From: Natrialba sp. SSL1
GTDB lineage: Archaea > Halobacteriota > Halobacteria > Halobacteriales > Natrialbaceae
DNA: 64,000 bases
Reading direction: 5' to 3'
Assembly (NCBI RefSeq): GCF_001861355.1
Contig: NZ_MASN01000001.1
Span: forward strand, 62,001 to 126,000
This document shows positions 1 to 64,000 of this stretch, piece after piece; positions within the stretch are counted from its first letter, which is position 1, and each line of letters begins with the position of its first letter. Under the pieces are notes generated by a model. It ran no database searches. It was not told the origin of the DNA and saw only the letters and a program-made list of their open reading frames with translations. The position numbers and the translations under genes are program-made.

Positions 1-222
1 GCGAAGGAAGGTGAGCCAGGTTGCGGCGTCGTCGCGGTCTCGGATCTGAATTTGTCTCCCCGCGCTCTCGTTACTCCGATCCAGCACCCGCGCACAACAG
101 TCCGGCGTGTCTGCCGCCTCGGCCTCCGTGGCCGGAAGGGTGGCCCGGACTGTGGCGATGGACTCGAGTACGTCCGCAGCGTCGTGGGGTGGCTCTGGAA
201 TCGGTTTGAACGTGAGGGACAT
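1..222 (-). CDS. hypothetical protein, N-terminal 74 residues (cut by window edge)
   Basis: A reading frame with no stop runs from an ATG at 222 (minus strand) to the window edge. It starts MSLTFKPIPEPPHDAADVLE and contains a Cys-Cys pair near residue 42. The composition is acidic and codon use is haloarchaeal, with GC-rich third positions, unlike the antisense frames here. The next gene (mch) lies about 100 bases upstream on the same strand, so the two may be co-transcribed. I do not recognise the family and no domain is visible in this fragment. The rest of the gene lies left of the window. Confidence 0.6.
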   Translation of the reverse strand, partial: MSLTFKPIPEPPHDAADVLESIATVRATLPATEAEAADTPDCCARVLDRSNESAGRQIQIRDRDDAATWLTFLR

Positions 223-320
223 GTGCTGTGTTGTGGTGTTGGAGCAGGTTCAGCGAGTGTGGGCGCGGATGAGCGTGGGTGAGTGTGGGTGAGTGTGGCT
301 GTGTTCGTGCGCGTGGCTGC

Positions 321-1253
321 TCAGAGGTCGAACGACTCGGCAACGAGCTCCTCGTCGCGCTCGCCGTGGACATAGGTTGGGCCGCCGAGCACGTCGATCG
401 TCACCGTCGCGGGTGCGAACAGATCCGAGGGCACTTCCTCGAAGTCCCAGTCGAGGTCGTCGAAGATATCGCCGAACGGCCTGCCGTGCTCGTCGGCGGC
501 CGTCGACGGCACCGAGTCGAAGATGTCCGCGTCCTCGCGAACGGTGATATGTGCCGAGCCGCCGTAGGCGATTGCATCGTTCGTGCGCGCGATGGCCGTC
601 CGCTCGTCCTCGGGCACTGGTGCAACCGGCGCGCGGCCCGTCGCCGAGACGATATCGTGCAGGTCGTACCCCAGTTCGGCGAGCCGGAACGTCGCAAGCT
701 CGGCCGCGCGTGCGGCGTTCGTGATACTCCCGGCGAGGCTCGCTGTCGGGTAGGCGAGCAGGAAGACGCTGCTCGTCTCGACTTCCGCGAGCTCGGCGAC
801 CTGTTCGGCTGCGGACTCGGTCGGGTGATCTTCGGTCTCGACGGCGAGTGCCGTCAGGTCGAACGCGTCCGTGTAGCCGACGCGGCGGAACTCCTCCTCC
901 TCGGCGACGAGCGCCCGTGCAGGCCCGCTGCCGAGCCCCTCGAAGTCCTCAGTGATGAGCTCCCAGCCGGCTTTCTGCGAACAGAGCAACGAGAGCGCTG
1001 GCTGGTCGGTCGCCAGCTCAATGTACGGGATCGTCGCACCGCCGAGTTCGCCCAGTTCGTAGCTCGGCGTCGCTAGCCCCGCCGTCTGAATCTCCGTCAG
1101 CAACAATCCCGCCTCGATCCCACCGTCGAACTCGAGTCCGAAGTCGAGCACGGTCGACTCGGTGTCGAGATCGTAGCCGCCGATGTTGAGTTCCTCGGCG
1201 TACTCGAGGGCTTCGTCGACCAACTCGATCGCCATTCGGTTGAGACTCTCCAT
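321..1253 (-). CDS. mch: methenyltetrahydromethanopterin cyclohydrolase
   Basis: The 310-residue protein has the family's usual length and reads like archaeal Mch along its whole length, from MESLNRMAIELVDEA to the acidic C-terminus. Mch interconverts methenyl- and formyl-tetrahydropterin in C1 metabolism in the cytoplasm. Haloarchaea are not methanogens, so here it most likely serves C1-unit supply for biosynthesis; that role is inference. An A/T-rich TATA-like element about 25 bases upstream of the ATG suggests a leaderless transcript. The start is the first ATG after that element. No truncation or frameshift is seen. Confidence 0.88.
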   Translation of the reverse strand: MESLNRMAIELVDEALEYAEELNIGGYDLDTESTVLDFGLEFDGGIEAGLLLTEIQTAGLATPSYELGELGGATIPYIELATDQPALSLLCSQKAGWELITEDFEGLGSGPARALVAEEEEFRRVGYTDAFDLTALAVETEDHPTESAAEQVAELAEVETSSVFLLAYPTASLAGSITNAARAAELATFRLAELGYDLHDIVSATGRAPVAPVPEDERTAIARTNDAIAYGGSAHITVREDADIFDSVPSTAADEHGRPFGDIFDDLDWDFEEVPSDLFAPATVTIDVLGGPTYVHGERDEELVAESFDL

Positions 1254-1273
1254 AGGCTACGCTTCAGCGTCCG

Positions 1274-1282
1274 GCATAAAAC
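1274..1282 (-). promoter_or_regulatory. TATA-like promoter element of mch
   Basis: On the minus strand this reads GTTTTATGC, centred about 25 bases upstream of the mch ATG. That is the archaeal TATA spacing expected for a leaderless mRNA. Nearly the same element precedes the potD-like gene at 54991. Confidence 0.5.
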
Positions 1283-1354
1283 AGTTTGCCAGTTCCAGTC
1301 TGACTTGCGTCAGACGCTCGGTGCGGACGGAGGGGTTGTCGCAGTGAATTGATG

Positions 1355-1564
1355 TCAGGCCGCTGGCTCGTAGCCAGCGTCGGCGATGGTGTCCGCAATT
1401 GTAGACTCGTCGATAGCCGCGTCGTCGTGTTCGACGCGGACCTCGTCTGCCTCGTGGTTCGCCGTCACGGACGAAACGCCCTCGAGCGACTCGACGGCGT
1501 CGATAACGTTCGATTCGCAGCCCCCGCAGGACATGCCGGTTACCTCGAGTGTCGTCTGTTCCAT
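1355..1564 (-). CDS. heavy-metal-associated (HMA) domain protein, copper chaperone-like
   Basis: A 69-residue protein starting MEQTTLEVTGMSCGGCESNV. The metal-binding GMxCxxC motif is at residues 10-15 (M-S-C-G-G-C) and the rest fits the babbabb ferredoxin-like HMA fold. Such stand-alone proteins bind Cu(I) or a similar soft metal and pass it to P-type ATPases; no ATPase gene is adjacent in this window. A longer frame to 1699 is open upstream, but its extra 45 residues are basic and atypical, so the ATG at 1564 was chosen. It lies downstream of the thiamine-binding gene on the same strand. Confidence 0.88.
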   Translation of the reverse strand: MEQTTLEVTGMSCGGCESNVIDAVESLEGVSSVTANHEADEVRVEHDDAAIDESTIADTIADAGYEPAA

Positions 1565-1649
1565 ACGCGTCGTTTGTGCCAGTTCTGGTTGAACCTTGCG
1601 CTCACAGCGGTGGTCTCCTCCAGCTAGTGATCCTCCTCGTCTGTCGGCC

Positions 1650-1964
1650 CTACTCGTCCGTGTTCGTCGGTTCCCGTCCCAACTCGGCCGCGACGGCATC
1701 GACCTTCTCGGCCGCGGTCACCTCACGCGTGCGCTTATCATCGATTTTCAGCACGGTGCTCACACGATCTCCGTCGACAGCATCGTGTGCCGCCTGCGCC
1801 GCCGCAAAGAGTTCGTCCGTGCTCTCGGCTTCGATCACGGTCCCCATCGGATTCGTCTCGTACTCGACGTCGTACTCCTCGAGTGCGTCGACTGCCTTCG
1901 CGACCTCCGCGGACATGCTGTCTTCGATTACCGGTGCAACGCTCAGGAGTGCGATTACGGTCAT
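1650..1964 (-). CDS. MTH1187-family thiamine-binding protein
   Basis: The 104-residue protein begins MTVIALLSVAPVIEDSMSAE and contains the conserved segment YETNPMGTVIEAES. Both are typical of the MTH1187/YqgV (DUF77) family, small ferredoxin-like proteins that bind thiamine-type ligands as oligomers. The length is normal. The upstream region has a TTTTAGG TATA-like element near 1995 and a GGTGAG ribosome-binding sequence before the ATG. It is followed by the HMA gene on the same strand after about 85 bases. The physiological role in haloarchaea is not known to me. Confidence 0.82.
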   Translation of the reverse strand: MTVIALLSVAPVIEDSMSAEVAKAVDALEEYDVEYETNPMGTVIEAESTDELFAAAQAAHDAVDGDRVSTVLKIDDKRTREVTAAEKVDAVAAELGREPTNTDE

Positions 1965-2124
1965 AGCGGTTGTCTCTCACCACGTTCGGTGTTATCCTAA
2001 AACCGTCCCCTTGGAACTTGGAACCGTGTGGCCACTCACGGGTCTGCCGTTGATCTGACTGTCACTCCTGGCTTCAAAAAACGCACCAGAATACCGCCCA
2101 TACCGCCCACAACCCAGCGGCGCG

Positions 2125-2490
2125 TTAGCGCTGTGGCTGCGGTCGTGGCCGACCTGCACTCGCCTCCGAGGGCGGGTAGATAATCACGTCACCGTTCGCG
2201 TACACGTACACCTCGTGCTCGAGTGCCGTGAACGCGACGTGGCCGCCGGATCGCTCGGTGCCATCTGCCTTCGACGCGAACAGCCGGTTGAGCGCGTCTG
2301 GATCGACGCTATCGTACAGGGAGAACTCCCCCTGAGACACGTCGGTGTCCGCGATCGACGAGAGCGCGTGGACGATCGTCGTCGTGATTAACGCGGTTCC
2401 GTCGGGGTCGTGCTGGAAGACGTACCGGTCGTTCGTCTGGTCGTACTGGTGATCGGCCGCGCCGTCTGCGGGTGAGCATTCCGTTTGCAT
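2125..2490 (-). CDS. HalOD1 output-domain protein
   Basis: The 121-residue protein carries a HalOD1 domain in its C-terminal half. The pattern includes DTDVSQGEFSLYDSVDPDAL, then a Phe-Ala-Ser-Lys segment and a strand-rich end (HEVYVYANGDVIIYPP). HalOD1 is a small haloarchaeal domain thought to act as a signalling output module; its biochemical activity is unknown. The frame is open to 2838, but the extra residues look non-coding. The ATG at 2490 sits about 25 bases after a TATA-like element, so it was chosen. The gene lies directly downstream of a tRNA-Gly and a partial copy of that tRNA's 3' end. Confidence 0.82.
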   Translation of the reverse strand: MQTECSPADGAADHQYDQTNDRYVFQHDPDGTALITTTIVHALSSIADTDVSQGEFSLYDSVDPDALNRLFASKADGTERSGGHVAFTALEHEVYVYANGDVIIYPPSEASAGRPRPQPQR

Positions 2491-2510
2491 AGGAGAAGTG
2501 GTGCGGTCGT

Positions 2511-2518
2511 CTATACCC
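2511..2518 (-). promoter_or_regulatory. TATA-like element of the HalOD1 gene
   Basis: On the minus strand GGGTATAG lies 21-28 bases upstream of the HalOD1 ATG, with no Shine-Dalgarno sequence between. This fits a leaderless promoter and supports the short start. Confidence 0.4.
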
Positions 2519-2752
2519 TCGTATCTCGTTCTGGCATAAAACTCACTCGGTCGTGATATCGGTTGACATTCCTGACCACATGTGCTGCTGACTGGTTCGT
2601 TTCCGTGGGCCTCTCGCCAGGCGAGGACTGGCGGGTTTTGAGACACCGTACTCGAGTTGGTTTCGGACTGAGCAGAGGGCAGAAGCGGAGTTCGCGGCTG
2701 GTGCAGATGGAGTACAAACCGGCAGTTGGATGAACAGCCTCCGTCAGAACAC

Positions 2753-2778
2753 TGCGCTGGCTGGGATTTGAACCACGG
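2753..2778 (-). repeat. partial copy of the tRNA-Gly 3' end (att-like)
   Basis: On the minus strand this reads as the T-arm and acceptor 3' half of the neighbouring tRNA-Gly. The last 22 bases, including TTCAAATCCCAGCCAGCGCA, are identical to the tRNA 3' end at 2906-2927. Two mismatches break the 5' side of the T stem. It lies 153 bases downstream of the intact gene. Such copies arise when an integrative element inserts at a tRNA, or when it leaves. Confidence 0.75.
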
Positions 2779-2845
2779 ATAGATGGTCGTCTCACTCCGT
2801 TCGCTGTGCGGGCTGTGACTTCTCTCGTTCAAATCCAAGAACGAT

Positions 2846-2904
2846 TTCTCCGAACACGAGTACTCGCACTGCTACGCAGTGCTCGTGATGTTGTGTTCGG
2901 AGAA
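2846..2904. repeat. 59-bp imperfect hairpin abutting the tRNA-Gly 3' end
   Basis: Outer arms TTCTCCGAACAC (2846-2857) and GTGTTCGGAGAA (2893-2904) are perfectly complementary over 12 bases. Inner arms GCACTGC (2866-2872) and GCAGTGC (2876-2882) pair over 7 bases around a 3-base loop. The structure ends two bases from the tRNA discriminator base. It could fold in RNA as the tRNA terminator or 3' trailer, or in DNA as a recombination-associated palindrome. Confidence 0.75.
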
Positions 2905-2905
2905 G

Positions 2906-2976
2906 TGCGCTGGCTGGGATTTGAACCCAGGTTGTGACCATGGCAAGGTCACGTGATACCACTACACTACCAGCGC
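2906..2976 (-). tRNA. tRNA-Gly (anticodon GCC)
   Basis: A 71-base cloverleaf on the minus strand. The acceptor arms GCGCTGG and CCAGCGC pair. The D arm contains AGTGGTA, the anticodon stem TGACC/GGTCA encloses loop TTGCCAT with anticodon GCC, and the T loop is TTCAAAT. The discriminator base is A and CCA is not encoded. No intron is present. Confidence 0.95.
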
Positions 2977-3006
2977 CCTGCTGCACTTACACCTACTGCC
3001 GGATGG

Positions 3007-3015
3007 ATGTATAAG
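3007..3015 (-). promoter_or_regulatory. TATA box of tRNA-Gly
   Basis: CTTATACAT on the minus strand, centred about 35 bases upstream of the mature tRNA 5' end. This would place transcription start roughly 8-10 bases before the tRNA, as is usual for archaeal tRNA genes. Confidence 0.55.
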
Positions 3016-3200
3016 GGTTGCGAATCGATCCGGCATCGGCATGCCTGCCCATGACGAGATTCTTGGCTCGGGCCACCCGATTGCGGAAATATTTTCCGAG
3101 ATGGATAACTGAGGCAACTACTCACCGAAACCAAGTGTGTGCCTGTTCGGCACGAATTCACGAGTGTGAGCCGTTCACAGCCGCAATCGAATCCGCTATT

Positions 3201-3208
3201 CTTTTAAG
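3201..3208 (+). promoter_or_regulatory. TATA box of the ribosomal protein operon
   Basis: CTTTTAAG about 60 bases upstream of the SPOUT-gene ATG, in an otherwise GC-rich intergenic region. It is the best TATA-like candidate for the 14.7-kb S10/spc-type operon and would leave a leader of roughly 35 bases. Confidence 0.5.
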
Positions 3209-3264
3209 ACCTTGAGCGCAACACATCGCTACAGTCTAGTGACGCGGCGCCGAAGCGTCACGGC

Positions 3265-4215
3265 ATGACCGTCAGCGTACTCGTGCCGTCGTCGCTCACT
3301 CGGGAGGCCGAGGACAAACGCGAGGCAACTCGCAAGCTCGGATACGTCGCCCGCGCGGCGACGATCTTCCGTGTTGACCGCCTCATCGTCTACCCAGATC
3401 GGGAAGGCGACACGGGGCGATTCGGCGACGGATTCGTAAGCACCGTCTTGCGATACGCCGCAACGCCCCCATACCTCCGCAACGAGGCATGGGGGATGCG
3501 CGACGAACTGGAGTATGTGGGCGTACTGCCCCCGCTCCGCGCCACGTCACAGACCGGCTCCGAATCAGACGGTTCGGGGTCGTTAAGACAAGGGATCGTG
3601 ACCGAGGTCGGACCTGATCAACGCGTGCGGGTCAATTGCGGCTTGCAACACCCGATCTCCCTCAACGTACCGCCGAAAATGGCGGTCTCCGAGGGAGAGC
3701 GCGTGACTATCAGGATCTCTTCGCGACGACCGGTCCGGGCGAAACTCGTCGACGAGCCCCTCCCGGGGCTTACCGTCGAGCGGACGGACCTTCAGGCGGC
3801 TCTCAGCCGTGAGGACGCCGGCGTTCGAATTGCGGCTTCCCGATTCGGTGCAGAACTCACCGTCGGGCGGCTTGGAACGCTGGCCGGACACACAGAACGC
3901 GATACTACCCGCGACGGATACACAATCGCGTTCGGTGCGCCCGAAAGAGGGCTGCCTGCCATCCTCGAACTCGAGGATACCACCGTCGAGTCGTTGTCGG
4001 CATGGCCATCGTGGCTTGCCGGGGACGAAGACGGAGTCGAACCCACATCGGCAGCCGGCGACGACGATACTGTCGCTGCAGAGACCGATGCAGATGCAGC
4101 CGATCCAGGAGGGTTCGACCTCTGGCTGAACACGGTTCCGGACCAGGGAAGCGACGTCGTGCGAACGGAAGAAGCTCTGTTCGCGACGCTCGCTCCCCTC
4201 TCACTCAGAGAGTGA
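3265..4215 (+). CDS. SPOUT-superfamily putative RNA methyltransferase (COG2106/DUF171)
   Basis: A 316-residue protein beginning MTVSVLVPSSLTREAEDKRE, with the following helix-strand pattern KLGYVARAATIFRVDRLIVY typical of the archaeal COG2106 SPOUT family (putative RNA uridine-N3 methyltransferase). Residues about 110-165 form an inserted OB-like domain (VTEVGPDQRVRVNCGL...). The C-terminal SPOUT knot follows, with an acidic Asp/Ala-rich insertion at about 255-280. The gene stands first in the ribosomal protein operon, five bases before uL3, its usual place in haloarchaea, which suggests rRNA modification. Substrate and site are inference. Confidence 0.78.
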   Translation: MTVSVLVPSSLTREAEDKREATRKLGYVARAATIFRVDRLIVYPDREGDTGRFGDGFVSTVLRYAATPPYLRNEAWGMRDELEYVGVLPPLRATSQTGSESDGSGSLRQGIVTEVGPDQRVRVNCGLQHPISLNVPPKMAVSEGERVTIRISSRRPVRAKLVDEPLPGLTVERTDLQAALSREDAGVRIAASRFGAELTVGRLGTLAGHTERDTTRDGYTIAFGAPERGLPAILELEDTTVESLSAWPSWLAGDEDGVEPTSAAGDDDTVAAETDADAADPGGFDLWLNTVPDQGSDVVRTEEALFATLAPLSLRE

Positions 4216-4219
4216 TAGA

Positions 4220-5242
4220 ATGCCACAACCAAACGCACCACGCAAAGGCTCACTCGGGTTCGGCCCACGACAGCGCGCCTCCTCGGAGGTTCCGCGCTTT
4301 AACTCGTGGCCGGACGACGACGGACAGCCGACGCTCCAGGGCTTCGCGGGCTACAAGGCCGGCATGACCCACGTTGTGATGGTCGACGACAAGTCGAATT
4401 CGCCGACCGAGGGAATGGAAGAGACCGTTCCCGTCACGATCGTGGAGACGCCGCCAATGCGCGCCGTCGCCCTGCGTGCGTACGAAGACACGCCATACGG
4501 TAAGCAACCGGTCACCGAAGTCTGGACCGACGAGTTCGTTCCTGAACTCGACCGCGTCCTCGACCTTCCCGGTGACGACTATGACACCGACGCTGCCGCG
4601 GACGAGCTCCGCGGACTCCTCGAGGAGGGACGCGTCGACGACGTTCGCGTCATCACGCACACGGTTCCGGGGGACGTTCCCTCGATGCCGAAGAAGAAAC
4701 CGGACGTGATGGAGACGCGCGTCGGCGGCGGCTCTGTTGAGGAGCGCGTCGACTACGCCCTCGAACTGGTCGAGGAAGACGGTGGCGAGCACGTCATGAA
4801 CGACGTGTTCCGCGCCGGCGAGTACGTCGACGCCAGCGGTGTCACCAAAGGAAAGGGGACCCAGGGTCCCGTCAAACGCTGGGGCGTCCAGAAGCGCAAG
4901 GGCAAGCACGCCCGGCAGGGATGGCGCCGCCGCATTGGCAACCTTGGCCCCTGGAACCCGTCCCGCGTCCGGTCGACGGTCCCACAGCAGGGACAGACCG
5001 GCTACCACCAGCGGACGGAACTGAACAAGCGCCTCGTCGATATCGGCGACGGTGCCGACGCGACGGTCGACGGCGGCTTCGTCAACTACGGCGAAGTCGA
5101 CGGACCGCACGTGCTGATCAAGGGCTCGCTCCCCGGGCCGAACAAGCGCCTCGTGCGCTTCCGCCCGGCGATCCGACCTGGAGACCAGCCACGCCTCGAT
5201 CCCGAGGTTCGCTACGTCTCCACCGCATCTAACCAGGGATAA
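4220..5242 (+). CDS. rpl3: 50S ribosomal protein uL3
   Basis: A 340-residue archaeal uL3. It has the typical N-terminus MPQPNAPRKGSLGFGPRQRA and the conserved central loop region around residues 210-240 (GVTKGKGTQGPVKRWGVQKR), which reaches toward the peptidyl-transferase centre. Early assembly protein of the large subunit. It starts five bases after the SPOUT gene with a GTGAT ribosome-binding sequence overlapping that gene's stop. uL4 follows after three bases. Length is normal for haloarchaea. Confidence 0.97.
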   Translation: MPQPNAPRKGSLGFGPRQRASSEVPRFNSWPDDDGQPTLQGFAGYKAGMTHVVMVDDKSNSPTEGMEETVPVTIVETPPMRAVALRAYEDTPYGKQPVTEVWTDEFVPELDRVLDLPGDDYDTDAAADELRGLLEEGRVDDVRVITHTVPGDVPSMPKKKPDVMETRVGGGSVEERVDYALELVEEDGGEHVMNDVFRAGEYVDASGVTKGKGTQGPVKRWGVQKRKGKHARQGWRRRIGNLGPWNPSRVRSTVPQQGQTGYHQRTELNKRLVDIGDGADATVDGGFVNYGEVDGPHVLIKGSLPGPNKRLVRFRPAIRPGDQPRLDPEVRYVSTASNQG

Positions 5243-5245
5243 CAC

Positions 5246-5998
5246 ATGGAAGCAACAGTACGAGACCTGGACGGCTCCGACGCGGGTTCGGTCGACCTCC
5301 CGGCGGTCTTCGACACGCAGTACCGCCCGGACCTGATCGCCCGCGCCGTTCGCGTCGCCCAGGCAAACCGCAAACAGGACTACGGTGCCGACGAGTTCGC
5401 CGGCAAGCGAACGCCGGCCGAATCGTTCGGCAGCGGCCGCGGCATGGCCCACGTCCCACGACAGGATGGACGCGCACGACGCGTCCCGCAGGCTGTCAAG
5501 GGTCGCAAGGGTCACCCGCCGAAGGCCGAGAAGGACTGGTCTGAATCGATCAACACGAAAGAGAAGAAACTGGCCGTCCGCAGCGCTATCGCTGCGACGA
5601 CCGACGCCGAAATCGTCGCCGAGCGCGGTCACGCGTTCGATGACGACGCCGAGATTCCGGTCGTCGTCTCCGACGAGTTCGAAGACCTCCACAAGACACA
5701 GGAGGTCGTCGAGTTCCTCGAGGCAACAGGCCTTGAGGCCGACATCGAGCGCGCAGACGAGGGTCGAAGCGTCCGCGCCGGACAGGGGAAAGCCCGTGGC
5801 CGGAAGTACAAGACGCCGACATCGATCCTCTTCGTCACGTCGAGCGAGACCGGCCCGTCCCGTGCGGCCCGGAACCTCGCTGGCGCAGACGTCGCGACGG
5901 CCGCCGAGGTCAACGCGGAAGATCTTGCCCCTGGCGCACAGCCAGGTCGACTGACCGTCTGGACCGAAAGCGCACTCGAGGAGGTGGCAGACCGATGA
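5246..5998 (+). CDS. rpl4: 50S ribosomal protein uL4
   Basis: A 250-residue archaeal uL4 beginning MEATVRDLDGSDAGSVDLPA. The long internal loop lining the exit tunnel lies at about residues 45-95 (GRGMAHVPRQDGRARRVPQA). The protein binds 23S rRNA domain I and helps form the tunnel constriction. Its stop overlaps the start of uL23 by four bases (ATGA), indicating translational coupling. Confidence 0.97.
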   Translation: MEATVRDLDGSDAGSVDLPAVFDTQYRPDLIARAVRVAQANRKQDYGADEFAGKRTPAESFGSGRGMAHVPRQDGRARRVPQAVKGRKGHPPKAEKDWSESINTKEKKLAVRSAIAATTDAEIVAERGHAFDDDAEIPVVVSDEFEDLHKTQEVVEFLEATGLEADIERADEGRSVRAGQGKARGRKYKTPTSILFVTSSETGPSRAARNLAGADVATAAEVNAEDLAPGAQPGRLTVWTESALEEVADR

Positions 5999-6249
5999 GC
6001 ACACTGATCGAACACCCGCTCGTGACGGAGAAGGCGATGAACGACATGGACTTCGAGAACAAGCTCCAGTTCGTCGTCAATCCCGACGCCACCAAGCCCG
6101 AGATCCGCGACGAAGTCGAAGAGCGCTTCGAGGTCTCGGTCACGGACATTAACACACAGGTAACGATGAAGGGCAAAAAGAAGGCAATCGTCAAACTCGC
6201 CGAGGATGACGACGCCCAGGAAGTCGCCTCGCGCATCGGGGTGTTCTAA
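5995..6249 (+). CDS. rpl23: 50S ribosomal protein uL23
   Basis: An 84-residue uL23 with the signature N-terminus IEHPLVTEKAMNDMDFENKL and the C-terminal beta hairpin (TQVTMKGKKKAIVKL). It sits at the tunnel exit and is a docking site for SRP and for the Sec translocon, whose SecY gene ends this operon. The ATG overlaps the uL4 stop by four bases. Normal length. Confidence 0.96.
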   Translation: MSTLIEHPLVTEKAMNDMDFENKLQFVVNPDATKPEIRDEVEERFEVSVTDINTQVTMKGKKKAIVKLAEDDDAQEVASRIGVF

Positions 6250-6251
6250 CG

Positions 6252-6974
6252 ATGGGACGACGCATTCTCGGACAACGACGTGGTCGCGGTACCTCCACGT
6301 TCCGTGCCCCGTCGCACCGATACAAGGCGAAGCTCGACCACAAGAAAGAGGAAGACGACGACGTGATCCGCGGGACTGTCGTGGACATCGAACACGACCC
6401 AGCCCGCTCTGCACCCGTCGCAGCCGTTGAGTTCGAAGACGACGACCAGCGGCTCGTGCTCGCCCCCGAGGGTATCTCGGTCGGCGAGGAGCTGCAGGTT
6501 GGTGTCTCGGCCGAGATCAAGGCCGGGAACACGCTCCCACTCGCAGAGATTCCGGAGGGTGTCCCGGTCTGTAACGTCGAGGCAAACCCGGGCGACGGCG
6601 GTAAGTTCGCCCGTTCGTCGGGTGTCAACGCGGACCTGATCACCCACGACCGCAACGCTGCGGTCATCCAGCTCCCAAGCGGCGAGGTCAAGCGCCTCGA
6701 TCCGCAGTGTCGTGCAACCATCGGCGTCGTCGCCGGTGGCGGTCGCACGGAGAAGCCGATGGTCAAGGCAGGGAACAAGTACCACAAGATGAAGGCCCGA
6801 GGCACGAAGTGGCCTCGCGTCCGCGGTGTTGCGATGAACGCCGTCGATCACCCATTCGGTGGTGGCGGCCGCCAGCACCCCGGCAAACCGAAGTCCGTCT
6901 CGCGGGATGCCCCGCCAGGGCGGAAGGTCGGTGACATCTCCTCGCGCCGTACCGGACGAGGTGGAAACAAATGA
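6252..6974 (+). CDS. rpl2: 50S ribosomal protein uL2
   Basis: A 240-residue archaeal uL2 beginning [20 protein letters not shown]. The conserved C-terminal segment around residues 185-225 contains [20 protein letters not shown], including the His needed near the peptidyl-transferase centre. It is required for subunit association and tRNA binding. The stop overlaps the uS19 start by four bases. Confidence 0.97.
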
Positions 6975-7396
6975 GTCAGGAGTACCGAACCGGCCGTGAG
7001 GGTGAGGAGTTCACCTACCGCGGTCACACGCTCGACGAGCTGCAGGATCTGGAGCTCGAAGAGGTTGCGGAACTGCTGCCCGCACGCAAGCGGCGAAGTA
7101 TCACGCGCGGTCTCTCCGTTGAGAAGCAGAAGCTCCTGGAGAAGGCCCGCGGCAAAGACGAGCAGGAGACGGCAAACGCGCCGATCCGCACGCACCTGCG
7201 CGACATGCCGGTGCTGCCGGAGTTCGTCGGACTGACCTTCGAGGTCTACAACGGCCAGTCCTTCGAGCGCGTTCGCGTCGAGCCCGAGATGATCGGACAC
7301 TATCTCGGCGAGTTCCAGCTGACCCGCACGTCCGTCGAGCACGGACAGGCAGGAATCGGTGCAACTCGCTCGTCGAAGTTCGTCCCACTGAAGTGA
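6971..7396 (+). CDS. rps19: 30S ribosomal protein uS19
   Basis: A 141-residue archaeal/eukaryotic-type uS19 beginning [20 protein letters not shown]. The conserved block at about residues 78-125 includes [20 protein letters not shown] and [17 protein letters not shown]. It is a small-subunit head protein near the tRNA P site. It overlaps uL2 by four bases and is followed by uL22 after seven bases. Confidence 0.96.
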
Positions 7397-7403
7397 TCCA
7401 CGC

Positions 7404-7901
7404 ATGGGAATCAACTACTCAGTCGACGCGGACCCGGACACAACCGCGAAAGCGATGCTTCGGGAGCGTCACATGAGCCACAAGCACAGCAAGGAGATCG
7501 CCCGCGAACTCAAGGGCCGAACCGTCGGCAACGCGCAGGCGTACCTCCAGGACGTCATCGACGAGAAACAGTCGGTGCCGTTCAAGTCGCACAACACCGG
7601 TGCCGGCCACCGATCTGACATCGAGGGCTGGGACGCGGGCAAGTACCCGGAGAAGGCCTCCGAGGCCTTCCTCGACCTGCTCGAGAACGTCGCAGCCAAC
7701 GCCGACAGCCAGGGATTCGACGGCGAATCCATGGAGATCGCCCACGTCGCCGCCCACAAGGTCGGCGAATCGGTCGGTCGAAAGCCCCGCGCAATGGGGC
7801 GTGCCTCGGCGTGGAACACGCCGCAGGTCGACGTCGAGATCGTCGTCGAAGATGTCGACGAGACTGCCGAGGAAACCGAGGACGCGGAGGGTGACAACTA
7901 A
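7404..7901 (+). CDS. rpl22: 50S ribosomal protein uL22
   Basis: A 165-residue archaeal uL22 starting MGINYSVDADPDTTAKAMLR, with the tunnel-lining hairpin near residues 120-135 (KVGESVGRKPRAMGRASAWN). An acidic C-terminal tail (about residues 145-165) is a halophilic addition. Its TAA overlaps the uS3 ATG by one base (TAATG). Its hairpin forms part of the exit-tunnel constriction with uL4. Confidence 0.96.
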   Translation: MGINYSVDADPDTTAKAMLRERHMSHKHSKEIARELKGRTVGNAQAYLQDVIDEKQSVPFKSHNTGAGHRSDIEGWDAGKYPEKASEAFLDLLENVAANADSQGFDGESMEIAHVAAHKVGESVGRKPRAMGRASAWNTPQVDVEIVVEDVDETAEETEDAEGDN

Positions 7902-8878
7902 TGGCTGACGAACAACAGTTCATCGAAAACGGCCTGCAGCGGTCCCAGATTGACGAGTTCTTCCAGGAAGAACTCGGCCGCGCGGGCTACGGTGGCATGG
8001 ACGTCGCCAAGACGCCGATGGGAACCCAGATCGTCCTCAAGGCAGAGAAGCCCGGGATGGTCATCGGCAAAGGTGGCGAGAACATCCGGAAAGTGACGAC
8101 CGCACTCGAGGAGAAGTTCAATCTCGAGGACCCACAGATCGACGTGCAGGAGGTCGACGAACCCGACCTGAACGCACGCATCGTTGCGGACCGTCTCGCA
8201 AACGCACTCGAGCGCGGCTGGTACTTCCGAAAGGCCGGTCACACGACGATCGACCGGATCATGGAAGCCGGTGCGCTCGGTGCAGAGATCGTCCTCTCCG
8301 GGAAGGTCACGGGTGCACGCTCGCGCGTGGAGAAGTTCAACCGTGGCTACATCAAGCACAACGGCGAGCCTGCAGAGGAAATCGTCGACGAGGGCCAGGG
8401 AACGGCCGTCATGAAGCTTGGCACGATCGGTGTTACGGTGAAGATTATCCCGCCAAACGCCGAGCTGCCGGACGACTTCCAGATTCACGAGGACATGGAT
8501 CCGGAAGAGCTCGTCCCCGAAGCCGTCGAGGCCAACGAGGCCGAAGGTGTCGAGGATCTTCTCGAGGGCGAACCCGAGGAGGCCGAGGCAGCCGACGAGG
8601 GCGTCGAAGCTGCAGCCGACGAAACTGTCGAGACCGCAGCGGACGACGAAGCGGAGCTCGACGAGGAAGTCGTCGAGGAAGTCATCGAAGAGGAAGTTGC
8701 GGCTGACGATGATGAAGACGACTCTGATGCTGACGCCGATGCCGATGCTGACGCTGACGACGAAGACCTCGAGGAACTCGAGGAGGACGTCGAGGCAGAG
8801 GCTGAGGAACTTGTCGAGGAGATGGAAGCGGACGCTGACGCCGACGCCGACGCTGACGACGAAGGAGGTGACGCCTGA
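7901..8878 (+). CDS. rps3: 30S ribosomal protein uS3 with long acidic tail
   Basis: A 325-residue uS3. The KH domain shows VIGKGGENI at residues 54-62, and the C-terminal S3 domain runs to about residue 205. Beyond this a tail of about 120 residues is almost purely Asp, Glu and Ala, ending in Asp-Ala dipeptide runs. This tail is unusually long even for haloarchaea. uS3 forms the mRNA entry side of the small subunit. The gene is coupled to uL22 and uL29 through single-base stop/start overlaps. Confidence 0.96.
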
Positions 8879-9090
8879 TGGCAATTCTCCACGTCGAAGA
8901 AATCCGCGACATGACGCCCGCCGAACGCGAGGAGGAACTCGATGAACTCGAGACGGAACTGCTGAACCAGAAGTCCGTTCTCGCCGCCGGTGGTGCGCCG
9001 GAAAATCCTGGCCGAATCGGCGAACTCGGCCGGACGATCGCGCGGATCAAGACGGTCCAGCGAGAAGAAGGCGACCTCGACGACGAATAA
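8878..9090 (+). CDS. rpl29: 50S ribosomal protein uL29
   Basis: A 70-residue two-helix uL29 ([20 protein letters not shown], then [20 protein letters not shown]). It lies near the tunnel exit next to uL23. The start overlaps the uS3 stop (TGATG). The GGAGGTGA just upstream at 8866-8873 is a perfect Shine-Dalgarno sequence and fixes the start. Length is normal. Confidence 0.95.
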
Positions 9091-9105
9091 CAGAGAGAGA
9101 TTACA

Positions 9106-9510
9106 ATGGCACTGACACCCGAGACACTGCCGCGACACGAACTCAACGGACTGCCGGTCCGCGTCGTCGAGAGTGACGACGATGTCCGCGAGGGACTCGA
9201 GGGGCGGGTCGTCATCGAGACGACCAACACCCTCTCGATCGAAGTTCGACGCGACGGCGAGTCTCGGGTCGTCATGGTGCCAAAGTCGGGCTCGGTATTC
9301 GAGTTCGCGATCACAGATGAAGCCGCCGACTCCGCGAAGGAGTCGGGGACCGCGTCCAAACTGGCCGACACTCAACCTGGCGAGACCGAGCAATCGGAGA
9401 CGCCGGACTGTGCTGGCGAGGGCGTGGCCTACGTTACGGTCGATGGATCGCGGTTGCTCTCACGACCCGCCCGACGCACGGAAACAAGTGGTGACTCACC
9501 ATGGCAATAG
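9106..9510 (+). CDS. rnp1: ribonuclease P protein component 1 (Rpp29/Pop4)
   Basis: A 134-residue archaeal Rpp29 homologue with an Sm-like beta barrel (LPVRVVESDDDVREGLEGRV, then TNTLSIEVRR and VPKSGSVFEF). It helps the RNase P RNA mature tRNA 5' ends. In archaea the gene sits between uL29 and uS17, as here. A Ser/Thr/Glu-rich stretch at about residues 75-100 looks like a loop insertion. The 3' end overlaps the uS17 start by ten bases. Confidence 0.93.
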   Translation: MALTPETLPRHELNGLPVRVVESDDDVREGLEGRVVIETTNTLSIEVRRDGESRVVMVPKSGSVFEFAITDEAADSAKESGTASKLADTQPGETEQSETPDCAGEGVAYVTVDGSRLLSRPARRTETSGDSPWQ

Positions 9511-9944
9511 GACTAGACGTTGAAACCCCTCCGGAACCAGCAAACCCGGAGGAATACGACTACGAGAAGTGTCCGTTCTACGGCGAGCTCTCCGTTCGAG
9601 GTCAGATCCTCGAAGGACAGGTCGTCTCGACGGACATGGACAAGACCGTAGTCGTCGAACGAGAGTACGATGTAGCGGTTCCGAAGTACGACCGCTACAT
9701 GAAGCGACGCTCGCGCATTCCGGCACACGTGCCGGGTGTGCTCGAGCCGCTCTCGGTCGGTGACACGGTCAAGATCGCAGAGACCCGACCACTGTCGAAG
9801 ACGAAATCGCACGTGGTCGTCGAAGTAACTCAGGAAGCGACTGCCGAGGACGTGGCAGCGCTGACCGGCGAGAGCGAGCCGGACCCACAGCTGTCCGCCG
9901 ACGATCTCGGCGGCGAGGACGCTGAGGACGAAGGTGATGCCTAA
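9501..9944 (+). CDS. rps17: 30S ribosomal protein uS17
   Basis: A 147-residue archaeal uS17 ([20 protein letters not shown]) with the OB-fold block [20 protein letters not shown] and [15 protein letters not shown]. The last about 35 residues form an acidic haloarchaeal tail. It is a primary 16S rRNA-binding protein. It overlaps Rpp29 upstream by ten bases and uL14 downstream by one base, so translation is probably coupled. Confidence 0.96.
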
Positions 9945-10342
9945 TGGAGGCAATGAAAGCCGACGTCACCCAGGGACTCAAGAAGGGCTCGCTCGTGACG
10001 TGTGCCGACAACACCGGCGCACGTGAGCTCAAGGTCATCAGCGTCTCGGGATACCACGGCACCAAGAACCGCCAGCCGAAGGCGGGACTCGGTGACAAGG
10101 TCACGGTCTCCGTGACCAAGGGTACCCCGGAGATGCGCCGCCAGGTTCTCGAGGCCGTCATCGTCCGCCAGCGGAAGTCGATCCGCCGACCGGACGGCAC
10201 GCGCCTGAAGTTCGAGGACAACGCGGCGGTCATCATCGACGAGAACGAAGAGCCCCGCGGTACGGAGATCAAGGGGCCGATCGCCCGCGAAGTCGCAGAG
10301 CGCTTCGGAGCAATCGCATCTACCGCGACGATGATCGTCTAA
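9944..10342 (+). CDS. rpl14: 50S ribosomal protein uL14
   Basis: A 132-residue uL14 with the conserved core [20 protein letters not shown] and [18 protein letters not shown]. It lies at the subunit interface and contributes to intersubunit bridges. Two ATGs compete, at 9944 and 9953. GGTGAT (9933-9938) is well spaced for the first, which overlaps the uS17 stop by one base and gives the usual family N-terminus ([11 protein letters not shown]), so the first was chosen. Confidence 0.96.
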
Positions 10343-10350
10343 GGATAGTT

Positions 10351-10728
10351 ATGAGCAAACAACCACACAAACAGCGAACCCAGACGGAGCGTGCGCCGCT
10401 GCACAAGCGACAGAAGCAGCTTCACGCGACGCTCTCGGACGAACTCCGCGAGGAGTACGACACTCGTCGAACCCGCGTCAACGCGGGGGACACAGTCGAG
10501 GTCATGCGCGGTGACCACGCTGGCGAGGAAGGTGAAGTCCTTCGAGCGATCCTTGAAGACGGCACCATCCACGTCGAGGAGGTCACGGTCGAGACGGCAG
10601 ACGGCGAAGAGGTGCCACGTCCGCTCGACCCATCGAACGTTCGCATCACCGAACTCGACCTCGAAGACGAGCGTCGCGAGGCACGCCTCGAAGGCGATGC
10701 AGACGACGCAGAAGGTGATAGTGAATGA
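10351..10728 (+). CDS. rpl24: 50S ribosomal protein uL24
   Basis: A 125-residue archaeal uL24 with a KOW motif ([20 protein letters not shown], about residues 46-65). An N-terminal basic extension is followed by a short acidic C-terminal tail. It starts 23S rRNA assembly and lies near the tunnel exit. The stop overlaps the eS4 ATG by four bases. Confidence 0.96.
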
Positions 10729-11423
10729 CGAAACACCAGAAACGACTGTCAGTACCGAAATCCTGGCCGGTCGAACGCAAGACTGAGGTCTTCACGGTCA
10801 AGGCCGGCGCTGGTCCCCACGGCGAAGAGGGTGTTCCCCTCGTCGTCCTCCTGCGGGACGTACTCGGCTACGTGGACTCGAAGAAGGAAGCGCGATACGC
10901 GCTGTCCGAGGACTCGATCCTCATCAACGGCGAACCGATCAACGACGAACAGCGTCCGATCGGTATCTTCGACATCATCGCGTTCCCCGGCCGCGAGGAG
11001 TACTACCGCGTCTTCCCCGACGAGGGAGGCCGCCTCGCACTGACCGAGATTGACGCCGAATCGGCAGACAGCCGCCTCGGCAAGATCGAGGGCAAGCAGC
11101 AGATCCCGGGTGGCGACACCCAGCTGACGCTGCACGACGGGACCAACGTCCTCGTCGACGAGGACGACTACGGTGCCAAGGACTCGATCGTCGTCGACAA
11201 CGACGACAAGTCGATCGTCGCCCACTTCCCGTACGAAGAGGGCGCGCTCGTGACGGCCATCCGTGGTAACCACGGCGGCAAGATCGGCGAGATCGTCGAT
11301 ATCGAGGTCGCTCAGAGCAGCGGATCGAACATCGTCACCGTGGAAACGGAGGACGGTGCCTTCGAGACCGTCGAGGAGTACGTCGTCGTCATCGACGAGA
11401 ACTTTACGGGTGATGACGAATGA
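10725..11423 (+). CDS. rps4e: 30S ribosomal protein eS4
   Basis: A 232-residue eS4 of the archaeal/eukaryotic type, with an S4-like RNA-binding region ([20 protein letters not shown]), a central domain and a C-terminal KOW-type segment ([20 protein letters not shown]). It overlaps uL24 by four bases upstream and uL5 by four bases downstream. It is absent from bacteria. Normal length. Confidence 0.96.
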
Positions 11424-11959
11424 GCGAAGCCGACAGCGGATTCCACGAGATGCGCGAACCGCGCGTCGAGAAGGTCGTCGTCCACATGGGCGTCGGTCAG
11501 GGTGGTCGCGAACTCGGCAAGGCAGAAGACATCATCGAAGAAGTCACCGAACAGCAGAGTGTCCGTACGCAGGCAAAGCGGACCGAGCCTGACTTCGGTA
11601 TCCGCCAGGGCGACCCGATCGGGACGAAGGTCACCCTTCGCGGAACGGACGCGTACGACTTCCTCGAGAAGGCACTGCCGCTCGCGACGCTGTCCGCGAC
11701 GCAGTTCGACGACACGGGCAATTTCAGCTTCGGCGTCGAGGAACACACCGAGTTCCCGAGCCAGGAGTACGACCCGAACGTCGGGATCTACGGGATGGAC
11801 GTCACCGTCAACCTGGTCCGTCCAGGCTACCGCGTCGCCAAGCGCGACAAGGCAAGCCGTTCGATCCCGTCGAGTCACCGACTCACCCCCGAGGACGCAA
11901 TCGCGTTCATCGAGGCGAACTTCGACGCAGACGTCTCCACGGAGGACGACGATGAGTGA
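11420..11959 (+). CDS. rpl5: 50S ribosomal protein uL5
   Basis: A 179-residue archaeal uL5 with [20 protein letters not shown] near the N-terminus and the 5S rRNA/P-site loop region ([17 protein letters not shown]). Later comes [20 protein letters not shown]. It forms the central protuberance with uL18 and 5S rRNA. The C-terminus overlaps the uS14 start by eight bases. Confidence 0.96.
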
Positions 11960-12164
11960 AAGCGAACAGGGACCGGAAACGGAATCGGAAGCGACTGACG
12001 CAGGCGACCGCACCGGAGAGCACGCCGCAAAGCGCACCGGACAGGAAGCGGCCTGTCAGCGCTGTGGCCGCAAACAGGGGCTTGTCGGCAAGTACGACAT
12101 CAACCTCTGTCGCCAGTGCTTCCGCGAGATTGCCCGCGACATGGGATTCAAGAAGTATCGATAA
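11952..12164 (+). CDS. rps14: 30S ribosomal protein uS14, zinc-binding form
   Basis: A 70-residue uS14. Its zinc ligands are C35, C38, C53 and C56 ([10 protein letters not shown], then [20 protein letters not shown]). An acidic, Ser/Thr-rich N-terminal extension of about 25 residues precedes the zinc module, a haloarchaeal feature. The ATG lies inside the last codons of uL5 (overlap of eight bases) behind a GGAGGACGACG ribosome-binding sequence. uS8 follows one base after its stop. Confidence 0.96.
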
Positions 12165-12165
12165 T

Positions 12166-12558
12166 ATGACTGGAAACGATCCACTCAGCAACGCGCTCTC
12201 GGGACTCGACAACGCCGAGAGCGTGGGGCATCTCAGCCACGAGGTAACACCCGCCTCGAACGAGATCGGCAGCGTACTCGAGGTCTTCTACGACCGCGGG
12301 TACATCGACGGCTTCGAGTACGTCGACGACGGTAAAGCCGGTCAGTTCGAGGTCGAACTGAAAGGAGCGATCAACGAGTGTGGCCCCGTCAAGCCCCGCT
12401 ACAGCGCCGGTGCTGAAGACTTCGAGAAGTGGGAGAAGCGGTTCCTCCCGGCTCGAGACTTCGGCGCGCTGGTCGTCACGACGAGTGACGGCATCATGAG
12501 CCACTACGAGGCTCGTGAGAAGGGGATTGGTGGCCAGGTGATCGCATACGTCTACTAA
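12166..12558 (+). CDS. rps8: 30S ribosomal protein uS8
   Basis: A 130-residue archaeal uS8 beginning [20 protein letters not shown] and ending [14 protein letters not shown], the canonical C-terminus. It binds helix 21 of 16S rRNA as a primary assembly protein. The ATG at 12166 directly follows the uS14 stop (TAATATG). A longer open frame upstream, running through uS14 in another frame, was rejected. Confidence 0.96.
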
Positions 12559-12560
12559 CC

Positions 12561-13094
12561 ATGCGAGTTGAACTGGACATCCCCGACAACGTAACCGTCG
12601 AGATCGACCACCTCGACGTGACCGTCGACGGACCGGAAGGCAGCGTTACCCGCCGCCTCTGGTACCCCGACGTAAGCGTCGACGTGGAGGACGACACCGT
12701 GGTTATCGAAAGTGACGCCGAGGACGCGAAGACGAACGCGACCGTCGGCACCTTCGAAAGCCACATCCAGAACGCCTTCCACGGCGTGACCACCGGCTGG
12801 GAGTACAAGATGGAAGTCTTCTACTCTCACTTCCCGATGCAGGTCCGCGCCGAAGGCGACGAAGTCGTCATCGAGAACTTCCTCGGCGAAAAGGCAGCGC
12901 GACGTACGACTATCCACGGTGACACCAACGTCTCCGTCGACGACGAACGCCTCGTCCTCTCCGGTCCGAACAAGGAGGACGTCGGCCAGACGGCGGCAGA
13001 CATCGAGCAATTGACGAAAGTCAAGGGCAAGGACACCCGCGTCTTCCAGGACGGGGTCTACATCACCGAAAAACCCGCCGCAGGAGGTGCCTGA
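12561..13094 (+). CDS. rpl6: 50S ribosomal protein uL6
   Basis: A 177-residue archaeal uL6 made of two related domains. The first contains DIPDNVTVEIDHLDVTVDGP. The second has NKEDVGQTAADIEQLTKVKG with the usual C-terminal FQDGVYITEKP. It lies near the factor-binding region and sarcin-ricin loop. It starts two bases after uS8. Confidence 0.96.
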   Translation: MRVELDIPDNVTVEIDHLDVTVDGPEGSVTRRLWYPDVSVDVEDDTVVIESDAEDAKTNATVGTFESHIQNAFHGVTTGWEYKMEVFYSHFPMQVRAEGDEVVIENFLGEKAARRTTIHGDTNVSVDDERLVLSGPNKEDVGQTAADIEQLTKVKGKDTRVFQDGVYITEKPAAGGA

Positions 13095-13097
13095 TAG

Positions 13098-13820
13098 ATG
13101 GCAGACGAAGACGACAGTCCACAGGAACTCGAGGACATCAGCGGCGTCGGTGCCAGCAAGGCAGACGCCCTTCGTGAGGCCGGCTTCGAGTCCATCGAGG
13201 ACGTCAAGGAAGCCGACCAGGACGAACTGGCAGAAGCCGACGGCGTCGGCAACGCGCTCGCAGCGCGTATCAAGGCTGACGTCGGCGATCTCGAGGTCTC
13301 GGAGGAGACCGAGGCCGAGATCGAAGACGAAGGCGTCGACGAAGCTGACGAAGAAGTCGACGACGACGTCGAAACCGAACTGCAGGCCCGCGGCCTGACC
13401 GAGAAGACGCCGGAGCTTTCCGACGAGGAAGAACGGCTCCTCCAGCGCCGCAAGAGCGAAGGCAAGCCGCAGTTCAACCGACAGGACTACCACAAGAAAA
13501 AGCGCACGCCGGAATCCTGGCGACGCCCACGCGGTCAGCTCTCGAAGCAGCGCAAGGGCGTCAAAGGCAAGGGCCCGACGGTCCAGGCCGGCTACCGCAC
13601 CCCAGAATCCGTTCGGGGCAAGCACCCGAGCGGCTTCGAGGAAGTCTACGTCGAGAACGTCGACGACCTCGAAGGAGTCGACGGCGATACGGAAGCGGCC
13701 CGTATCTCCTCCTCCGTTGGCGCACGCAAGCGCGAACGTATCGAGGAAGTCGCCGAAGACCAGGGCGTTCGCGTCCTGAACCCAACGTACGAAGAGGTCG
13801 AGGTGGAATCCGATGACTGA
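13098..13820 (+). CDS. rpl32e: 50S ribosomal protein eL32 with N-terminal helix-hairpin-helix domain
   Basis: A 240-residue protein. Residues about 8-65 form a helix-hairpin-helix pair ([20 protein letters not shown] and [14 protein letters not shown]), followed by an acidic linker of about 40 residues. The eL32 domain then starts near residue 118 ([20 protein letters not shown]). The HhH fusion is a haloarchaeal feature; the ribosomal domain alone is about 130 residues elsewhere. The end overlaps eL19 by eight bases. Confidence 0.95.
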
Positions 13821-14262
13821 TCTGTCCGCACAGAAACGACTCGCAGCCGACGTCTTAGACGTCGGTCAGAATCGTGTCTGGTTCGACCCTGACTCCCAGG
13901 CTGACATCGCCGAAGCGATCACCCGTGACGAGATCCGCGAACTCGTCCAGGACGGTCGCATTCAGGCGAAAGACGCCACGGGCAACTCCCGCGGCCGCGC
14001 ACGTGAGCGCAACGCAAAGCGTGCCTACGGCCACAAGAAGGGGCCCGGCAAGCGCCGCGGCAAGAAGGGCGCACGCCAGAACGAGAAAGACGACTGGCAG
14101 AACAAGATCCGCGCACAGCGACGGAAGCTGCGCGAACTCCGCGACAAGGGCGAACTGACGCCCACGCAGTACCGCGAGCTCTACAAGAAAGCTGGCGGTG
14201 GGGAGTTCCGTAGCGTCCGGTACCTGTTGAACTACATCGACGAAAACTACGGTGACCAATAA
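13813..14262 (+). CDS. rpl19e: 50S ribosomal protein eL19
   Basis: A 149-residue eL19 starting [20 protein letters not shown]. The conserved basic helix region reads [20 protein letters not shown] and the end is [11 protein letters not shown]. It takes part in an intersubunit bridge and is specific to archaea and eukaryotes. It overlaps eL32 by eight bases and its TAA overlaps the uL18 ATG by one base. Confidence 0.96.
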
Positions 14263-14810
14263 TGGCGACAGGACCACGATACAAAGTGCCGATGCGGCGT
14301 CGCCGTGAGGTCCGGACGGACTACCACCAGAGGTTGCGCCTGCTGAAATCGGGTAAGCCCCGCCTCGTTGCCCGCAAGAGCAACAAGCACACTACGGCGC
14401 AGCTGATCGTTCCCGGACCTCAGGGGGACGAGACGCTCGCAAGCGCACACTCGAGTGATCTCGAGGAGTACGGCTGGGACGCACCCACGAGTAACATTTC
14501 CGCGGCGTACCTGACCGGCCTGCTGGCCGGCCAGCGCGCCGTCGAGAACGGTGTCGAGGAGGCAGTCCTCGACATCGGCCTCAACACGGCGACGCCCGGT
14601 AACAAGGTGTTCGCAGTGCAGGAAGGTGCAATCGACGCCGGTCTCGAGATCCCGCACAACGATAGCGTGCTCGCAGACTGGTCGCGTACCCGCGGCGAAC
14701 ACATCGCCGAGTACGCAGCACAGCTCGATGAGCCGCTGTACAGCGGCGACTTCGACGCAACAGAACTGCCAGAACACTTCGACGAGGTACGAGAGGCGAT
14801 TCTCGAATGA
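14262..14810 (+). CDS. rpl18: 50S ribosomal protein uL18
   Basis: A 182-residue archaeal uL18 beginning [20 protein letters not shown], with the 5S rRNA-binding region [20 protein letters not shown] and the block [20 protein letters not shown]. It binds 5S rRNA with uL5. One-base overlap with eL19 upstream and four-base overlap with uS5 downstream. Confidence 0.96.
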
Positions 14811-15472
14811 GCAACTACAACGACAGCGGATGGGAACCCGTTACCCGTCTCGGTCGGATGGTTCAGGAGGGCGAAATCGACACGATGGAGGCCGCCCTCA
14901 ACTCCGGACTCCCGCTCAAGGAGCCCGAACTCGTCGACCAGCTCCTCCCCGGACTGGACGACGAAGTGCTGGACATCAACATGGTCCAGCGTATGACCGA
15001 CTCCGGACGACGCGTGAAGTTCCGTTGTGTCGTCGCCGTCGGCAACCGCGATGGCTACGTCGGCTACGCGGAAGGCCGAGACGACCAGGTCGGGTCTGCC
15101 ATCCAGAAGGCAATCGGTATCGCGAAGCTGAACATCATCAAGGTCCCGCGTGGCTCCGGTTCGTGGGAGGACCGTTCGGACCGTCCACACTCGCTGACCC
15201 GCCAGACGACCGGCAAAGCCGGCTCCGTCGAGGTCGAGGTCATTCCAGCTCCCGAAGGGCTCGGACTCGCCGCGAGTGACACGGTTCACGCCGTCCTCGA
15301 TCTCGCCGGCATCGAAAACGCCTGGACCAAGAGTCACGGCAACACCCGCACGACGGTGAACCTCGCGAAGGCGACGTTCAACGCACTCGAGAACGCTTCG
15401 CAGTCGCGCCAGCCACAGATTCGCGGAGCCGCTGACAGTGACAGCGACGAAGCCGAGGTGGCTGACCAATGA
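14807..15472 (+). CDS. rps5: 30S ribosomal protein uS5
   Basis: A 221-residue archaeal uS5 with the double-stranded RNA-binding-like domain ([20 protein letters not shown]) and the signature [20 protein letters not shown]. It lines the mRNA entry channel and influences decoding accuracy. It overlaps uL18 and uL30 by four bases each. A short acidic tail ends the protein. Confidence 0.96.
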
Positions 15473-15936
15473 AGGCCGTCGTCCAGGTCCGTGGTGAGGT
15501 AAACCGCAACCAGGATATCCAGGACACCCTGGAGATGCTCAACATCCACGAAAACAACCACTGCGCGCTCATTCCCGAGACCGACACCTACGTCGGCATG
15601 GTCAACAAGGTCAACGACTTCGTTGCCCACGGGGAGCCTGACGCCGAGGTACTCGAGACGCTGCTCGCCAAGCGAGCGGAGCCACTCGAGGGGCGCCAGT
15701 CCGACGTGGACGAGGAGTGGCTCGCCGAGAACACCGACTACGACGAGTTCGGTGCGCTCGCCGAGGCGCTACTCGAAGAGGAGACGACGCTTCGCGAGCA
15801 GGGACTGTCGCCGACGCTGCGACTGCACCCGCCGCGTGGCGGTCACGACGGGATCAAGAAGCCGACCGCGGAGGGCGGCCAACTCGGAAAGCATACAACC
15901 GAGGAAATTAACGTCCTGTTAGAATCGATGCGATAA
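15469..15936 (+). CDS. rpl30: 50S ribosomal protein uL30
   Basis: A 155-residue archaeal uL30 with a ferredoxin-like N-terminal half ([20 protein letters not shown]). The archaeal C-terminal extension ends [20 protein letters not shown]... The ATG overlaps the uS5 stop by four bases. uL15 follows after two bases. Normal archaeal length; bacterial forms are about 60 residues. Confidence 0.95.
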
Positions 15937-15938
15937 CA

Positions 15939-16451
15939 ATGACGAGTAAAAAACGACGCCAGCGTGGATCGCGCACCCACAGCGGTGGCTCCCACAAGAA
16001 TCGACGTGGAGCAGGCCACCGTGGTGGACGCGGACGCGCCGGGCGAAGCAAACACGAGTTCCACAACTACGAACCGAAGGGCAAACACGGCTTCAAGCGA
16101 CCGCAGGGGATCCGCGAGAACGTCGCGGAGATCGACATCCAGAAACTGGATGAAGATGCGATCCTCTACGTCGCCGAGGATGAAGCCGAAGAGACTGACG
16201 ACGGCTACCGACTCGACGCACGCGATATCGTCGAGGATGGTCACGAGGTCGACGTCGTCAAGGTGCTTGGCTCCGGACAGGTCCGGAACGCACTCGAAGT
16301 GACGGCTGATGCCTTCTCCGATGCAGCCCGCGAGAAGATCGAGGCTGCCGATGGCGAAGCCGTCCTTTCCGAGCGTGCACAGGAAGCAGCCGAAGCAGCG
16401 GCGGAAGCCGACGCTGAAGACGCCGACGACGCCGAACAGGACGAGGAGTAA
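15939..16451 (+). CDS. rpl15: 50S ribosomal protein uL15
   Basis: A 170-residue archaeal uL15. The Gly/Arg-rich N-terminus (RGSRTHSGGSHKNRRGAGHR) threads into 23S rRNA, and the globular C-terminal half has DVVKVLGSGQVRNALEVTAD. The last about 25 residues are Ala/Asp/Glu-rich. It is followed by secY after three bases, as in most archaea. Confidence 0.96.
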   Translation: MTSKKRRQRGSRTHSGGSHKNRRGAGHRGGRGRAGRSKHEFHNYEPKGKHGFKRPQGIRENVAEIDIQKLDEDAILYVAEDEAEETDDGYRLDARDIVEDGHEVDVVKVLGSGQVRNALEVTADAFSDAAREKIEAADGEAVLSERAQEAAEAAAEADAEDADDAEQDEE

Positions 16452-16454
16452 CAT

Positions 16455-17924
16455 ATGGGATGGAAGGAAGCCGCTGAACCGGTCTTAACACGGATGCCCG
16501 CAGTGCGCCGTCCGGAGGGGCACGTCCCCTTCAAGCGCAAGCTGGCGTGGACGGCCGGCATCCTGATGTTGTACTTCTTCCTGACGAACATCCAGCTGCT
16601 CGGCATCGAAGCCGGGCAGGCAGACGACCTCTTCGGGGAGTTCCGTGCCGTCCTCGCGGGCGAGCACATGTCCCTGCTGCAGGTCGGTATCGGACCGATC
16701 GTCACGGCAAGCATCGTCTTGCAGTTGCTCGGTGGTGCGAACCTGTTGGGTCTCGATACGGACGACCCACGTGATCAGGTCCTCTACCAGGGACTGCAGA
16801 AACTGCTCGTCATCGTGATGACGGCGTTAACTGCGCTTCCGATGGTGTTCGCCGGCGGCTTCCTGCCAGCTCAGCAGTCGCTCACGCTCGGCGGATTCAC
16901 CTTCGATCACACCCAGATTCAGCTGCTGATGTTCACCCAGATCTTCATCGGCGGCGTCCTCATCCTCTACATGGACGAGGTCGTCAGCAAGTGGGGTGTC
17001 GGCAGCGGGATCGGGCTGTTCATCATCGCCGGCGTGAGCCAGCGTCTCGTGACCGGGTTCATCCAGCCCACCGAAGGTGGGTTCTTCTACAACTGGTACC
17101 TGATCCTCACGGGTCAGATGGAGGTCGGTTCGCTGGTCTCCGGTGACGGGTTGTACACCCTGTTGATGGGTGATGGCGGACAGATCATTGCGCTCCTGAC
17201 GACGCTGCTGATCTTCGCAATCGTCGTCTACGCGGAGTCCGTGCGAGTGGAGATCCCACTCAGCCACGCCCGCGTCAAGGGTGCTCGCGGTCGCTTCCCA
17301 GTGAAGCTCATCTACGCGAGCGTCCTGCCAATGATCCTCGTTCGAGCGCTGCAGGCCAACATCCAGTTCATGGGGCAGATCATGTACTCCCAGCTGGGAG
17401 ACAGCATGCCGTCCGTACTCGGAACCTTCGGCCCTGACGGCCAGCCCGTCGGTGGGTTCTTCTACTACACGGCACCGATCTACTCGCCCGACGACTGGAT
17501 GTGGTGGACCGGTGAGGTCGCCCAGGAAGCCTGGATGGTGATGATCCGCATCGGCGTCGACCTGACGTTCATGGTCATCGGCGGTGCCATCTTCGCCATC
17601 TTCTGGGTCGAGACCACCAACATGGGGCCTGACGCAACCGCCCGCCAGATTCAGAACTCCGGTATGCAGATCCCCGGCTTCCGACAGAACGTCGGCGTCA
17701 TCGAGAAGGTCATGGAGCGGTACATTCCGCAGGTGACCGTCATCGGTGGCGCACTCGTCGGCCTGCTCGCCGTCTGGGCGAACATGCTCGGCACGATCGG
17801 TGCGGTTACCGGGACCGGCCTGCTGCTGGCCGTCTCCATCACCTACAAGCTCTACGAGGAGATCGCCGAAGAGCAGATGATGGAGATGCACCCGATGATG
17901 CGCGAGATGTTCGGTAAAGAGTAG
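16455..17924 (+). CDS. secY: preprotein translocase subunit SecY
   Basis: A 489-residue SecY/Sec61-alpha with about ten transmembrane helices, forming the protein-conducting channel. The N-terminal segment MGWKEAAEPVLTRMPAVRRP is the usual amphipathic lead. The plug region follows TM1 (IEAGQADDLFGEFRAVLAGE). The conserved cytosolic loop has VRVEIPLSHARVKGARGRFP. It is the last gene of the ribosomal operon. Adk usually follows in archaea but lies 8.4 kb away here. A 7-bp-arm hairpin overlaps its stop codon. Confidence 0.97.
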   Translation: MGWKEAAEPVLTRMPAVRRPEGHVPFKRKLAWTAGILMLYFFLTNIQLLGIEAGQADDLFGEFRAVLAGEHMSLLQVGIGPIVTASIVLQLLGGANLLGLDTDDPRDQVLYQGLQKLLVIVMTALTALPMVFAGGFLPAQQSLTLGGFTFDHTQIQLLMFTQIFIGGVLILYMDEVVSKWGVGSGIGLFIIAGVSQRLVTGFIQPTEGGFFYNWYLILTGQMEVGSLVSGDGLYTLLMGDGGQIIALLTTLLIFAIVVYAESVRVEIPLSHARVKGARGRFPVKLIYASVLPMILVRALQANIQFMGQIMYSQLGDSMPSVLGTFGPDGQPVGGFFYYTAPIYSPDDWMWWTGEVAQEAWMVMIRIGVDLTFMVIGGAIFAIFWVETTNMGPDATARQIQNSGMQIPGFRQNVGVIEKVMERYIPQVTVIGGALVGLLAVWANMLGTIGAVTGTGLLLAVSITYKLYEEIAEEQMMEMHPMMREMFGKE

Positions 17925-17941
17925 ACTGCCCTACGCAGTCT
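17923..17941 (+). terminator. putative operon terminator hairpin after secY
   Basis: AGACTGC (17923-17929) and GCAGTCT (17935-17941) are perfectly complementary, with a 5-base loop. The left arm starts inside the secY stop codon. A T-rich stretch (TCTTGCAGTTCTTCG) overlaps and follows the right arm. Archaeal termination relies mostly on T tracts and FttA, so the hairpin may also protect the mRNA end. FttA itself is encoded at the right edge of this window. Confidence 0.5.
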
Positions 17942-18423
17942 CTTGCAGTTCTTCGATTGCTAGTCTATCGCTGTTTTGCGGTCTGTTCTTTTCCACGCCG
18001 TCTCGTCTCGTGAGACGCGTCTCAGTAGATTCCGTGCAGTGGTGTACTGTTTTCCTCGTCCGGCGGTGCTGTTCGCTCATCCCGCGTCTTTCGGCTCTCA
18101 TCACTCCCACTCATCACTCACCACTCCGCTCTCGTCTCTCGTTACTCACGACTCCGTTCTCAGCTCCCATCACTCACCACTTCACTCTCAGCTCTCGACT
18201 CGCAACTCTCGCGTTACTATGGCTGTCTCCCGTTCAAACCCATGACCTTCTAGTCGTTCGTGTTGTCTCCACAGCCAGCGACAGTGAGCCACAGTTCGCT
18301 CAGCTACACCACCGGACTCGAGTCCGGTATGACTCGTGCCCAATTCAAGTCAGGAGAACGTGAACGACATCGGAATACCGAACGTCAGACCGGTCGACGC
18401 GAAAGCGACTCACAGTCTCGGAC
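17942..18423. other. gene-free stretch with degenerate CTCAYYACTC repeats
   Basis: No credible gene. From about 18095 to 18212 the plus strand is a pyrimidine-rich array of degenerate short units such as CTCATCACTCAC, ACTCCGCTCTC and CTCGTTACTCACGACTC. The short open frames here are low-complexity Ser/Thr/His strings and were rejected. The stretch separates the convergent secY and 703-aa genes, so it may hold the terminators of both. Confidence 0.5.
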
Positions 18424-20535
18424 TCACCCCTCTCCGCTCTCGGTTTCCCTTTCGACGACGATCTCCTCGCCGTCCCACACACCGACGCCGTGGAGCGTCG
18501 TCTCTTCGTCGACGACCGGCAACGACTCGAGTTCCTGTCCAGGCGCATCCCGGTCCACTGACTCAGGGAGACCGAGGTCGGCGACGTGAACGTACGTCCG
18601 TTCGGGCTGGTCTTCAACCGCCGTTCCGCCCGGAACGAGCTCGGCCGGCCCGACCTGATCGACCAGGGTTCCCAGATCCTCGACGGTTGCGCCGCTGGTA
18701 ATGCGGACGGTATCGTCACCCAGTTCGACGCTCGTTCGCGTCAGGTCGAGATTCCACTCCTCGAGAATGTCGACGAACTCCGACCCGGTCTGACCGCCGA
18801 GCGGGTCCGGACCGAGCGACTCCGTGATGAAGCCGAGGGTTCTGTCCGCGACCGTCGATCGCGGGAGTTCGAACTCGCCGTGCAGGTCGAGTTCCCCATC
18901 GACATCCGTGGCAGCGAGCGAGAACGAAACCGCTGCAGGCTCTTCGAACCCGCGGTCCGTACGCTCCTCGACGTACTCGCTCCAATTGTCGGTCGTCCCG
19001 GTCACTGTCGCGTCAACTGTCGCCTGCGGGACGGCCGCCGTCTGCTCGTGATCGTCGTCTCCCGCCTCGTCGGCATCGATCACATTGACCGACGCGTTCC
19101 ACTCGGTCGTCGTCCGGAGATCCGCTGCGGCCTGTGCAGCCAGCGTCTCCGCGACGCGTTCGTCGGGTGTCAGATTCGCTGCTGACGCGTCGTCCGTCGT
19201 GTTGGTAGCCGTCCCGTTCTCGTCTCCGGGGGCAGTCACATCCGCCAGCGCCCGCGCCGTTTCCTGATAGTTCCCGACCGCGACATCCCAATCGACCACT
19301 GTTCGCGTCTCCGTTTCCGTCTGCGTCGTCGTCCGCGATACCGTGACCGTCTCGAGGTCGAGCGCCGTCACCCCGCTCGCGATCTCGGACGCCTCCTGTG
19401 TGGACACCTGGGAGTGGTCAGCCAGTTCGGTCGCTACCATCGCCTCGATTCCGTCGTCGATCCCCGTGTACGTCACGGTGTACTCGAGTTCGAGTCGAGC
19501 CGTTTCGTTCTGGCTTTCGACCCCGTCGGTCTCCACGACCGCGTACTCGTGGTGGTGGAGTTCTACGTCGCTTTCGCCGTCGAACGTTGCAGCGATGGTG
19601 TCGTACTCTGCTTCGAGCGCGTTCGAGAGTGCCGTCTGGTCGGCAAGGATCGCATCGTCACTCGTGTTTACGTACTCGAGTTGGCTGACCGAGAGCCGGT
19701 AGCCGTCGGAGAGTCCGTCGTCAGTGAGCGTGAGCTCGGTGCTCGCAGCGGGCGTCGTGTTCCCGTCCTGCGCTGCGTTCGAGGCTCGCTCGTGAACGAC
19801 GGCCCACTGCCCGCTCGTGGTAACGGTTTCGGGCGTCATCTCCATCGTGCCGCTCGTTTCCGCGGCCGTCGGCGGCTCCGAAACGGTCTGTACCGGTGTC
19901 CCGTGCTGTGCTCGCGTCGTCTCCGTCGCCTCTGCAGCCATCGGTCCCGGCATCTCGGTGATCGCCGTTGTACTCGAGAGCGAGGCGTCGAATTCGTTTG
20001 CGTCCGGCGAGTATTCGCCGTCGACATCGATCGTCAGCGCGGTCTCGCCGGTGGGCTGGGCGAACAGTTGGTCGAGGTCCTGTTCGAGGTCGAACGAGCC
20101 CAGTGCCGTCGTTGCCGTCGGCTCGTCACCGCCGGCAGAACTGCCGGACTCACCTGCTGACTCGAGTTCGCTTGCGGACCCGCCTGACAGCCCCAGTAAG
20201 AGCTCCGTGAGCTGTTGTGTGACGTCCGCACCGAGCTGGGTCGATCCGTCCGCCGAATCGGATTCGTAGACGAGTACACCGCTGTCGTCAGCCAGGAGGT
20301 AGAGTTCGTCCGCCTCCCCCATCTCGTCTGCAGCCGCTTCGGGGGTGTCGTAGGCCGTCATGTGCGGTGGTGTGTCGGCGGTGAGCAGCGTCTCCGATGG
20401 AGCCTCGCCGTACGTGTACGTAAATCCGAGACCCAGAACGGCGATTCCAGCGAGGACGGCGATGCCGACGGCGATGAGGAGCTCTCGCCGGCTCGTCGAG
20501 CCGCGGTCGTCACGCTGGAAGCGCCACCGTGTCAT
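18424..20535 (-). CDS. large membrane-anchored surface protein of unknown function
   Basis: A 703-residue protein with one N-terminal membrane helix at about residues 20-42, preceded by a basic stretch (RDDRGSTSRRE). The rest would lie outside the cell. It is very acidic and Thr/Ser-rich, with several Asn-x-Thr/Ser sites (NTTDDA, NETARL, NWSEYV) that could be N-glycosylated. Regular beta-type segments such as LELEYTVTYTGI suggest a repeated sandwich. There is no Tat motif, lipobox or C-terminal PGF anchor. I do not recognise the family. A TATA element sits 23-32 bases upstream of the ATG. It faces secY convergently. Confidence 0.75.
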   Translation of the reverse strand: MTRWRFQRDDRGSTSRRELLIAVGIAVLAGIAVLGLGFTYTYGEAPSETLLTADTPPHMTAYDTPEAAADEMGEADELYLLADDSGVLVYESDSADGSTQLGADVTQQLTELLLGLSGGSASELESAGESGSSAGGDEPTATTALGSFDLEQDLDQLFAQPTGETALTIDVDGEYSPDANEFDASLSSTTAITEMPGPMAAEATETTRAQHGTPVQTVSEPPTAAETSGTMEMTPETVTTSGQWAVVHERASNAAQDGNTTPAASTELTLTDDGLSDGYRLSVSQLEYVNTSDDAILADQTALSNALEAEYDTIAATFDGESDVELHHHEYAVVETDGVESQNETARLELEYTVTYTGIDDGIEAMVATELADHSQVSTQEASEIASGVTALDLETVTVSRTTTQTETETRTVVDWDVAVGNYQETARALADVTAPGDENGTATNTTDDASAANLTPDERVAETLAAQAAADLRTTTEWNASVNVIDADEAGDDDHEQTAAVPQATVDATVTGTTDNWSEYVEERTDRGFEEPAAVSFSLAATDVDGELDLHGEFELPRSTVADRTLGFITESLGPDPLGGQTGSEFVDILEEWNLDLTRTSVELGDDTVRITSGATVEDLGTLVDQVGPAELVPGGTAVEDQPERTYVHVADLGLPESVDRDAPGQELESLPVVDEETTLHGVGVWDGEEIVVERETESGEG

Positions 20536-20557
20536 ATGATGCAGTTGCGACCCGGGC

Positions 20558-20567
20558 GTTATAAAAC
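20558..20567 (-). promoter_or_regulatory. TATA box of the 703-aa surface-protein gene
   Basis: GTTTTATAAC on the minus strand, 23-32 bases upstream of the ATG at 20535. No ribosome-binding sequence intervenes, so the transcript is probably leaderless. Confidence 0.55.
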
Positions 20568-20830
20568 ACGATAGTATGTGTGATCGTCCACGAGCGTGGA
20601 CTGTCGCTCTTTCTGTTACGGATGGTGCAGAACGTGTGAGTACGCTGGCGCTGTCGTACGGTCAGAGCGCCATTGTCACTGGATAGACGAAACGAATGGA
20701 GAGGAGGGGAACGAATACGTAACGAACGGATAGCTGAGGGATGAGCGGTGAGAGACAGAGCGCGAGAAAGAGGGTGAGAAATACGAGCAAAAACGAACCG
20801 GTCGTCGGCCGATACCCGCTGGGAGACCGA
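20568..20830. other. gene-free stretch upstream of the surface-protein gene
   Basis: I see no gene, tRNA or clear repeat here. The region holds upstream promoter DNA for the 703-aa gene and the 3' flank of the cytochrome oxidase subunit IV gene, both on the minus strand. Confidence 0.4.
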
Positions 20831-21091
20831 TTACTGAATGGAGTATCCCGCTGCGATGGTGAGCAGGAACACCATGAACACGGCGGTCGCCATCATGTAC
20901 GTGATGGACCGCGGCTCTTCGATCAGGTGCTGGTAGTAGGCAGCGATCAGTCCAATCTTGGCTACTGCGAGCAGTATCGTCCCGCCAATTGCGATCGAGT
21001 ACGCGAAGTCGAACTCGAAGAAGACGAACTTCCCCGTACCCAGTACCAACAGCAGGACGTAAATGATGGTGTACGTTCGAAGGTCAGCCAT
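20831..21091 (-). CDS. cytochrome c oxidase subunit IV-type protein
   Basis: An 86-residue protein with three membrane helices (about residues 8-24, 31-52 and 64-84), matching the prokaryotic COX4/CyoD-type small subunit. The loop YYQHLIEEPR between helices 2 and 3 is typical. It probably stabilises the oxidase. It lies about 160 bases downstream of the fused subunit I-III gene on the same strand, as expected for a haem-copper oxidase cluster. Confidence 0.78.
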   Translation of the reverse strand: MADLRTYTIIYVLLLVLGTGKFVFFEFDFAYSIAIGGTILLAVAKIGLIAAYYQHLIEEPRSITYMMATAVFMVFLLTIAAGYSIQ

Positions 21092-21250
21092 TAGCGTAGA
21101 ATTGTGAGCGTCGGTTACTTATACCTTCCTCATGCGCCCCGTCACACCGGTGTGGTGGCGATTATGTTCGCGTACAGCTGGCGTCGTCGCTCACTGGTTA
21201 CTGGAAACGAACCAAAACGCAAAATCAGAAACCTGTGTAGCGAACCGGCG

Positions 21251-23731
21251 CTACATCAGGTAGAACAGTGGGAACAGCAAGACCCACACGATGTCGACGA
21301 AGTGCCAGTAGAGTCCGAAGAACTCCACCGGGCGATGATCCTCGAGATACGCATCGACGCTGATGATCCGGTAGATCATGAACACGGCGATGAACAGTCC
21401 GAGGATCACGTGGAGTGCGTGCAGGCCGGTCGTGACGTAGTAGATCGAGTACTCGAGGCCGTACCACCAGTACTCGCCGTCAGCGAACTTCACGCTGTAC
21501 TCGTAGGCCTTCACGCCCATGAACGTCAGCCCAAGCAGGAGGGTCGCCGTCATAGCGCCGAGCAGCCCCTTCTTGCTCTTCCGTTCGGCCATCACGAGCG
21601 CGAGGATGACCGTGAAACTCGACGTGAGCAGCACGTAGGTGTTGAGCAGACCTGGCCAGGAAGCGAACGGCACAGTCGTCCACTCGTGCCAGCCCATGTG
21701 GATGCGCATGAAGACGTACGCACCGATGATGGCACCGAAGACGACGACGTCAGATGCCAGGAACACCCAGACACCGAACTTGGTGTTGCCGACACCGCCG
21801 AACGGCCAGCGCTCTGCGATGTTCATCTCCGGCACTTCGAAGTCCTCCATGCCGAATTTGTACAGCGTCACACCCATGATACCGATCCCGAGCACCGTCA
21901 GAATCGGATACAGCATGCTCGGTTCGGGTACGGTAGTAAGTCCCTCGGGCGGGTTTGGCGTTCCTTCGGCGAAGTCGACAATGTAGGGCGTCAGCCCTGA
22001 CAGGCCGAGGAAGAACACGAACGTCCCAACACCGATACCGAACGGCCAGATGCTGGCGTGGTCGGCGTGTTCCTCTTCGTGCTCGATTCCGGCCTCGGCT
22101 TGGTTACCCTGTCCGTGTGCGACCCCGCCGTCCGTCGCAGCCGGCGAGTCCTCAACGAACTCGAGTCGGCCGCTGGCGTAGCTTGGTCGGCCGTCCCAGT
22201 TCTCGAGCGGCGGTGGGGATGGAATCGCCCACTCGGCCGTTCGGGAGAACTCCCACGGGTTGTCGGGAGCCTCGGGGCCGGAGACCCAGCTCTTTGCGAA
22301 CGTCAGGATCATAATCAGGAACGACGCGCCGAGGATGAACGCCCCGACGGTCGCAACCTGGTGGTAGGTCTGGGCACCCTCGGCAAAGTGGAAGACACGC
22401 CGTGGCGTTTCCCAGGCGAGGAACATCGGGAAGTACAGCATGTTGAACCCGATGAAGTAGACCGCGAAGTTGAGTTTGCCCAGCGTTTCGGAGTACATCT
22501 TTCCGGTGATCTTTGGCCACCAGTAGTAGAGGCCGGCGACCAGTGCGGTCACACCGGAGACCATCACGTAGTGGAAGTGTGCGACGACCCAGTAGGTGCC
22601 ACGGAACTCGTAGTCCAGCACGACGGCACCGAGGAAGACCCCGGTAATACCGCCGAGGATGAACAGCACGAGCGCACCGAGGCTGAACAGGAACGGGGTC
22701 GTGAATCGCACGCGACCCTTGACCATCGTGTAGATCAGCGCGAAGACCATCAGGTCGAACGGCAGCGAGATCCCGATGGTCGTCGCCATCATCAACGTCT
22801 TGATCTCCAGGTTGATGGTCGTCAGGAACATGTGGTGCATCCAGACGAGGAACGACTGGACGGCCACGAGGACCATCGCGATGATGACCCACTTGCGGCC
22901 GACGAGGCGTCGTCCGGTGAACGTCTGGAACGTCTCGAACATGATCCCCAGTGCGGGGAAGAAGACGATGTACACCTCCGGGTGACCGAAGAACCAGAAC
23001 AGGTGTGCCCACAGCAGGCTCGACCCCTGATCTGTCGCGAAGTACTGCGTCAGTAAGACGCGGTCACTCACCAGCAACAGCAGTGCAGCGAGCAGCGCTG
23101 CGAACGCGAACAGCATCATCCAGACGGTCAGGAGCCACGACCAGGTGAACATCGGCATGTTCCAGAGGCCGAGCCCCTCCGCACGGGAGCGATGAATCGT
23201 TACGAGGAAGTTCACCGTCCCGATCGTGATCGAAATCACGAACAGCATGAGCCCGAGGATGACGGCGTTGCCACCCGTCGTCGCCTCCATCGCGGGTGTG
23301 TACGTCGGCACGTTCAGTGGCGCGTACATCGTCCACCCGCCAGCGAAGGTGCCCTGCTGGAAGAACGAGATGATCAGCAGTACGCCCGAGAACAGGTAGA
23401 ACCAGTAGCTCAGGGCGTTCATCCGCGGGAACGCGAGGTCCTTCGCACCGATCTGCAGCGGCACGAGGTAGTTTGCGAATCCGGAGGCGATCGGTGAGAG
23501 GAACCAGAACACCATCAACAGCCCGTGTGTGGTGACTGCCTGGTTAAACTCGTTCCCGGACAGGATACCGACTCCGCCTGGCTCCCAGAGCTGGATCCGG
23601 AAGATCAGCGCCATCGCGCCGCCGAGCAGGAGGAAGAAGATAGCGGTAGCGATGTAGAGGATCCCGACGTCTTTGTGGTTCGTCGTGACGAGCCAGCGCT
23701 TGACCGTCGTCATTGGTGGGAGATCAGCCAT
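21251..23731 (-). CDS. coxAC: cytochrome c oxidase, fused subunits I and III
   Basis: An 826-residue fusion. Residues 1 to about 560 are subunit I. The low-spin haem ligands are H69 (TTHGLLMVFW) and H387, and the haem a3 ligand is H385 (VVAHFHYVMV). The CuB ligands are H250, H299 and H300, with the cross-linked Tyr Y254 in GHPEVY. After a His/Glu-rich linker near 545-575, residues about 640-826 are subunit III (YYVTTGLHALHVILGLF and YWHFVDIVWVLLFPLFYL). It is the terminal proton-pumping oxidase in the cytoplasmic membrane. The I-III fusion occurs in several archaea and bacteria. Its ATG overlaps the subunit II stop by one base. Confidence 0.95.
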   Translation of the reverse strand: MADLPPMTTVKRWLVTTNHKDVGILYIATAIFFLLLGGAMALIFRIQLWEPGGVGILSGNEFNQAVTTHGLLMVFWFLSPIASGFANYLVPLQIGAKDLAFPRMNALSYWFYLFSGVLLIISFFQQGTFAGGWTMYAPLNVPTYTPAMEATTGGNAVILGLMLFVISITIGTVNFLVTIHRSRAEGLGLWNMPMFTWSWLLTVWMMLFAFAALLAALLLLVSDRVLLTQYFATDQGSSLLWAHLFWFFGHPEVYIVFFPALGIMFETFQTFTGRRLVGRKWVIIAMVLVAVQSFLVWMHHMFLTTINLEIKTLMMATTIGISLPFDLMVFALIYTMVKGRVRFTTPFLFSLGALVLFILGGITGVFLGAVVLDYEFRGTYWVVAHFHYVMVSGVTALVAGLYYWWPKITGKMYSETLGKLNFAVYFIGFNMLYFPMFLAWETPRRVFHFAEGAQTYHQVATVGAFILGASFLIMILTFAKSWVSGPEAPDNPWEFSRTAEWAIPSPPPLENWDGRPSYASGRLEFVEDSPAATDGGVAHGQGNQAEAGIEHEEEHADHASIWPFGIGVGTFVFFLGLSGLTPYIVDFAEGTPNPPEGLTTVPEPSMLYPILTVLGIGIMGVTLYKFGMEDFEVPEMNIAERWPFGGVGNTKFGVWVFLASDVVVFGAIIGAYVFMRIHMGWHEWTTVPFASWPGLLNTYVLLTSSFTVILALVMAERKSKKGLLGAMTATLLLGLTFMGVKAYEYSVKFADGEYWWYGLEYSIYYVTTGLHALHVILGLFIAVFMIYRIISVDAYLEDHRPVEFFGLYWHFVDIVWVLLFPLFYLM

Positions 23732-24795
23732 TATTCGTCACCTCCCTCGTCGGTTTCCTCGCCGTCACCGTCGTCGTTCGTTTCTTCGTCTTCTTCGTCA
23801 GCTTCCTCTTCCTCATCCTCATCATCAGTTTCGTCGTCTTCAGCTCCCAACTCGACCGTGTAGGTCTCGTCAATTGGCTCGGTGAAGTCGACAGTCTCCT
23901 CGATCGTCTCGAACTCGTCGTCAGTCGAGGTGATGGTCAGCTCGTACGGCCCACCCTGTTCGATCTCGCCGATCGTGATGGAGCCGTTCTCGAACTCATC
24001 GTCCGTGTACGTGAAGCTGAGGTCCTCCTCGAACTGGTCGTTCTCCTCGTGGACGAGCTCGAGTTCGAAGCCGTCAGTGACGCGCTCTTCGTTCTCGTCC
24101 TCGAGTGTTATCTCCATCGTGAGCTGTTCGTCGACCCACTGTTCGAACTCGTCTTCAGGGAGAACCGTCACGTCGGCAACCATACCGGAGTGGCCGAAGC
24201 CACACAGCTCGAAGCACTCGATCAGGTAGTCGCCGTCTTCTTCGGCGACGAACCAGGTTTCGTCAGTCTCGCCTGGGATCGCGTCAGCCTTCACGCGAAG
24301 CTCTGAGATCCCAAATGTGTGCCAGACGTCCCGTGATGTCACCTCTGTCCAGATCGGTGTATCAGCGGGAACGACGAGCTCACCGCCGGTCTCGATACCG
24401 TTCTCGTATTCGAAGTCCCAGCCGAAGGCCCAGCCTTCGACGTCGACCTCGAGTGCCTCTTCGTCAGGGGTGTCCGGTCCGTCCTCGACGACGAGGAGCA
24501 TCCCGTAGGACCACACAACCAGCGAAATGACGATGATGGCACTCAGTCCGAACGAGAGGAATAGCTTCTTACCGCCCTGTCCGCCTGTCGGAAGTTCTCC
24601 GAGCGTCGGCAGATCCTCGTCGGCCTTCGAGTCGCCGTTATCACGATACTTGTACGCGTTGTACAAGGTGTACGCGACAACGACGACACCGACGAGCGTC
24701 CCGAGACCGAGGAACACGAGGAAAATTTCCTCGAAGATATCGACCCGGGTCTGCACCTGCATCGGAGTCGTGTATGCGTTGAAGATCGTATTCAC
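23731..24795 (-). CDS. coxB: cytochrome c oxidase subunit II
   Basis: A 354-residue subunit II with two membrane helices (about 22-44 and 78-101) and an extracellular CuA cupredoxin domain. The CuA ligands are H159 (DVWHTFGI), C194, E196, C198, H202 and M205 (ECFELCGFGHSGM). An additional beta domain at about 225-320 and an Asp/Glu-rich tail of about 35 residues follow. The GTG at 24795 is the longest start. The TATA-like element at 24811-24818 predicts a transcript start near 24788, which favours the in-frame ATG at 24762 (residue 12, MQVQTRVDIFEEIF). It is the first gene of the oxidase operon. Confidence 0.93.
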   Translation of the reverse strand: MNTIFNAYTTPMQVQTRVDIFEEIFLVFLGLGTLVGVVVVAYTLYNAYKYRDNGDSKADEDLPTLGELPTGGQGGKKLFLSFGLSAIIVISLVVWSYGMLLVVEDGPDTPDEEALEVDVEGWAFGWDFEYENGIETGGELVVPADTPIWTEVTSRDVWHTFGISELRVKADAIPGETDETWFVAEEDGDYLIECFELCGFGHSGMVADVTVLPEDEFEQWVDEQLTMEITLEDENEERVTDGFELELVHEENDQFEEDLSFTYTDDEFENGSITIGEIEQGGPYELTITSTDDEFETIEETVDFTEPIDETYTVELGAEDDETDDEDEEEEADEEDEETNDDGDGEETDEGGDE

Positions 24796-24810
24796 CTCTA
24801 TTGGAGCCGC

Positions 24811-24818
24811 CTATATGT
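24811..24818 (-). promoter_or_regulatory. TATA-like element of the cytochrome oxidase operon
   Basis: ACATATAG on the minus strand. With usual archaeal spacing, transcription would start near 24788, downstream of the GTG at 24795. This argues for the internal ATG start of subunit II. Confidence 0.4.
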
Positions 24819-25364
24819 CGGACGGTGGTTTCCGGGACCACTTATCTATTTGGAAACGGGCCGACGCGTTCAGATTTGCCGGATGCTGTCTGTCGATGGC
24901 TCGCGTCAGCATAGTCTGCCCGTCGACATGGTCCTCGGGTTGCCTGTTGGAGTCTGTCCTCTTCTTTCTATCGTTGGCGATGCGCGATTTTCGTTAGAAA
25001 CCCGGAGTATTTCCCTGCCGCGAGGCGACCGATGCGAACAGGTTCGGCACAGCTGATTCACGTTGTGGCTGTGTACACACCGAACTCCGTCTCTCACACC
25101 GAGTTACGCTCGCGCGCGGATGCCTACTGAAATCAGAGAGTCGGTCGTGGAAGGGTATTCACCTGACCGTACACACACTCACAGAGAGACACAGTATACA
25201 CGCGCAAAGCCCCACAACGTACCGTCCAACGGGTACTACCAGTCTTCGCAGCGACGTGCAAAGGCCCGATACACGATACCCGACACTCGATACCCGATAC
25301 CCACCTCTCTCAGCGCACTGGACAGAGCGCAACCCTCTATACTGTTGCTCTCTAACCACGACGT
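24819..25364. other. gene-free divergent region
   Basis: No open frame here has haloarchaeal protein character. At 25266-25302 a short degenerate array of CGATACCC-like units is present (CCCGATACACGATACCCGA, then ACTCGATACCCGATACCC). A TATA-like CTCTATAC near 25335 could serve the amphi-Trp gene that starts at 25365. Otherwise nothing is recognised. Confidence 0.45.
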
Positions 25365-25655
25365 ATGCCAGAAGACGTTCTCTTCAAATTCGAACAGCAA
25401 CTGAGCCGCGACGAGATCGCCGCCTACCTCCGTGCCGCAGCCGACAACTTAGAACAGGGCGAGGACATCACCCTCTCTGCCGGCTCCGACTCCGTCACCA
25501 TGTCGCCACCAGCAAACCCAACGTTCGAGATCAAAGCCGAACACGAGTACTCGAACGAGTCCGATCCCGGCGAACTCAGTATCGAGTTCGAACTCGAGTG
25601 GAAAAAGGGCGCAGACACCGACGACTCGGCGGATGGCTCGCTGCAGATCGAGTGA
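25365..25655 (+). CDS. amphi-Trp domain-containing protein
   Basis: A 96-residue protein with the amphi-Trp pattern: MPEDVLFKFEQQLSRDEIAA, a helix, then AGSDSVTMSPPANPTFEIKA and the Trp-containing strand IEFELEWKKG near the end. The domain is a small two-layer fold common in haloarchaea; its function is unknown. It is monocistronic and preceded by a TATA-like element about 28 bases upstream. Confidence 0.85.
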   Translation: MPEDVLFKFEQQLSRDEIAAYLRAAADNLEQGEDITLSAGSDSVTMSPPANPTFEIKAEHEYSNESDPGELSIEFELEWKKGADTDDSADGSLQIE

Positions 25656-25753
25656 GCTGATCCTGAAATACGTCTACAGCACAGCTACCTACGGGTACAA
25701 AACAGCTGCCTACCGAGAATACTGATCCCGTCTAACTACCAATCCGGCTCAAA

Positions 25754-26266
25754 TCAAAGTTCGACGACCCACACCCGAAACGACGACGGTAACCCATATA
25801 CCGTCCGAAAGACGGCGTCGATAAACTGACCGATCCGGTTCGGATCCGCTTTTGCACTGACGTGGACGTTGACGCCGTCGGCATCTTCGGGCCGGGTAAT
25901 CTCCTCAATTTTGAACACAGGGAAGTCGTTCAACAGCTGTTTCAGACGGTCGAGCTCCTGGTCGGTGCAGTCGAGGTTGATCGTGCCGTCACCGAACTGC
26001 AGCCACGGAACACCGAGTGACGGGTCCAGTTCTAGGTCGTCTTCAGCCTCACTTTCACTTACATTCCCACTCTCCGACCCGCTTCCTTCGTCGTCACCAG
26101 CATCGTCGCTCTCGAGTGCCGTCTCATTCTCAGTCGTACTCGAGTCGAACACGCTCTCGTCCGCTTCGAACGTGACGAATCCGCTTGCACGCGTTCGGTG
26201 TGCTGTAATGGCGTCGACGTACAGATTTCGGCGATCTGCGGGCGCTTCGGCATCGAATCTGGTCAT
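25754..26266 (-). CDS. conserved-type haloarchaeal protein of unknown function, divergent from adk
   Basis: A 170-residue acidic protein. The N-terminal part ([20 protein letters not shown]) and the C-terminal part ([20 protein letters not shown] and [21 protein letters not shown]) look folded. Residues about 45-80 are a Ser/Glu/Asp-rich low-complexity spacer. I do not recognise a family with known function. It is transcribed away from adk, and the roughly 60-base gap between their starts contains the promoters of both genes. No membrane segment or signal peptide. Confidence 0.75.
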
Positions 26267-26325
26267 ACAGCAGTAGATGTGCCCGTTTCTTTAAGCCTTT
26301 ATGCGCTGGCGCTGAACGAGCAGAT

Positions 26326-26961
26326 ATGGCACAGCCACGAATCTTGATTCTCGGGGCTCCCGGGGCAGGCAAAGGGACACAGAGTGCGAATATCACCGAC
26401 GAGTTCGACGTCGAACACGTCACGACTGGTGATGCGCTCCGTTCGAACAAGCAGATGGATATCTCCGACATGGACACGGAGTACGACACCCCGGGCGAGT
26501 ACATGGACCAGGGCGAGCTCGTCCCCGACGAGGTCGTCAACGCTATCGTCGATGAAGCACTTTCCCAGACCGACGGCTTCGTCCTCGACGGCTATCCGCG
26601 GAACTTAGAGCAGGCGGAGGAACTCGAGGGGATGACCGATCTCGACGTTGTGCTCTATCTGGATGTCAGCGAGGAGGAACTCGTTCACCGCCTTACCGGC
26701 CGGCGGATGGATCCCGAGACGGGTGAGATTTACCACGTCGAGTATAACCCGCCGGAGGATCCCGAGGTCGAAGACCGACTCGAACAGCGTGAGGACGACA
26801 CCGAGGAGACCGTCCGCGAACGACTTCGCGTTTATCGAGAGAACACGGAACCGGTCGTGGAGTACTACGACGACCAGGGGACACTCGAGCGCGTCGACGG
26901 CGAGCAGGCACCCGACGACGTTTGGGAGTCAGTGAAAGAGACGATCGAATCGACAACGTAG
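26326..26961 (+). CDS. adk: adenylate kinase
   Basis: A 211-residue adenylate kinase of the bacterial/eukaryal-like type. The P-loop GAPGAGKGT is at residues 10-18, the AMP-binding helix has TTGDALRS, and [10 protein letters not shown] and the LID start [20 protein letters not shown] are present. It converts ATP plus AMP to two ADP. The LID has no zinc-binding Cys set. In many archaea adk directly follows secY; here 8.4 kb separates them. The promoter region carries TTTAAG about 30-40 bases before the ATG. Confidence 0.95.
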
Positions 26962-26973
26962 ACGAACTACGGA

Positions 26974-28458
26974 CTATCTCCCTCGGTTATCGATATTCAC
27001 TTCGTGATGAGCGACGTTGAGGTACGTTAGCTGCGGCGGCAATGTGTAGGTGTCTGGGTAGAGATCGATTTCGTTGTTCTCGAGTTCGTCGTCGTATTTG
27101 AAGGAGACTGAGGCAGAGTGGACGTTTGTCGATGACGCAACGAGCGCACCAGTGAAATCGACGTCCGACTGCATGCAGACCTGTTCCGAACACTGTCCCT
27201 GGTGGAACACCTCGTTCTCTGTGTCACCCCAGGGTTCATCACGCGGGGCATAGATCGTTCCGTGGAAGGAGGATTCTCCAGGCCCAATGCCAACGTGAGT
27301 ATTCGAAGTCCCGTACAACTGTAACTGACCCGCGTTCCCGTCCGTTACGGAAACGTTTCCGCCTTCGATATCGAGATGGCCTGTCGTATATATTCGCAGT
27401 TCGTTATCCGAACCGTCAGGATCCGCGACAAGCTGGCCTTCGACACTCGTGTTTCCATCGACGATAATCGTCGTATTCCCGGCTGACGTGTCGACGACCA
27501 GTTCATCTTTACCGTCGATCGTAATTTCGTCCTCGAAGTACGTCTTGTTGCCGGCGATGGTTCCATTCGTCGTCGGAAGTGAATCGTCGTCTTCGTGGTC
27601 GTCAATCATCTCCTCGATGACTGGATCAAGTTCGGGCATCGATCCCTCTCTGACAGTCCCGTTCTCTACGTCGGCGTTTTCGAAGTCATCGAAGTTCTCG
27701 GAGACAACCATACCGTCTTCGAACGCCTCATCAACGTTCAGGTAACCAACCCGGACTTCGACGGTCCGATTATCGTGGTCGACGTTTCGGACAACCGTGT
27801 CACCCGCCTGCTGCTCGAAATAGGACTCCCAACCGCGATAGTATTCGCTCTCGACGGTGATCGTTACGCTCTCGTTCTCGACGACGGCAGATTCACGAAA
27901 CGTCGTCGTCTCCTCGTGGCTGATACCGACACCCCCGGTCCCGAGGTCCTGTTCGCCGCTCACCGTGACCACTGGCAACGTCAGCGTTTCAGTGGTCTTT
28001 TCGTAATAGATTGGTGGAGAAGAGATAACTCGCGTTTCGTTGCCAGTTTCGCGGAAAACGCTTCCCGCTTGATATGCTAGAATCGTTCCATCCTCTCCTT
28101 CGTACTCAATCGTTCCGATGGTGAGGTCGATGTCCTTATCAAGCGCCTCCGAGGAAACAGTGATATTTCCGGTATCTTTCTTTACGATTGCGCCGTCGTT
28201 GCCAACCTCGAGATCCATCGACTGGAGTACATCAGTATTTGACGAGGCAGTACTCATCTGTTGACTCAGTTCCACGAACGCGGTTTCGACGCGCTCCTGC
28301 TCGGAACTCTGCTCGAGACTGGTGACGGTTTCACCGGCGACGAGAAAAATACCTGTGCTAACTGCTGCAACCATTCCGATCAGTATCACGAACCCGATCA
28401 TAGCGGACTGGGCCCGTGATGACTGTCGGGACTGAACTCCCGAACTCCGTCTGAGCAT
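26974..28458 (-). CDS. type IV pilin-like surface protein (paralogue 1)
   Basis: A 494-residue protein with an N-terminal class III-like signal: RAQSAMIGFVILIGMVAAV, residues 15-33, with hydrophobic residues continuing to about 41. The long extracellular part is beta-rich with many N-glycosylation sites. Residues about 300-440 resemble the C-terminal domain of haloarchaeal pilus-assembly-like proteins (VDGNTSVEGQ, then YGTSN and FHGTIYAP). The end, LPPQLTYLNVAHHEVNI, is shared with the next gene. It probably integrates into a pilus or the cell surface after PibD-type processing; this is inference. The 12-base gap to adk is convergent. Confidence 0.78.
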   Translation of the reverse strand: MLRRSSGVQSRQSSRAQSAMIGFVILIGMVAAVSTGIFLVAGETVTSLEQSSEQERVETAFVELSQQMSTASSNTDVLQSMDLEVGNDGAIVKKDTGNITVSSEALDKDIDLTIGTIEYEGEDGTILAYQAGSVFRETGNETRVISSPPIYYEKTTETLTLPVVTVSGEQDLGTGGVGISHEETTTFRESAVVENESVTITVESEYYRGWESYFEQQAGDTVVRNVDHDNRTVEVRVGYLNVDEAFEDGMVVSENFDDFENADVENGTVREGSMPELDPVIEEMIDDHEDDDSLPTTNGTIAGNKTYFEDEITIDGKDELVVDTSAGNTTIIVDGNTSVEGQLVADPDGSDNELRIYTTGHLDIEGGNVSVTDGNAGQLQLYGTSNTHVGIGPGESSFHGTIYAPRDEPWGDTENEVFHQGQCSEQVCMQSDVDFTGALVASSTNVHSASVSFKYDDELENNEIDLYPDTYTLPPQLTYLNVAHHEVNIDNRGR

Positions 28459-28756
28459 AGCATTCCCGCTCGCTCGTCAGTACATGAATTACATCGTTTG
28501 ATCATACCATTCAGAACAGTTCACATTCGTTTCTTCGATAGTTATATGCATTGGTAAGATACCGATTCTACCGTCGCCCGTGGCCGACACCCGAGTGGAC
28601 GATTTTGAACGATCCCAACGTTCTCACGACAATACGACTCTGCTGACGAAATCTGTGTGTAGTCGTCAACGAGAATCAACTGGGCGGAGCCAACGATACT
28701 GCCAGACGATTACGGGAGCGAAATCAGACGACGAAAGAGTTGGTGAGATGAGACGA

Positions 28757-30244
28757 TTACGAGTCGACGGACACGTCGTGTTTTGCAACGTTCAGATACG
28801 TAATCTGTGGTGGGAGTTGTCCACCATCTTCCATTCGGGGCTCGAAGTTCGTGAGGTCGGTGTCGTGCCAGATTTCGCTGTTTCCACCGCTAATGTCGAC
28901 AGTTCCAGTGACGACCGAGCCGTAGATATCCGCAGTCCCACCACCGCCATCGGATTTGACGGTCCCGCCTGGTGCGTAAACGATCCCTTCGTAGTGATCG
29001 TTTCCACCGAGTTGCATCTCGAAATCACTGGTGCCGTATACCTGGAGATACCTGGAATGCAGGTTCGATTCGTCGGGTTCACTTCCCTGTCCCGCTCCCG
29101 GACTGTACGCGGACTCTCCGACGTACATATCAGCGTTTAAGTCAAAGCTTCCGTTGGTGTAGAACTGAACCTCGCCCGAAGTTTCTTCCCATCCCTCGAC
29201 TCGAATTTCGTCGTGAACCTCGAGATCGCCATCGACGATAACTGTGATATTCCCGTTGGATACGTTGAACTCATTCACATCATACGATGTTGTGTCGAAG
29301 TTATCACCAACGTAGTAGTCACCCGCTGTGATTTGCTGTGAATCTGTTGGGAGTTCGTCGTACTCGGTCTCGGCGTTCTCGACCATCGACTCTATCTCAC
29401 TATCGATGGGGTCGATTTCCACCTCTTCACCGTACATCAGATTCCCATGTATTCCGGCATTAGGGTTGTTTGGATCAGCCGGTTGTTCGTCCGAGACGAC
29501 TGCGTTTTCGAAGACGGCCTCAATGCCAGTGTATCCCAATTCGACTGTGACGTAGCCGTGTGTTTCGTTGATCGCTTCCGATTCTGTGATGGCATTTTCT
29601 CCCGCTTGTCGCTCGAAGTAGTTTTCCCACCCTTTGTAGTACTGGCTCGTAATATTGATCGTCACGACGTCGTTCTCGATAACGTCACTATCACTGATCA
29701 GTGTCGTTCCGTCGTGATCTAATTGCATGCTCCCGGAGTCAAGTGCGCCTTCATCATCGAGTTCGACAACTGGGAATGAGAGTGTTTGATCTTTGAAATG
29801 AACCGGTGGTGCAGAAACCACCTGTGTTTCGTCCATCGTCTCTCTGAAGACACCACCTGCCTGATAGGCTATTCGGTCGCCGTTTTGCCCTTCATACTCG
29901 ATTGCACCGATCGAAATATTTTCATCGAACGATGAACCGTATATGTGAATATTCCCCGTATTTTTCAGTACTATCGCACCGTCCTCACCGGTTTCGATGT
30001 CCATCGACTGGGTGATGTCACTGTTCACCGCAGTTGAAGACAGTTGTTGGCTCATCTCAACGAACGCTTGTTCGACACGCTCGGTCTCAGCTTGCTGTTC
30101 TGTTCCGGTTATTGTCTCGCCAGCAACGAGCAAGACACCAACACTAACTGCTGCGACCATCCCCACCAACAGGACGAAGCCAAGTAGTGCCGACTGCCCG
30201 CGCTGCGAGACAGCACCCCACCCGCAGCAGTCTCGTCCGATCAT
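28757..30244 (-). CDS. type IV pilin-like surface protein (paralogue 2)
   Basis: A 495-residue paralogue of the neighbouring gene. The N-terminal block RGQSALLGFVLLVGMVAAVS aligns with it. Shared blocks continue through YYKGWENYFERQAG, VYGTSDFEMQLGGNDHYEGI and the C-terminal LPPQITYLNVAKHDVSV. About 300 bases separate the two copies. Both carry Cys-poor, Asn-x-Thr-rich exteriors. The duplication is old: the central parts have diverged strongly while the two ends remain similar. Likely membrane-anchored and outside the cell. Confidence 0.78.
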   Translation of the reverse strand: MIGRDCCGWGAVSQRGQSALLGFVLLVGMVAAVSVGVLLVAGETITGTEQQAETERVEQAFVEMSQQLSSTAVNSDITQSMDIETGEDGAIVLKNTGNIHIYGSSFDENISIGAIEYEGQNGDRIAYQAGGVFRETMDETQVVSAPPVHFKDQTLSFPVVELDDEGALDSGSMQLDHDGTTLISDSDVIENDVVTINITSQYYKGWENYFERQAGENAITESEAINETHGYVTVELGYTGIEAVFENAVVSDEQPADPNNPNAGIHGNLMYGEEVEIDPIDSEIESMVENAETEYDELPTDSQQITAGDYYVGDNFDTTSYDVNEFNVSNGNITVIVDGDLEVHDEIRVEGWEETSGEVQFYTNGSFDLNADMYVGESAYSPGAGQGSEPDESNLHSRYLQVYGTSDFEMQLGGNDHYEGIVYAPGGTVKSDGGGGTADIYGSVVTGTVDISGGNSEIWHDTDLTNFEPRMEDGGQLPPQITYLNVAKHDVSVDS

Positions 30245-30396
30245 TGTCCAGTGTATTGACTATCAGTATAATAAAACGTTCGCATAGTAAGAACTCTATT
30301 ATGTATCTCCTGTCACCTGTGGTGAGTACGTTCCAGGACGGACGCCCGAAGATAAACACTTGTATACCGAACCTGCCCTAGCCCTAACATACCCAG

Positions 30397-31353
30397 ATGA
30401 CACGGACAGCCGAAAAGATCAATGCACTCGTTCGGGAGGACTCCTCGATGACCGAGGCACTCGAGTCCATCCGGGCGACAGCCGACGAAAACGGCGGCGA
30501 AGTCCAGTGGGGCGACGTCAGTGACGATCTGACGAGCGGCCAGTGGGGTCGACTGATCGAGAAGGGCGTATTGGTCGACGGCGATGAGGGCTTCGAAATC
30601 GCCGACCGCGAAGCCTACGACGAGGCGCTCGACGGTGACGGAACCGGTTCGGCCTTCCCCGACGCCGACGTCGATATCGACGCAGAAGCATCCAAGTGGT
30701 CCCAGTGGGACAAACTCGCCGGGGTCGGCTCGCTCTTGCTGATGTTCGGCTACTGGCTCGACCCGGTTCGCGACACGGTCGGTGGAACGCTGAATCTCCT
30801 GCTCGGACCGCTCGATGCCGCGCTGCCGTTCTACGCCGTCATCCTCTCCGTTGCACTCCTGACGGGGCTCTACTCGACGCTCTTGCAGGCAAATCTGATG
30901 AACCCCGAGGTGCTCGGCAAGTACCAAAAGCGGATGAAGGCGATGCAGGACAAACAGCAGGACGTTCGTGACCGCAAGCAGGAAGCCGAAGAACGCGGTG
31001 CGAGCGAGGCCGAACTCGAGCAACTCGAAAACGAACTCGAACAGGTCCGCGAAGAGCAGATGGAGGCGATGGCCGAGAACATGGGGATGTTCAAAGAACA
31101 GATCCGTCCAATGGTCTGGATCATGCTGTTTACGATCCCGATCTTCCTGTGGATGTACTGGAAGATCCACGGCGGAAACGTCGCCGGTGCTGAGTGGACC
31201 GTCGTGATGCCGATCGTCGGTGTCGTTGACTGGACCGACGGCGTTATCGGCCCGATGCCGGCCTGGATCCTCTGGTACTTCCTGTGCTCGATGGGCTTTA
31301 CCCAGCTGCTCCGGAAGTCGCTCAACATCGATATGACCCCGTCGACGACCTGA
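30397..31353 (+). CDS. DUF106 family membrane insertase (archaeal YidC/Oxa1/EMC3-like)
   Basis: A 318-residue membrane protein. Residues 1 to about 75 form a small helical, winged-helix-like domain. Membrane helices lie at about 108-122, 142-163, 238-256, 266-285 and 293-308, with a cytosolic coiled coil at about 171-236 (KYQKRMKAMQDKQQDVRDRK). This matches DUF106, the archaeal Oxa1-superfamily insertase related to YidC, EMC3 and TMCO1. It lies upstream of cmk and cbf5, as usual in archaea. A role in membrane protein insertion next to the SecY pathway is inferred from the family. Confidence 0.88.
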   Translation: MTRTAEKINALVREDSSMTEALESIRATADENGGEVQWGDVSDDLTSGQWGRLIEKGVLVDGDEGFEIADREAYDEALDGDGTGSAFPDADVDIDAEASKWSQWDKLAGVGSLLLMFGYWLDPVRDTVGGTLNLLLGPLDAALPFYAVILSVALLTGLYSTLLQANLMNPEVLGKYQKRMKAMQDKQQDVRDRKQEAEERGASEAELEQLENELEQVREEQMEAMAENMGMFKEQIRPMVWIMLFTIPIFLWMYWKIHGGNVAGAEWTVVMPIVGVVDWTDGVIGPMPAWILWYFLCSMGFTQLLRKSLNIDMTPSTT

Positions 31354-31610
31354 CGTCGGGACCCACACCGATTCGGTGATCGTAACTGGTGGGTGTCGTG
31401 CCCATCCCGCATCGATTCTGTTCTATTCTGCTCTGTTCTCAGACCCCGTGAACTCTCGAATCACGTACTCTCTGTCCACCCAGCTCGTGGACGCATCTCC
31501 GCTGCTGACCAATGCTCGAGAGTGTTCACACCTACGCCCACGCCCAAACCCCCACTCACACCACTCCACCGATTCAAAACCCATTTTACCCGGCACGGCA
31601 CAGATAACAT

Positions 31611-32186
31611 ATGTTACTGACCGTCTCTGGCCCGCCAGGCAGCGGGAAGAGCACCACCGCCGAATTGCTCGCCGACGCGTTCGATCTCGACCACGTCAGC
31701 GGCGGCGACATCTTTCGCCAGCTCGCGGACGAACGCGGCTACACCCCACTCGAGTTCAACAAACTCGCAGAGGAGAACGACCAAATCGACCGCGATCTCG
31801 ACCGGCGACTCCGTGAAATCGCCGTCAAGGAAGACGACCTGGTACTCGAGTCCCGGCTGGCTGGCTGGCTCGCCGGCGACCATGCGGACTTTCGGTTCTG
31901 GCTCGATGCGCCGCCAGCGGTTCGTGGCGAGCGAATCGGCGAGCGTGAGGACAAGGACCCAGACCGTGCGACGGAGGAAACCCAGGCTCGCGAAGCGAGC
32001 GAGGCCCAGCGCTACGAGGAGTACTACGGGATCGACATTCGTAACCTGACCATCTACGACCTCTCGGTCAATACGGCTCGCTGGGAGCCCGACGCCGTCC
32101 TCGACATGCTCGTCACGGCCGTCGAGGAGTACGATGCCACAGGTGACGAGGGCCAGGCTGCCGTCCCACTCGAGTACGATATCTAG
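31611..32186 (+). CDS. cmk: archaeal-type cytidylate kinase
   Basis: A 191-residue kinase with P-loop [10 protein letters not shown] (residues 6-15), the CMP-binding block [19 protein letters not shown], and [20 protein letters not shown], typical of the short archaeal (d)CMP kinase. It phosphorylates CMP and dCMP. A TATA-like ATTTTACC lies about 30 bases upstream. cbf5 follows one base after its stop. Confidence 0.93.
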
Positions 32187-32187
32187 C

Positions 32188-33180
32188 ATGACTCGACGCC
32201 AGCGTCTCCGCCCCGCACCGGGCGACCGCACACCAGCCGAACTCCTGCAGTTCGGCGTCGTCAATCTCGATAAGCCACCCGGTCCGTCCTCACACCAGGT
32301 TAGCGGCTGGCTTCGCGATGCCGTTGTCGATGCGCTGGCGGAGGCTGATCACGGTGGGGAGGGCGGCAGTGACAGCAAAAGCAACAGCAACAGCGACAGT
32401 GACAGTGACAGTGATACCACCCCAACAATCGATCAGGCAGCCCACGCCGGCACACTCGATCCCAAAGTCACCGGCTGCCTCCCAACCATGCTTGGCGATG
32501 CAACCCGCCTCGCACAGGTCTTCCTCGAGGGACACAAGGAGTACGTCGCGGTACTCGAGTGCCACGGCTCGATTCCGGCGGACGCCGCATCGACGGTCGC
32601 CGAATTCGAGGGGCCGATCTATCAGAAGCCGCCGCGAAAGAGTGCGGTCTCGCGCCGGCTTCGCGTCCGCGAGATTTACGATCTGGAAGTCCTCGAAGAG
32701 GGCGACCGCCAACTGCTGGTACGGATTCGCTGTGAGAGCGGTACCTACGTCCGAAAGCTCTGTCACGATCTCGGGCTGGCACTCGGGACTGGCGGCCACA
32801 TGGGACACCTCCGACGAACAGCGACCTCGCCGTTCGACGATACAGATCTCTACACCGCGACGGAGTTTCTCGACGCACTGGCGTTCTGGCTCGAGGACGA
32901 CGATCCAAGCCTGCTGTACGACATCGTCGATCCCGCCGAACGGATCCTCGAGGCGGTTCCGCGCGTCATAATCGACTCGACGGCTGCACGGGAAGTCGCA
33001 GAAGGCGCGCCGGTTTACGCACCGGGGGTACAGGAGGTCGACGCTGAGACTGTACTCGAGCGCGGCGATCTCGTGGCCTGCTATACTCAGGTTGGCTCAG
33101 CGGTCTGTCTCGGCGAACTCGTTGGTGATCCCGATGCGGAATCGGGTGTCGTCGTGGATCTCGAACGTGTCCTCGTTTGA
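32188..33180 (+). CDS. cbf5: rRNA pseudouridine synthase Cbf5 (H/ACA RNP catalytic subunit)
   Basis: A 330-residue TruB-family enzyme that isomerises uridine under guidance of H/ACA RNAs. The catalytic Asp is D91 in HAGTLDPKVTGCL. The thumb and CESGTYVRKLCHDLG blocks follow, and a C-terminal PUA domain begins near residue 255. Residues about 53-80 are an inserted Gly/Ser/Asn/Asp low-complexity run just before the catalytic motif; the usual archaeal protein lacks it. The open frame begins earlier at 32134, but the ATG at 32188, one base after cmk, gives the family N-terminus. Confidence 0.93.
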   Translation: MTRRQRLRPAPGDRTPAELLQFGVVNLDKPPGPSSHQVSGWLRDAVVDALAEADHGGEGGSDSKSNSNSDSDSDSDTTPTIDQAAHAGTLDPKVTGCLPTMLGDATRLAQVFLEGHKEYVAVLECHGSIPADAASTVAEFEGPIYQKPPRKSAVSRRLRVREIYDLEVLEEGDRQLLVRIRCESGTYVRKLCHDLGLALGTGGHMGHLRRTATSPFDDTDLYTATEFLDALAFWLEDDDPSLLYDIVDPAERILEAVPRVIIDSTAAREVAEGAPVYAPGVQEVDAETVLERGDLVACYTQVGSAVCLGELVGDPDAESGVVVDLERVLV

Positions 33181-33299
33181 GTTGCGGTTATCCCCCGCCC
33201 CGCCACACCGTCATCATAGCGTGTCGCAGCCAGTGTCTTCCGTTCAGATTCGCGTTCCCGTAGCGGTCAGCATGCCTCGAACGGAGCCTGAAACGACAC

Positions 33300-33307
33300 G
33301 CTTAAAC
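33300..33307 (+). promoter_or_regulatory. TATA box of tRNA-Pro
   Basis: GCTTAAAC about 30 bases upstream of the mature 5' end of tRNA-Pro, which fits a short-leader archaeal tRNA promoter. Confidence 0.5.
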
Positions 33308-33332
33308 AGCAGACACTCATCGTATCACGTGC

Positions 33333-33403
33333 GGGACCGTGGGGTAGTGGTATCCTCTGCGGATGGGGTCCGTAGGACCCGAGTTCAATTCTCGGCGGTC
33401 CCA
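33333..33403 (+). tRNA. tRNA-Pro (anticodon GGG)
   Basis: A 71-base cloverleaf. The acceptor arms GGGACCG and CGGTCCC pair. The anticodon stem TGCGG/CCGTA has one G-T pair and encloses loop ATGGGGT with anticodon GGG. The T arm is CCGAG-TTCAATT-CTCGG and the discriminator base is A. CCA is not encoded; a CTTTT run follows and may terminate transcription. Confidence 0.94.
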
Positions 33404-33428
33404 CTTTTCCGAAGGTAAAATGGGAGTA

Positions 33429-33453
33429 CGAGATGCAGCTTCGCGGCATCTCG
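33429..33453. repeat. hairpin downstream of tRNA-Pro
   Basis: CGAGATGC (33429-33436) and GCATCTCG (33446-33453) are perfectly complementary with a 9-base spacer. The right arm runs into the partial tRNA-Pro 3'-end copy. Confidence 0.65.
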
Positions 33454-33465
33454 GTGGGTCCCACT
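33450..33465 (+). repeat. short partial copy of the tRNA-Pro 3' end
   Basis: CTCGGTGGGTCCCACT resembles the tRNA 3' terminus plus flank, CTCGGCGGTCCCACT, with one inserted base and one mismatch. It lies about 50 bases downstream of the tRNA in the same orientation. At this length chance cannot be excluded, but it parallels the tRNA-Gly locus. Confidence 0.45.
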
Positions 33466-33644
33466 CGAAATCACCTGTGAGCTGATGGCACCGGTTAGAG
33501 AAGCGAGTAGCGAACATCACCGAACCAATCGAATTCGGGCGCAGTTATCACCCTCTCACCGGAAATGGGCAATCCAGTTCGATTCCAGTACGATATGGGG
33601 CGAATACTTGGACTACGCTTATCCGGCACAGCCCACTCATACGA

Positions 33645-33911
33645 ATGATGGCAACCTCCCCGAAACCCCAGTCCCCAATCACCACGGATGAGCTCTGTCG
33701 CCGGATCGTCGAGGCGGTTGCAGCACACGAACAGTGCGATGTAACCGACCTCCCACCGCTGTACAATGCCGTTGAACCGGACGCTGTCTGTAAGCTCTTT
33801 GCATCGACTGCAACACACAACCGGCCGACTGGCCAGGTGACGTTCACCTACTGCGAGCATCGCGTCACTGTCGATGCGTCCGGTTCGGTTTCGGTCGAAC
33901 CGACGGGCTAA
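33645..33911 (+). CDS. HalOD1 output-domain protein
   Basis: An 88-residue protein that is almost entirely a HalOD1 domain: TTDELCRRIVEAVAAHEQCD, then LPPLYNAVEPDAVCKLFAST and the C-terminal strands VTFTYCEHRVTVDASGSVSV. It is related to the protein at 2125-2490. The start is either of two adjacent ATGs (33645 or 33648). A TATA-like GCTTATCC lies about 25 bases upstream. The gene stands alone between tRNA-Pro and a divergent pair of accessory genes. Confidence 0.82.
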   Translation: MMATSPKPQSPITTDELCRRIVEAVAAHEQCDVTDLPPLYNAVEPDAVCKLFASTATHNRPTGQVTFTYCEHRVTVDASGSVSVEPTG

Positions 33912-33929
33912 GATCGCGTTCCCTCCGCC

Positions 33930-34088
33930 TCACTCCGAAATGTCGCCTTCAGTTCTTGCCGTCGTTTCCGAGACGACGTACCGTGCAAGCTTTCGCTTCG
34001 TGTGGGATTCGACGAGATGGTCTTCGAGTCGCACCTCCTGTGGCGACTCCCGACAGAGAGGACATTCGATGGGTGCTCTGGACGCCAT
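33930..34088 (-). CDS. small C2H2-type zinc finger protein
   Basis: A 52-residue protein starting MASRAPIECPLCRESPQEVR. It has one zinc-finger-like set, C9-x2-C12-x11-H24-x4-H29 (LEDHLVESHT), followed by a basic/polar tail. Single-finger microproteins of this kind are frequent in haloarchaea and may bind nucleic acid or protein partners; the function is unknown. The frame is open far upstream, but the ATG at 34088 directly precedes the finger. It converges with the HalOD1 gene and is divergent from the Nmad3-like gene 100 bases away. Confidence 0.72.
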   Translation of the reverse strand: MASRAPIECPLCRESPQEVRLEDHLVESHTKRKLARYVVSETTARTEGDISE

Positions 34089-34187
34089 ATGCGTTGCACG
34101 CGGGTGAGCACGAAAAGAGTTGGCCGGCCACCGGATACCCGGACCGAGTGGTTTAACTCGCCGCCCTCGAACCACTCGAACGAATCG

Positions 34188-35015
34188 ATGACTGTCGTCC
34201 TCGCCGGTGTCGGTGCCGATAGCACGAACCTCGGAACGCTCGGGCCGCTGTACGACGACGGCCGTTTCGAGTATATTCCGATCCCAGAGAAAACGAGTAA
34301 GACGACGGAATCCGAAACGCTCGGCTCCTGGACGCTCCAGCACGACGACCGCACCGCTGCCGACCTTACAACCCGAATTGAACCCCAACCCGTCCGCGGC
34401 GGCGTCGAAACGGTCTCCGGTGACGCACTCGAGAACTGGCCGTTTCACCACGACCCGAATTTCGAGGCGCTGACGTATGGCGAACACCGAACCAGCGGGT
34501 ACCTGTCGCGACTCAGTGCACTCGAGTCGGGTGATGCTGTCGGCTTCTACGCCGGACTTCGTCGACCGGACGGTGGCCGTGCTCACCGGTATCTGATCGG
34601 CTACGTCACGGTCGACCGAGTCGATGTCGTGACTCCGGAGACGCCTGCGGCCGAGCGTGCGGAGATTCTGGCAGCACATTCGGACAATGCCCACGCGAAG
34701 CGGGCCCGCGATGATGGCCTCTATCTCGCGGATAAGTCGGTCGTCTTCATCGACGGCCGCGAACCGGGTGGGCTGTTCGACCGGCACCCGATTCGACTCA
34801 GTGAGTACGAGGTTAAACCGGGCAACGAGCGCGCACAGTACTACCTTCGCGATGAAATCGCAGCGGAGTGGGCAGTCACGGAAGGTGGCGAGAATATGAT
34901 GTACAAACCGGCCTACCGCTGTGAGTGTACGGGCGAAGAGTTTAGACGGCTAGTTGGGCCGCTCGAAGAGAGAACCGACCCGGATGCAGCGATTGGTCGC
35001 TCGAGCACACGTTGA
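34188..35015 (+). CDS. Nmad3-like putative nucleotide-modification-associated protein
   Basis: A 275-residue protein beginning MTVVLAGVGADSTNLGTLGP, with YDDGRFEYIPIPE. This resembles the Nmad3 family (nucleotide modification associated domain 3). Further blocks are FEALTYGEHRTSGYLSRLSA, GDAVGFYAGLRR, RYLIGYVTV and DKSVVFIDGREPGGLFDRHP. Nmad proteins were linked by comparative genomics to modified bases in DNA of viruses and mobile elements; biochemistry is lacking. The longer frame from 34002 was rejected because its first 62 residues look non-coding. TTTAACTC at about 34152 is a plausible TATA element for a leaderless start. Confidence 0.62.
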   Translation: MTVVLAGVGADSTNLGTLGPLYDDGRFEYIPIPEKTSKTTESETLGSWTLQHDDRTAADLTTRIEPQPVRGGVETVSGDALENWPFHHDPNFEALTYGEHRTSGYLSRLSALESGDAVGFYAGLRRPDGGRAHRYLIGYVTVDRVDVVTPETPAAERAEILAAHSDNAHAKRARDDGLYLADKSVVFIDGREPGGLFDRHPIRLSEYEVKPGNERAQYYLRDEIAAEWAVTEGGENMMYKPAYRCECTGEEFRRLVGPLEERTDPDAAIGRSSTR

Positions 35016-35111
35016 CACGTCGCTCGTGCCCATCTGCTGTCCGTCCTGACTCCGTACGTCCGATGAGAGAATCGGTCAGTTTCTTGTAGCGATCCCCCGA
35101 AGACCACGCAA

Positions 35112-35678
35112 GTGACCGACGACACCGCCGACAGTTCGGGATCGTCCCGCCACGACCGCATTCGCCGCCATCCGACACCGGGCGCACGGAACTCCCTCGC
35201 CCACTGGACGTCGGCGAAACACCCGCTCCGCGTCGCGATCAACTACATTTTCGTCTGGCTCGCCCGCATCTCGCCGAGCCTCCGTCTTCGCCGCTGGTGT
35301 CTGCGCCGCATCGGTGTTACTGTCGGCACTGGCGTCTCCTGGGGACTCGAGGCGACCCCAGATACCTTCTGGCCAGAACTGATCACACTCGAGGACCACG
35401 CAATCGTCGGCTACGATGCGACGTTGCTCTGCCACGAGTTCTTGCAGGACGAGTATCGGACGGGCGAGGTCGTCGTCGGCGAACGGGCGATGATCGGGGC
35501 GGGTGCGATCGTCCTTCCCGGTGTCGAAATCGGTGCGGATGCGAGCGTGGCGGCGAACTCGCTGGTGACCCAGGACGTGCCCCCGGGGACCACCGTCGCG
35601 GGTGTACCCGCACGGCCGATGGGCGGGCACTCGAGTGACCAGTCGGACGGTGACGACGGGGCTGCGGGATCGGAGTGA
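35112..35678 (+). CDS. hexapeptide-repeat (left-handed beta-helix) acyltransferase
   Basis: A 188-residue protein with a GTG start. Residues about 30-60 are a hydrophobic or amphipathic helix (LRVAINYIFVWLARISPSLR). Hexapeptide repeats follow (VVVGERAMIGAGAIVLPGVE, then IGADASVAANSLVTQDVPPG), ending TTVAGVPARPMG. This fits the LbetaH acyltransferase family, which transfers acetyl or other acyl groups to sugars or small molecules. The substrate is unknown. It follows the Nmad3-like gene by about 96 bases on the same strand. Confidence 0.83.
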   Translation: MTDDTADSSGSSRHDRIRRHPTPGARNSLAHWTSAKHPLRVAINYIFVWLARISPSLRLRRWCLRRIGVTVGTGVSWGLEATPDTFWPELITLEDHAIVGYDATLLCHEFLQDEYRTGEVVVGERAMIGAGAIVLPGVEIGADASVAANSLVTQDVPPGTTVAGVPARPMGGHSSDQSDGDDGAAGSE

Positions 35679-35949
35679 GTCGGTTTTCGATTGTTATTTG
35701 GTGTGGTTTGTCGTGTGACGGTTTGGTGCACTGCCGGCGGTGTTGCGTACCGATGTCGCTCGTCGATGGAGCGTGCTGAGGGTGGTAGACGAAACTGAAA
35801 CGGACTCACTGATCGAGTTACCACTCTTTGGCAGTGAGTCGGACGAAAAACGGCGTCGAGTTCGTTCTCGGTTCCGATGTCAGGACCTGTTCTGTTCTGT
35901 TCTGATTCGACCCGGACAGTGATTCCGTTCTGTCCGCGTTCCGGCTCGT

Positions 35950-37119
35950 CTACAGCGACGACCAGGACTTGCGGGCCTCGTTCCAGGAGGTGACGCTGGC
36001 GATCCACTTGGCGGCGATCATTTTCTTCAGGTTCTTTGCGGGAATGCCGCCGAAGGTGTCGACCGGCAGCGAAACGCCGAATGCCGGCTTGACTTCGTGG
36101 GCTACTGCCTTGTCGCCGACGGAGACGACGGTCCCCTTGTCGTCGTACTCCCAGGTCTTGAGCGGGCGGTTCTCAATCGCACGCGAAATGTTCTCGCCGA
36201 CGACCTCGGCCGCCTGCCAGGCAGCCTGTGCAGTCGGTGGTGCAGGGCGGTCACCCTGATCGATTAGCGCAGAGTCACCGATTGCGAACACGTTTTCCTC
36301 AGTTGTCTGGAAGTTCGCCTCGACGTTGACGCGGTTGTGTTCCTTCTCGAGTTCGGCCTCGTCGAGCGCGTCGCGACCGGTGATGCCACCGGTCCAGATG
36401 AGCACGTCGTGCTCGAGTGGTTCGCCCTCGTCGAACTCGATGACGTCGTCTTTGGCCTCCGTGATCGGGTCGTCCGTGTGGATGCGGACGCCGGCGTCCT
36501 CGAGGAGGTCGCGAAGCGCCTGTTGAATTTCGGGATCGTTACCGGGGAAGATTTCGTCGAGTGCCTCGACGAGGTGGATCTCGATCGGAGCGCGGTGGTT
36601 GTCGCGGAACTCCGCGATTTCACCGGCGGTCTGGATCCCGGAGAGACCGGCACCGCCGACGACGACCTGCGCGGGCTCGCCGCGGGTCGCGTCCTGGCTG
36701 GCCTGGGTGATCTCCTCATGGATTGCCATAGCGTCGTCGAGGCTCTTCAGGGTGAGCGAGTGCTCTTCGAGGCCGGGAATGCCGTAGTAGGCGGTCTGAC
36801 TGCCCAGTGCGACGAGCACGTAGTCGTAGTCGACGTCGTCGCCCTCGGCGAGTTCGACGACCTGTTCGTCGACGTCGAGACCGACGACATCGTCCTGGAT
36901 GAACCGGGTCGACGGATCGGCGATCTGGTCGACCGGGAACGTGATGTCCGAGCGAACGTCCGGGTCGCGGACGACGCGGTGGGCCTCGTGGAGAACGAGA
37001 TGGTAGTCCACGTCAGCAATCCAGGTTAGCCGCGCGCTGCCACCGAGTTCCGACTGCAGCTTGGAAACCGCACCGGTACCGGCGTATCCAGCACCGAGCA
37101 CGACGACGTTATCAGTCAT
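35950..37119 (-). CDS. ndh: type II NADH dehydrogenase-like FAD oxidoreductase
   Basis: A 389-residue flavoprotein. The FAD-binding motif is VVVLGAGYAGTGAV near the N-terminus. A second Rossmann motif for NAD(P)H is VVVGGAGLSGIQTA at about residue 150, and the C-terminal FAD block is NVFAIGDSALID. The C-terminal stretch (IPAKNLKKMIAAKWIASVTS) is amphipathic and may attach it to the membrane. It probably passes electrons from NADH to quinone without proton pumping, feeding the respiratory chain whose oxidase is also in this window. It is divergent from the metal regulator. Confidence 0.85.
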   Translation of the reverse strand: MTDNVVVLGAGYAGTGAVSKLQSELGGSARLTWIADVDYHLVLHEAHRVVRDPDVRSDITFPVDQIADPSTRFIQDDVVGLDVDEQVVELAEGDDVDYDYVLVALGSQTAYYGIPGLEEHSLTLKSLDDAMAIHEEITQASQDATRGEPAQVVVGGAGLSGIQTAGEIAEFRDNHRAPIEIHLVEALDEIFPGNDPEIQQALRDLLEDAGVRIHTDDPITEAKDDVIEFDEGEPLEHDVLIWTGGITGRDALDEAELEKEHNRVNVEANFQTTEENVFAIGDSALIDQGDRPAPPTAQAAWQAAEVVGENISRAIENRPLKTWEYDDKGTVVSVGDKAVAHEVKPAFGVSLPVDTFGGIPAKNLKKMIAAKWIASVTSWNEARKSWSSL

Positions 37120-37188
37120 ACGTCACACTCTGAAACACTACGATACAAAGGTGTTGGAACTCGTGTCTGTATGTTCTGTGATGACACA

Positions 37189-37214
37189 CCACCAGTGGTG
37201 GCAGTTACTGCCAC
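37189..37214. promoter_or_regulatory. two overlapping palindromes between ndh and the metal regulator
   Basis: CCACCAGTGGTGG (37189-37201) is a perfect palindrome around one base. GTGGCAG-TTA-CTGCCAC (37198-37214) is a second one with 7-base arms, sharing four bases with the first. The pair lies 70-95 bases upstream of the ndh ATG and 85-110 bases upstream of the regulator. It looks like a protein-binding site; no regulator is known to me for this motif. Confidence 0.5.
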
Positions 37215-37263
37215 ACTAACTGTCGTCCACACCACTTCCGGACCCACCGTCGTGGCGTCGACA

Positions 37264-37272
37264 GGTTTAGGG
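37264..37272 (+). promoter_or_regulatory. TATA-like element of the DtxR/MntR-type regulator gene
   Basis: GGTTTAGGG centred 30 bases upstream of the ATG at 37298. This is the spacing for a leaderless transcript and argues against the longer start at 37277. Confidence 0.4.
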
Positions 37273-37286
37273 TTAGATGGGTCTAA
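37273..37286. promoter_or_regulatory. TTAGA-N4-TCTAA operator at the metal-regulator promoter
   Basis: TTAGATGGGTCTAA is an inverted repeat with 5-base arms, between the TATA-like element and the start codon. The same arms with a four-base spacer occur upstream of the ZIP transporter at 38132-38145. DtxR/SirR-type regulators recognise sites of this architecture, so autoregulation is likely. Confidence 0.68.
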
Positions 37287-37297
37287 ACCCGAATAGG

Positions 37298-37978
37298 ATG
37301 ATGCTGAGCGACGTGATGGAAGACTACCTCAAGGCGATCTATCAGCTCCAGCGCGACCACGACGAACGGATCAAAACGTCCGAAATCGCAGAGGCACTAG
37401 ATGTCACGTCGCCGACCGTCACCAGCATGCTCGAGAAGCTAGAAGACCGCGGACTCGTCGACCGCGAGAAGTACCGCGGGGTCACGCTCACCGATGAAGG
37501 TGAGACGGTCGCACTCGAGGTCGTTCGCCACCACCGACTGCTCGAGGCGTACCTCACCGAGCACCTCGATTACGACTGGTCCGAAGTCCACGCCGAGGCA
37601 GACCGCCTCGAACACCACATCAGCGAGGATTTCGAACAGCGCGTTGCGGACGCCCTGGGCGAACCAACAGTCGACCCACACGGGTCGCCGATCCCGAGCG
37701 CGGACCTCGAACCACCGGAGCGGCCCGACGGCAAATCAGTCACCGAGTTCTCGGAAGGGGACGTCGTCGTGGTCGAGGAGGTGGCCGACCGTGATCCGGA
37801 GGTCCTCTCCTATCTCGCAAACCATGGCGTCGAACCCGGCGTTGAACTCGAGATTCTCGAGGTCGCACCCTTCGGCATGGTGACCGCGCGCTCGAGTGCG
37901 GGCGAGGAGGACGTGTCGCTTCCAGAGGGTGTCGCCCACCACGTTCGAGTAAGCCCGCCCGCCGAAGTCGAATCGTAA
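37298..37978 (+). CDS. metal-dependent regulator, DtxR/MntR/SirR family
   Basis: A 226-residue regulator. The N-terminal winged helix contains MLSDVMEDYLKAIYQLQRDH and EIAEALDVTSPTVTSMLEKL. The dimerisation and metal-binding domain follows (VVRHHRLLEAYLTEHLDYDW, then RLEHHISEDFEQRV). A C-terminal FeoA/SH3-like domain starts near residue 140 (EFSEGDVVVVEEVADRDPEV). It probably represses metal uptake when Mn or Fe is plentiful. A GTG/ATG start at 37277 would place codons inside the operator, so the ATG at 37298 was chosen. The ZIP transporter lies downstream. Confidence 0.88.
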   Translation: MMLSDVMEDYLKAIYQLQRDHDERIKTSEIAEALDVTSPTVTSMLEKLEDRGLVDREKYRGVTLTDEGETVALEVVRHHRLLEAYLTEHLDYDWSEVHAEADRLEHHISEDFEQRVADALGEPTVDPHGSPIPSADLEPPERPDGKSVTEFSEGDVVVVEEVADRDPEVLSYLANHGVEPGVELEILEVAPFGMVTARSSAGEEDVSLPEGVAHHVRVSPPAEVES

Positions 37979-38088
37979 TTCCTCACCGCAGTCCGTGCCG
38001 TCCCGATCAGCAGGGCTTTGCTCTCTCGCCTGTTCCACCACTGTCTTGCCCGATCGTCCTCACACTCGAGTTGGTCTATTTCTGCGGA

Positions 38089-38103
38089 TTAGATTGTATC
38101 TAA
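38089..38103. promoter_or_regulatory. TTAGAT-N3-ATCTAA palindrome upstream of the ZIP gene
   Basis: TTAGATTGTATCTAA has perfect 6-base arms and lies about 35 bases upstream of the TATA-like element of the ZIP gene. It is almost identical in core and flanks to the palindrome at 48635-48653. Confidence 0.6.
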
Positions 38104-38129
38104 CGGTACATCCCGTGAGTAAACTATAA

Positions 38130-38147
38130 GTTTAGAGCCGTCTAAAC
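38130..38147. promoter_or_regulatory. GTTTAGA-N4-TCTAAAC operator in the ZIP promoter
   Basis: GTTTAGAGCCGTCTAAAC has perfect 7-base arms. It abuts the TATA-like CTATAAG (38124-38130), so a bound repressor would block transcription. It shares the TTAGA/TCTAA arms and 4-base spacing with the operator of the neighbouring regulator gene. Confidence 0.68.
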
Positions 38148-38192
38148 CTCTACCAATGAGATGCCAATCGATGCTGTGGAGGCGGATCGTTC

Positions 38193-39158
38193 GTGAGTGA
38201 CTATATGTACGATCGCGTCCCACGGTGGGTCCTCGCTATCGGTCCCGTTGCAATCCTCATCGCGGTTTTCGGAGTACTGTACCTGACATCGCCGTTCGGT
38301 GACCTCTCTGGGGTCGAGGAAGCAAGCACACTCGAGATCCTCTGGATGCTGACGATCATCGGTGCGATCGCGGGAATTATTCCGGTCGTTATCGGGATGC
38401 TCTGGTTCCCGTTCATCCGCGACCTCGATCCACGATATCTGCACGCCTTCCTGGCGCTGGCTGGCGGTGTGCTCGCGTTCATCGCCGTCGAGATGGTGGA
38501 AGATCTGATCTTCGATTACAGCACTGAAGTCACTGATACTACGGTAGCTGGTCTCTCTGTCGGCGGGTCGACGCTTGCTGCAGTAACCGCAGTCGTCGGC
38601 GTCGGCGGAACGTTCGCCGTCATGTACGCCGCAAGCGAGTGGCGTCAGCGCAAGGCAACGGAAAGCGAGAAGAGCGGTCTCGAAATCGCCTATCTCGTCG
38701 CGCTCGCACTCGGACTGCACAGCATCGGTGAGGGGCTGGGAATCGGCGTCGCCTACATCCAGGGTGACGCGACGCTGCTCATGTTGCTCGTGCTGGCGTT
38801 CGTTATGCACAACGTGATGGAAGGACCGACAGTCGTCGCTGCAGTCGCCCGAGACAGAGCGACGCCGCCGCTGCGACACTTCGCTGCAATGGGCATCATC
38901 GCTGGCGGTCCGGTCATCCTCGGCGGCTGGCTCGGCAGTTTCGCCCAGTCGAACATCCTCGCCGTCCTCTGCTTTGCGATCGCGATCGGTGCGATCCTCC
39001 AGGTGCTCATCGAGGTTGCAGACCTCATCCGATTCGACGCTGAGGACGTCTTCACCCGAACCAATACGGCGACGTTCTGTATCGGATTCGCCCTCATGTT
39101 CCTGCTCGAGGACGTCCTCGTCGACGTGCTTCTCGAGGGCTGGCTGATACCGGTCTGA
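38193..39158 (+). CDS. ZIP family metal transporter
   Basis: A 321-residue membrane protein with about eight helices. The ZIP metal-site motifs are ALGLHSIGEGLGIG (H176, E180) and FVMHNVMEGP (H206, E210). It imports divalent metals such as Mn, Zn or Fe. The GTG start is supported by GGAGG at 38178-38182. Two TTAGA-type palindromes overlap or precede its promoter, and a DtxR/MntR-type gene lies just upstream, so metal-dependent repression is the likely control. Mn is the best guess for the substrate; this is inference. Confidence 0.87.
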   Translation: MSDYMYDRVPRWVLAIGPVAILIAVFGVLYLTSPFGDLSGVEEASTLEILWMLTIIGAIAGIIPVVIGMLWFPFIRDLDPRYLHAFLALAGGVLAFIAVEMVEDLIFDYSTEVTDTTVAGLSVGGSTLAAVTAVVGVGGTFAVMYAASEWRQRKATESEKSGLEIAYLVALALGLHSIGEGLGIGVAYIQGDATLLMLLVLAFVMHNVMEGPTVVAAVARDRATPPLRHFAAMGIIAGGPVILGGWLGSFAQSNILAVLCFAIAIGAILQVLIEVADLIRFDAEDVFTRTNTATFCIGFALMFLLEDVLVDVLLEGWLIPV

Positions 39159-39363
39159 GTCGGCTTTGGTTCGCCTGTCCGTCGCACAACGCCTCCCGTT
39201 TTCCTTATTGGGTGTCCTACCCGACCCTCGTCACCGATCGGAGTCGCTACTGACACTGGTCCATCGCGACGCTGCGTCATTGTCGCTCGCTCCCACGTCA
39301 AAACCCTGCCACTGCCCGACCGTACCCGTCGGGTTTAAGGAATCCAATTACGAATAATTCACC

Positions 39364-39897
39364 ATGTCATCAATCGAACTGACCCCCAGTCAGAAGAAAA
39401 TCCTTCGCGCGCTTACAAACCTCCACAAAGAGTCCGAAGACGCCATTAAAGGCGAGGACATCGCCGAACAGGTAGACCGCAACCCCGGCACCATCCGCAA
39501 CCAGATGCAGAGTCTCAAAGCCCTCCAGCTCGTCGAGGGCGTCCCCGGCCCAAAGGGCGGCTACAAGCCAACCGCCGCCGCCTTCGAGGCACTCGAGATC
39601 CAGCAGATGGACGACCCCGCCTCGGTCCCACTCGAGCACGAGGGCGAACCGGTCACCGACGTCATCGTCGAAGAGATCGACCTCTCGAGTGTCCACCATC
39701 CAGAGCTCTGCCGTGCCGAGATTCACATGCAGGGTGCGATCAGCGGGATTCACGAGGACGACGAGGTAACCGTCGGCCCGACGCCGCTTTCGAAGCTCGT
39801 TATCGACGGTCGCGTTGACGGGAAGGACGATACGAACAATATTCTCATCCTGCGTATCGAGGATATGCTCGCGCCGGCCGAAGAACCTGAGCACTGA
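39364..39897 (+). CDS. winged-helix transcriptional regulator
   Basis: A 177-residue protein. Residues 1 to about 75 are a winged helix (LTPSQKKILRALTNLHKESE, then GEDIAEQVDRNPGTIRNQMQ and GVPGPKGGYKPTAAA). The C-terminal domain of about 95 residues is beta-rich (VTDVIVEEIDLSSVHHPELC, then DDEVTVGPTPLSKLVIDGRV). It contains one His-His pair and one Cys that could form a ligand site. Haloarchaeal homologues are annotated loosely as Rrf2- or TrmB-like; the target genes are unknown. It is monocistronic, with TTTAAGGAATCC upstream. Confidence 0.75.
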   Translation: MSSIELTPSQKKILRALTNLHKESEDAIKGEDIAEQVDRNPGTIRNQMQSLKALQLVEGVPGPKGGYKPTAAAFEALEIQQMDDPASVPLEHEGEPVTDVIVEEIDLSSVHHPELCRAEIHMQGAISGIHEDDEVTVGPTPLSKLVIDGRVDGKDDTNNILILRIEDMLAPAEEPEH

Positions 39898-40198
39898 GGG
39901 GTCACAGTCGAATCTGTTCTCTCATCTGCTGTTCTCTCGCTTCACCTAGCAGTGCCACTGGTTTGAGTACAATTCCCGACTACAGCCGCCGTTTGCAGTG
40001 AACTGCGCTGTTGGTGAGTGGAAACGAACTGCTACCGTCCTGCTGTCGTCCGACTCACGCCGTACTGTCGTCACCAGCGTTGTCGCTCGAACCGTCCCAA
40101 AAGCAGTGATCAGACCGGTTTGTGGAGTGGCAGTGGGCAATGGCCTGAATGCGGTCGATTCAGCTGACTCAACCTGCCCTGCCTGAATGCAGCCTGAG
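39898..40198. other. gene-free stretch between HTH regulator and gyrA
   Basis: No gene, RNA gene or strong repeat seen. The two flanking genes converge here, so the stretch probably contains only their 3' ends. Confidence 0.4.
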
Positions 40199-42715
40199 TT
40201 AGTTCGCCGCGTCCGCTTCGACCGTCTCTGTTCCTTCGTCTTCACCTTCGTCATCCGCCTCGCTCACTGCCGCCGGAATAACGTCGACGCTAGCGACCGC
40301 ATCGCCGTCTTCGGCGTCCATCACGATCACGCCCATGGTGTTGCGCCCAACCGTCGAAATCTCGTCGACGCGGGTGCGAACGATCTGGCCGCGCTCGCTC
40401 ATCATCACCAGCTGGTCATCTGCCGAAACCGCCTTCGCGGTCGTGACGGGACCGTTTCGCTCGCCCGTCTTGATGTCGATCAGCCCCTTGCCGTAGCGAG
40501 ACTGGGTGCGATACTCAGAGAGCGGCGTCCGCTTGCCGTAGCCGTTCTGCGTTACGGTCAGCAGATCCTGCTCGTCGCCCTCGTCGGTGGCGACCAGTCC
40601 GGCCACGGCGTCGTCGCTCTGGAGGTCGATGCCGTTGACCCCGCGAGCGTTGCGCCCCATCGCCCGGACTTCGTCCTCGTCGAACCGAATGGTCATGCCG
40701 TTCTCGCTGGCGATGACGAGGTCTTTGGTGCCGTCGGTAACCTCGACATCGACGAGTTCGTCGCCATCCTGCAGGTCGGCGGCGATGATCCCGGTCGAAC
40801 GGATGTTGTCGAACTCCGAGCCGGCGGTTCGCTTGACGTAGCCGTGTCGGGTCGCCATCGTAACGAACTCCTCGTCACCGAAGGCATCGGTGTCGACGAT
40901 GGCCGTGATATCCTCGCCGGGATCGAGGTCGAGGATGTTGACTGCGGATTTCCCGCGGGCCGTGCGCCCCATCTCGGGAATTTCGTAGGTCTTGAGCTGG
41001 TAGACTTTGCCCTGATTCGTAAAGCAGAGCAGGTAGTCGTGGGTGTTCGCCCGGAAGACCGTTGCGACGCGGTCGTCTTCCTTGACGTCCGCGCCGATGA
41101 TCCCCTTACCGCCTCGACCCTGGGGGTCGAACTGGCTGATCGGCATCCGCTTGACGTAGTCGTCTTCGGTCATGACGACGAACACCTCTTCTTCCGGGAT
41201 GAGGTCCTCGTGGGTGACCGTCCCCTGGTCCTCGATGATGGAGGTCCGACGGTCGTCGTCGTACTCGTCTTTGATCTCGCGGAGTTCCGCTTTGATCACC
41301 GAGAGCAGTTCCTGCTCGCTCTCGAGGATCGTCGTCAGGCGCTCGATCTCGGCCTGCACGTCTTCGTACTCATCTTCAATCTCTGCGGCCTCCATCGAGG
41401 TGAGGCTGCCGAGTTGCATCCGGACGATGTGAGTCGCCTGCTCTGCGGAGAAGTCGTAGGCTTCCTGCAGCGCCGCCTTCGCGTCGTCGCGGGTCTCGCT
41501 GTTGCGGATCAGATCGACGACATCCTCCGCGTTCTCGACGGCCTTTAGCCGGCCTTCGAGGATGTGTGCGCGGTCTTCTGCCTCTTCGAGATCGTACTCG
41601 CTGCGCCGGCGAACGACCTCGCGGCGGTGGGCGATGTACTCCTCTAGGGTCTCCTTCAGCGAGAGCACCTGCGGCTGGCCGTCGACCAGCGCGAGGTTGA
41701 TGACGCCGAAGGTCCGCTCGAGATGGTTCTCGAGTAGCTTGTTTTTCACGACCTCGACGTTCGCCCCGCGCTTGCACTCGACGACGATGCGGACGCCGTC
41801 GCGGTCGGACTCGTCGCGCAGGTCCGAGATCCCCTCGATATCACCTTCGGTGACGTCCTCGGCGATGCGCTCGACGAGGCGGGCCTTGTTCTCCTGATAG
41901 GGGAGTTCGGTGATGACGATCCGCTCGCGGCCCGACTTCCACTCCTCGACCTCGAACTCGGCGCGAACGCGAATGCGCCCGCGGCCGGTCTTGTACGCCG
42001 AGTAGATTGCGTCGCGACCGACGATGTTCGCTCCGGTCGGGAAGTCCGGCCCCTTGACGTGCTCCATCAGGTCTTCGACCGTCGCGTCGGGGTCGTCGAT
42101 CAGTTCGATCGTCGCGTCGATGATCTCGCCCAAGTTGTGCGGCGGGATGTTGGTCGACATCCCGACGGCGATGCCCGAGGAGCCGTTGACCAGCAGGTTC
42201 GGGAACGCCGACGGAAGGACGTCCGGTTCCTGCAGACGGTCGTCGTAGTTCGACGAGAAGTCGACCGTATCCTTGTCGATGTCCTCGAGTAGCTCCTCGG
42301 AGACGGCGGCCATTCGGGCCTCAGTGTACCGGGGTGCTGCGGCCGGGTCACCGTCCATGGAGCCGAAGTTCCCCTGCCCGTCTACGAGCGGGTAGCGCAT
42401 CGAGAAGTCCTGGGCCATGCGGACCAGGGTGTCGTAGATCGCGCTGTCGCCGTGGGGGTGGTAGTCACCCATCGTCTCCCCGACGATCGAGGAGGACTTG
42501 CGGTGGGACGACCGCGAGGTGACGCCCATCTCGTGCATCGCATACAGGATGCGCCGGTGGACGGGCTTCAGGCCGTCCCGGACGTCCGGGAGGGCACGAC
42601 CGGCGATGACGGACATCGCGTAGTCGATGTAGCTCTGTTCCATCTCGTCTTCGATGCGGACGTTTTCGACCGCACGAGCCTCTACGTCTGTCGGATCGGG
42701 TACGTCTGAACTCAT
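40199..42715 (-). CDS. gyrA: DNA gyrase subunit A
   Basis: An 838-residue GyrA. The N-terminal breakage-reunion domain has the quinolone-region block [20 protein letters not shown] and the catalytic Tyr Y130 ([10 protein letters not shown]). A coiled-coil tower follows. The C-terminal beta-pinwheel begins near residue 515 and carries the GyrA-box-like [11 protein letters not shown]. It ends with an acidic tail. With GyrB it introduces negative supercoils. It is the second gene of a gyrB-gyrA operon, 13 bases after gyrB. Confidence 0.96.
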
Positions 42716-42728
42716 GTCTGTCTCACCA

Positions 42729-44660
42729 CTAGATGTCGATCCACTCTGCCTCCGGCGCGTTCTCCTTGATGAACTGCTTTCGCGGCTCGACGGCGTCGCC
42801 CATCAGCACCGAGAACATCTTGTCCGCTGCGGCCGCGTCCTCGACCGTGATCTGCTTGAGGATGCGATTCTCCGGGTTCATCGTCGTCTCCCAGAGCTGT
42901 TCGGGGTTCATCTCGCCGAGACCCTTGAACCGCTGGACCTGCGAGGGGCTGCCGTCACACTTCTCCTCGACGATTTTGTCTCGCTCTGCGTCCGTCATCG
43001 CGTCGTAGGTCTCGCCGCGATAGCGGATGCGGTACAGCGGCGGCTGGGTCGCGTAAACGTAGCCACCCTCGAGTAGCGGCCGCATGTGCCGGTAGAAGAA
43101 CGTGAGCATGAGCGTCCGGATGTGCGCCCCGTCGACGTCAGCGTCCGTCGCCATGATGATCTTCTTGTACCGGACGTCCTCGACGTCGAACTCGTCGCCG
43201 ATCCCCGCGCCGATCCCGGTGATCATGTTCCGGATCTCGTCGTTCTCCAGAATGCGGTCGAGGCGGTGTTTCTCGACGTTCAGAATCTTCCCCTTGATCG
43301 GGAGCACGGCCTGGAACTCCGGATTCCGAGCCTGCTTTGCGCTGCCACCTGCGGAGTCACCCTCCGCGATGAACAGTTCTGCCTCCTCGGGGTCCTTGGT
43401 CTGACAGTCCGCGAGCTTGCCCGGCAGCGAGGTGGACTCGAGTGCGGACTTGCGGCGGGTCAGTTCTTCTGCCTTCTGGGCGGCTTTGCGTGCTTTCGCC
43501 GCCTCGACGGCCTTCATGACGATGGCCTGGGCGGTGTCGGGGTGTTCCTCGAAGTAGGTACCGAGGCGGTCGTGCATGGCACCCTCGACGATTCCGCGGA
43601 CCTCCGAGTTGCCGAGTTTCGTCTTCGTCTGACCCTCGAACTGCGGGTCGGGGTGTTTGACGGAGACGACGGCGGTGAGGCCCTCGCGGATGTCTTCGCC
43701 CTTGAGGTTCTCCTCGATATCCGAGAGCAGATTGTTCTCGTTGCCGTAGTCGTTGATGACGCGCGTGAGCGCCGTCTTGAACCCGGTGAGGTGGGTCCCG
43801 CCCTCGCGGGTGTTGATGTTGTTCGCGAAGGCGTGAATCGAGCCCTGGAGCTCCTGGGTTGCCTGCATCGCCACTTCGACGCGGACGTTCTGGTCCTCGT
43901 CTTCGAAGTAGATGATGTCCTCGTGCATTGCCGAGCGCGTCTCGTTCAGGTACTCGACGAATTCGCGGATGCCACCTTCGTACTCGTAGGTCTCTGCGAC
44001 GGCCTCGCCGTCCTCGGTGCGCTCGCGCTCGTCGCGGAGCGTGATACGGACGCCCGAGTTGAGGAAGGCCAGTTCCCGAAGCCGGTTCGACAGCGTCGAG
44101 AACGACATATCGGTCGTCTCGAAGATATCGTCGTCCGGCCAGAACTGAATCTCGGTGCCGGTCTCCTCGTCTGGCTCCATGTCGCGGACGCGCTCCATGT
44201 CGCCGATGGGTTCGCCAATTTCGAAGGCGTGTTCGTAGACACCCCCGTCGCGTTTGACGGTCGTCTCGAGTCGACTCGAGAGGGCGTTGACGACGCTCAC
44301 ACCCACACCGTGGAGGCCGCCGGAGACCTGGTAGGACTTGTTGTCGAACTTGCCACCCGCGTGGAGGACGGTCAGAATGACCTCGAGTGCGGGGCGGTCG
44401 TACTCTTCGTGCGTGTCGACGGGGATTCCGCGGCCGTCGTCTGCAACGCTGATCGAGTCGTCTTCGTTGATAGAGACGGTGATCTCGTCGCAGTGTCCGG
44501 CCAGTGCCTCGTCGATCGAGTTGTCCACCACTTCGTAGACGAGATGGTGGAGGCCTCGAGAGTCGGTAGAACCGATGTACATCGCCGGCCGCTTGCGCAC
44601 GGCTTCCAGGCCTTCCAAGACCTGGATCTGACCGGCTCCGTACTCGCTTTCCTGGGACAT
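42729..44660 (-). CDS. gyrB: DNA gyrase subunit B
   Basis: A 643-residue GyrB with a GHKL ATPase domain: N47 in [22 protein letters not shown] and [15 protein letters not shown]. The Toprim domain has [15 protein letters not shown] and the metal-binding [14 protein letters not shown]. The C-terminal tail is [20 protein letters not shown]. It binds and hydrolyses ATP and is the novobiocin target. It is first in the gyrBA operon. A TATA-like element near 44697-44707 on the minus strand lies about 40 bases upstream of the ATG. Confidence 0.96.
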
Positions 44661-44927
44661 ATAACTCTAAAACCTGTCTTCGGATAGCGGCCGACCCCTA
44701 ATAAAACTCACGTACGCGCGCGAGCGCGAACGGCAGCGACGACTCGTTTCTCGCCCGCACAGCGTCGCTCTCAGCGTACACCTGTGGGCTATCCTCACCG
44801 CTTCTCCCACCTGTTCCGTGCGTGGAGATATGCAGTGGACAGGCAGGCGGGCCAGACGCTCTCCGCCTGTCCCTGCAGGGGTGAGCACCAGACTCTTTTT
44901 GACCGGGAGTTGAGCGCCGCATATCCG

Positions 44928-45458
44928 ATGACCAGACCGAACTGGGAGGCAGACGAGCACGAATCAAGCGCGAAACACGACGAGCGCGGGCGTTCCGGCG
45001 ACGGTGCAACTGCGCGAGATATCGTTGTGCACAACCCAAATCCGGACCGACGCGGACGATGGCTCTCGGTGGGTATCGTCGTTCTGGGAGCCGTCGCGAT
45101 CGTGCAGGCGGTCGCCTTCGATATCGCCGCGAGTCAGCTCTGGAACGCGATTCTCGTCGGTGCAGCACTGATCGCAACTGGTGCGTACAACTACGCCAGG
45201 AGAGCGGACGCAGCGTTCGGAAGCGTCGGTGTCGCGACACTCACCGCAATTCTCGGCCTCTGGCTCGTCGCATCGCCGTTCGTCATCGGCTCCGAGACCG
45301 GCACCGTCGCGGCGGCGAACGACGTCAGCGCAGCAGTGATTGCCGCCGTCGGCCTCCTTGTATTTGGGGTCGGAAGTTACAGTGCCGTCACAGCACGGGC
45401 GCGGCGACGAGACGCTGCTGCTCGCGAAACTGCGGTGTACGACCGACGCGGGCAGTGA
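44928..45458 (+). CDS. SPW repeat membrane protein
   Basis: A 176-residue protein with a hydrophilic N-terminus of about 45 residues and four membrane helices (about 48-66, 72-88, 100-121 and 133-152). The SPW-type repeat appears as a helix plus a Ser-Pro motif (ILGLWLVASPFVIG). The preceding helix pair (WNAILVGAALIATGAYNYAR) matches the family. Function is unknown; SPW proteins are small integral membrane proteins. The ATG at 44928 was chosen over the open frame from 44784, whose start is basic and unlike coding sequence. It is divergent from gyrB. Confidence 0.78.
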   Translation: MTRPNWEADEHESSAKHDERGRSGDGATARDIVVHNPNPDRRGRWLSVGIVVLGAVAIVQAVAFDIAASQLWNAILVGAALIATGAYNYARRADAAFGSVGVATLTAILGLWLVASPFVIGSETGTVAAANDVSAAVIAAVGLLVFGVGSYSAVTARARRRDAAARETAVYDRRGQ

Positions 45459-45486
45459 TCCGTGATCTGGGACCTGTCACCGCCAC

Positions 45487-45528
45487 TCGTTATCCGTTAC
45501 CCGTTATCTGTTACCCGTCACCCGCCAC
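45487..45528. repeat. degenerate GTTAYCCGTTA tandem units
   Basis: CGTTATCCGTTACCCGTTA then TCTGTTACCCGTCACCCG form about four imperfect 9-10-base units just after the SPW gene. It resembles other short degenerate arrays downstream of genes in this window. Confidence 0.55.
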
Positions 45529-45605
45529 CAGTCGGTCGCCGATCAGCGGGAGCAGCCGCCAAAAAAGGACTGTAACTGTTGGACCGCAACCGCGAGCGAA
45601 CGGTG

Positions 45606-46568
45606 TTAACCGTGGATTCCCATCGCTTCGATCTGTTCCTGGTACCGATTCCGGATGGTGACTTCGGTCACCTGGGCCACGTCTGCGACCTCGCGCTGGG
45701 TCTTCTTCTCGTTGCAGAGAAGCGACGCAGCGTAGATCGCAGCGGCGGCGTACCCGGTCGGCGACTTGCCCGAGAGGAGTCCTTCCTCGGCCGTCTTCTC
45801 GATGATTTCGTTGGCCTTGGTCTGGACTTCTTCGGACAGTTCGAGTTCAGAACAGAAGCGGGGAACGTACTTTTTCGGGTCGACGGGGCGCATCTCGAGG
45901 CCGAGTTCCTGCGAGATATACCGATACGTTCGACCGATCTCCTTGCGTTCGACGCGTGAGACTTCCGAGATTTCTTCGAGACTGCGTGGAATGCCTTCCT
46001 TGCGACAGGCAGCATACAGCGCAGACGTTGCGACACCTTCGATCGAACGGCCGCGAATGAGGTCTTCTTTGAGCGCGCGGCGGTAGATCACCGACGCGAC
46101 TTCGCGGACCGAGCGCGGGACACCGAGCGCGGATGCCATCCGATCGATTTCGCTGAGTGCGAACTGCAGATTGCGTTCGCCAGCGTCCTTCGTACGAATA
46201 CGCTCTTGCCACTTGCGCAGTCGGTGCATCTGACTGCGCTTTTTCGAGGAAATAGAGCGTCCGTAGGCGTCCTTGTCTTTCCAGTCGATCGTCGTCGTCA
46301 GCCCCTTGTCGTGCATCGTCTGTGTCGTTGGGGCACCGACACGGGACTTCTCCTGCCGTTCCTGGTGGTTAAACGCCCGCCACTCAGGGCCTGGGTCGAT
46401 TTTTTCTTCCTCCACGACGAGCCCACAGTCCTCACAGATGAGCTCACCCCGGTCGGAGTCCTTTACGAGATTATCCGATTCACACTCAGGGCAGGCACGT
46501 ACCCCCTCCTGATCCTCGGTCTCGTCCTTCTCACGCGTTCGCTCCCGCTGGCGGGTGGACCGTGTCAT
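45606..46568 (-). CDS. tfb: transcription initiation factor IIB
   Basis: A 320-residue TFB. The zinc ribbon has ligands C26, C29, C45 and C48 ([10 protein letters not shown], then [12 protein letters not shown]). The B-finger region follows ([20 protein letters not shown]), then two cyclin-like repeats at about 115-215 and 220-315 ending [19 protein letters not shown]. It bridges TBP-bound promoter DNA and RNA polymerase. Haloarchaea usually have several TFBs, so this may be one of a set. TATA-like elements lie close upstream on the minus strand. Confidence 0.96.
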
Positions 46569-46730
46569 CGCACTTTTATAGTAGTATCACCAGCATACAT
46601 AAACCTTTGGTAACCTGTTTCGACTATTGACGGAAGACGCCCGAAATCACGACTTCTGAGGGCTAAGATACCTGGTTTACGATTTGAAACCGGAAAGCCT
46701 TTATCCGAAACTGGCCGACCACAGCACCGA

Positions 46731-47324
46731 ATGCCGGTTATCGAGTGTGACGTCGACGACGCGCGTGAACGCCTCACAGACGCCGGTGTCCCCGTCGAAT
46801 CCGGGAACACGGACCACGAGCGCTGGCGTGCGAGCCGCGGCGGCGCGACCGCCGTCGCCTACGACGACAAGATCGTTATCCAGGGCAGCGAGCCCCGGGT
46901 ACTCGAGTCCATCCTTCGCGAGGGCGGAGGCCGAGCGCACGTCTACTTCGACGGTGGCGCGCGCGGGAACCCCGGCCCGGCCGGAATCGGCTGGGTGATC
47001 GTCACCAGCGAGGGGATTGTCGCGGAAGGCAGTAAACGAATCGGGCGCGCGACGAACAATCAAGCGGAGTACGAGGCGCTGATCGCTGCACTCGAGGCCG
47101 CGCGCGACTACGACTACGATGAAATTCACGTCCGCGGGGATTCGGAGCTCATCGTCAAGCAAGTGCGCGGAGAGTACAACACGAACAATCCGGAGTTGCG
47201 GGAGCGGCGCGTGACGGTCCACGAACTGTTGCGCGCGTTCGACGAGTGGACACTGGAGCACGTTCCCCGCGAGGTCAACAGTCGGGCGGACGAGCTTGCG
47301 AACGAAGCACTGGATGGCTCGTAA
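46731..47324 (+). CDS. rnhA: ribonuclease HI
   Basis: A 197-residue protein. An N-terminal module of about 65 residues precedes a type 1 RNase H domain with the acidic catalytic residues D74 (YFDGGARGNPGP), E114 (NNQAEYEALI), D137 (VRGDSELIVKQ) and D187 (NSRADELANEA). It cleaves the RNA strand of RNA-DNA hybrids. The extra N-terminal module is the usual haloarchaeal form. GCCTTTATCC about 30 bases upstream is a likely TATA element. The RnhA-operon partner follows after about 80 bases. Confidence 0.93.
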   Translation: MPVIECDVDDARERLTDAGVPVESGNTDHERWRASRGGATAVAYDDKIVIQGSEPRVLESILREGGGRAHVYFDGGARGNPGPAGIGWVIVTSEGIVAEGSKRIGRATNNQAEYEALIAALEAARDYDYDEIHVRGDSELIVKQVRGEYNTNNPELRERRVTVHELLRAFDEWTLEHVPREVNSRADELANEALDGS

Positions 47325-47403
47325 GCACGTCGGTCAGGCCCGCCGATGACCGATCGAACGCCGGATCAGCAAGCCACAAATCCTCGCGCACGAACACTCT
47401 CGT

Positions 47404-48018
47404 ATGACTGCTGATCTCCCCGATACCGTCGTCGAGGATGCCGAGCGCCTCACTCGTCTCGCGCGCAAGACTCCTGATGAGAACGAGGCCGCAGCCTACG
47501 AGGGCCGCCGGGACGACCTGCTCGCCACCCACGAGTACCGCGCGCGCATCCGCGACGACGGCGACGCCGTCCTCGTGCTCCACCCCGCCGAGTGGCACGA
47601 CAGCGAGGCAGGCGTCATCAGAACCGACCGGATCGACGACCTCTCGCGCGCAGTCGAAATCCAACTCGAGGGCACCGCCGATCCGGACGACTGGGAGACC
47701 GTCGACGCCGCCAACCGAGAACTCGTCGACGCAGTCTGCGAGGAACACGGCGACGTTCACGGCGAAAACGCGCGCCTACTCGCGGACTTCGCTGGCAATC
47801 ACTACGCAAAGCCGATCACGTCGCTGACTCCCGACGAACTCGCGGAGTTCCGCTCCGAGTACGTCGTTCGAAACGCGTGGCCGACCGACGCGCAAGAGAC
47901 TGCGCTCGCGGAGTCACTCGAGTTGGTGTTCGACGCCGCTGACGAACCGCACCCGGAAGCGACGGGAGAGGTGGAGCCGTCGACGGTGGACGATTCTGTC
48001 TCTGGTAACCGAGAGTAG
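47404..48018 (+). CDS. RnhA operon protein
   Basis: A 204-residue acidic protein of a haloarchaeal family found next to rnhA. Visible blocks are VEDAERLTRLARKTPDENEA, RIRDDGDAVLVLHPAEWHD, DLSRAVEIQLEGTADPDDWE and LLADFAGNHYAKPITSLTPD. It has no catalytic motif I recognise and no membrane segment. A role with RNase HI is suggested only by position. Confidence 0.72.
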   Translation: MTADLPDTVVEDAERLTRLARKTPDENEAAAYEGRRDDLLATHEYRARIRDDGDAVLVLHPAEWHDSEAGVIRTDRIDDLSRAVEIQLEGTADPDDWETVDAANRELVDAVCEEHGDVHGENARLLADFAGNHYAKPITSLTPDELAEFRSEYVVRNAWPTDAQETALAESLELVFDAADEPHPEATGEVEPSTVDDSVSGNRE

Positions 48019-48216
48019 GGGGTTGGAGAGGAGGACTGCCTTTGAAGACGCCTCTGGAGGTGAAGCGCCCGTGAGAGGGCGTCGAGTGCTGTACTGCGGT
48101 CGGTTGGAGCGGTGGTGTGCTCTTGTGACCGTCGCTGTACTGACGCCACACTACCCGCGATCTACCGTCGTACTGTCGCGCTGACCGCAAAACGGAGTAC
48201 CGAACTGCCCGACAGT

Positions 48217-48576
48217 TCAGTAGCTGTTCTCGATGATCTCGCTGATCTCGTCTGCGCGGTCGTCGCCCGTGACGACCTTCGAGAGCGTCCAGCTGAGTCC
48301 GTCGAGGACGGCGTCGTAGCCGTCGTCGGTCAGCGAGTACTGGTTCGTTCGCTTGTCGAGTTCACTCTTTTCGACCAGCCCGAGGTCGACGAGTTCGTCG
48401 AGGTTTGGGTAGAGACGCCCGTGGTTGACTTCGGTTCCGTAGTAGTCCTCGAGTTCGCGCTTGATCGCCAGGCCGTACATCGGTTCCTTGGCGAGGATGA
48501 CGAGGATGTTGTTCTGGAACGCTGTAAGTTCTCGTGCAATACTCTGTTCGCCGGTGATTGATTGTGCCTCTGACAT
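48217..48576 (-). CDS. PadR-family transcriptional regulator
   Basis: A 119-residue PadR-type winged helix: LTAFQNNILVILAKEPMYGL, AIKRELEDYYGTEVNHGRLY, PNLDELVDLGLVEKS and the wing KRTNQYSLTDDGYDAVLDGL. A C-terminal helix of about 25 residues would serve dimerisation. It is divergent from the pyrophosphatase gene. A TATA-like CTTAAATAG (48598-48606, minus strand) lies about 25 bases upstream of the ATG. A strong palindrome lies further upstream at 48635-48653. Confidence 0.85.
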   Translation of the reverse strand: MSEAQSITGEQSIARELTAFQNNILVILAKEPMYGLAIKRELEDYYGTEVNHGRLYPNLDELVDLGLVEKSELDKRTNQYSLTDDGYDAVLDGLSWTLSKVVTGDDRADEISEIIENSY

Positions 48577-48634
48577 ACCTGTGCAAATGTCACCAGACTA
48601 TTTAAGACTTGCCAACCATTCGGTAATATCGTCG

Positions 48635-48653
48635 GGTTAGATTGCATCTAACC
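48635..48653. promoter_or_regulatory. 19-bp palindrome in the padR-ppa intergenic region
   Basis: GGTTAGATTGCATCTAACC has perfect 8-base arms and a 3-base centre. It shares TTAGATTG-ATCTAA and several flanking bases with the palindrome upstream of the ZIP gene (38089-38103). It lies about 60 bases upstream of the PadR start and about 125 bases upstream of ppa, so it could act on either promoter. Confidence 0.65.
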
Positions 48654-48779
48654 GGTGACGATGAGTACAGGCGGGCCTGTACTCGGTGCCCGTGTGTGTC
48701 GGCTGTCTGGCAACCGTCACGTAGAATGTGAAACGTGATTAGGAAAGTACTTTTTGATCCACCGTGGAGAGTGCGGTGC

Positions 48780-49313
48780 ATGGTCAATCTCTGGGAAGAT
48801 ATCGAGACCGGACCGAATCCGCCCGAAGAGATCTACGCTGTCGTCGAGTGTCTCAAGGGCGAACGGAACAAGTACGAGTATGACAAGGACGTGCCGGGCG
48901 TCGTCCTCGACCGCGTACTCCACAGCAACGTCCACTACCCCAGTGACTACGGGTTCATCCCGCAGTCGTACTACGACGACGAGGATCCCTTCGACGTGCT
49001 CGTCCTCGTCGAAGACCAGACGTTCCCCGGCTGTGTCATCGAAGCCCGCCCCGTCGCCCTGATGAAGATGGACGACGACGGCGAGCAGGACGACAAGGTC
49101 ATTGCCGTTCCGACGGAGGACCCACGCTACGATCATATCGAAGACCTCGAGGACATCCCACAGCAGCAACTCGACGAGATCGACGAGTTCTTCGCGACCT
49201 ACAAGAACCTCGAAGCGGACAAGGAAGTCGAGACGCTGGGCTGGGAAGACAAGCAAGCAGCCTACGACGCGATCGAGCACGCCCAGGATCTCTACGAAGA
49301 GAACTTCGAGTAA
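48780..49313 (+). CDS. ppa: inorganic pyrophosphatase (family I)
   Basis: A 177-residue soluble pyrophosphatase starting MVNLWEDIETGPNPPEEIYA. The family signature DEDPFDV is at 67-73, preceded by SNVHYPSDYGFIP. The last block is LEDIPQQQLDEIDEFFATYK. It hydrolyses pyrophosphate with Mg (or Mn). The open frame from 48735 was shortened to the ATG that gives the usual haloarchaeal N-terminus. TACTTTTTGATCC about 30 bases upstream is a plausible TATA element. Confidence 0.94.
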   Translation: MVNLWEDIETGPNPPEEIYAVVECLKGERNKYEYDKDVPGVVLDRVLHSNVHYPSDYGFIPQSYYDDEDPFDVLVLVEDQTFPGCVIEARPVALMKMDDDGEQDDKVIAVPTEDPRYDHIEDLEDIPQQQLDEIDEFFATYKNLEADKEVETLGWEDKQAAYDAIEHAQDLYEENFE

Positions 49314-49470
49314 CGACGTCGCTCTCTTTGCGTCGTTTCTCACCGTTTCTCGCCGTTGCTTGCGGTTTCTCAGCATTTCTACGTCGACCGACGCACGCCA
49401 GTTTGACACCGCTCGGCGAGTCGATTCACCGTGGTTATCCAGTCACGGGTGGCTCATGCATTATGAGCAT

Positions 49471-49486
49471 GGGTAATTTTAACCCC
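49471..49486 (+). promoter_or_regulatory. promoter with flanking palindromes for the 53-aa gene
   Basis: GGGTAATTTTAACCCC combines a TATA-like TAATTTTAAC with complementary GGGT/ACCC flanks. Just upstream GCTCAT (49452... 49457) and ATGAGC (49463-49468) form another inverted repeat. The start codon at 49511 lies about 33 bases downstream of the TATA centre. Confidence 0.5.
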
Positions 49487-49510
49487 GTGTAGGTGGTACA
49501 CTGATCCGTC

Positions 49511-49672
49511 ATGGCAGTAACCAACCCGTCCTCGCGTGAATCGGTACCGGTCGACGAGCAGGAAGCCGGTGTCGGCATGCATCACGTGACGGTCGTCCCA
49601 ACCAACTTCGAAGCCGCCGAGACCGATACCGATTCCGTCGCCAGTGGCGATACCGACGGTCAGGACGACTGA
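49511..49672 (+). CDS. small acidic protein of unknown function (53 aa)
   Basis: A 53-residue frame: MAVTNPSSRESVPVDEQEAG, then VGMHHVTVVPTNFEAAETDT and an Asp-rich tail. Codon use is haloarchaeal. A clear TATA-like element and a GGTGG ribosome-binding-like sequence precede the ATG. The central VGMHHVTVVPTNF looks like a strand with a His pair; I recognise no family. It stands alone between ppa and a transposon relic. Confidence 0.55.
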   Translation: MAVTNPSSRESVPVDEQEAGVGMHHVTVVPTNFEAAETDTDSVASGDTDGQDD

Positions 49673-49794
49673 GCCGGTTTCCGCGTTTGTGTGCCGTCCT
49701 CCTGCACTGTCTCCACATCGACCAGTTTCTCCTTCACACCACGAATACACCTGTTATAGTAACTCCGAGTCTGGTGACACTGACTCGACCCTTG

Positions 49795-50040
49795 CCGGGC
49801 AAAAACAACCACGAGGGTCGAACCTAGTCGAGGATAGGAGTACCGGGGTCTTGGCACTCCCAGCAGTCCCACCCGCTACAGACCACGAGCATCCCTCTCA
49901 GATTCGTACTGATTGGATGGTCGGTGGAGCTGTAAACCTAAAATCTCCAACGCTGAGCAAACCGGAGGTTTGCGACGTACGCGAATCCTCGATTCGCTTG
50001 ACTCAGGATTCCTCCGTGTTCACGCGGAGGAGGATGTCAA
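49795..50040 (+). mobile_element. relic of an IS200/IS605-family element: decayed tnpB 3' end with right-end hairpins
   Basis: The plus strand ends with GATTCCTCCGTGTTCACGCG followed by GAGGAGGATGTCAA. This hairpin plus GGATGTCAA terminus is typical of right ends of haloarchaeal IS1341-type (TnpB) elements. It is the last of three hairpins: GCAAACC-GGA-GGTTTGC (49957-49973), GCGAATC-CTC-GATTCGC (49981-49997) and CCTCCGTG-TTCA-CGCGGAGG (50011-50030). An upstream frame (LVEDRSTGVLALPAVPPATD, then AVNLKSPTLSKPE) looks like a decayed TnpB C-terminus. No catalytic part and no tnpA remain. The left boundary is a guess. Confidence 0.55.
49957..50030 (+). ncRNA. possible omega-RNA-like scaffold remnant (three hairpins)
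   Basis: TnpB elements make an RNA from the tnpB 3' end and right end, whose guide is the DNA just past the terminus. The three stacked hairpins here are in the right place for such a scaffold. With no intact TnpB nearby, the RNA could only work with a TnpB encoded elsewhere. Expression is unknown. Confidence 0.3.
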
Positions 50041-50170
50041 ACCGAATCCACCCACCTGCCATACCGAAATCGCTCACCCATCTGTCGTTCCGAAACCATC
50101 CATCTATCACACCGAATCCATCTATCTGTCATACCTGAACCCCACACTACTGCCATACCGAAAACACACT
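50041..50170. repeat. degenerate ~22-bp tandem repeat next to the IS relic
   Basis: About five to six imperfect units resemble ACCGAATCCATCTATCTGTC followed by AT; examples start at 50041, 50063, 50090, 50111 and 50133. The array begins exactly at the end of the transposon relic. No coding frame fits. Confidence 0.6.
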
Positions 50171-50278
50171 ACCGATCAGACCGCCGCCGACTCCAGATTC
50201 AACTGAGAACGGTTTCGTCCTTCTCAAAAGAGTGTCCCGAAACGAACCTTCTTGTATACGGTTGAACTACGTCCGTCC

Positions 50279-51622
50279 ATGGGTCTATTCGACCGGTTGC
50301 GGGGCGATGATGCCCCCCGCGTCGCATTTATCGGGGTCGACGGCGTGCCGTACAGTCTGCTCTCGGAGAACGAAGACCTGTTCCCGAACTTTGCAACACT
50401 CGCCGACGAGGGGACGGCGAGCGAAATCTCGAGTATCGTCCCGCCGGAATCGAGCGCCTGCTGGCCGTCGCTGACGACCGGCGTCAATCCCGGTGAGACC
50501 GGCGTCTACGGCTTCCAGGACCGTGAGGTCGGCACCTACGACACCTACGTCCCAATGGGTAACGAAGTCCAGGCCGACCGCGTCTGGGACCGCGTCCAGG
50601 AGGAGGGCCGGCGGGCCACCGTGCTGAACGTCCCCGTCACCTTCCCACCGCAGCGCAACGTTCAGCGGATGGTCTCGGGCTTCCTCTCGCCGGGTCTCGA
50701 GAAGGCCGCCTATCCCGACGACGTTCGTGACTATCTCGAGACGCTCGACTACCGGATCGACGTCAATCCGAAACTGGGTCACGAGAAGAACAAGGATGAG
50801 TTCATCGAGGACGCCCACGAGACCATCGACGCCCGATTCGAGGCGTTCGAACACTACATCGAGGAGGACGACTGGGACCTCTTCTTCGGCGTCTTCATGA
50901 CGACCGACCGGGTTAACCACTTCCTGTTCAAGGACTACGAACAGGACGGCGAGTACAAGGACGAGTTCCTCGAGTTCTACCAGAAGGTCGACGATTACAT
51001 CGGCCGCCTGCGCGAGGCACTCCCCGACGACGTGACCATGATCGTCGCCTCCGACCACGGCTTTACCAGTCTGGACTACGAGGTCCACTTCAACGAGTGG
51101 CTCCGCGAGGAGGGCTGGCTCTCCTTCCAGGACGACAGTCCCGAAGAACTGGGCGACATCGCAACGGAGTCGAAGGCCTACTCGTTCATCCCCGGTCGCT
51201 TCTACATCAACCTCGAGGGCCGCGAACCCCGCGGCTCCGTCCCAGAAGAGGAGTACGACGATGTCCGGGACGAACTCAAGGCAGATCTCGAGGCACTCGA
51301 GGGCCCGGACGGAAACAAGGTGGTCGAACGCGTGGTGGAAAAGGAGGACGCGTTCCGTGGCGATCACGACGACATCGCGCCCGATCTGGTTGCGATTCCG
51401 AACAAGGGCTTCGATCTCAAGTCCGGTTTCAAGGCCGACTCCGAAATCTTCACGACCGGTCCGCGAAACGGGATGCACAGTTTCGACGACACCTCGCTGT
51501 ACATCGACGAGCAGAGTGCCTCGATCGGCGACGCCGACCTCTTCGACATTACACCGACGATTCTCGACTTGCTAGACATCGAGTACAGCCGCGGCGAGTT
51601 CGACGGCGCGAGCCTGGTCTGA
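50279..51622 (+). CDS. alkaline-phosphatase-superfamily phosphodiesterase
   Basis: A 447-residue protein of the type I phosphodiesterase/nucleotide pyrophosphatase group. The metal site block AFIGVDGVPYSLL comes first, then PPESSACWPSLTTGVNPGET with the probable nucleophile Thr/Ser. FFGVFMTTDRVNHF and the conserved VASDHGFTSL follow. C-terminal HSFDDTSLYID and ITPTILDLLDIE complete the fold. It is cytosolic, as no signal peptide is visible. The substrate is unknown. The ATG at 50279 was preferred to a start at 50252. Confidence 0.85.
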   Translation: MGLFDRLRGDDAPRVAFIGVDGVPYSLLSENEDLFPNFATLADEGTASEISSIVPPESSACWPSLTTGVNPGETGVYGFQDREVGTYDTYVPMGNEVQADRVWDRVQEEGRRATVLNVPVTFPPQRNVQRMVSGFLSPGLEKAAYPDDVRDYLETLDYRIDVNPKLGHEKNKDEFIEDAHETIDARFEAFEHYIEEDDWDLFFGVFMTTDRVNHFLFKDYEQDGEYKDEFLEFYQKVDDYIGRLREALPDDVTMIVASDHGFTSLDYEVHFNEWLREEGWLSFQDDSPEELGDIATESKAYSFIPGRFYINLEGREPRGSVPEEEYDDVRDELKADLEALEGPDGNKVVERVVEKEDAFRGDHDDIAPDLVAIPNKGFDLKSGFKADSEIFTTGPRNGMHSFDDTSLYIDEQSASIGDADLFDITPTILDLLDIEYSRGEFDGASLV

Positions 51623-51838
51623 TCGCAGGTAGCTGTACCTCACTCCCGGACCGAACCCGATCTTCCTTCCTGTCCCGATTTGTCCGCCACGAACGCCTGC
51701 GAGTCGTTGTGCCGTCGATTCTCGTCGCTACCGTAACAAAAGACACCCACAGAGCGGCGTCTCGAGGACCGTCTCGTGCCTTCAACACGCCAGCGTTGCT
51801 CAACAGAGCAGATAAGTCATCTTCGACGAAACGAAAGG

Positions 51839-52534
51839 ATGACCGTGCGCTCGCTGTCGTCTAGCTCTCCGATGGCCGTTGCAGGCCTGCTCATCGCGAA
51901 TCTCGTGCCGTTCGTGGGCGTCGTGAGCTTCGGCTGGACGCTTCACTCACTGCTGGTGATCTACTGGCTCGAAAGCGGCGTCCTTGGCGCAGCCTACGTC
52001 GCAAAAATTCGCCGTGCTGAGGGAGCGGACAACCCCGAGACGCTCCCCGACTGGGAGTTCAGCGGCTTCGGGCGCTCGAAAGCACAGTCACTCGATGAGT
52101 TCGTCGGCATGCCAAATCGAGAAATCGCCTCGCACTTCGTCCGGTTCTACGCCGTGTTCTGGCTCTTTCACGGCGTGGTCGTGCTATACGGCTTCCCCGC
52201 AGAGAACCCCAGTATGGAGGTCGCGTCTATCCACGTCGTCGCCGTCGCAGCGGTCGGCTTTACCATCTCACACGCACTTTCCTACCGGATCAACTATCTC
52301 GGAATGCACGAGTACGAACACAACGGTCCGGTGACGGTGATGAGCGAACCGCTCCACCGTGTGGTCGTGCTTCATATAACGATCCTGCTCGCCGGAATCC
52401 CGATCGAACTCGCCGGCTCTCCAATCGGTGGCGTCGCCCTGCTGGTCGGCCTGAAACTGTACTTCGATTTCGAGGCACACCGACGAGAACACGAACGGGC
52501 ACAGCGCTCGACGCCAGCGTCTTCGACTGGCTGA
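51839..52534 (+). CDS. DUF6498-type membrane protein
   Basis: A 231-residue membrane protein with about five helices (13-33, 37-55, 108-126, 136-156 and 180-210). The N-terminal pattern LLIANLVPFVGVVSFGWTLH then SLLVIYWLESGVLGAAYVAK matches DUF6498. The ISHALSYRINYLGMHEYEHN segment contains several His/Glu residues that could bind metal. Function is unknown. The ATG at 51839 was chosen over 51776. It lies downstream of the phosphodiesterase on the same strand. Confidence 0.75.
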   Translation: MTVRSLSSSSPMAVAGLLIANLVPFVGVVSFGWTLHSLLVIYWLESGVLGAAYVAKIRRAEGADNPETLPDWEFSGFGRSKAQSLDEFVGMPNREIASHFVRFYAVFWLFHGVVVLYGFPAENPSMEVASIHVVAVAAVGFTISHALSYRINYLGMHEYEHNGPVTVMSEPLHRVVVLHITILLAGIPIELAGSPIGGVALLVGLKLYFDFEAHRREHERAQRSTPASSTG

Positions 52535-52596
52535 ATCGGACCGACCCAATTCGCACCCGTTTTCCGCCCGGCGACGTACCGCCTACCAGAGACCAC

Positions 52597-53010
52597 ATGC
52601 AAGAAGTCATCCACGCCCAGGGCCACGAGAACGTCAGCGCCGAGCACGCGAGCACGTTCGAAGTAACCACCGACGACTATCTCACACCCGCAGGCGACTG
52701 CATCCTTGCTATCGACGCCGATCGGGCACCCGCAGACTTTGACCCCAACTTTATCGACGCCTGCCAGGACGCCGACGCCTCCATCTCCGTTACCATCGAG
52801 GCCGACGGCCACACCGAGACGGTGACCGGTCGTGGCGATCCGGCACTCGAGTACACCAACGAGCGAAGTGCGGTCGGCCGGACCAGTGAGTACGTCGACG
52901 ACCGGACGATTATGGTAGGGGCTGAGTTCGCCGCGGAGGGGTTCGACCGCGATCTCGTCGAGGCGCTCGCGGCGGGTGCTGACGTGACGGTGACGCTGAC
53001 GGTCGAATAG
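52597..53010 (+). CDS. DUF371 family protein
   Basis: A 137-residue beta-rich protein with the DUF371 pattern: MQEVIHAQGHENVSAEHAST, then TDDYLTPAGDCILAIDADRA and GRGDPALEYTNERSAVGRTS. The family is mostly archaeal and has no known function; the GDCI and His-containing segments are its most conserved parts. It follows the DUF6498 gene by about 60 bases. Confidence 0.82.
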   Translation: MQEVIHAQGHENVSAEHASTFEVTTDDYLTPAGDCILAIDADRAPADFDPNFIDACQDADASISVTIEADGHTETVTGRGDPALEYTNERSAVGRTSEYVDDRTIMVGAEFAAEGFDRDLVEALAAGADVTVTLTVE

Positions 53011-53082
53011 CGGGCTCGTAAGGACACCCCGAATCGGTCATACGGCCAGAACACCAATAGGGGAGAGCAGCAATCGATCAGT

Positions 53083-53262
53083 ATGTCACAGCGCGTTATT
53101 TGTCCGCACTGCTCGACGAAAGTGTCGATTGACATCGATCGAAAGGTGCTCAGAACACGGAAGAAAACCGGTTCGATCCGGGACGGATACGACCGGTCGG
53201 CGACGTGCGCCGAGTGCGAGGAGAAATTCGCCTGCAAAGTCGAAGACCCGCTCAGTCACTGA
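53083..53262 (+). CDS. small zinc-ribbon protein
   Basis: A 59-residue frame: MSQRVICPHCSTKVSIDIDR, then RKKTGSIRDGYDRSATCAEC and EEKFACKVEDPLSH. Two CxxC pairs (C7/C10 and C42/C45) make a zinc ribbon; a further Cys follows at 51. The overlapping long frame that includes nth upstream was rejected for this stretch. Partners are unknown. nth starts about 60 bases downstream. Confidence 0.7.
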   Translation: MSQRVICPHCSTKVSIDIDRKVLRTRKKTGSIRDGYDRSATCAECEEKFACKVEDPLSH

Positions 53263-53324
53263 GTGCTGTTTTGATGCTGTCTCGGAGAGAAAGACCGATA
53301 GTTACGCCGCCCGGAAACGAGTGT

Positions 53325-54149
53325 ATGAGCGACGACTCGGATCCGGAGCCTGCCGTTAACATCAGTGGCGGTGTCTCGGGTGGCGGTATCGAAGCCGAGT
53401 TCGACCCCGAAACAGCGGATACCCGCGCGGAAGAAGTCGTCGACCGCCTCGGGGAGCGCTACTGGCAGAAGACCTACGGCGGACAGGACGCCTTCACGTG
53501 TCTCGTCCGAACGATTCTGAGCCAGAACACGAGTGACAAAGCAAGCCAGCCGGCACACGATGCGCTGATCGAACGCTACGGGCACTCGAGTTCGGGTGCG
53601 GACCTCGCCGACGCACTCGCACACGCCGAGCAGTCACAACTCGCAGAGACCATCAGTTCCGCGGGACTCTACAACCAGAAATCGGAGATACTCATCGATA
53701 CTGCCGAGTGGGTCTGTGACGAGTTTGGTTCCGCGGCCGAGTTCGACCGATTCGTCACGGACGAAGCTCCCGACACTGTGCGCGAGACGCTCCTCGGCGT
53801 GCGCGGAGTCGGTCCAAAGACGGCAGACTGTGTCCTCCTCTTTGCGGGCGGCCGCGGTGGCGTCTTTCCCGTCGATACGCACGTCCACCGGATCTACCGA
53901 CGCATGGGTATTGCACCACCCGAGGCGGACCACGAAGCGGTCCGCGAAGTTCTCGAAGCCGAGGTGCCAGCCGCGAAGTGCGGTTTCGGACACACGGCCA
54001 CGATCCAGTTCGGCCGCGAGTTCTGTACCGCGCGACAGCCGGCCTGCCTCGAGGACCCGGAGGCGTGCCCGATGGCCGATATCTGCGAGCAGGTCGGTGT
54101 CTACCCAGAGACGGGCGAGGTTGTCGACCCCGCTGAAGCGCCAACGTAA
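53325..54149 (+). CDS. nth: endonuclease III (DNA glycosylase/AP lyase)
   Basis: A 274-residue Nth with a Gly-rich N-terminal extension of about 25 residues. The helix-hairpin-helix is LLGVRGVGPKTADC with catalytic Lys K165, and the catalytic Asp is D184 in FPVDTHVHRIYRR. The C-terminal 4Fe-4S cluster has cysteines 234, 241, 248 and 254, giving C-x6-C-x6-C-x5-C; the classical spacing has x2 in the middle. It removes oxidised pyrimidines in base-excision repair. The ATG at 53325 was chosen, as the frame upstream overlaps the zinc-ribbon gene. Confidence 0.93.
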   Translation: MSDDSDPEPAVNISGGVSGGGIEAEFDPETADTRAEEVVDRLGERYWQKTYGGQDAFTCLVRTILSQNTSDKASQPAHDALIERYGHSSSGADLADALAHAEQSQLAETISSAGLYNQKSEILIDTAEWVCDEFGSAAEFDRFVTDEAPDTVRETLLGVRGVGPKTADCVLLFAGGRGGVFPVDTHVHRIYRRMGIAPPEADHEAVREVLEAEVPAAKCGFGHTATIQFGREFCTARQPACLEDPEACPMADICEQVGVYPETGEVVDPAEAPT

Positions 54150-54284
54150 CCCGGTCTCCGGATCTGTCGCGGTCACTGCCAACCACTGCAGAGTTGGTCT
54201 CACGACTGCTGTGCGATCACTGTCGCTGTCTCCAGCAGTGTCGTTGCCACAGGGGTATTTTTGTACTCGAGTACCACACTCCCT

Positions 54285-54791
54285 ATGGCACAACCATTGG
54301 CACTCCTGAAGACCGCCGTCTTTACCGTCCTCGTTCCCGGCACCGTCGCCGGATTGATCCCCTGGCTGCTCGGGCGGACCGATCTCGAGTACGACGTACT
54401 CGAGTCGCCGGCGGTCCAGCGCCTCGGCCAGCTCTCCCTGCTCAGTGGTGTCCTCCTGTACCTGCACACTGCGTTCCAGTTTGCGGACAGTGACGGGACG
54501 CCCTCACCGAGTGACGAACCGGACGAACTCGTCACGGACGGTGTCTACGCCTACAGCCGGAATCCGATGTATATCGGGGTCGTACTGGTTGTCGTTGGAC
54601 AGGCGGTCCGGTACCGGTCGGCGCTCGTCGGCTGGTGGGCGGTCGGCTGTCTGCTCGGCTTTCACAGACGCGTCGTGAGCTACGAGGAGCCCCATCTGGC
54701 GGCCGAACACGGTGAGACGTTCGATGCGTATACAGATCGTGTCCCGCGCTGGCTTCCCCTGCCGCGGGTTCTTCGCCGAGTCGTCGACTAA
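54285..54791 (+). CDS. isoprenylcysteine carboxyl methyltransferase/PEMT-like membrane methyltransferase
   Basis: A 168-residue membrane protein with four helices. It carries the family block DGVYAYSRNPMYIGVVLVVV, then FHRRVVSYEEPHLAAEHGET and YTDRVPRWLP, which bind S-adenosylmethionine. It methylates an unknown lipid or small-molecule substrate in the membrane. The TATA-like TATTTTTG (54256-54263) about 27 bases before the ATG supports the start at 54285 and a leaderless mRNA; a TTG at 54261 was rejected. Confidence 0.82.
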   Translation: MAQPLALLKTAVFTVLVPGTVAGLIPWLLGRTDLEYDVLESPAVQRLGQLSLLSGVLLYLHTAFQFADSDGTPSPSDEPDELVTDGVYAYSRNPMYIGVVLVVVGQAVRYRSALVGWWAVGCLLGFHRRVVSYEEPHLAAEHGETFDAYTDRVPRWLPLPRVLRRVVD

Positions 54792-54990
54792 GAACCGTTG
54801 GTCCTGTATTGCTTGTCCGTGGCACCCCCTATCAATTAATATGACAGTTCGATTTCTCATCTGATCTGGAAGGGTGAGGACGATGGGATAGATGAGTCGG
54901 CAGCAGCACTGACGGCCAGTAGTAAGCGAGTGTCGCTTCCTGTGGAGTGTGTGGTTACGAGTCACAAGATGTAGTTCGAACATCACAACG

Positions 54991-54998
54991 GTTTTATG
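54991..54998 (+). promoter_or_regulatory. TATA box of the potDABC-like operon
   Basis: GTTTTATG about 32 bases upstream of the potD-like ATG, with a small palindrome GTTCGAAC at 54974-54981 just before it. The same TATA version serves mch. Confidence 0.5.
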
Positions 54999-55026
54999 TC
55001 GCAATCAGGGTAGAACCGGGGCACCA

Positions 55027-56169
55027 ATGGCTGCAGGCCCAGAACGGGATGCAGAGGTTGACGAGACGAAATCCGCGATCGATGCTTCAACTACCGCGTC
55101 CACCGGAACGACCTCGAGACGGCGGTTACTCTCCGCGACGGCGGTCGGTTCCGTGACCGCTCTCGCTGGCTGTGCCGAACTCCTCGGCAGCGAGGACCCG
55201 CTGCGCGTGAGTATCTGGAGCGGCAATTACGCAGATCGCTTCGAGGAGGGTGTCGTCGAACGGTACGAGGCCGACCACGACACCGAGATCGAGATCCACC
55301 GCGGGTGGGACGAGATTCTGGCTGACATCCAGTCGGCACCCGAAGATAACCCGCCGTTCGACGTCACCGTTGCCGAAGGGAACTTCTACTACTACGGCCG
55401 TCAGCAGGAGCTCTTCGAGCCGATTCGCGAAGAGAACATCCCGAACACTGACGGCATCATCGACTTCTACAGCGAGATGCGCGACACAGAGTACGGGCTT
55501 CCCGTCGACGGCGCGCCGTGTACCATCATCCACCGCGAGGACGCAGATGTCGACCCCGAACAGTGGGGCGACCTCTCCTCGTCGGCCGTCGCCGATAGCA
55601 CAGGCATCGGCGTCGACACCGGCTTCTGGTGGTACCCGCTCTACGCCGCCGCGATCGGCATGGACGAGGAAGACGGTGCTGGCGAGATGCACGACGAGGC
55701 CTACCACGACGACGTGCTCGACCAGGTCGAGGAGTGGAACGTCCAGAGCTGGGCGAGCTCCGGCGAGGACATCTGGCAAGCCTTCGAGAACGAGGTTATC
55801 GACGTCGCCCAGTGGTACTACGACCAGACGGCTTACGATATCGACGACTACGACGGACTGACCCACACGATGCCAGAAGAGACGACTGGCTGGCTTAACA
55901 ACTGGTGTGTCGTCCGCGGCACCGACAAGCGCGACGAGGCAGAGGAGTTCATCAACTTCCTGCTCGACGCCGACGTGCAGTCCGAGTGGTCCGAACACGC
56001 GCCGATGGTGTTCAGCAACGAAGACATCGAATACGCCGAGGGACTCGAGGACGACCTCCCGACGACGACCGAGGAGGCACAGGACATCGCGTTCCCGGAC
56101 TGGGAGTACCTCGCGAGCCACGACGACCACCTGTCCGACCAGTTCTCGACGATCCAACAGCAGTCCTGA
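55027..56169 (+). CDS. potD: ABC transporter substrate-binding lipoprotein, spermidine/putrescine type
   Basis: A 380-residue periplasmic-type binding protein. The signal has a twin-arginine motif (SRRRLLS, residues 30-36) and lipobox LAGC with lipidated C49, so it is exported by Tat and anchored outside. The mature part shows LRVSIWSGNYADRFEEGVVE and GWLNNWCVVRGTDKRDEAEE, typical of PotD-like proteins. It is the first gene of a four-gene ABC operon. Polyamine specificity is inferred from family; putrescine, spermidine or a related cation is possible. Confidence 0.88.
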   Translation: MAAGPERDAEVDETKSAIDASTTASTGTTSRRRLLSATAVGSVTALAGCAELLGSEDPLRVSIWSGNYADRFEEGVVERYEADHDTEIEIHRGWDEILADIQSAPEDNPPFDVTVAEGNFYYYGRQQELFEPIREENIPNTDGIIDFYSEMRDTEYGLPVDGAPCTIIHREDADVDPEQWGDLSSSAVADSTGIGVDTGFWWYPLYAAAIGMDEEDGAGEMHDEAYHDDVLDQVEEWNVQSWASSGEDIWQAFENEVIDVAQWYYDQTAYDIDDYDGLTHTMPEETTGWLNNWCVVRGTDKRDEAEEFINFLLDADVQSEWSEHAPMVFSNEDIEYAEGLEDDLPTTTEEAQDIAFPDWEYLASHDDHLSDQFSTIQQQS

Positions 56170-56239
56170 GCAGCGACGACGACACCACATCACTCACTCC
56201 ACGATTTCAGCCACCTGTCACTGAGAGCACTCCATACCA

Positions 56240-57388
56240 ATGTCAGAAATCACACTGCACGAACTCGAAAAGCAATACGGCGAGACGACCGCCGTCGAAG
56301 ACGTCTCCGTCGAGATCGAAGACGGCGAGTTGCTCTGTCTGCTCGGCCCGAGCGGCAGCGGCAAGTCGACGACCCTGCGGATGATCGCCGGTCTCGAGAC
56401 GCCAACGAGCGGCGAAATCTCGATCAACGGCGACGACGTCACCGACGATCCGGCGTACGAACGAACCACCTCGACGGTGTTCCAGGACTGGGCGCTGTTC
56501 CCGCACAAGACCGTCCGCGAGAACGTCGAATTCGGCCTCAAGATGCGCGGCGTCCCGGCCGACGAGCGCGAGCAACGGGCCGAGTCGATGCTGGAACGCG
56601 TCCAGATGACGGGCTACGGCGAGGACGATCCGACGAACCTGAGCGGCGGCCAGAAACAGCGCGTCGCACTCGCCCGCTCGCTCGCGGTCAACCCCGACGT
56701 CCTCTTGCTCGACGAACCGCTGTCGAACCTCGACAAGCGGCTGCGCGAGGACATGCAGATTGAACTGCGCGAGATCCACGAGGATCTGGACGAAACCTTC
56801 GTCCACGTCACCCACGATCAGGACGAGGCGTTCACCCTCGCCGATCGCATCGGCATCATGGATCAGGGACAACTCGTCCAGGTCGGCGATCCCGACGAAG
56901 TCTACGAGAACCCGAAGAACCAGTTCATCGAGTCGTTCCTCGGCGACACCAACTTCGTCGACGCCCGCGTCACGCGAACGACAGACGACGCCGTCTACGT
57001 TGACACCGACCTCGGCACCGAACTCGTGTTACCGACGGACACCGAACCGGCCGTCGACGAGGGGACGGCGCTCACGCTCTCGTTACGCCCCGAAATTCTC
57101 TCGATCGACCAGCCGTCTGCGGACGGCGGCACGGCCGCTGATGACGCCAGCGAACAACAGCTCGCCACCGACGGCAGTTCGCGAACCGCCGTCACCGGCA
57201 CCGTCGAGAACGTCATCTACCGCGGCTCGACCGTTCGCTACTCCGCCGACATCGACGGCACGTCCATGTTCGCCGAGCGAACTGACGCGACCACCGGGAC
57301 GCTCTCGGCTGGCGAACAGATTCGACTCGAGTGGAACGGTGCAGACGTACTGGCCTTCCGCGAGGATGGAACGCGGGTCTCCCTCTAA
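56240..57388 (+). CDS. potA: ABC transporter ATP-binding protein, PotA type
   Basis: A 382-residue ATPase with Walker A GPSGSGKST near residue 35, Q-loop, signature LSGGQKQRVALARS, Walker B LLLDEPLSNLD and switch VTHDQDEAFT. A C-terminal TOBE domain starts at about residue 250 and includes an acidic, Ser-rich loop. It powers the PotB/PotC channel. It lies about 70 bases after potD; potB follows after two bases. Confidence 0.93.
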   Translation: MSEITLHELEKQYGETTAVEDVSVEIEDGELLCLLGPSGSGKSTTLRMIAGLETPTSGEISINGDDVTDDPAYERTTSTVFQDWALFPHKTVRENVEFGLKMRGVPADEREQRAESMLERVQMTGYGEDDPTNLSGGQKQRVALARSLAVNPDVLLLDEPLSNLDKRLREDMQIELREIHEDLDETFVHVTHDQDEAFTLADRIGIMDQGQLVQVGDPDEVYENPKNQFIESFLGDTNFVDARVTRTTDDAVYVDTDLGTELVLPTDTEPAVDEGTALTLSLRPEILSIDQPSADGGTAADDASEQQLATDGSSRTAVTGTVENVIYRGSTVRYSADIDGTSMFAERTDATTGTLSAGEQIRLEWNGADVLAFREDGTRVSL

Positions 57389-57390
57389 GA

Positions 57391-58326
57391 ATGTCTGAGA
57401 CGACATCCCTGCCGCAGATTCCGACCTCGCTCGCCTCGCTGCGAGAGTCGTTCGCCGGGCAGTCGAGTTCGACGCGGGCGCTGCTGTTGATGGCCCCGCT
57501 GATCGCGTTCGAACTGCTGGTGTTCGTGATTCCGTTCCTGATCTTGCTACGGATCAGCTTCGCAGAACCCTCGAGCGATCTGATCTACGAACCAGGTTCG
57601 TGGTCGGTCGAGGCCTACGCCGCCGTTATCGACAATATCCTGGCACTCGAGTTGCTGTGGAGTGTCATCAGCTACTCGTTCCTGTTGGGGGTTGTCGTGA
57701 CCATCGTGACGGTCGTGCTCGCACTGTTCTACGCGTATGCCATCTGGCGTTCGACCGGGCTCGTCAAGACACTCTTGCTGTTCTCGGTCGTCTTACCACT
57801 GCTCACGACGCTAGTGATTCGAACGTACGCGTTCAGGCCGCTGCTGTCGCCGACAGGGACGTTCAACGAGCTCTTGCTCTCGGTCGGTCTCCTCTCGGAG
57901 CCGATCCAGTTCGTCCCAAACACGGTCGGTGCCGTGATCGGGCAGGTCTACATCGTCCTGCCGTACGCGATATTGGCGATCTACAGCGTGCTGGCGACGA
58001 TGGACTGGCACGTCGTGGAGGCGGCGCGCGACCTCGGTGCGAGTCGGCCGCGCTCTGTTGCGGAAGTGGTCGTCCCGCAGGCGATGCCCGGCATCATCGT
58101 CGCGGCAGTCATCTCCTTCGCCTGGAGCGTCGGCGCATACGCCGCGCCGGGGCTACTCTCGGAGAACATCACGTTTGCACTCCACGTCGAGGAGTTGCTG
58201 CTCACCGACCTGCGCTATCCGACCGCCGCTGCACTGTCGGTCATCATGCTCGTCCTGATGCTCGCCGCGATTTCTATCATGTTCGCTGTCCTCAACCGAT
58301 TCGGAGGTGACTTCGACCTTGCATAG
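57391..58326 (+). CDS. potB: ABC transporter permease, PotB type
   Basis: A 311-residue permease with six membrane helices and the EAA loop VVEAARDLGASRPRSVAEVV, then VPQAMPGIIVAAVIS. The ATG at 57391, two bases after potA, gives the natural N-terminus; the open frame from 57331 runs into potA and was rejected. It pairs with PotC to form the channel. The 3' end overlaps potC by 8 or 20 bases, depending on the potC start. Confidence 0.92.
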   Translation: MSETTSLPQIPTSLASLRESFAGQSSSTRALLLMAPLIAFELLVFVIPFLILLRISFAEPSSDLIYEPGSWSVEAYAAVIDNILALELLWSVISYSFLLGVVVTIVTVVLALFYAYAIWRSTGLVKTLLLFSVVLPLLTTLVIRTYAFRPLLSPTGTFNELLLSVGLLSEPIQFVPNTVGAVIGQVYIVLPYAILAIYSVLATMDWHVVEAARDLGASRPRSVAEVVVPQAMPGIIVAAVISFAWSVGAYAAPGLLSENITFALHVEELLLTDLRYPTAAALSVIMLVLMLAAISIMFAVLNRFGGDFDLA

Positions 58327-59125
58327 AGAGACACTCGAGAACGCCGCGTTCCGCGCCGGCTACGGTGCGTTACTGGTGTTCATGCTGTTGCCGCTGCTCG
58401 TCGTCGTCGTGACCTCGTTCTCGGCGTCGGGGCGGGTCGCGTTCCCACCAGACAGCTTCTCGTTCGTCTGGTACGTCGACTTCTTCGACAGCACACAGTG
58501 GTTGGACGCCTTCACGAACAGCATCGTCATCGGAGTCGGAACGGCGCTGCTCGCGACGCTGCTCGGCGTGCTGGGTGCATTCGGACAGGAACTCGAAACT
58601 GACAGCGTGGTCGGCTCGGTCGTCGCACCGGTCGTCTTGATCCCGCTGTTGATCCCGCCGGTGATCCTCGGCATCACGCTGTTGCTATACTTCAACGAGG
58701 TCGGACTACGAGGATCCTACGCGAGCATCATCCTGGCACACACGCTGTGGGCGACGCCGCTCGTCTACTTCGTGATGCGCTCGGTGTTCAGCCGGTTCGA
58801 CTGGCAACAGCTCGATGCGGCCCACGACCTCGGTGCGGGGCCAGTACGCTCGTTCGTCCACGTCGTCCTGCCGAACGTGAAACACGGCATCTTCGTGGGC
58901 GCGCTGCTGGCGTTCATCATCAGTCTGCAGGAGTTCGTGATGGCGCTGTTCCTCTCGACGCCGGGGACCGAGACGATTCCGGTGCTCGCCTGGACGGAAA
59001 TCCGGCAGGCGCTCGACCCGATGGTGAGCGTCGTCTCGACGTTCCTCATCCTGATCTCGGTCGGCGCGATCATCGTCGCCGCGATCGCGACCAATCTCGA
59101 GTGGGTGTCGAAACAGCTTTCCTGA
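58307..59125 (+). CDS. potC: ABC transporter permease, PotC type
   Basis: A 272-residue permease with six helices and the EAA loop LDAAHDLGAGPVRSFVHVVL, then PNVKHGIFVGALLA. It completes the potDABC operon. The GTG at 58307 gives the longest frame, but it lies inside the perfect Shine-Dalgarno GGAGGTGA (58303-58310). An in-frame TTG at 58319, eight bases after that sequence, is the more likely start (MHRETLENAAFRAG). Both keep all membrane helices. Confidence 0.92.
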   Translation: MTSTLHRETLENAAFRAGYGALLVFMLLPLLVVVVTSFSASGRVAFPPDSFSFVWYVDFFDSTQWLDAFTNSIVIGVGTALLATLLGVLGAFGQELETDSVVGSVVAPVVLIPLLIPPVILGITLLLYFNEVGLRGSYASIILAHTLWATPLVYFVMRSVFSRFDWQQLDAAHDLGAGPVRSFVHVVLPNVKHGIFVGALLAFIISLQEFVMALFLSTPGTETIPVLAWTEIRQALDPMVSVVSTFLILISVGAIIVAAIATNLEWVSKQLS

Positions 59126-59285
59126 CTCGCCGTCGCCGAGGCAGGGGTTCTCCGGTTTCCGTCTCTGCTCCCCTTCGTGCGGAGGTTGGTTGGCAGAAGA
59201 GGAAAAGCGGGACAGGCAGCCGAAGGAGCTACGATATGCTGTGTATGGCTCAACCTGTCTGCTGCAGATAGAGAGGGTCAGTAAC

Positions 59286-61712
59286 TCACGTCTCGTCACC
59301 GCTTGCAGCAGGAAGCGTAAAGGAGAACATCGCACCCTCGCCCGGTTCAGACTCGACCCAGATATCGCCACCGTGGCGCTCGACGATGCGCTTACAGAGC
59401 GCGAGGCCGATTCCCGTCCCCGACTCGTCCTGAGCGTGCAGGCTCTGGAACACCTCGAAGACGCGCTCCTTGTCATCCGGGGCAATGCCGACTCCCTCGT
59501 CGGCGACTGAGACGACCACCTCCGAACCGCTCCGCACAGCCGAAATCTCCACCTGTGGCGGGTCGTCGCTGTACTCGATCGCGTTCGACAGCAGGTTCTG
59601 AAACACCTGCCGCAACTGCCCTGGGTCCCCCTCGACGCGGGGTAACGACTCGGCCGTAATCTCGGCATCAGCCTCTTCGATGCTCATCTGGAGATCCTGA
59701 CGCACATCTGTGAGAACGGCGTCCAACTCGATCGGCTCGAACGGATCGCCGCGCGTTTCGATCCGCGAGTACTCGAGTAACCCCTCGATCATGGCACGCA
59801 TTCGGTCGGCACCATCGATGGCGAACTCGATGAACTCCTCGGCGTCCTCGTCGAGGTCGTCGGCGTAGCGGCGTTCGAGCAACTGGAGATAGCTCGTGAC
59901 CATTCGGAGTGGCTCTTGCAGGTCGTGTGAGGCGGCGTAGGCGAACTGCTCGAGGCGTTTGTTGGATTCCTCCAGTTGCTGCTCGAACTGCTTTCGTTCG
60001 GTGATATCGGCCAGTGCGCCGGGGAACGTTACTGGATTCCCGTCGTCGTCGTACTCGACGTGACCGCGTGCAACGACCCATCGGAGGTTGCCGTCGTCGT
60101 TCCAGACGCGGTACTCTTCTTCGTATTTTTCTCCCGATTCGATGGCGTCTTCGATACCCCGTTTGACCCGCTCGCGATCGTCGTCGTGGATGGCTGAGAC
60201 GAACTGGTCGAGCGAGACACCTTCGGTGGCTGCGTCGGGATCGATCCCGAACTTTGTGGCGAAGGACACACCTGTAACCATCCGATCCTCGGGAATATGC
60301 CACTCCCAGGTCCCGATAGCACCGGCTGCTGTCGCCGCTTCCAGCCGTTCTTTTGCATCCTCGAGATAGCGTTCGCGCTCGACCCGGTCGGTTATATCGT
60401 TCGCCACGCCCAACCACTGAGTGATTTCGCCGTTCTCATCCAGGAGCGGTGTGGCACGTGAGACGACCCAGGCGACTGAGCCGTCCTCACGAACGATCCG
60501 GTGTTCCAACTCGACGCTGCGTTTCGTCCGAATGGCTTCGGCGATAGCGTCCTGCACGCGCGGCTGGTCTTCAGGTGGAACATGCTCTTCGATCCACGAC
60601 AGCCTTTGCTCGTCGGTGTCGGCGAAGAACTCTTCGCCCTCTAAACTGTTCAGTTCGCTCCAGTCTGCGTTCGTACTGAACACCACGTCTGACGTGGTGG
60701 TGACCAACGCGCGAAAGCGTTCTTCGCTCTCGCGAAGTTGTTCGTACGCTTCTCGCTTTGCCTGCTGGAGTAACTCCTGTCCGCGCAACACGACGTCCGA
60801 TGCGAGCTCCGAATCCGCCGCCTCTCGACCCTGCAGTAGCTCCTGCTCGCCCTGTGCCTGAAGCTCCTGGACGATCGGGGTGACGTCCTCGACGCTGTGG
60901 ATAATGTAGTCGAGTTCGCCGGCTGTGTCGAACACCGGCGAATTGATCGGACTCCACCAGCGCTCCTCGAATTCGTTACTCTCGGACTCGCGGTCGGGGA
61001 TCGGATAGTGCGTCACCGGCATGGTGTCCGGCTCCCCGGTCGCCTCGACCGTCTCGAGCGATTCACGTAGGTTTCCGGCACCCTCGGCCGGATCGTCTGG
61101 GTTGTTCGGAAAGATTTCGAACAACGTCTTCCCCAGGATCTCCGACCGGTCGGTCATCGTCGCGTCCAGATATGCATCGCTTACGGCCACGATTTCGTAA
61201 TCCCCGGGCTGGACGATGAGATAGTTGCCGGGCACGTTCTCGAACAGTCGACGAAAGGTCGCTTCGGTGGCTTCCGTTTCTGTTTCCGCCTGTTTGCGCT
61301 CGCCAATTTCGCGAACGGTTCCGACTGTTCCCTGCACGGTACCACCCGCGTCGAGCACGTTCACCCGCACTTCACAGCGAACCTGGTCGCTCTCGGCGGT
61401 CTCCAGGGTGAGATCGAGTACCTCGCTTCGGTCGGCGGCGTTCGCTCGGTGACGGTCGATTTCACGTTCGATCATCGCGCTGTCGCCGCCAAAGAGCACA
61501 GACAGGTGCTCGCCGAGCAGTTCATCACGCGTGTACCCGGTTATCTCCACGATAGCGTCGTTGACTGCAACGAGGCGGCCGTCGGCGTCGAGTCGGTAGA
61601 TCCCGTCGTCGATCGTATCGATGAGAGTACGATAGTGTTGGAGGGCTTCGGTGTCGTCCGCATCTCCCCAGAACGTCATTTCAGACAACCCATCCCGTTC
61701 ACTCATATACAT
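59286..61712 (-). CDS. multi-PAS sensor histidine kinase, cytoplasmic
   Basis: An 808-residue kinase with four PAS domains (about residues 20-140, 150-280, 330-450 and 460-575). The HisKA domain has the phospho-acceptor H596 in AASHDLQEPLR. The HATPase domain shows the N box QNLLSNAIEYS and GTGIGLALCKRIVERHGGDI. No membrane helix is seen, so it senses an internal signal such as redox, oxygen or light through the PAS domains. No response regulator gene is adjacent. The start is ATG 61712 or 61706. Confidence 0.92.
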   Translation of the reverse strand: MYMSERDGLSEMTFWGDADDTEALQHYRTLIDTIDDGIYRLDADGRLVAVNDAIVEITGYTRDELLGEHLSVLFGGDSAMIEREIDRHRANAADRSEVLDLTLETAESDQVRCEVRVNVLDAGGTVQGTVGTVREIGERKQAETETEATEATFRRLFENVPGNYLIVQPGDYEIVAVSDAYLDATMTDRSEILGKTLFEIFPNNPDDPAEGAGNLRESLETVEATGEPDTMPVTHYPIPDRESESNEFEERWWSPINSPVFDTAGELDYIIHSVEDVTPIVQELQAQGEQELLQGREAADSELASDVVLRGQELLQQAKREAYEQLRESEERFRALVTTTSDVVFSTNADWSELNSLEGEEFFADTDEQRLSWIEEHVPPEDQPRVQDAIAEAIRTKRSVELEHRIVREDGSVAWVVSRATPLLDENGEITQWLGVANDITDRVERERYLEDAKERLEAATAAGAIGTWEWHIPEDRMVTGVSFATKFGIDPDAATEGVSLDQFVSAIHDDDRERVKRGIEDAIESGEKYEEEYRVWNDDGNLRWVVARGHVEYDDDGNPVTFPGALADITERKQFEQQLEESNKRLEQFAYAASHDLQEPLRMVTSYLQLLERRYADDLDEDAEEFIEFAIDGADRMRAMIEGLLEYSRIETRGDPFEPIELDAVLTDVRQDLQMSIEEADAEITAESLPRVEGDPGQLRQVFQNLLSNAIEYSDDPPQVEISAVRSGSEVVVSVADEGVGIAPDDKERVFEVFQSLHAQDESGTGIGLALCKRIVERHGGDIWVESEPGEGAMFSFTLPAASGDET

Positions 61713-61804
61713 GTTGAGACCGCCGACTCAGATAAGTTCCCTGCCAGACCGCTCGCTGTATTCGCTATGAAACCGAACTTCAGCAACGCCCCGTCTATTC
61801 TCGC

Positions 61805-62791
61805 TCACGCATATCCGACCTGTATCAACACACAGCCAGCCACCACCAGCATCGACGCCGTCCCCTTCTGGACCAGCGTAAACGGATCGAACTCCTCTTC
61901 GAGTACCGCCGGCACCAGCTTCGACAGCGAGAGCGCACCGACGAACACCAGCAACACATCCAGTTTTGTCACCGCCGTCGCGAGTGAAACCGGACCGAAC
62001 TCGAGTGCCCGGATGAACGTGAAGAGGCCGACGGCGTTGAGCAGGCCGCCGACGAGCAGCAGGCGGGTGCCGGTCGCGAGCTGGTCCGGATGCTGGATGG
62101 CCTGCCTAGGGTCGAGTGCAGCGCCGAATCGCGCCCCGGCACGAAACGGGGCGATCGCGAGCACCGACAGGAGGCCGCCGAGGCTGATCCAGAACAGTAG
62201 CTCGACGGTGCCGAAGCTCTCCGTCAGCACCTTCATCCCGGTGTTGAACACGGCGAACGCGAACGCGGCGATGATGGCGACGCCGACCGTCGAGAAGCGC
62301 AGACTCGAGCGCAGCGAGCCAGTCTCTCGCTCGTAGGAAATCGCCAGCGCGCCGAGGACGACCAGCCCGACGCCGGCGTAGACGTCCGCAGGAAACGCCT
62401 CGCCCAGGATGAGAAAGCCGAGGCCGAGCACGAACACCGTCTCGAGCGAGAGCGTCGGAACGAACCGGGAGACGTCGCCGTTGACGAGCCCCCAGTAGTA
62501 GACGCCGTAGGCAGCCGTCGAAATGACGCCGAAGGCGAGTGCGAGGGCGATCGCTTCCGTTCCTCCACCAGCCCCGCTCGCGGTGCCCGATGCGAGACTG
62601 GCCTCGCTGATCGCCGCCCACTCGAGTACCACGCCGGCGACGATGTACACGGCGTAGAACGGCACGCAGGAGTAAACTGCGAGCGTGACCGGGTCGTCGA
62701 TCGACGCGCCGCTGACGACCTTTGCGAGCAGCGCGATGGCTGCGTAGACGACGGCAGTGAGAAGGGCGTAGGCAAACCAGACTGAGATCAT
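61805..62791 (-). CDS. EamA/DMT-family transporter
   Basis: A 328-residue membrane protein with ten helices in two EamA halves. The first contains VYYWGLVNGDVSRFVPTLSL and ETVFVLGLGFLILGEAFPAD. The second contains TFIRALEFGPVSLATAVTKL and DVLLVFVGALSLSKLVPAVL. It is a drug/metabolite-type exporter or importer with unknown substrate. It is downstream of FttA and upstream of the PAS kinase on the same strand, with separate spacing of about 300 and 90 bases. Confidence 0.85.
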   Translation of the reverse strand: MISVWFAYALLTAVVYAAIALLAKVVSGASIDDPVTLAVYSCVPFYAVYIVAGVVLEWAAISEASLASGTASGAGGGTEAIALALAFGVISTAAYGVYYWGLVNGDVSRFVPTLSLETVFVLGLGFLILGEAFPADVYAGVGLVVLGALAISYERETGSLRSSLRFSTVGVAIIAAFAFAVFNTGMKVLTESFGTVELLFWISLGGLLSVLAIAPFRAGARFGAALDPRQAIQHPDQLATGTRLLLVGGLLNAVGLFTFIRALEFGPVSLATAVTKLDVLLVFVGALSLSKLVPAVLEEEFDPFTLVQKGTASMLVVAGCVLIQVGYA

Positions 62792-63090
62792 CGGCGTAGT
62801 GCTCGCCCCCGTTCATCGATGGTAGCAGCGACTGTTTGCACGGCGTTCCGCCGTCGAGGAGCGCTGTTCGTCGCCAGGGGCGGCCGACGATTGTGCACAG
62901 TCTCTAGCTGTTGATCCAGGCGGAAAACTCGGTCGCCGGCTGCGTTACAGAACCCAATCGGAGTCACAATCACAATTCCAACAACAATCACGATCACGAT
63001 CACGATCACGATGAAGAAGCAGGCGAGAGCCGGCACGCGCCGGCGAGCACTGCAGGGACAGCGTGACAACGTCTCCGTCTGCCCTGCCGA
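62792..63090. other. gene-free stretch with a CACGAT microsatellite
   Basis: Four perfect CACGAT units lie at 62989-63012, preceded by related CACAAT/CAACAATC sequence. A minus-strand frame through the repeat encodes an Ile-Val string and was rejected. The region separates the fttA stop from the EamA start; no tRNA or clear promoter could be assigned. Confidence 0.5.
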
Positions 63091-64000
63091 CTACAGGAAC
63101 CGGAACGTCTCCAGGTTCTTCGGCGCGAACGTGCGCATGTTGTAGTCGTGATAGAGCGCACTCGAGAGGTCCTGCGTCGAGCGCTCGTCGCCGTGGACAC
63201 AGAGCACCTTCTCGGGGCGCGGGTTCATCGTCTTCACGAAGTTCTCGAGTCCCGCGCGGTCGGCGTGGCCGGAGAAGCCGTCGACGGTTTCGACGTCCAG
63301 ATTCAACGCGAGGGTGCCGCGGCCGTTGCCACTGCCCATCGCGCCGACTTCGCTCGTCGGGATCTCGTCCCAGCCGTTCTGGATCCGGCGGCCGAGGGTA
63401 CCCTGCGCCTGGTAGCCGACGAACACCATCGTCGACTCTGGATCCGGACCGATGTGGCCGAGCCAGGACATAATCGGACCGCCGGTGACCATCCCCGATG
63501 TCGAGAGGATGATACACTGATCGCCGTCGGCGACATCCTGGCGTTCCTCCTCGCCGCCGTCGATGTGGTTGAACTCCTCGGCGAGGAACGGATTCTCGTC
63601 CTCGTGGAAGATGCGGTCGCGGAGTTCGTCACGCAGATACTCCGGATACGTCGTGTGGATCGCCGTCGCCTCCCAGATCATGCCGTCCAGGTGGACCGGC
63701 ATCTCCGGAATGTCGCCGTTGCGCATCGCCTCCTCGATGACGAGCATGATCTCCTGGGAGCGACCGACGGCGAACGCCGGGATGACGACCTTCCCGCCCT
63801 TCTCGTAGGTCTCGTTGATGACCTCCTTGAGCTTCTCCTCGGAGTCTTCCTGGTCCGTCTGGTAGTCGTTGCGACCACCGTAGGTGGACTCGAGGACGAG
63901 CGTCTCGACGCGCGGGAAGTCGTTGACCGCGCCGTTGAACAGGCGCGTGTCGTCGTAGTGAATGTCCCCGGAGAAACAAACGTTGTAGAGGCCGTCGCCG
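63091..64000 (-). CDS. fttA: transcription termination factor FttA / aCPSF1, beta-CASP ribonuclease (C-terminal part)
   Basis: The C-terminal 303 residues; the frame is still open at the right edge. It includes the metallo-beta-lactamase strand CFSGDIHYDDTRLFNGAVND, the VLESTYGGRN block, PAFAVGRSQEIMLVIEEAM and the beta-CASP part. Conserved GFSGHADRAGLENFV and CVHGDERSTQDL lead to the terminal NLETFRFL. The family cleaves nascent RNA and terminates archaeal transcription. The KH domains and first metal motifs lie outside the window. Confidence 0.93.
   Translation of the reverse strand, partial: GDGLYNVCFSGDIHYDDTRLFNGAVNDFPRVETLVLESTYGGRNDYQTDQEDSEEKLKEVINETYEKGGKVVIPAFAVGRSQEIMLVIEEAMRNGDIPEMPVHLDGMIWEATAIHTTYPEYLRDELRDRIFHEDENPFLAEEFNHIDGGEEERQDVADGDQCIILSTSGMVTGGPIMSWLGHIGPDPESTMVFVGYQAQGTLGRRIQNGWDEIPTSEVGAMGSGNGRGTLALNLDVETVDGFSGHADRAGLENFVKTMNPRPEKVLCVHGDERSTQDLSSALYHDYNMRTFAPKNLETFRFL

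Follow-up and report, generated by a model that had tools for sequence, protein, structure and literature searches.

The DNA behind the tRNA-Gly(GCC) gene of Natrialba sp. SSL1 holds one member of a family of cassettes that is class-wide, restricted to tRNA genes and fast-evolving. The arms of each cassette are cognate to its local tRNA. Searches with a covariance model of the unit gave matches in 143 of 145 Halobacteria genomes and in 57 of 58 genera. The family is apparently undescribed. No account of it was found in the open-access literature, no Rfam 15 family exceeds its cut-off over the unit, either at this locus or at five others that are typical of the family, and no known family passed the membership tests run on the units. 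"The window" is the whole analysed stretch of 64,000 nucleotides, positions 62,001 to 126,000 of contig NZ_MASN01000001.1.

Structure of the unit

The tRNA-Gly(GCC) gene is on the minus strand, so that "downstream" corresponds to lower coordinates (see table). The original prediction had reported a downstream copy of the tRNA tail, a 59-bp hairpin with perfect 12-bp arms and a 7-bp inner stem, and a reversed T-arm. All three are real, its coordinates were correct, and both stems of the hairpin were confirmed. The 22-base tail copy is situated 153 bp from the original in unchanged orientation, and spans the T-loop, the 3' strand of the T-stem and the 3' acceptor strand. The reversed T-arm, which reads GTTCAAATCC, had been noticed without its role being recognised: it is a part of the element and pairs with the tail copy. 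The complete cassette coincides exactly with a match to the covariance model R1 of 44.5 bits and an E-value of 1.2e-7 (G000:C1:64753-64904 in genome coordinates). The predicted fold of the 155-nt interval has an energy of -58.2 kcal/mol (z = -4.7), and none of 200 shuffled sequences folded as well.

Features of the unit behind tRNA-Gly(GCC), in window coordinates
Feature	Position	Strand	Remarks
tRNA-Gly(GCC), intact "parent" gene	2905-2976	-	ARAGORN; RF00005 at 66.7 bits
Complete tRNA-tail cassette (152 bp), hairpin A + hairpin B	2753-2904	-	Covariance model R1
Hairpin A (59 bp)	2846-2904	-	12-bp outer stem; 7-bp inner stem with GTA loop
Hairpin A outer arms (12 bp, perfect)	2846-2857 / 2893-2904	-	
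Hairpin B 5' arm (anti-T)	2827-2836	-	GGATTTGAAC on the tRNA strand; complements the T-arm copy
Hairpin B tip	2775-2826	-	Mosaic of the tips of N. magadii units 1 and 2
Hairpin B 3' arm	2753-2774	-	Copy of the last 22 bases of tRNA-Gly

When the genus was searched with the window interval, two tandem units were found behind tRNA-Gly of Natrialba magadii, and related units were found behind tRNA-Gly(TCC), Lys, Ile, Arg and Glu. The window unit is a mosaic of the two N. magadii units. Its hairpin A is identical to that of unit 2, which the end of the tip also matches, and the middle of the tip matches unit 1. The inner stem of hairpin B is poor because the tip combines two different tips. In the orthologue of the window unit in one sister species the hairpin is gone.

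Elsewhere in the window, the Rfam family RF03135 (L4-Archaeoglobi leader) has a match well above cut-off at positions 3614-3713 of the plus strand (also positions 74-173 of locus L119). The match falls inside the coding frame of a gene upstream of rpl3 that putatively encodes an RNA methyltransferase; this family may therefore partly model coding sequence.

Across the family the unit is about 100-160 bp long. It starts 0-3 bp past the 3' end of the tRNA, or past a preceding unit, and consists of hairpin A followed by hairpin B, singly or in tandem. Hairpin A has a variable stem and a nearly invariant head, CGA-R-CA..CG-Y-GAG, whose R and Y positions covary. The 3' arm of hairpin B repeats the tRNA tail, starting at G53 and ending near position 73; the 5' arm is complementary to it. 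This pairing is conserved over 127 units from many genera. In an alignment that was fitted to the covariance model, so that the numbers lean towards structure, 92.1% of the cells are paired compared to 79.3% in shuffles, and 435 pair cells are changed on both sides compared to 137. An alignment made with MAFFT without structure (A1) agrees with this result, pair counts over 18 units likewise covary, and slid structures all score far below the true pairing. The difference between A57 and G57 in the T-loops of different tRNA classes is mirrored in the complementary arm, with 102 U-A pairs, 18 C-G pairs and two unpaired cases. The arms of hairpin B are thus cognate to the local tRNA. An earlier test of this cognacy, in which local alignment was run against all tRNA ends, had placed the unit's own tRNA first in 15 of 58 cases, the T-loops being nearly alike, and was replaced by the pair-count test.

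Location and turnover of the units

Flanks of all tRNA genes were taken from the host genome and that of N. magadii. Among the 87 genes in the tail-copy test, 36 have a copy of their own 3' end (at least 20 of 23 bases) within 1 kb. The same test with the end of another tRNA gave a mean of 0.14 and a maximum of 2, which excludes chance; own-tail copies on the opposite strand numbered zero among the 87 genes at the same threshold. Taken together with the presence of the family in nearly all Halobacteria genomes, these statistics rule out a lone scar as well. Copies of the own 3' end, lying 75-240 bp apart, occur at about half of the tRNAs of the two genomes. The divergent tRNA gene clusters on the small host contigs C56 and C59 (loci L067 and L068) have no clear unit or close copy; these clusters probably belong to a virus or other mobile element.

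The tail copies depart from their tRNAs in a characteristic manner. Per site, substitutions amount to about 1-3% within the arm, compared to 8-19% at positions 71-73. An additional base, in most cases C and nearly always a pyrimidine, is inserted between T-loop positions 57 and 58 in 23 of 200 copies, which come from about ten tRNA kinds; only three insertions were found elsewhere. As a guess, this insertion may mark the junction of a tip-bearing module with the local tRNA tail. Reverse transcription of a modified tRNA was also considered as its source, and substitutions are not enriched at position 57 of the tail copies.

In the two Natrialba genomes, 60 of the 64 matches to the model lie directly downstream of a tRNA gene on the tRNA strand, 42 of them within 3 nt of its end. 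The chance expectation for a location behind a tRNA is about 0.5%. Of the four exceptions, one is behind an intron-bearing tRNA-Trp that the tRNA search had missed, one is separated from tRNA-Ala(CGC) by an element that has integrated between them, with the end of its integrase gene beside a 14-bp core, and two are at a partial tRNA (att site) at the far end of an integrase element. All 64 matches are thus at a tRNA or a tRNA att remnant, none having been found away from such sites.

A survey of 247 genomes of the phylum at a strict threshold gave 40 genomes with matches, all in the same order, and no unit outside it. When 85,000 species genomes were scanned with the motif only, 75 of the 80 matches listed were haloarchaeal loci. 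Among the matches listed, 65 haloarchaeal loci lie directly behind a tRNA called by ARAGORN, and none of the five bacterial ones lies behind a tRNA. A single motif pattern gave no match in 2.9 million viral contigs, and a search of phages gave no relevant match, so that carriage of the units by viruses was rejected.

Units or unit-like copies were also seen on replicons described as plasmids. On the Natrinema thermotolerans plasmid CP031304, a tRNA-Glu-like gene has an insertion near the anticodon arm, is not called by ARAGORN, and still has a unit behind it. The 828-kb replicon NZ_CP031306 of Natronorubrum bangense, which is called a plasmid, carries a tRNA-Gly / ribosomal protein operon and two tRNA-Gly(GCC) genes with unit-like copies at each.

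Close species differ in how many units they have, in the lengths of the units and in whether a unit is present at all. The host and N. magadii were compared at 39 shared tRNAs: at 14 both species have units, several of which are unalike, and at 11 only one of them does. Behind tRNA-Ala(GGC), N. magadii has a 131-bp unit that is cleanly missing in the host, the filled site having a 25-bp direct repeat of the tRNA tail. This difference is more likely to be a precise loss than a gain, because the nearest relative of the host has the unit. Some arrays hold identical tandem units. In N. magadii the Phe and Val units carry the same 43-base tip apart from one mismatch, each within its own cognate arms. 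An identical tip is likewise shared by Leu and Thr units from separate genera. When each hairpin A was compared with those of other genera, the closest one belonged to the same tRNA in 23 of 58 cases, compared to 3.8 expected; for the tips the number was 13 of 58. This suggests that hairpin A is more tightly bound to its tRNA than the tips are, and that long residence has been more important than jumping. In the tRNA-Met flanks (L063 and L095) there is a long hairpin A, with the stem CAGGGATTCA/TGAATCCCTG, whose loop is inverted between the host and N. magadii.

Origin and nature of the units

The most likely reading, with about even chances of being correct, is that the units are a family of non-coding, tRNA-restricted selfish cassettes that duplicate the tRNA tail. 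The selfish character is what we infer from the strict location at tRNAs, the own-tail copies, the covariation, the turnover, the swapped tips, the tandems and the decay of orthologues. Of the two options in the original prediction, the better supported is a tiny palindromic element with tRNA 3' ends as its target. Homologues of the unit occur behind most kinds of tRNA throughout the class; fixation in relatives at constant length and with no homologues elsewhere, which was to have counted against a mobile unit, is not what was observed. A new cassette would duplicate or re-copy the tRNA tail, and would thereby leave the tRNA intact and be harmless on insertion. The repeated tails would then permit precise loss, tandem duplication or exchange by ordinary recombination, and the hairpins would be retained since the tRNA-sense single strand must fold, either as an intermediate of mobility or as RNA. 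Candidate routes to the cognate arm are targeting by base pairing, copying of the tail by template switching, or selection after insertion. A bolder version, which we regard as rather unlikely, is that the units are mobile hairpins programmed by tRNAs: the 5' arm would pair with, or be copied from, the tail of one tRNA, a putative enzyme acting on single-strand hairpins would move the unit, and the family would have coexisted with nearly all lineages of Halobacteria. Against the selfish reading, no mobilising gene or autonomous partner was found, nor any unit away from tRNA or att sites or, with the pattern used, in the viral contigs. The empty site at Ala(GGC) fits loss better than gain, and hairpin A is partly locked to its tRNA across genera. 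A functional RNA would be equally in keeping with a family present in nearly the whole class and with the excess of G-U on the sense strand described below.

The main rival, a real possibility if on the unlikely side, develops the trailer structure that the original prediction had also allowed for the hairpin: the units would be structured trailer RNAs of tRNA transcripts which evolve by birth and death. Hairpin B, with its mimic of the tail and its antisense arm, would then serve 3' processing, the sensing of tRNA, or as a decoy for enzymes that bind the tail. The units would be co-transcribed with the tRNA because they start within 0-3 nt of its end, and the strong covariation in both stems, together with the presence throughout the class, agrees with an RNA role. 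When read on the tRNA strand, hairpin A contains 42 G-U compared to 10 A-C cells in the model-based count and 22 compared to 9 under symmetric detection (p = 0.015), and the tips of hairpin B have 19 compared to 10. However, the arms of hairpin B have 34 compared to 28 under symmetric detection, which is not significant, so that the bias modestly favours folding of the tRNA-sense strand, whether as RNA or as a single DNA strand. The lower divergence of the arm than of positions 71-73 is also as if the paired part were constrained. A trailer RNA accords less well with the half of the tRNAs that have no clear copy, with the differences between sister species, with unlike units at one tRNA, and with the decay of orthologues. 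A role as terminator was rejected, since the T content at the T-rich start of hairpin A is not above that in the flanks of tRNAs without a unit. It is improbable that the units are a by-product of replication errors, in which template switching at the hairpin-prone tRNA tail would make and homogenise copies with neither a selfish nor a host function. Such switching would account directly for the cognate arms, and the inverted loop at tRNA-Met and the recurrent 57/58 insertion are in agreement with it. Nevertheless, the head of hairpin A and the tip motifs are conserved throughout the class and are unrelated to the tRNA, and the units are confined to one archaeal order although similar tRNA tails occur in all archaea.

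A scar of integration had been the other option of the original prediction. A direct copy of the 3' end downstream of an intact tRNA, as in an att scar, is indeed present. Integrases of the SNJ2 and HSTV2 types target tRNA 3' ends and are restricted to Halobacteria (PMC8371274). The units might accordingly be attP- or attR-type parts, or mini-circles, moved by such integrases of viruses and plasmids; the shared target, the direct repeats of tRNA ends, the tandem arrays and one N. magadii integrase element with units on both sides speak for this, but we consider it very unlikely. Of 30 integrase loci, 25 have a tRNA upstream on the same strand, and a unit is present in the gap at only three of these, two of which have an integrase frame broken by a stop. 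Fourteen inspected gaps have neither a copy of the tRNA end nor an anti-T arm longer than 7 nt, and the unit count is 12.9 with and 15.2 without such integrases (one-sided p = 0.93). The units are therefore probably not parts of SNJ2- or HSTV2-type elements, and the absence of matches from viral contigs also counts against that origin. An attP role is thus unsupported by junctions, gap sequences or co-occurrence; the scar option is not supported either, given the recurrence of the same architecture throughout the class and the 22 of 25 inspected junctions that have no unit. In some cases an integrase element has inserted so as to separate a tRNA from its units. The N. magadii element with units at both ends (3344574-3349000, locus L102) is about 3 kb long and is situated at tRNA-Gly(TCC). 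It carries genes for a tyrosine integrase, a DUF7342 protein and a 168-aa protein, and its partial tRNA starts in the anticodon loop. Several gaps between tRNA and integrase (L142, L150, L157 and L166) contain two to three copies of motifs such as GCCGTCTTGCGATT, which, judged by their repetition, look like arm-type integrase binding sites.

If the selfish reading is correct, nearly every haloarchaeal genome holds tens of copies of an unrecognised element which rewrites the 3' flanks of tRNA genes and whose address is cognate to each tRNA. This would point to a new activity of single-strand recombination or copying, or to a new layer of tRNA 3'-end biology, and the partial tRNA copies of haloarchaea, commonly taken to be integration scars, would have to be reread. 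The question is directly testable in genetically tractable haloarchaea.

Comparison with known systems

REPINs and BIMEs, which are mobilised by RAYT transposases, are non-autonomous pairs of hairpins of about 100 bp that form tandem clusters. They are set apart from the units, by description, in having no link to tRNAs and no arms cognate to the target. Integrases of the Cas1 type, as in casposons and CRISPR adaptation, can use tRNA 3' ends as insertion sites, where duplication of the target produces arrays of repeats. These systems, again by description, insert captured DNA, whereas the units are conserved hairpins.

The MITEs, PATEs and SMRs of haloarchaea are transposase-free, palindromic mobile repeats of about 50-110 bp (PMC3119063), and the units resemble them in being small palindromic repeats of Halobacteria that lack a transposase. 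PATEs and SMRs do not duplicate their target and are found at dispersed sites or inside other elements (PMC3119063). The units, in contrast, are confined to sites behind tRNAs, whose tails they duplicate. The direct repeat at the filled Ala(GGC) site differs from the insertion without target duplication of PATEs and IS200-IS605 elements, and a dispersed, MITE-like repeat was rejected on the location of all 64 Natrialba matches.

The integrative elements that target tRNAs, and their att scars (SNJ2, HSTV2 and SSV types), differ from the units in several respects. The units have no integrase, are only about 100-160 bp long and are missing from most of the junctions between tRNA and integrase; moreover, they form tandem arrays and carry an arm that is complementary to the tRNA tail.
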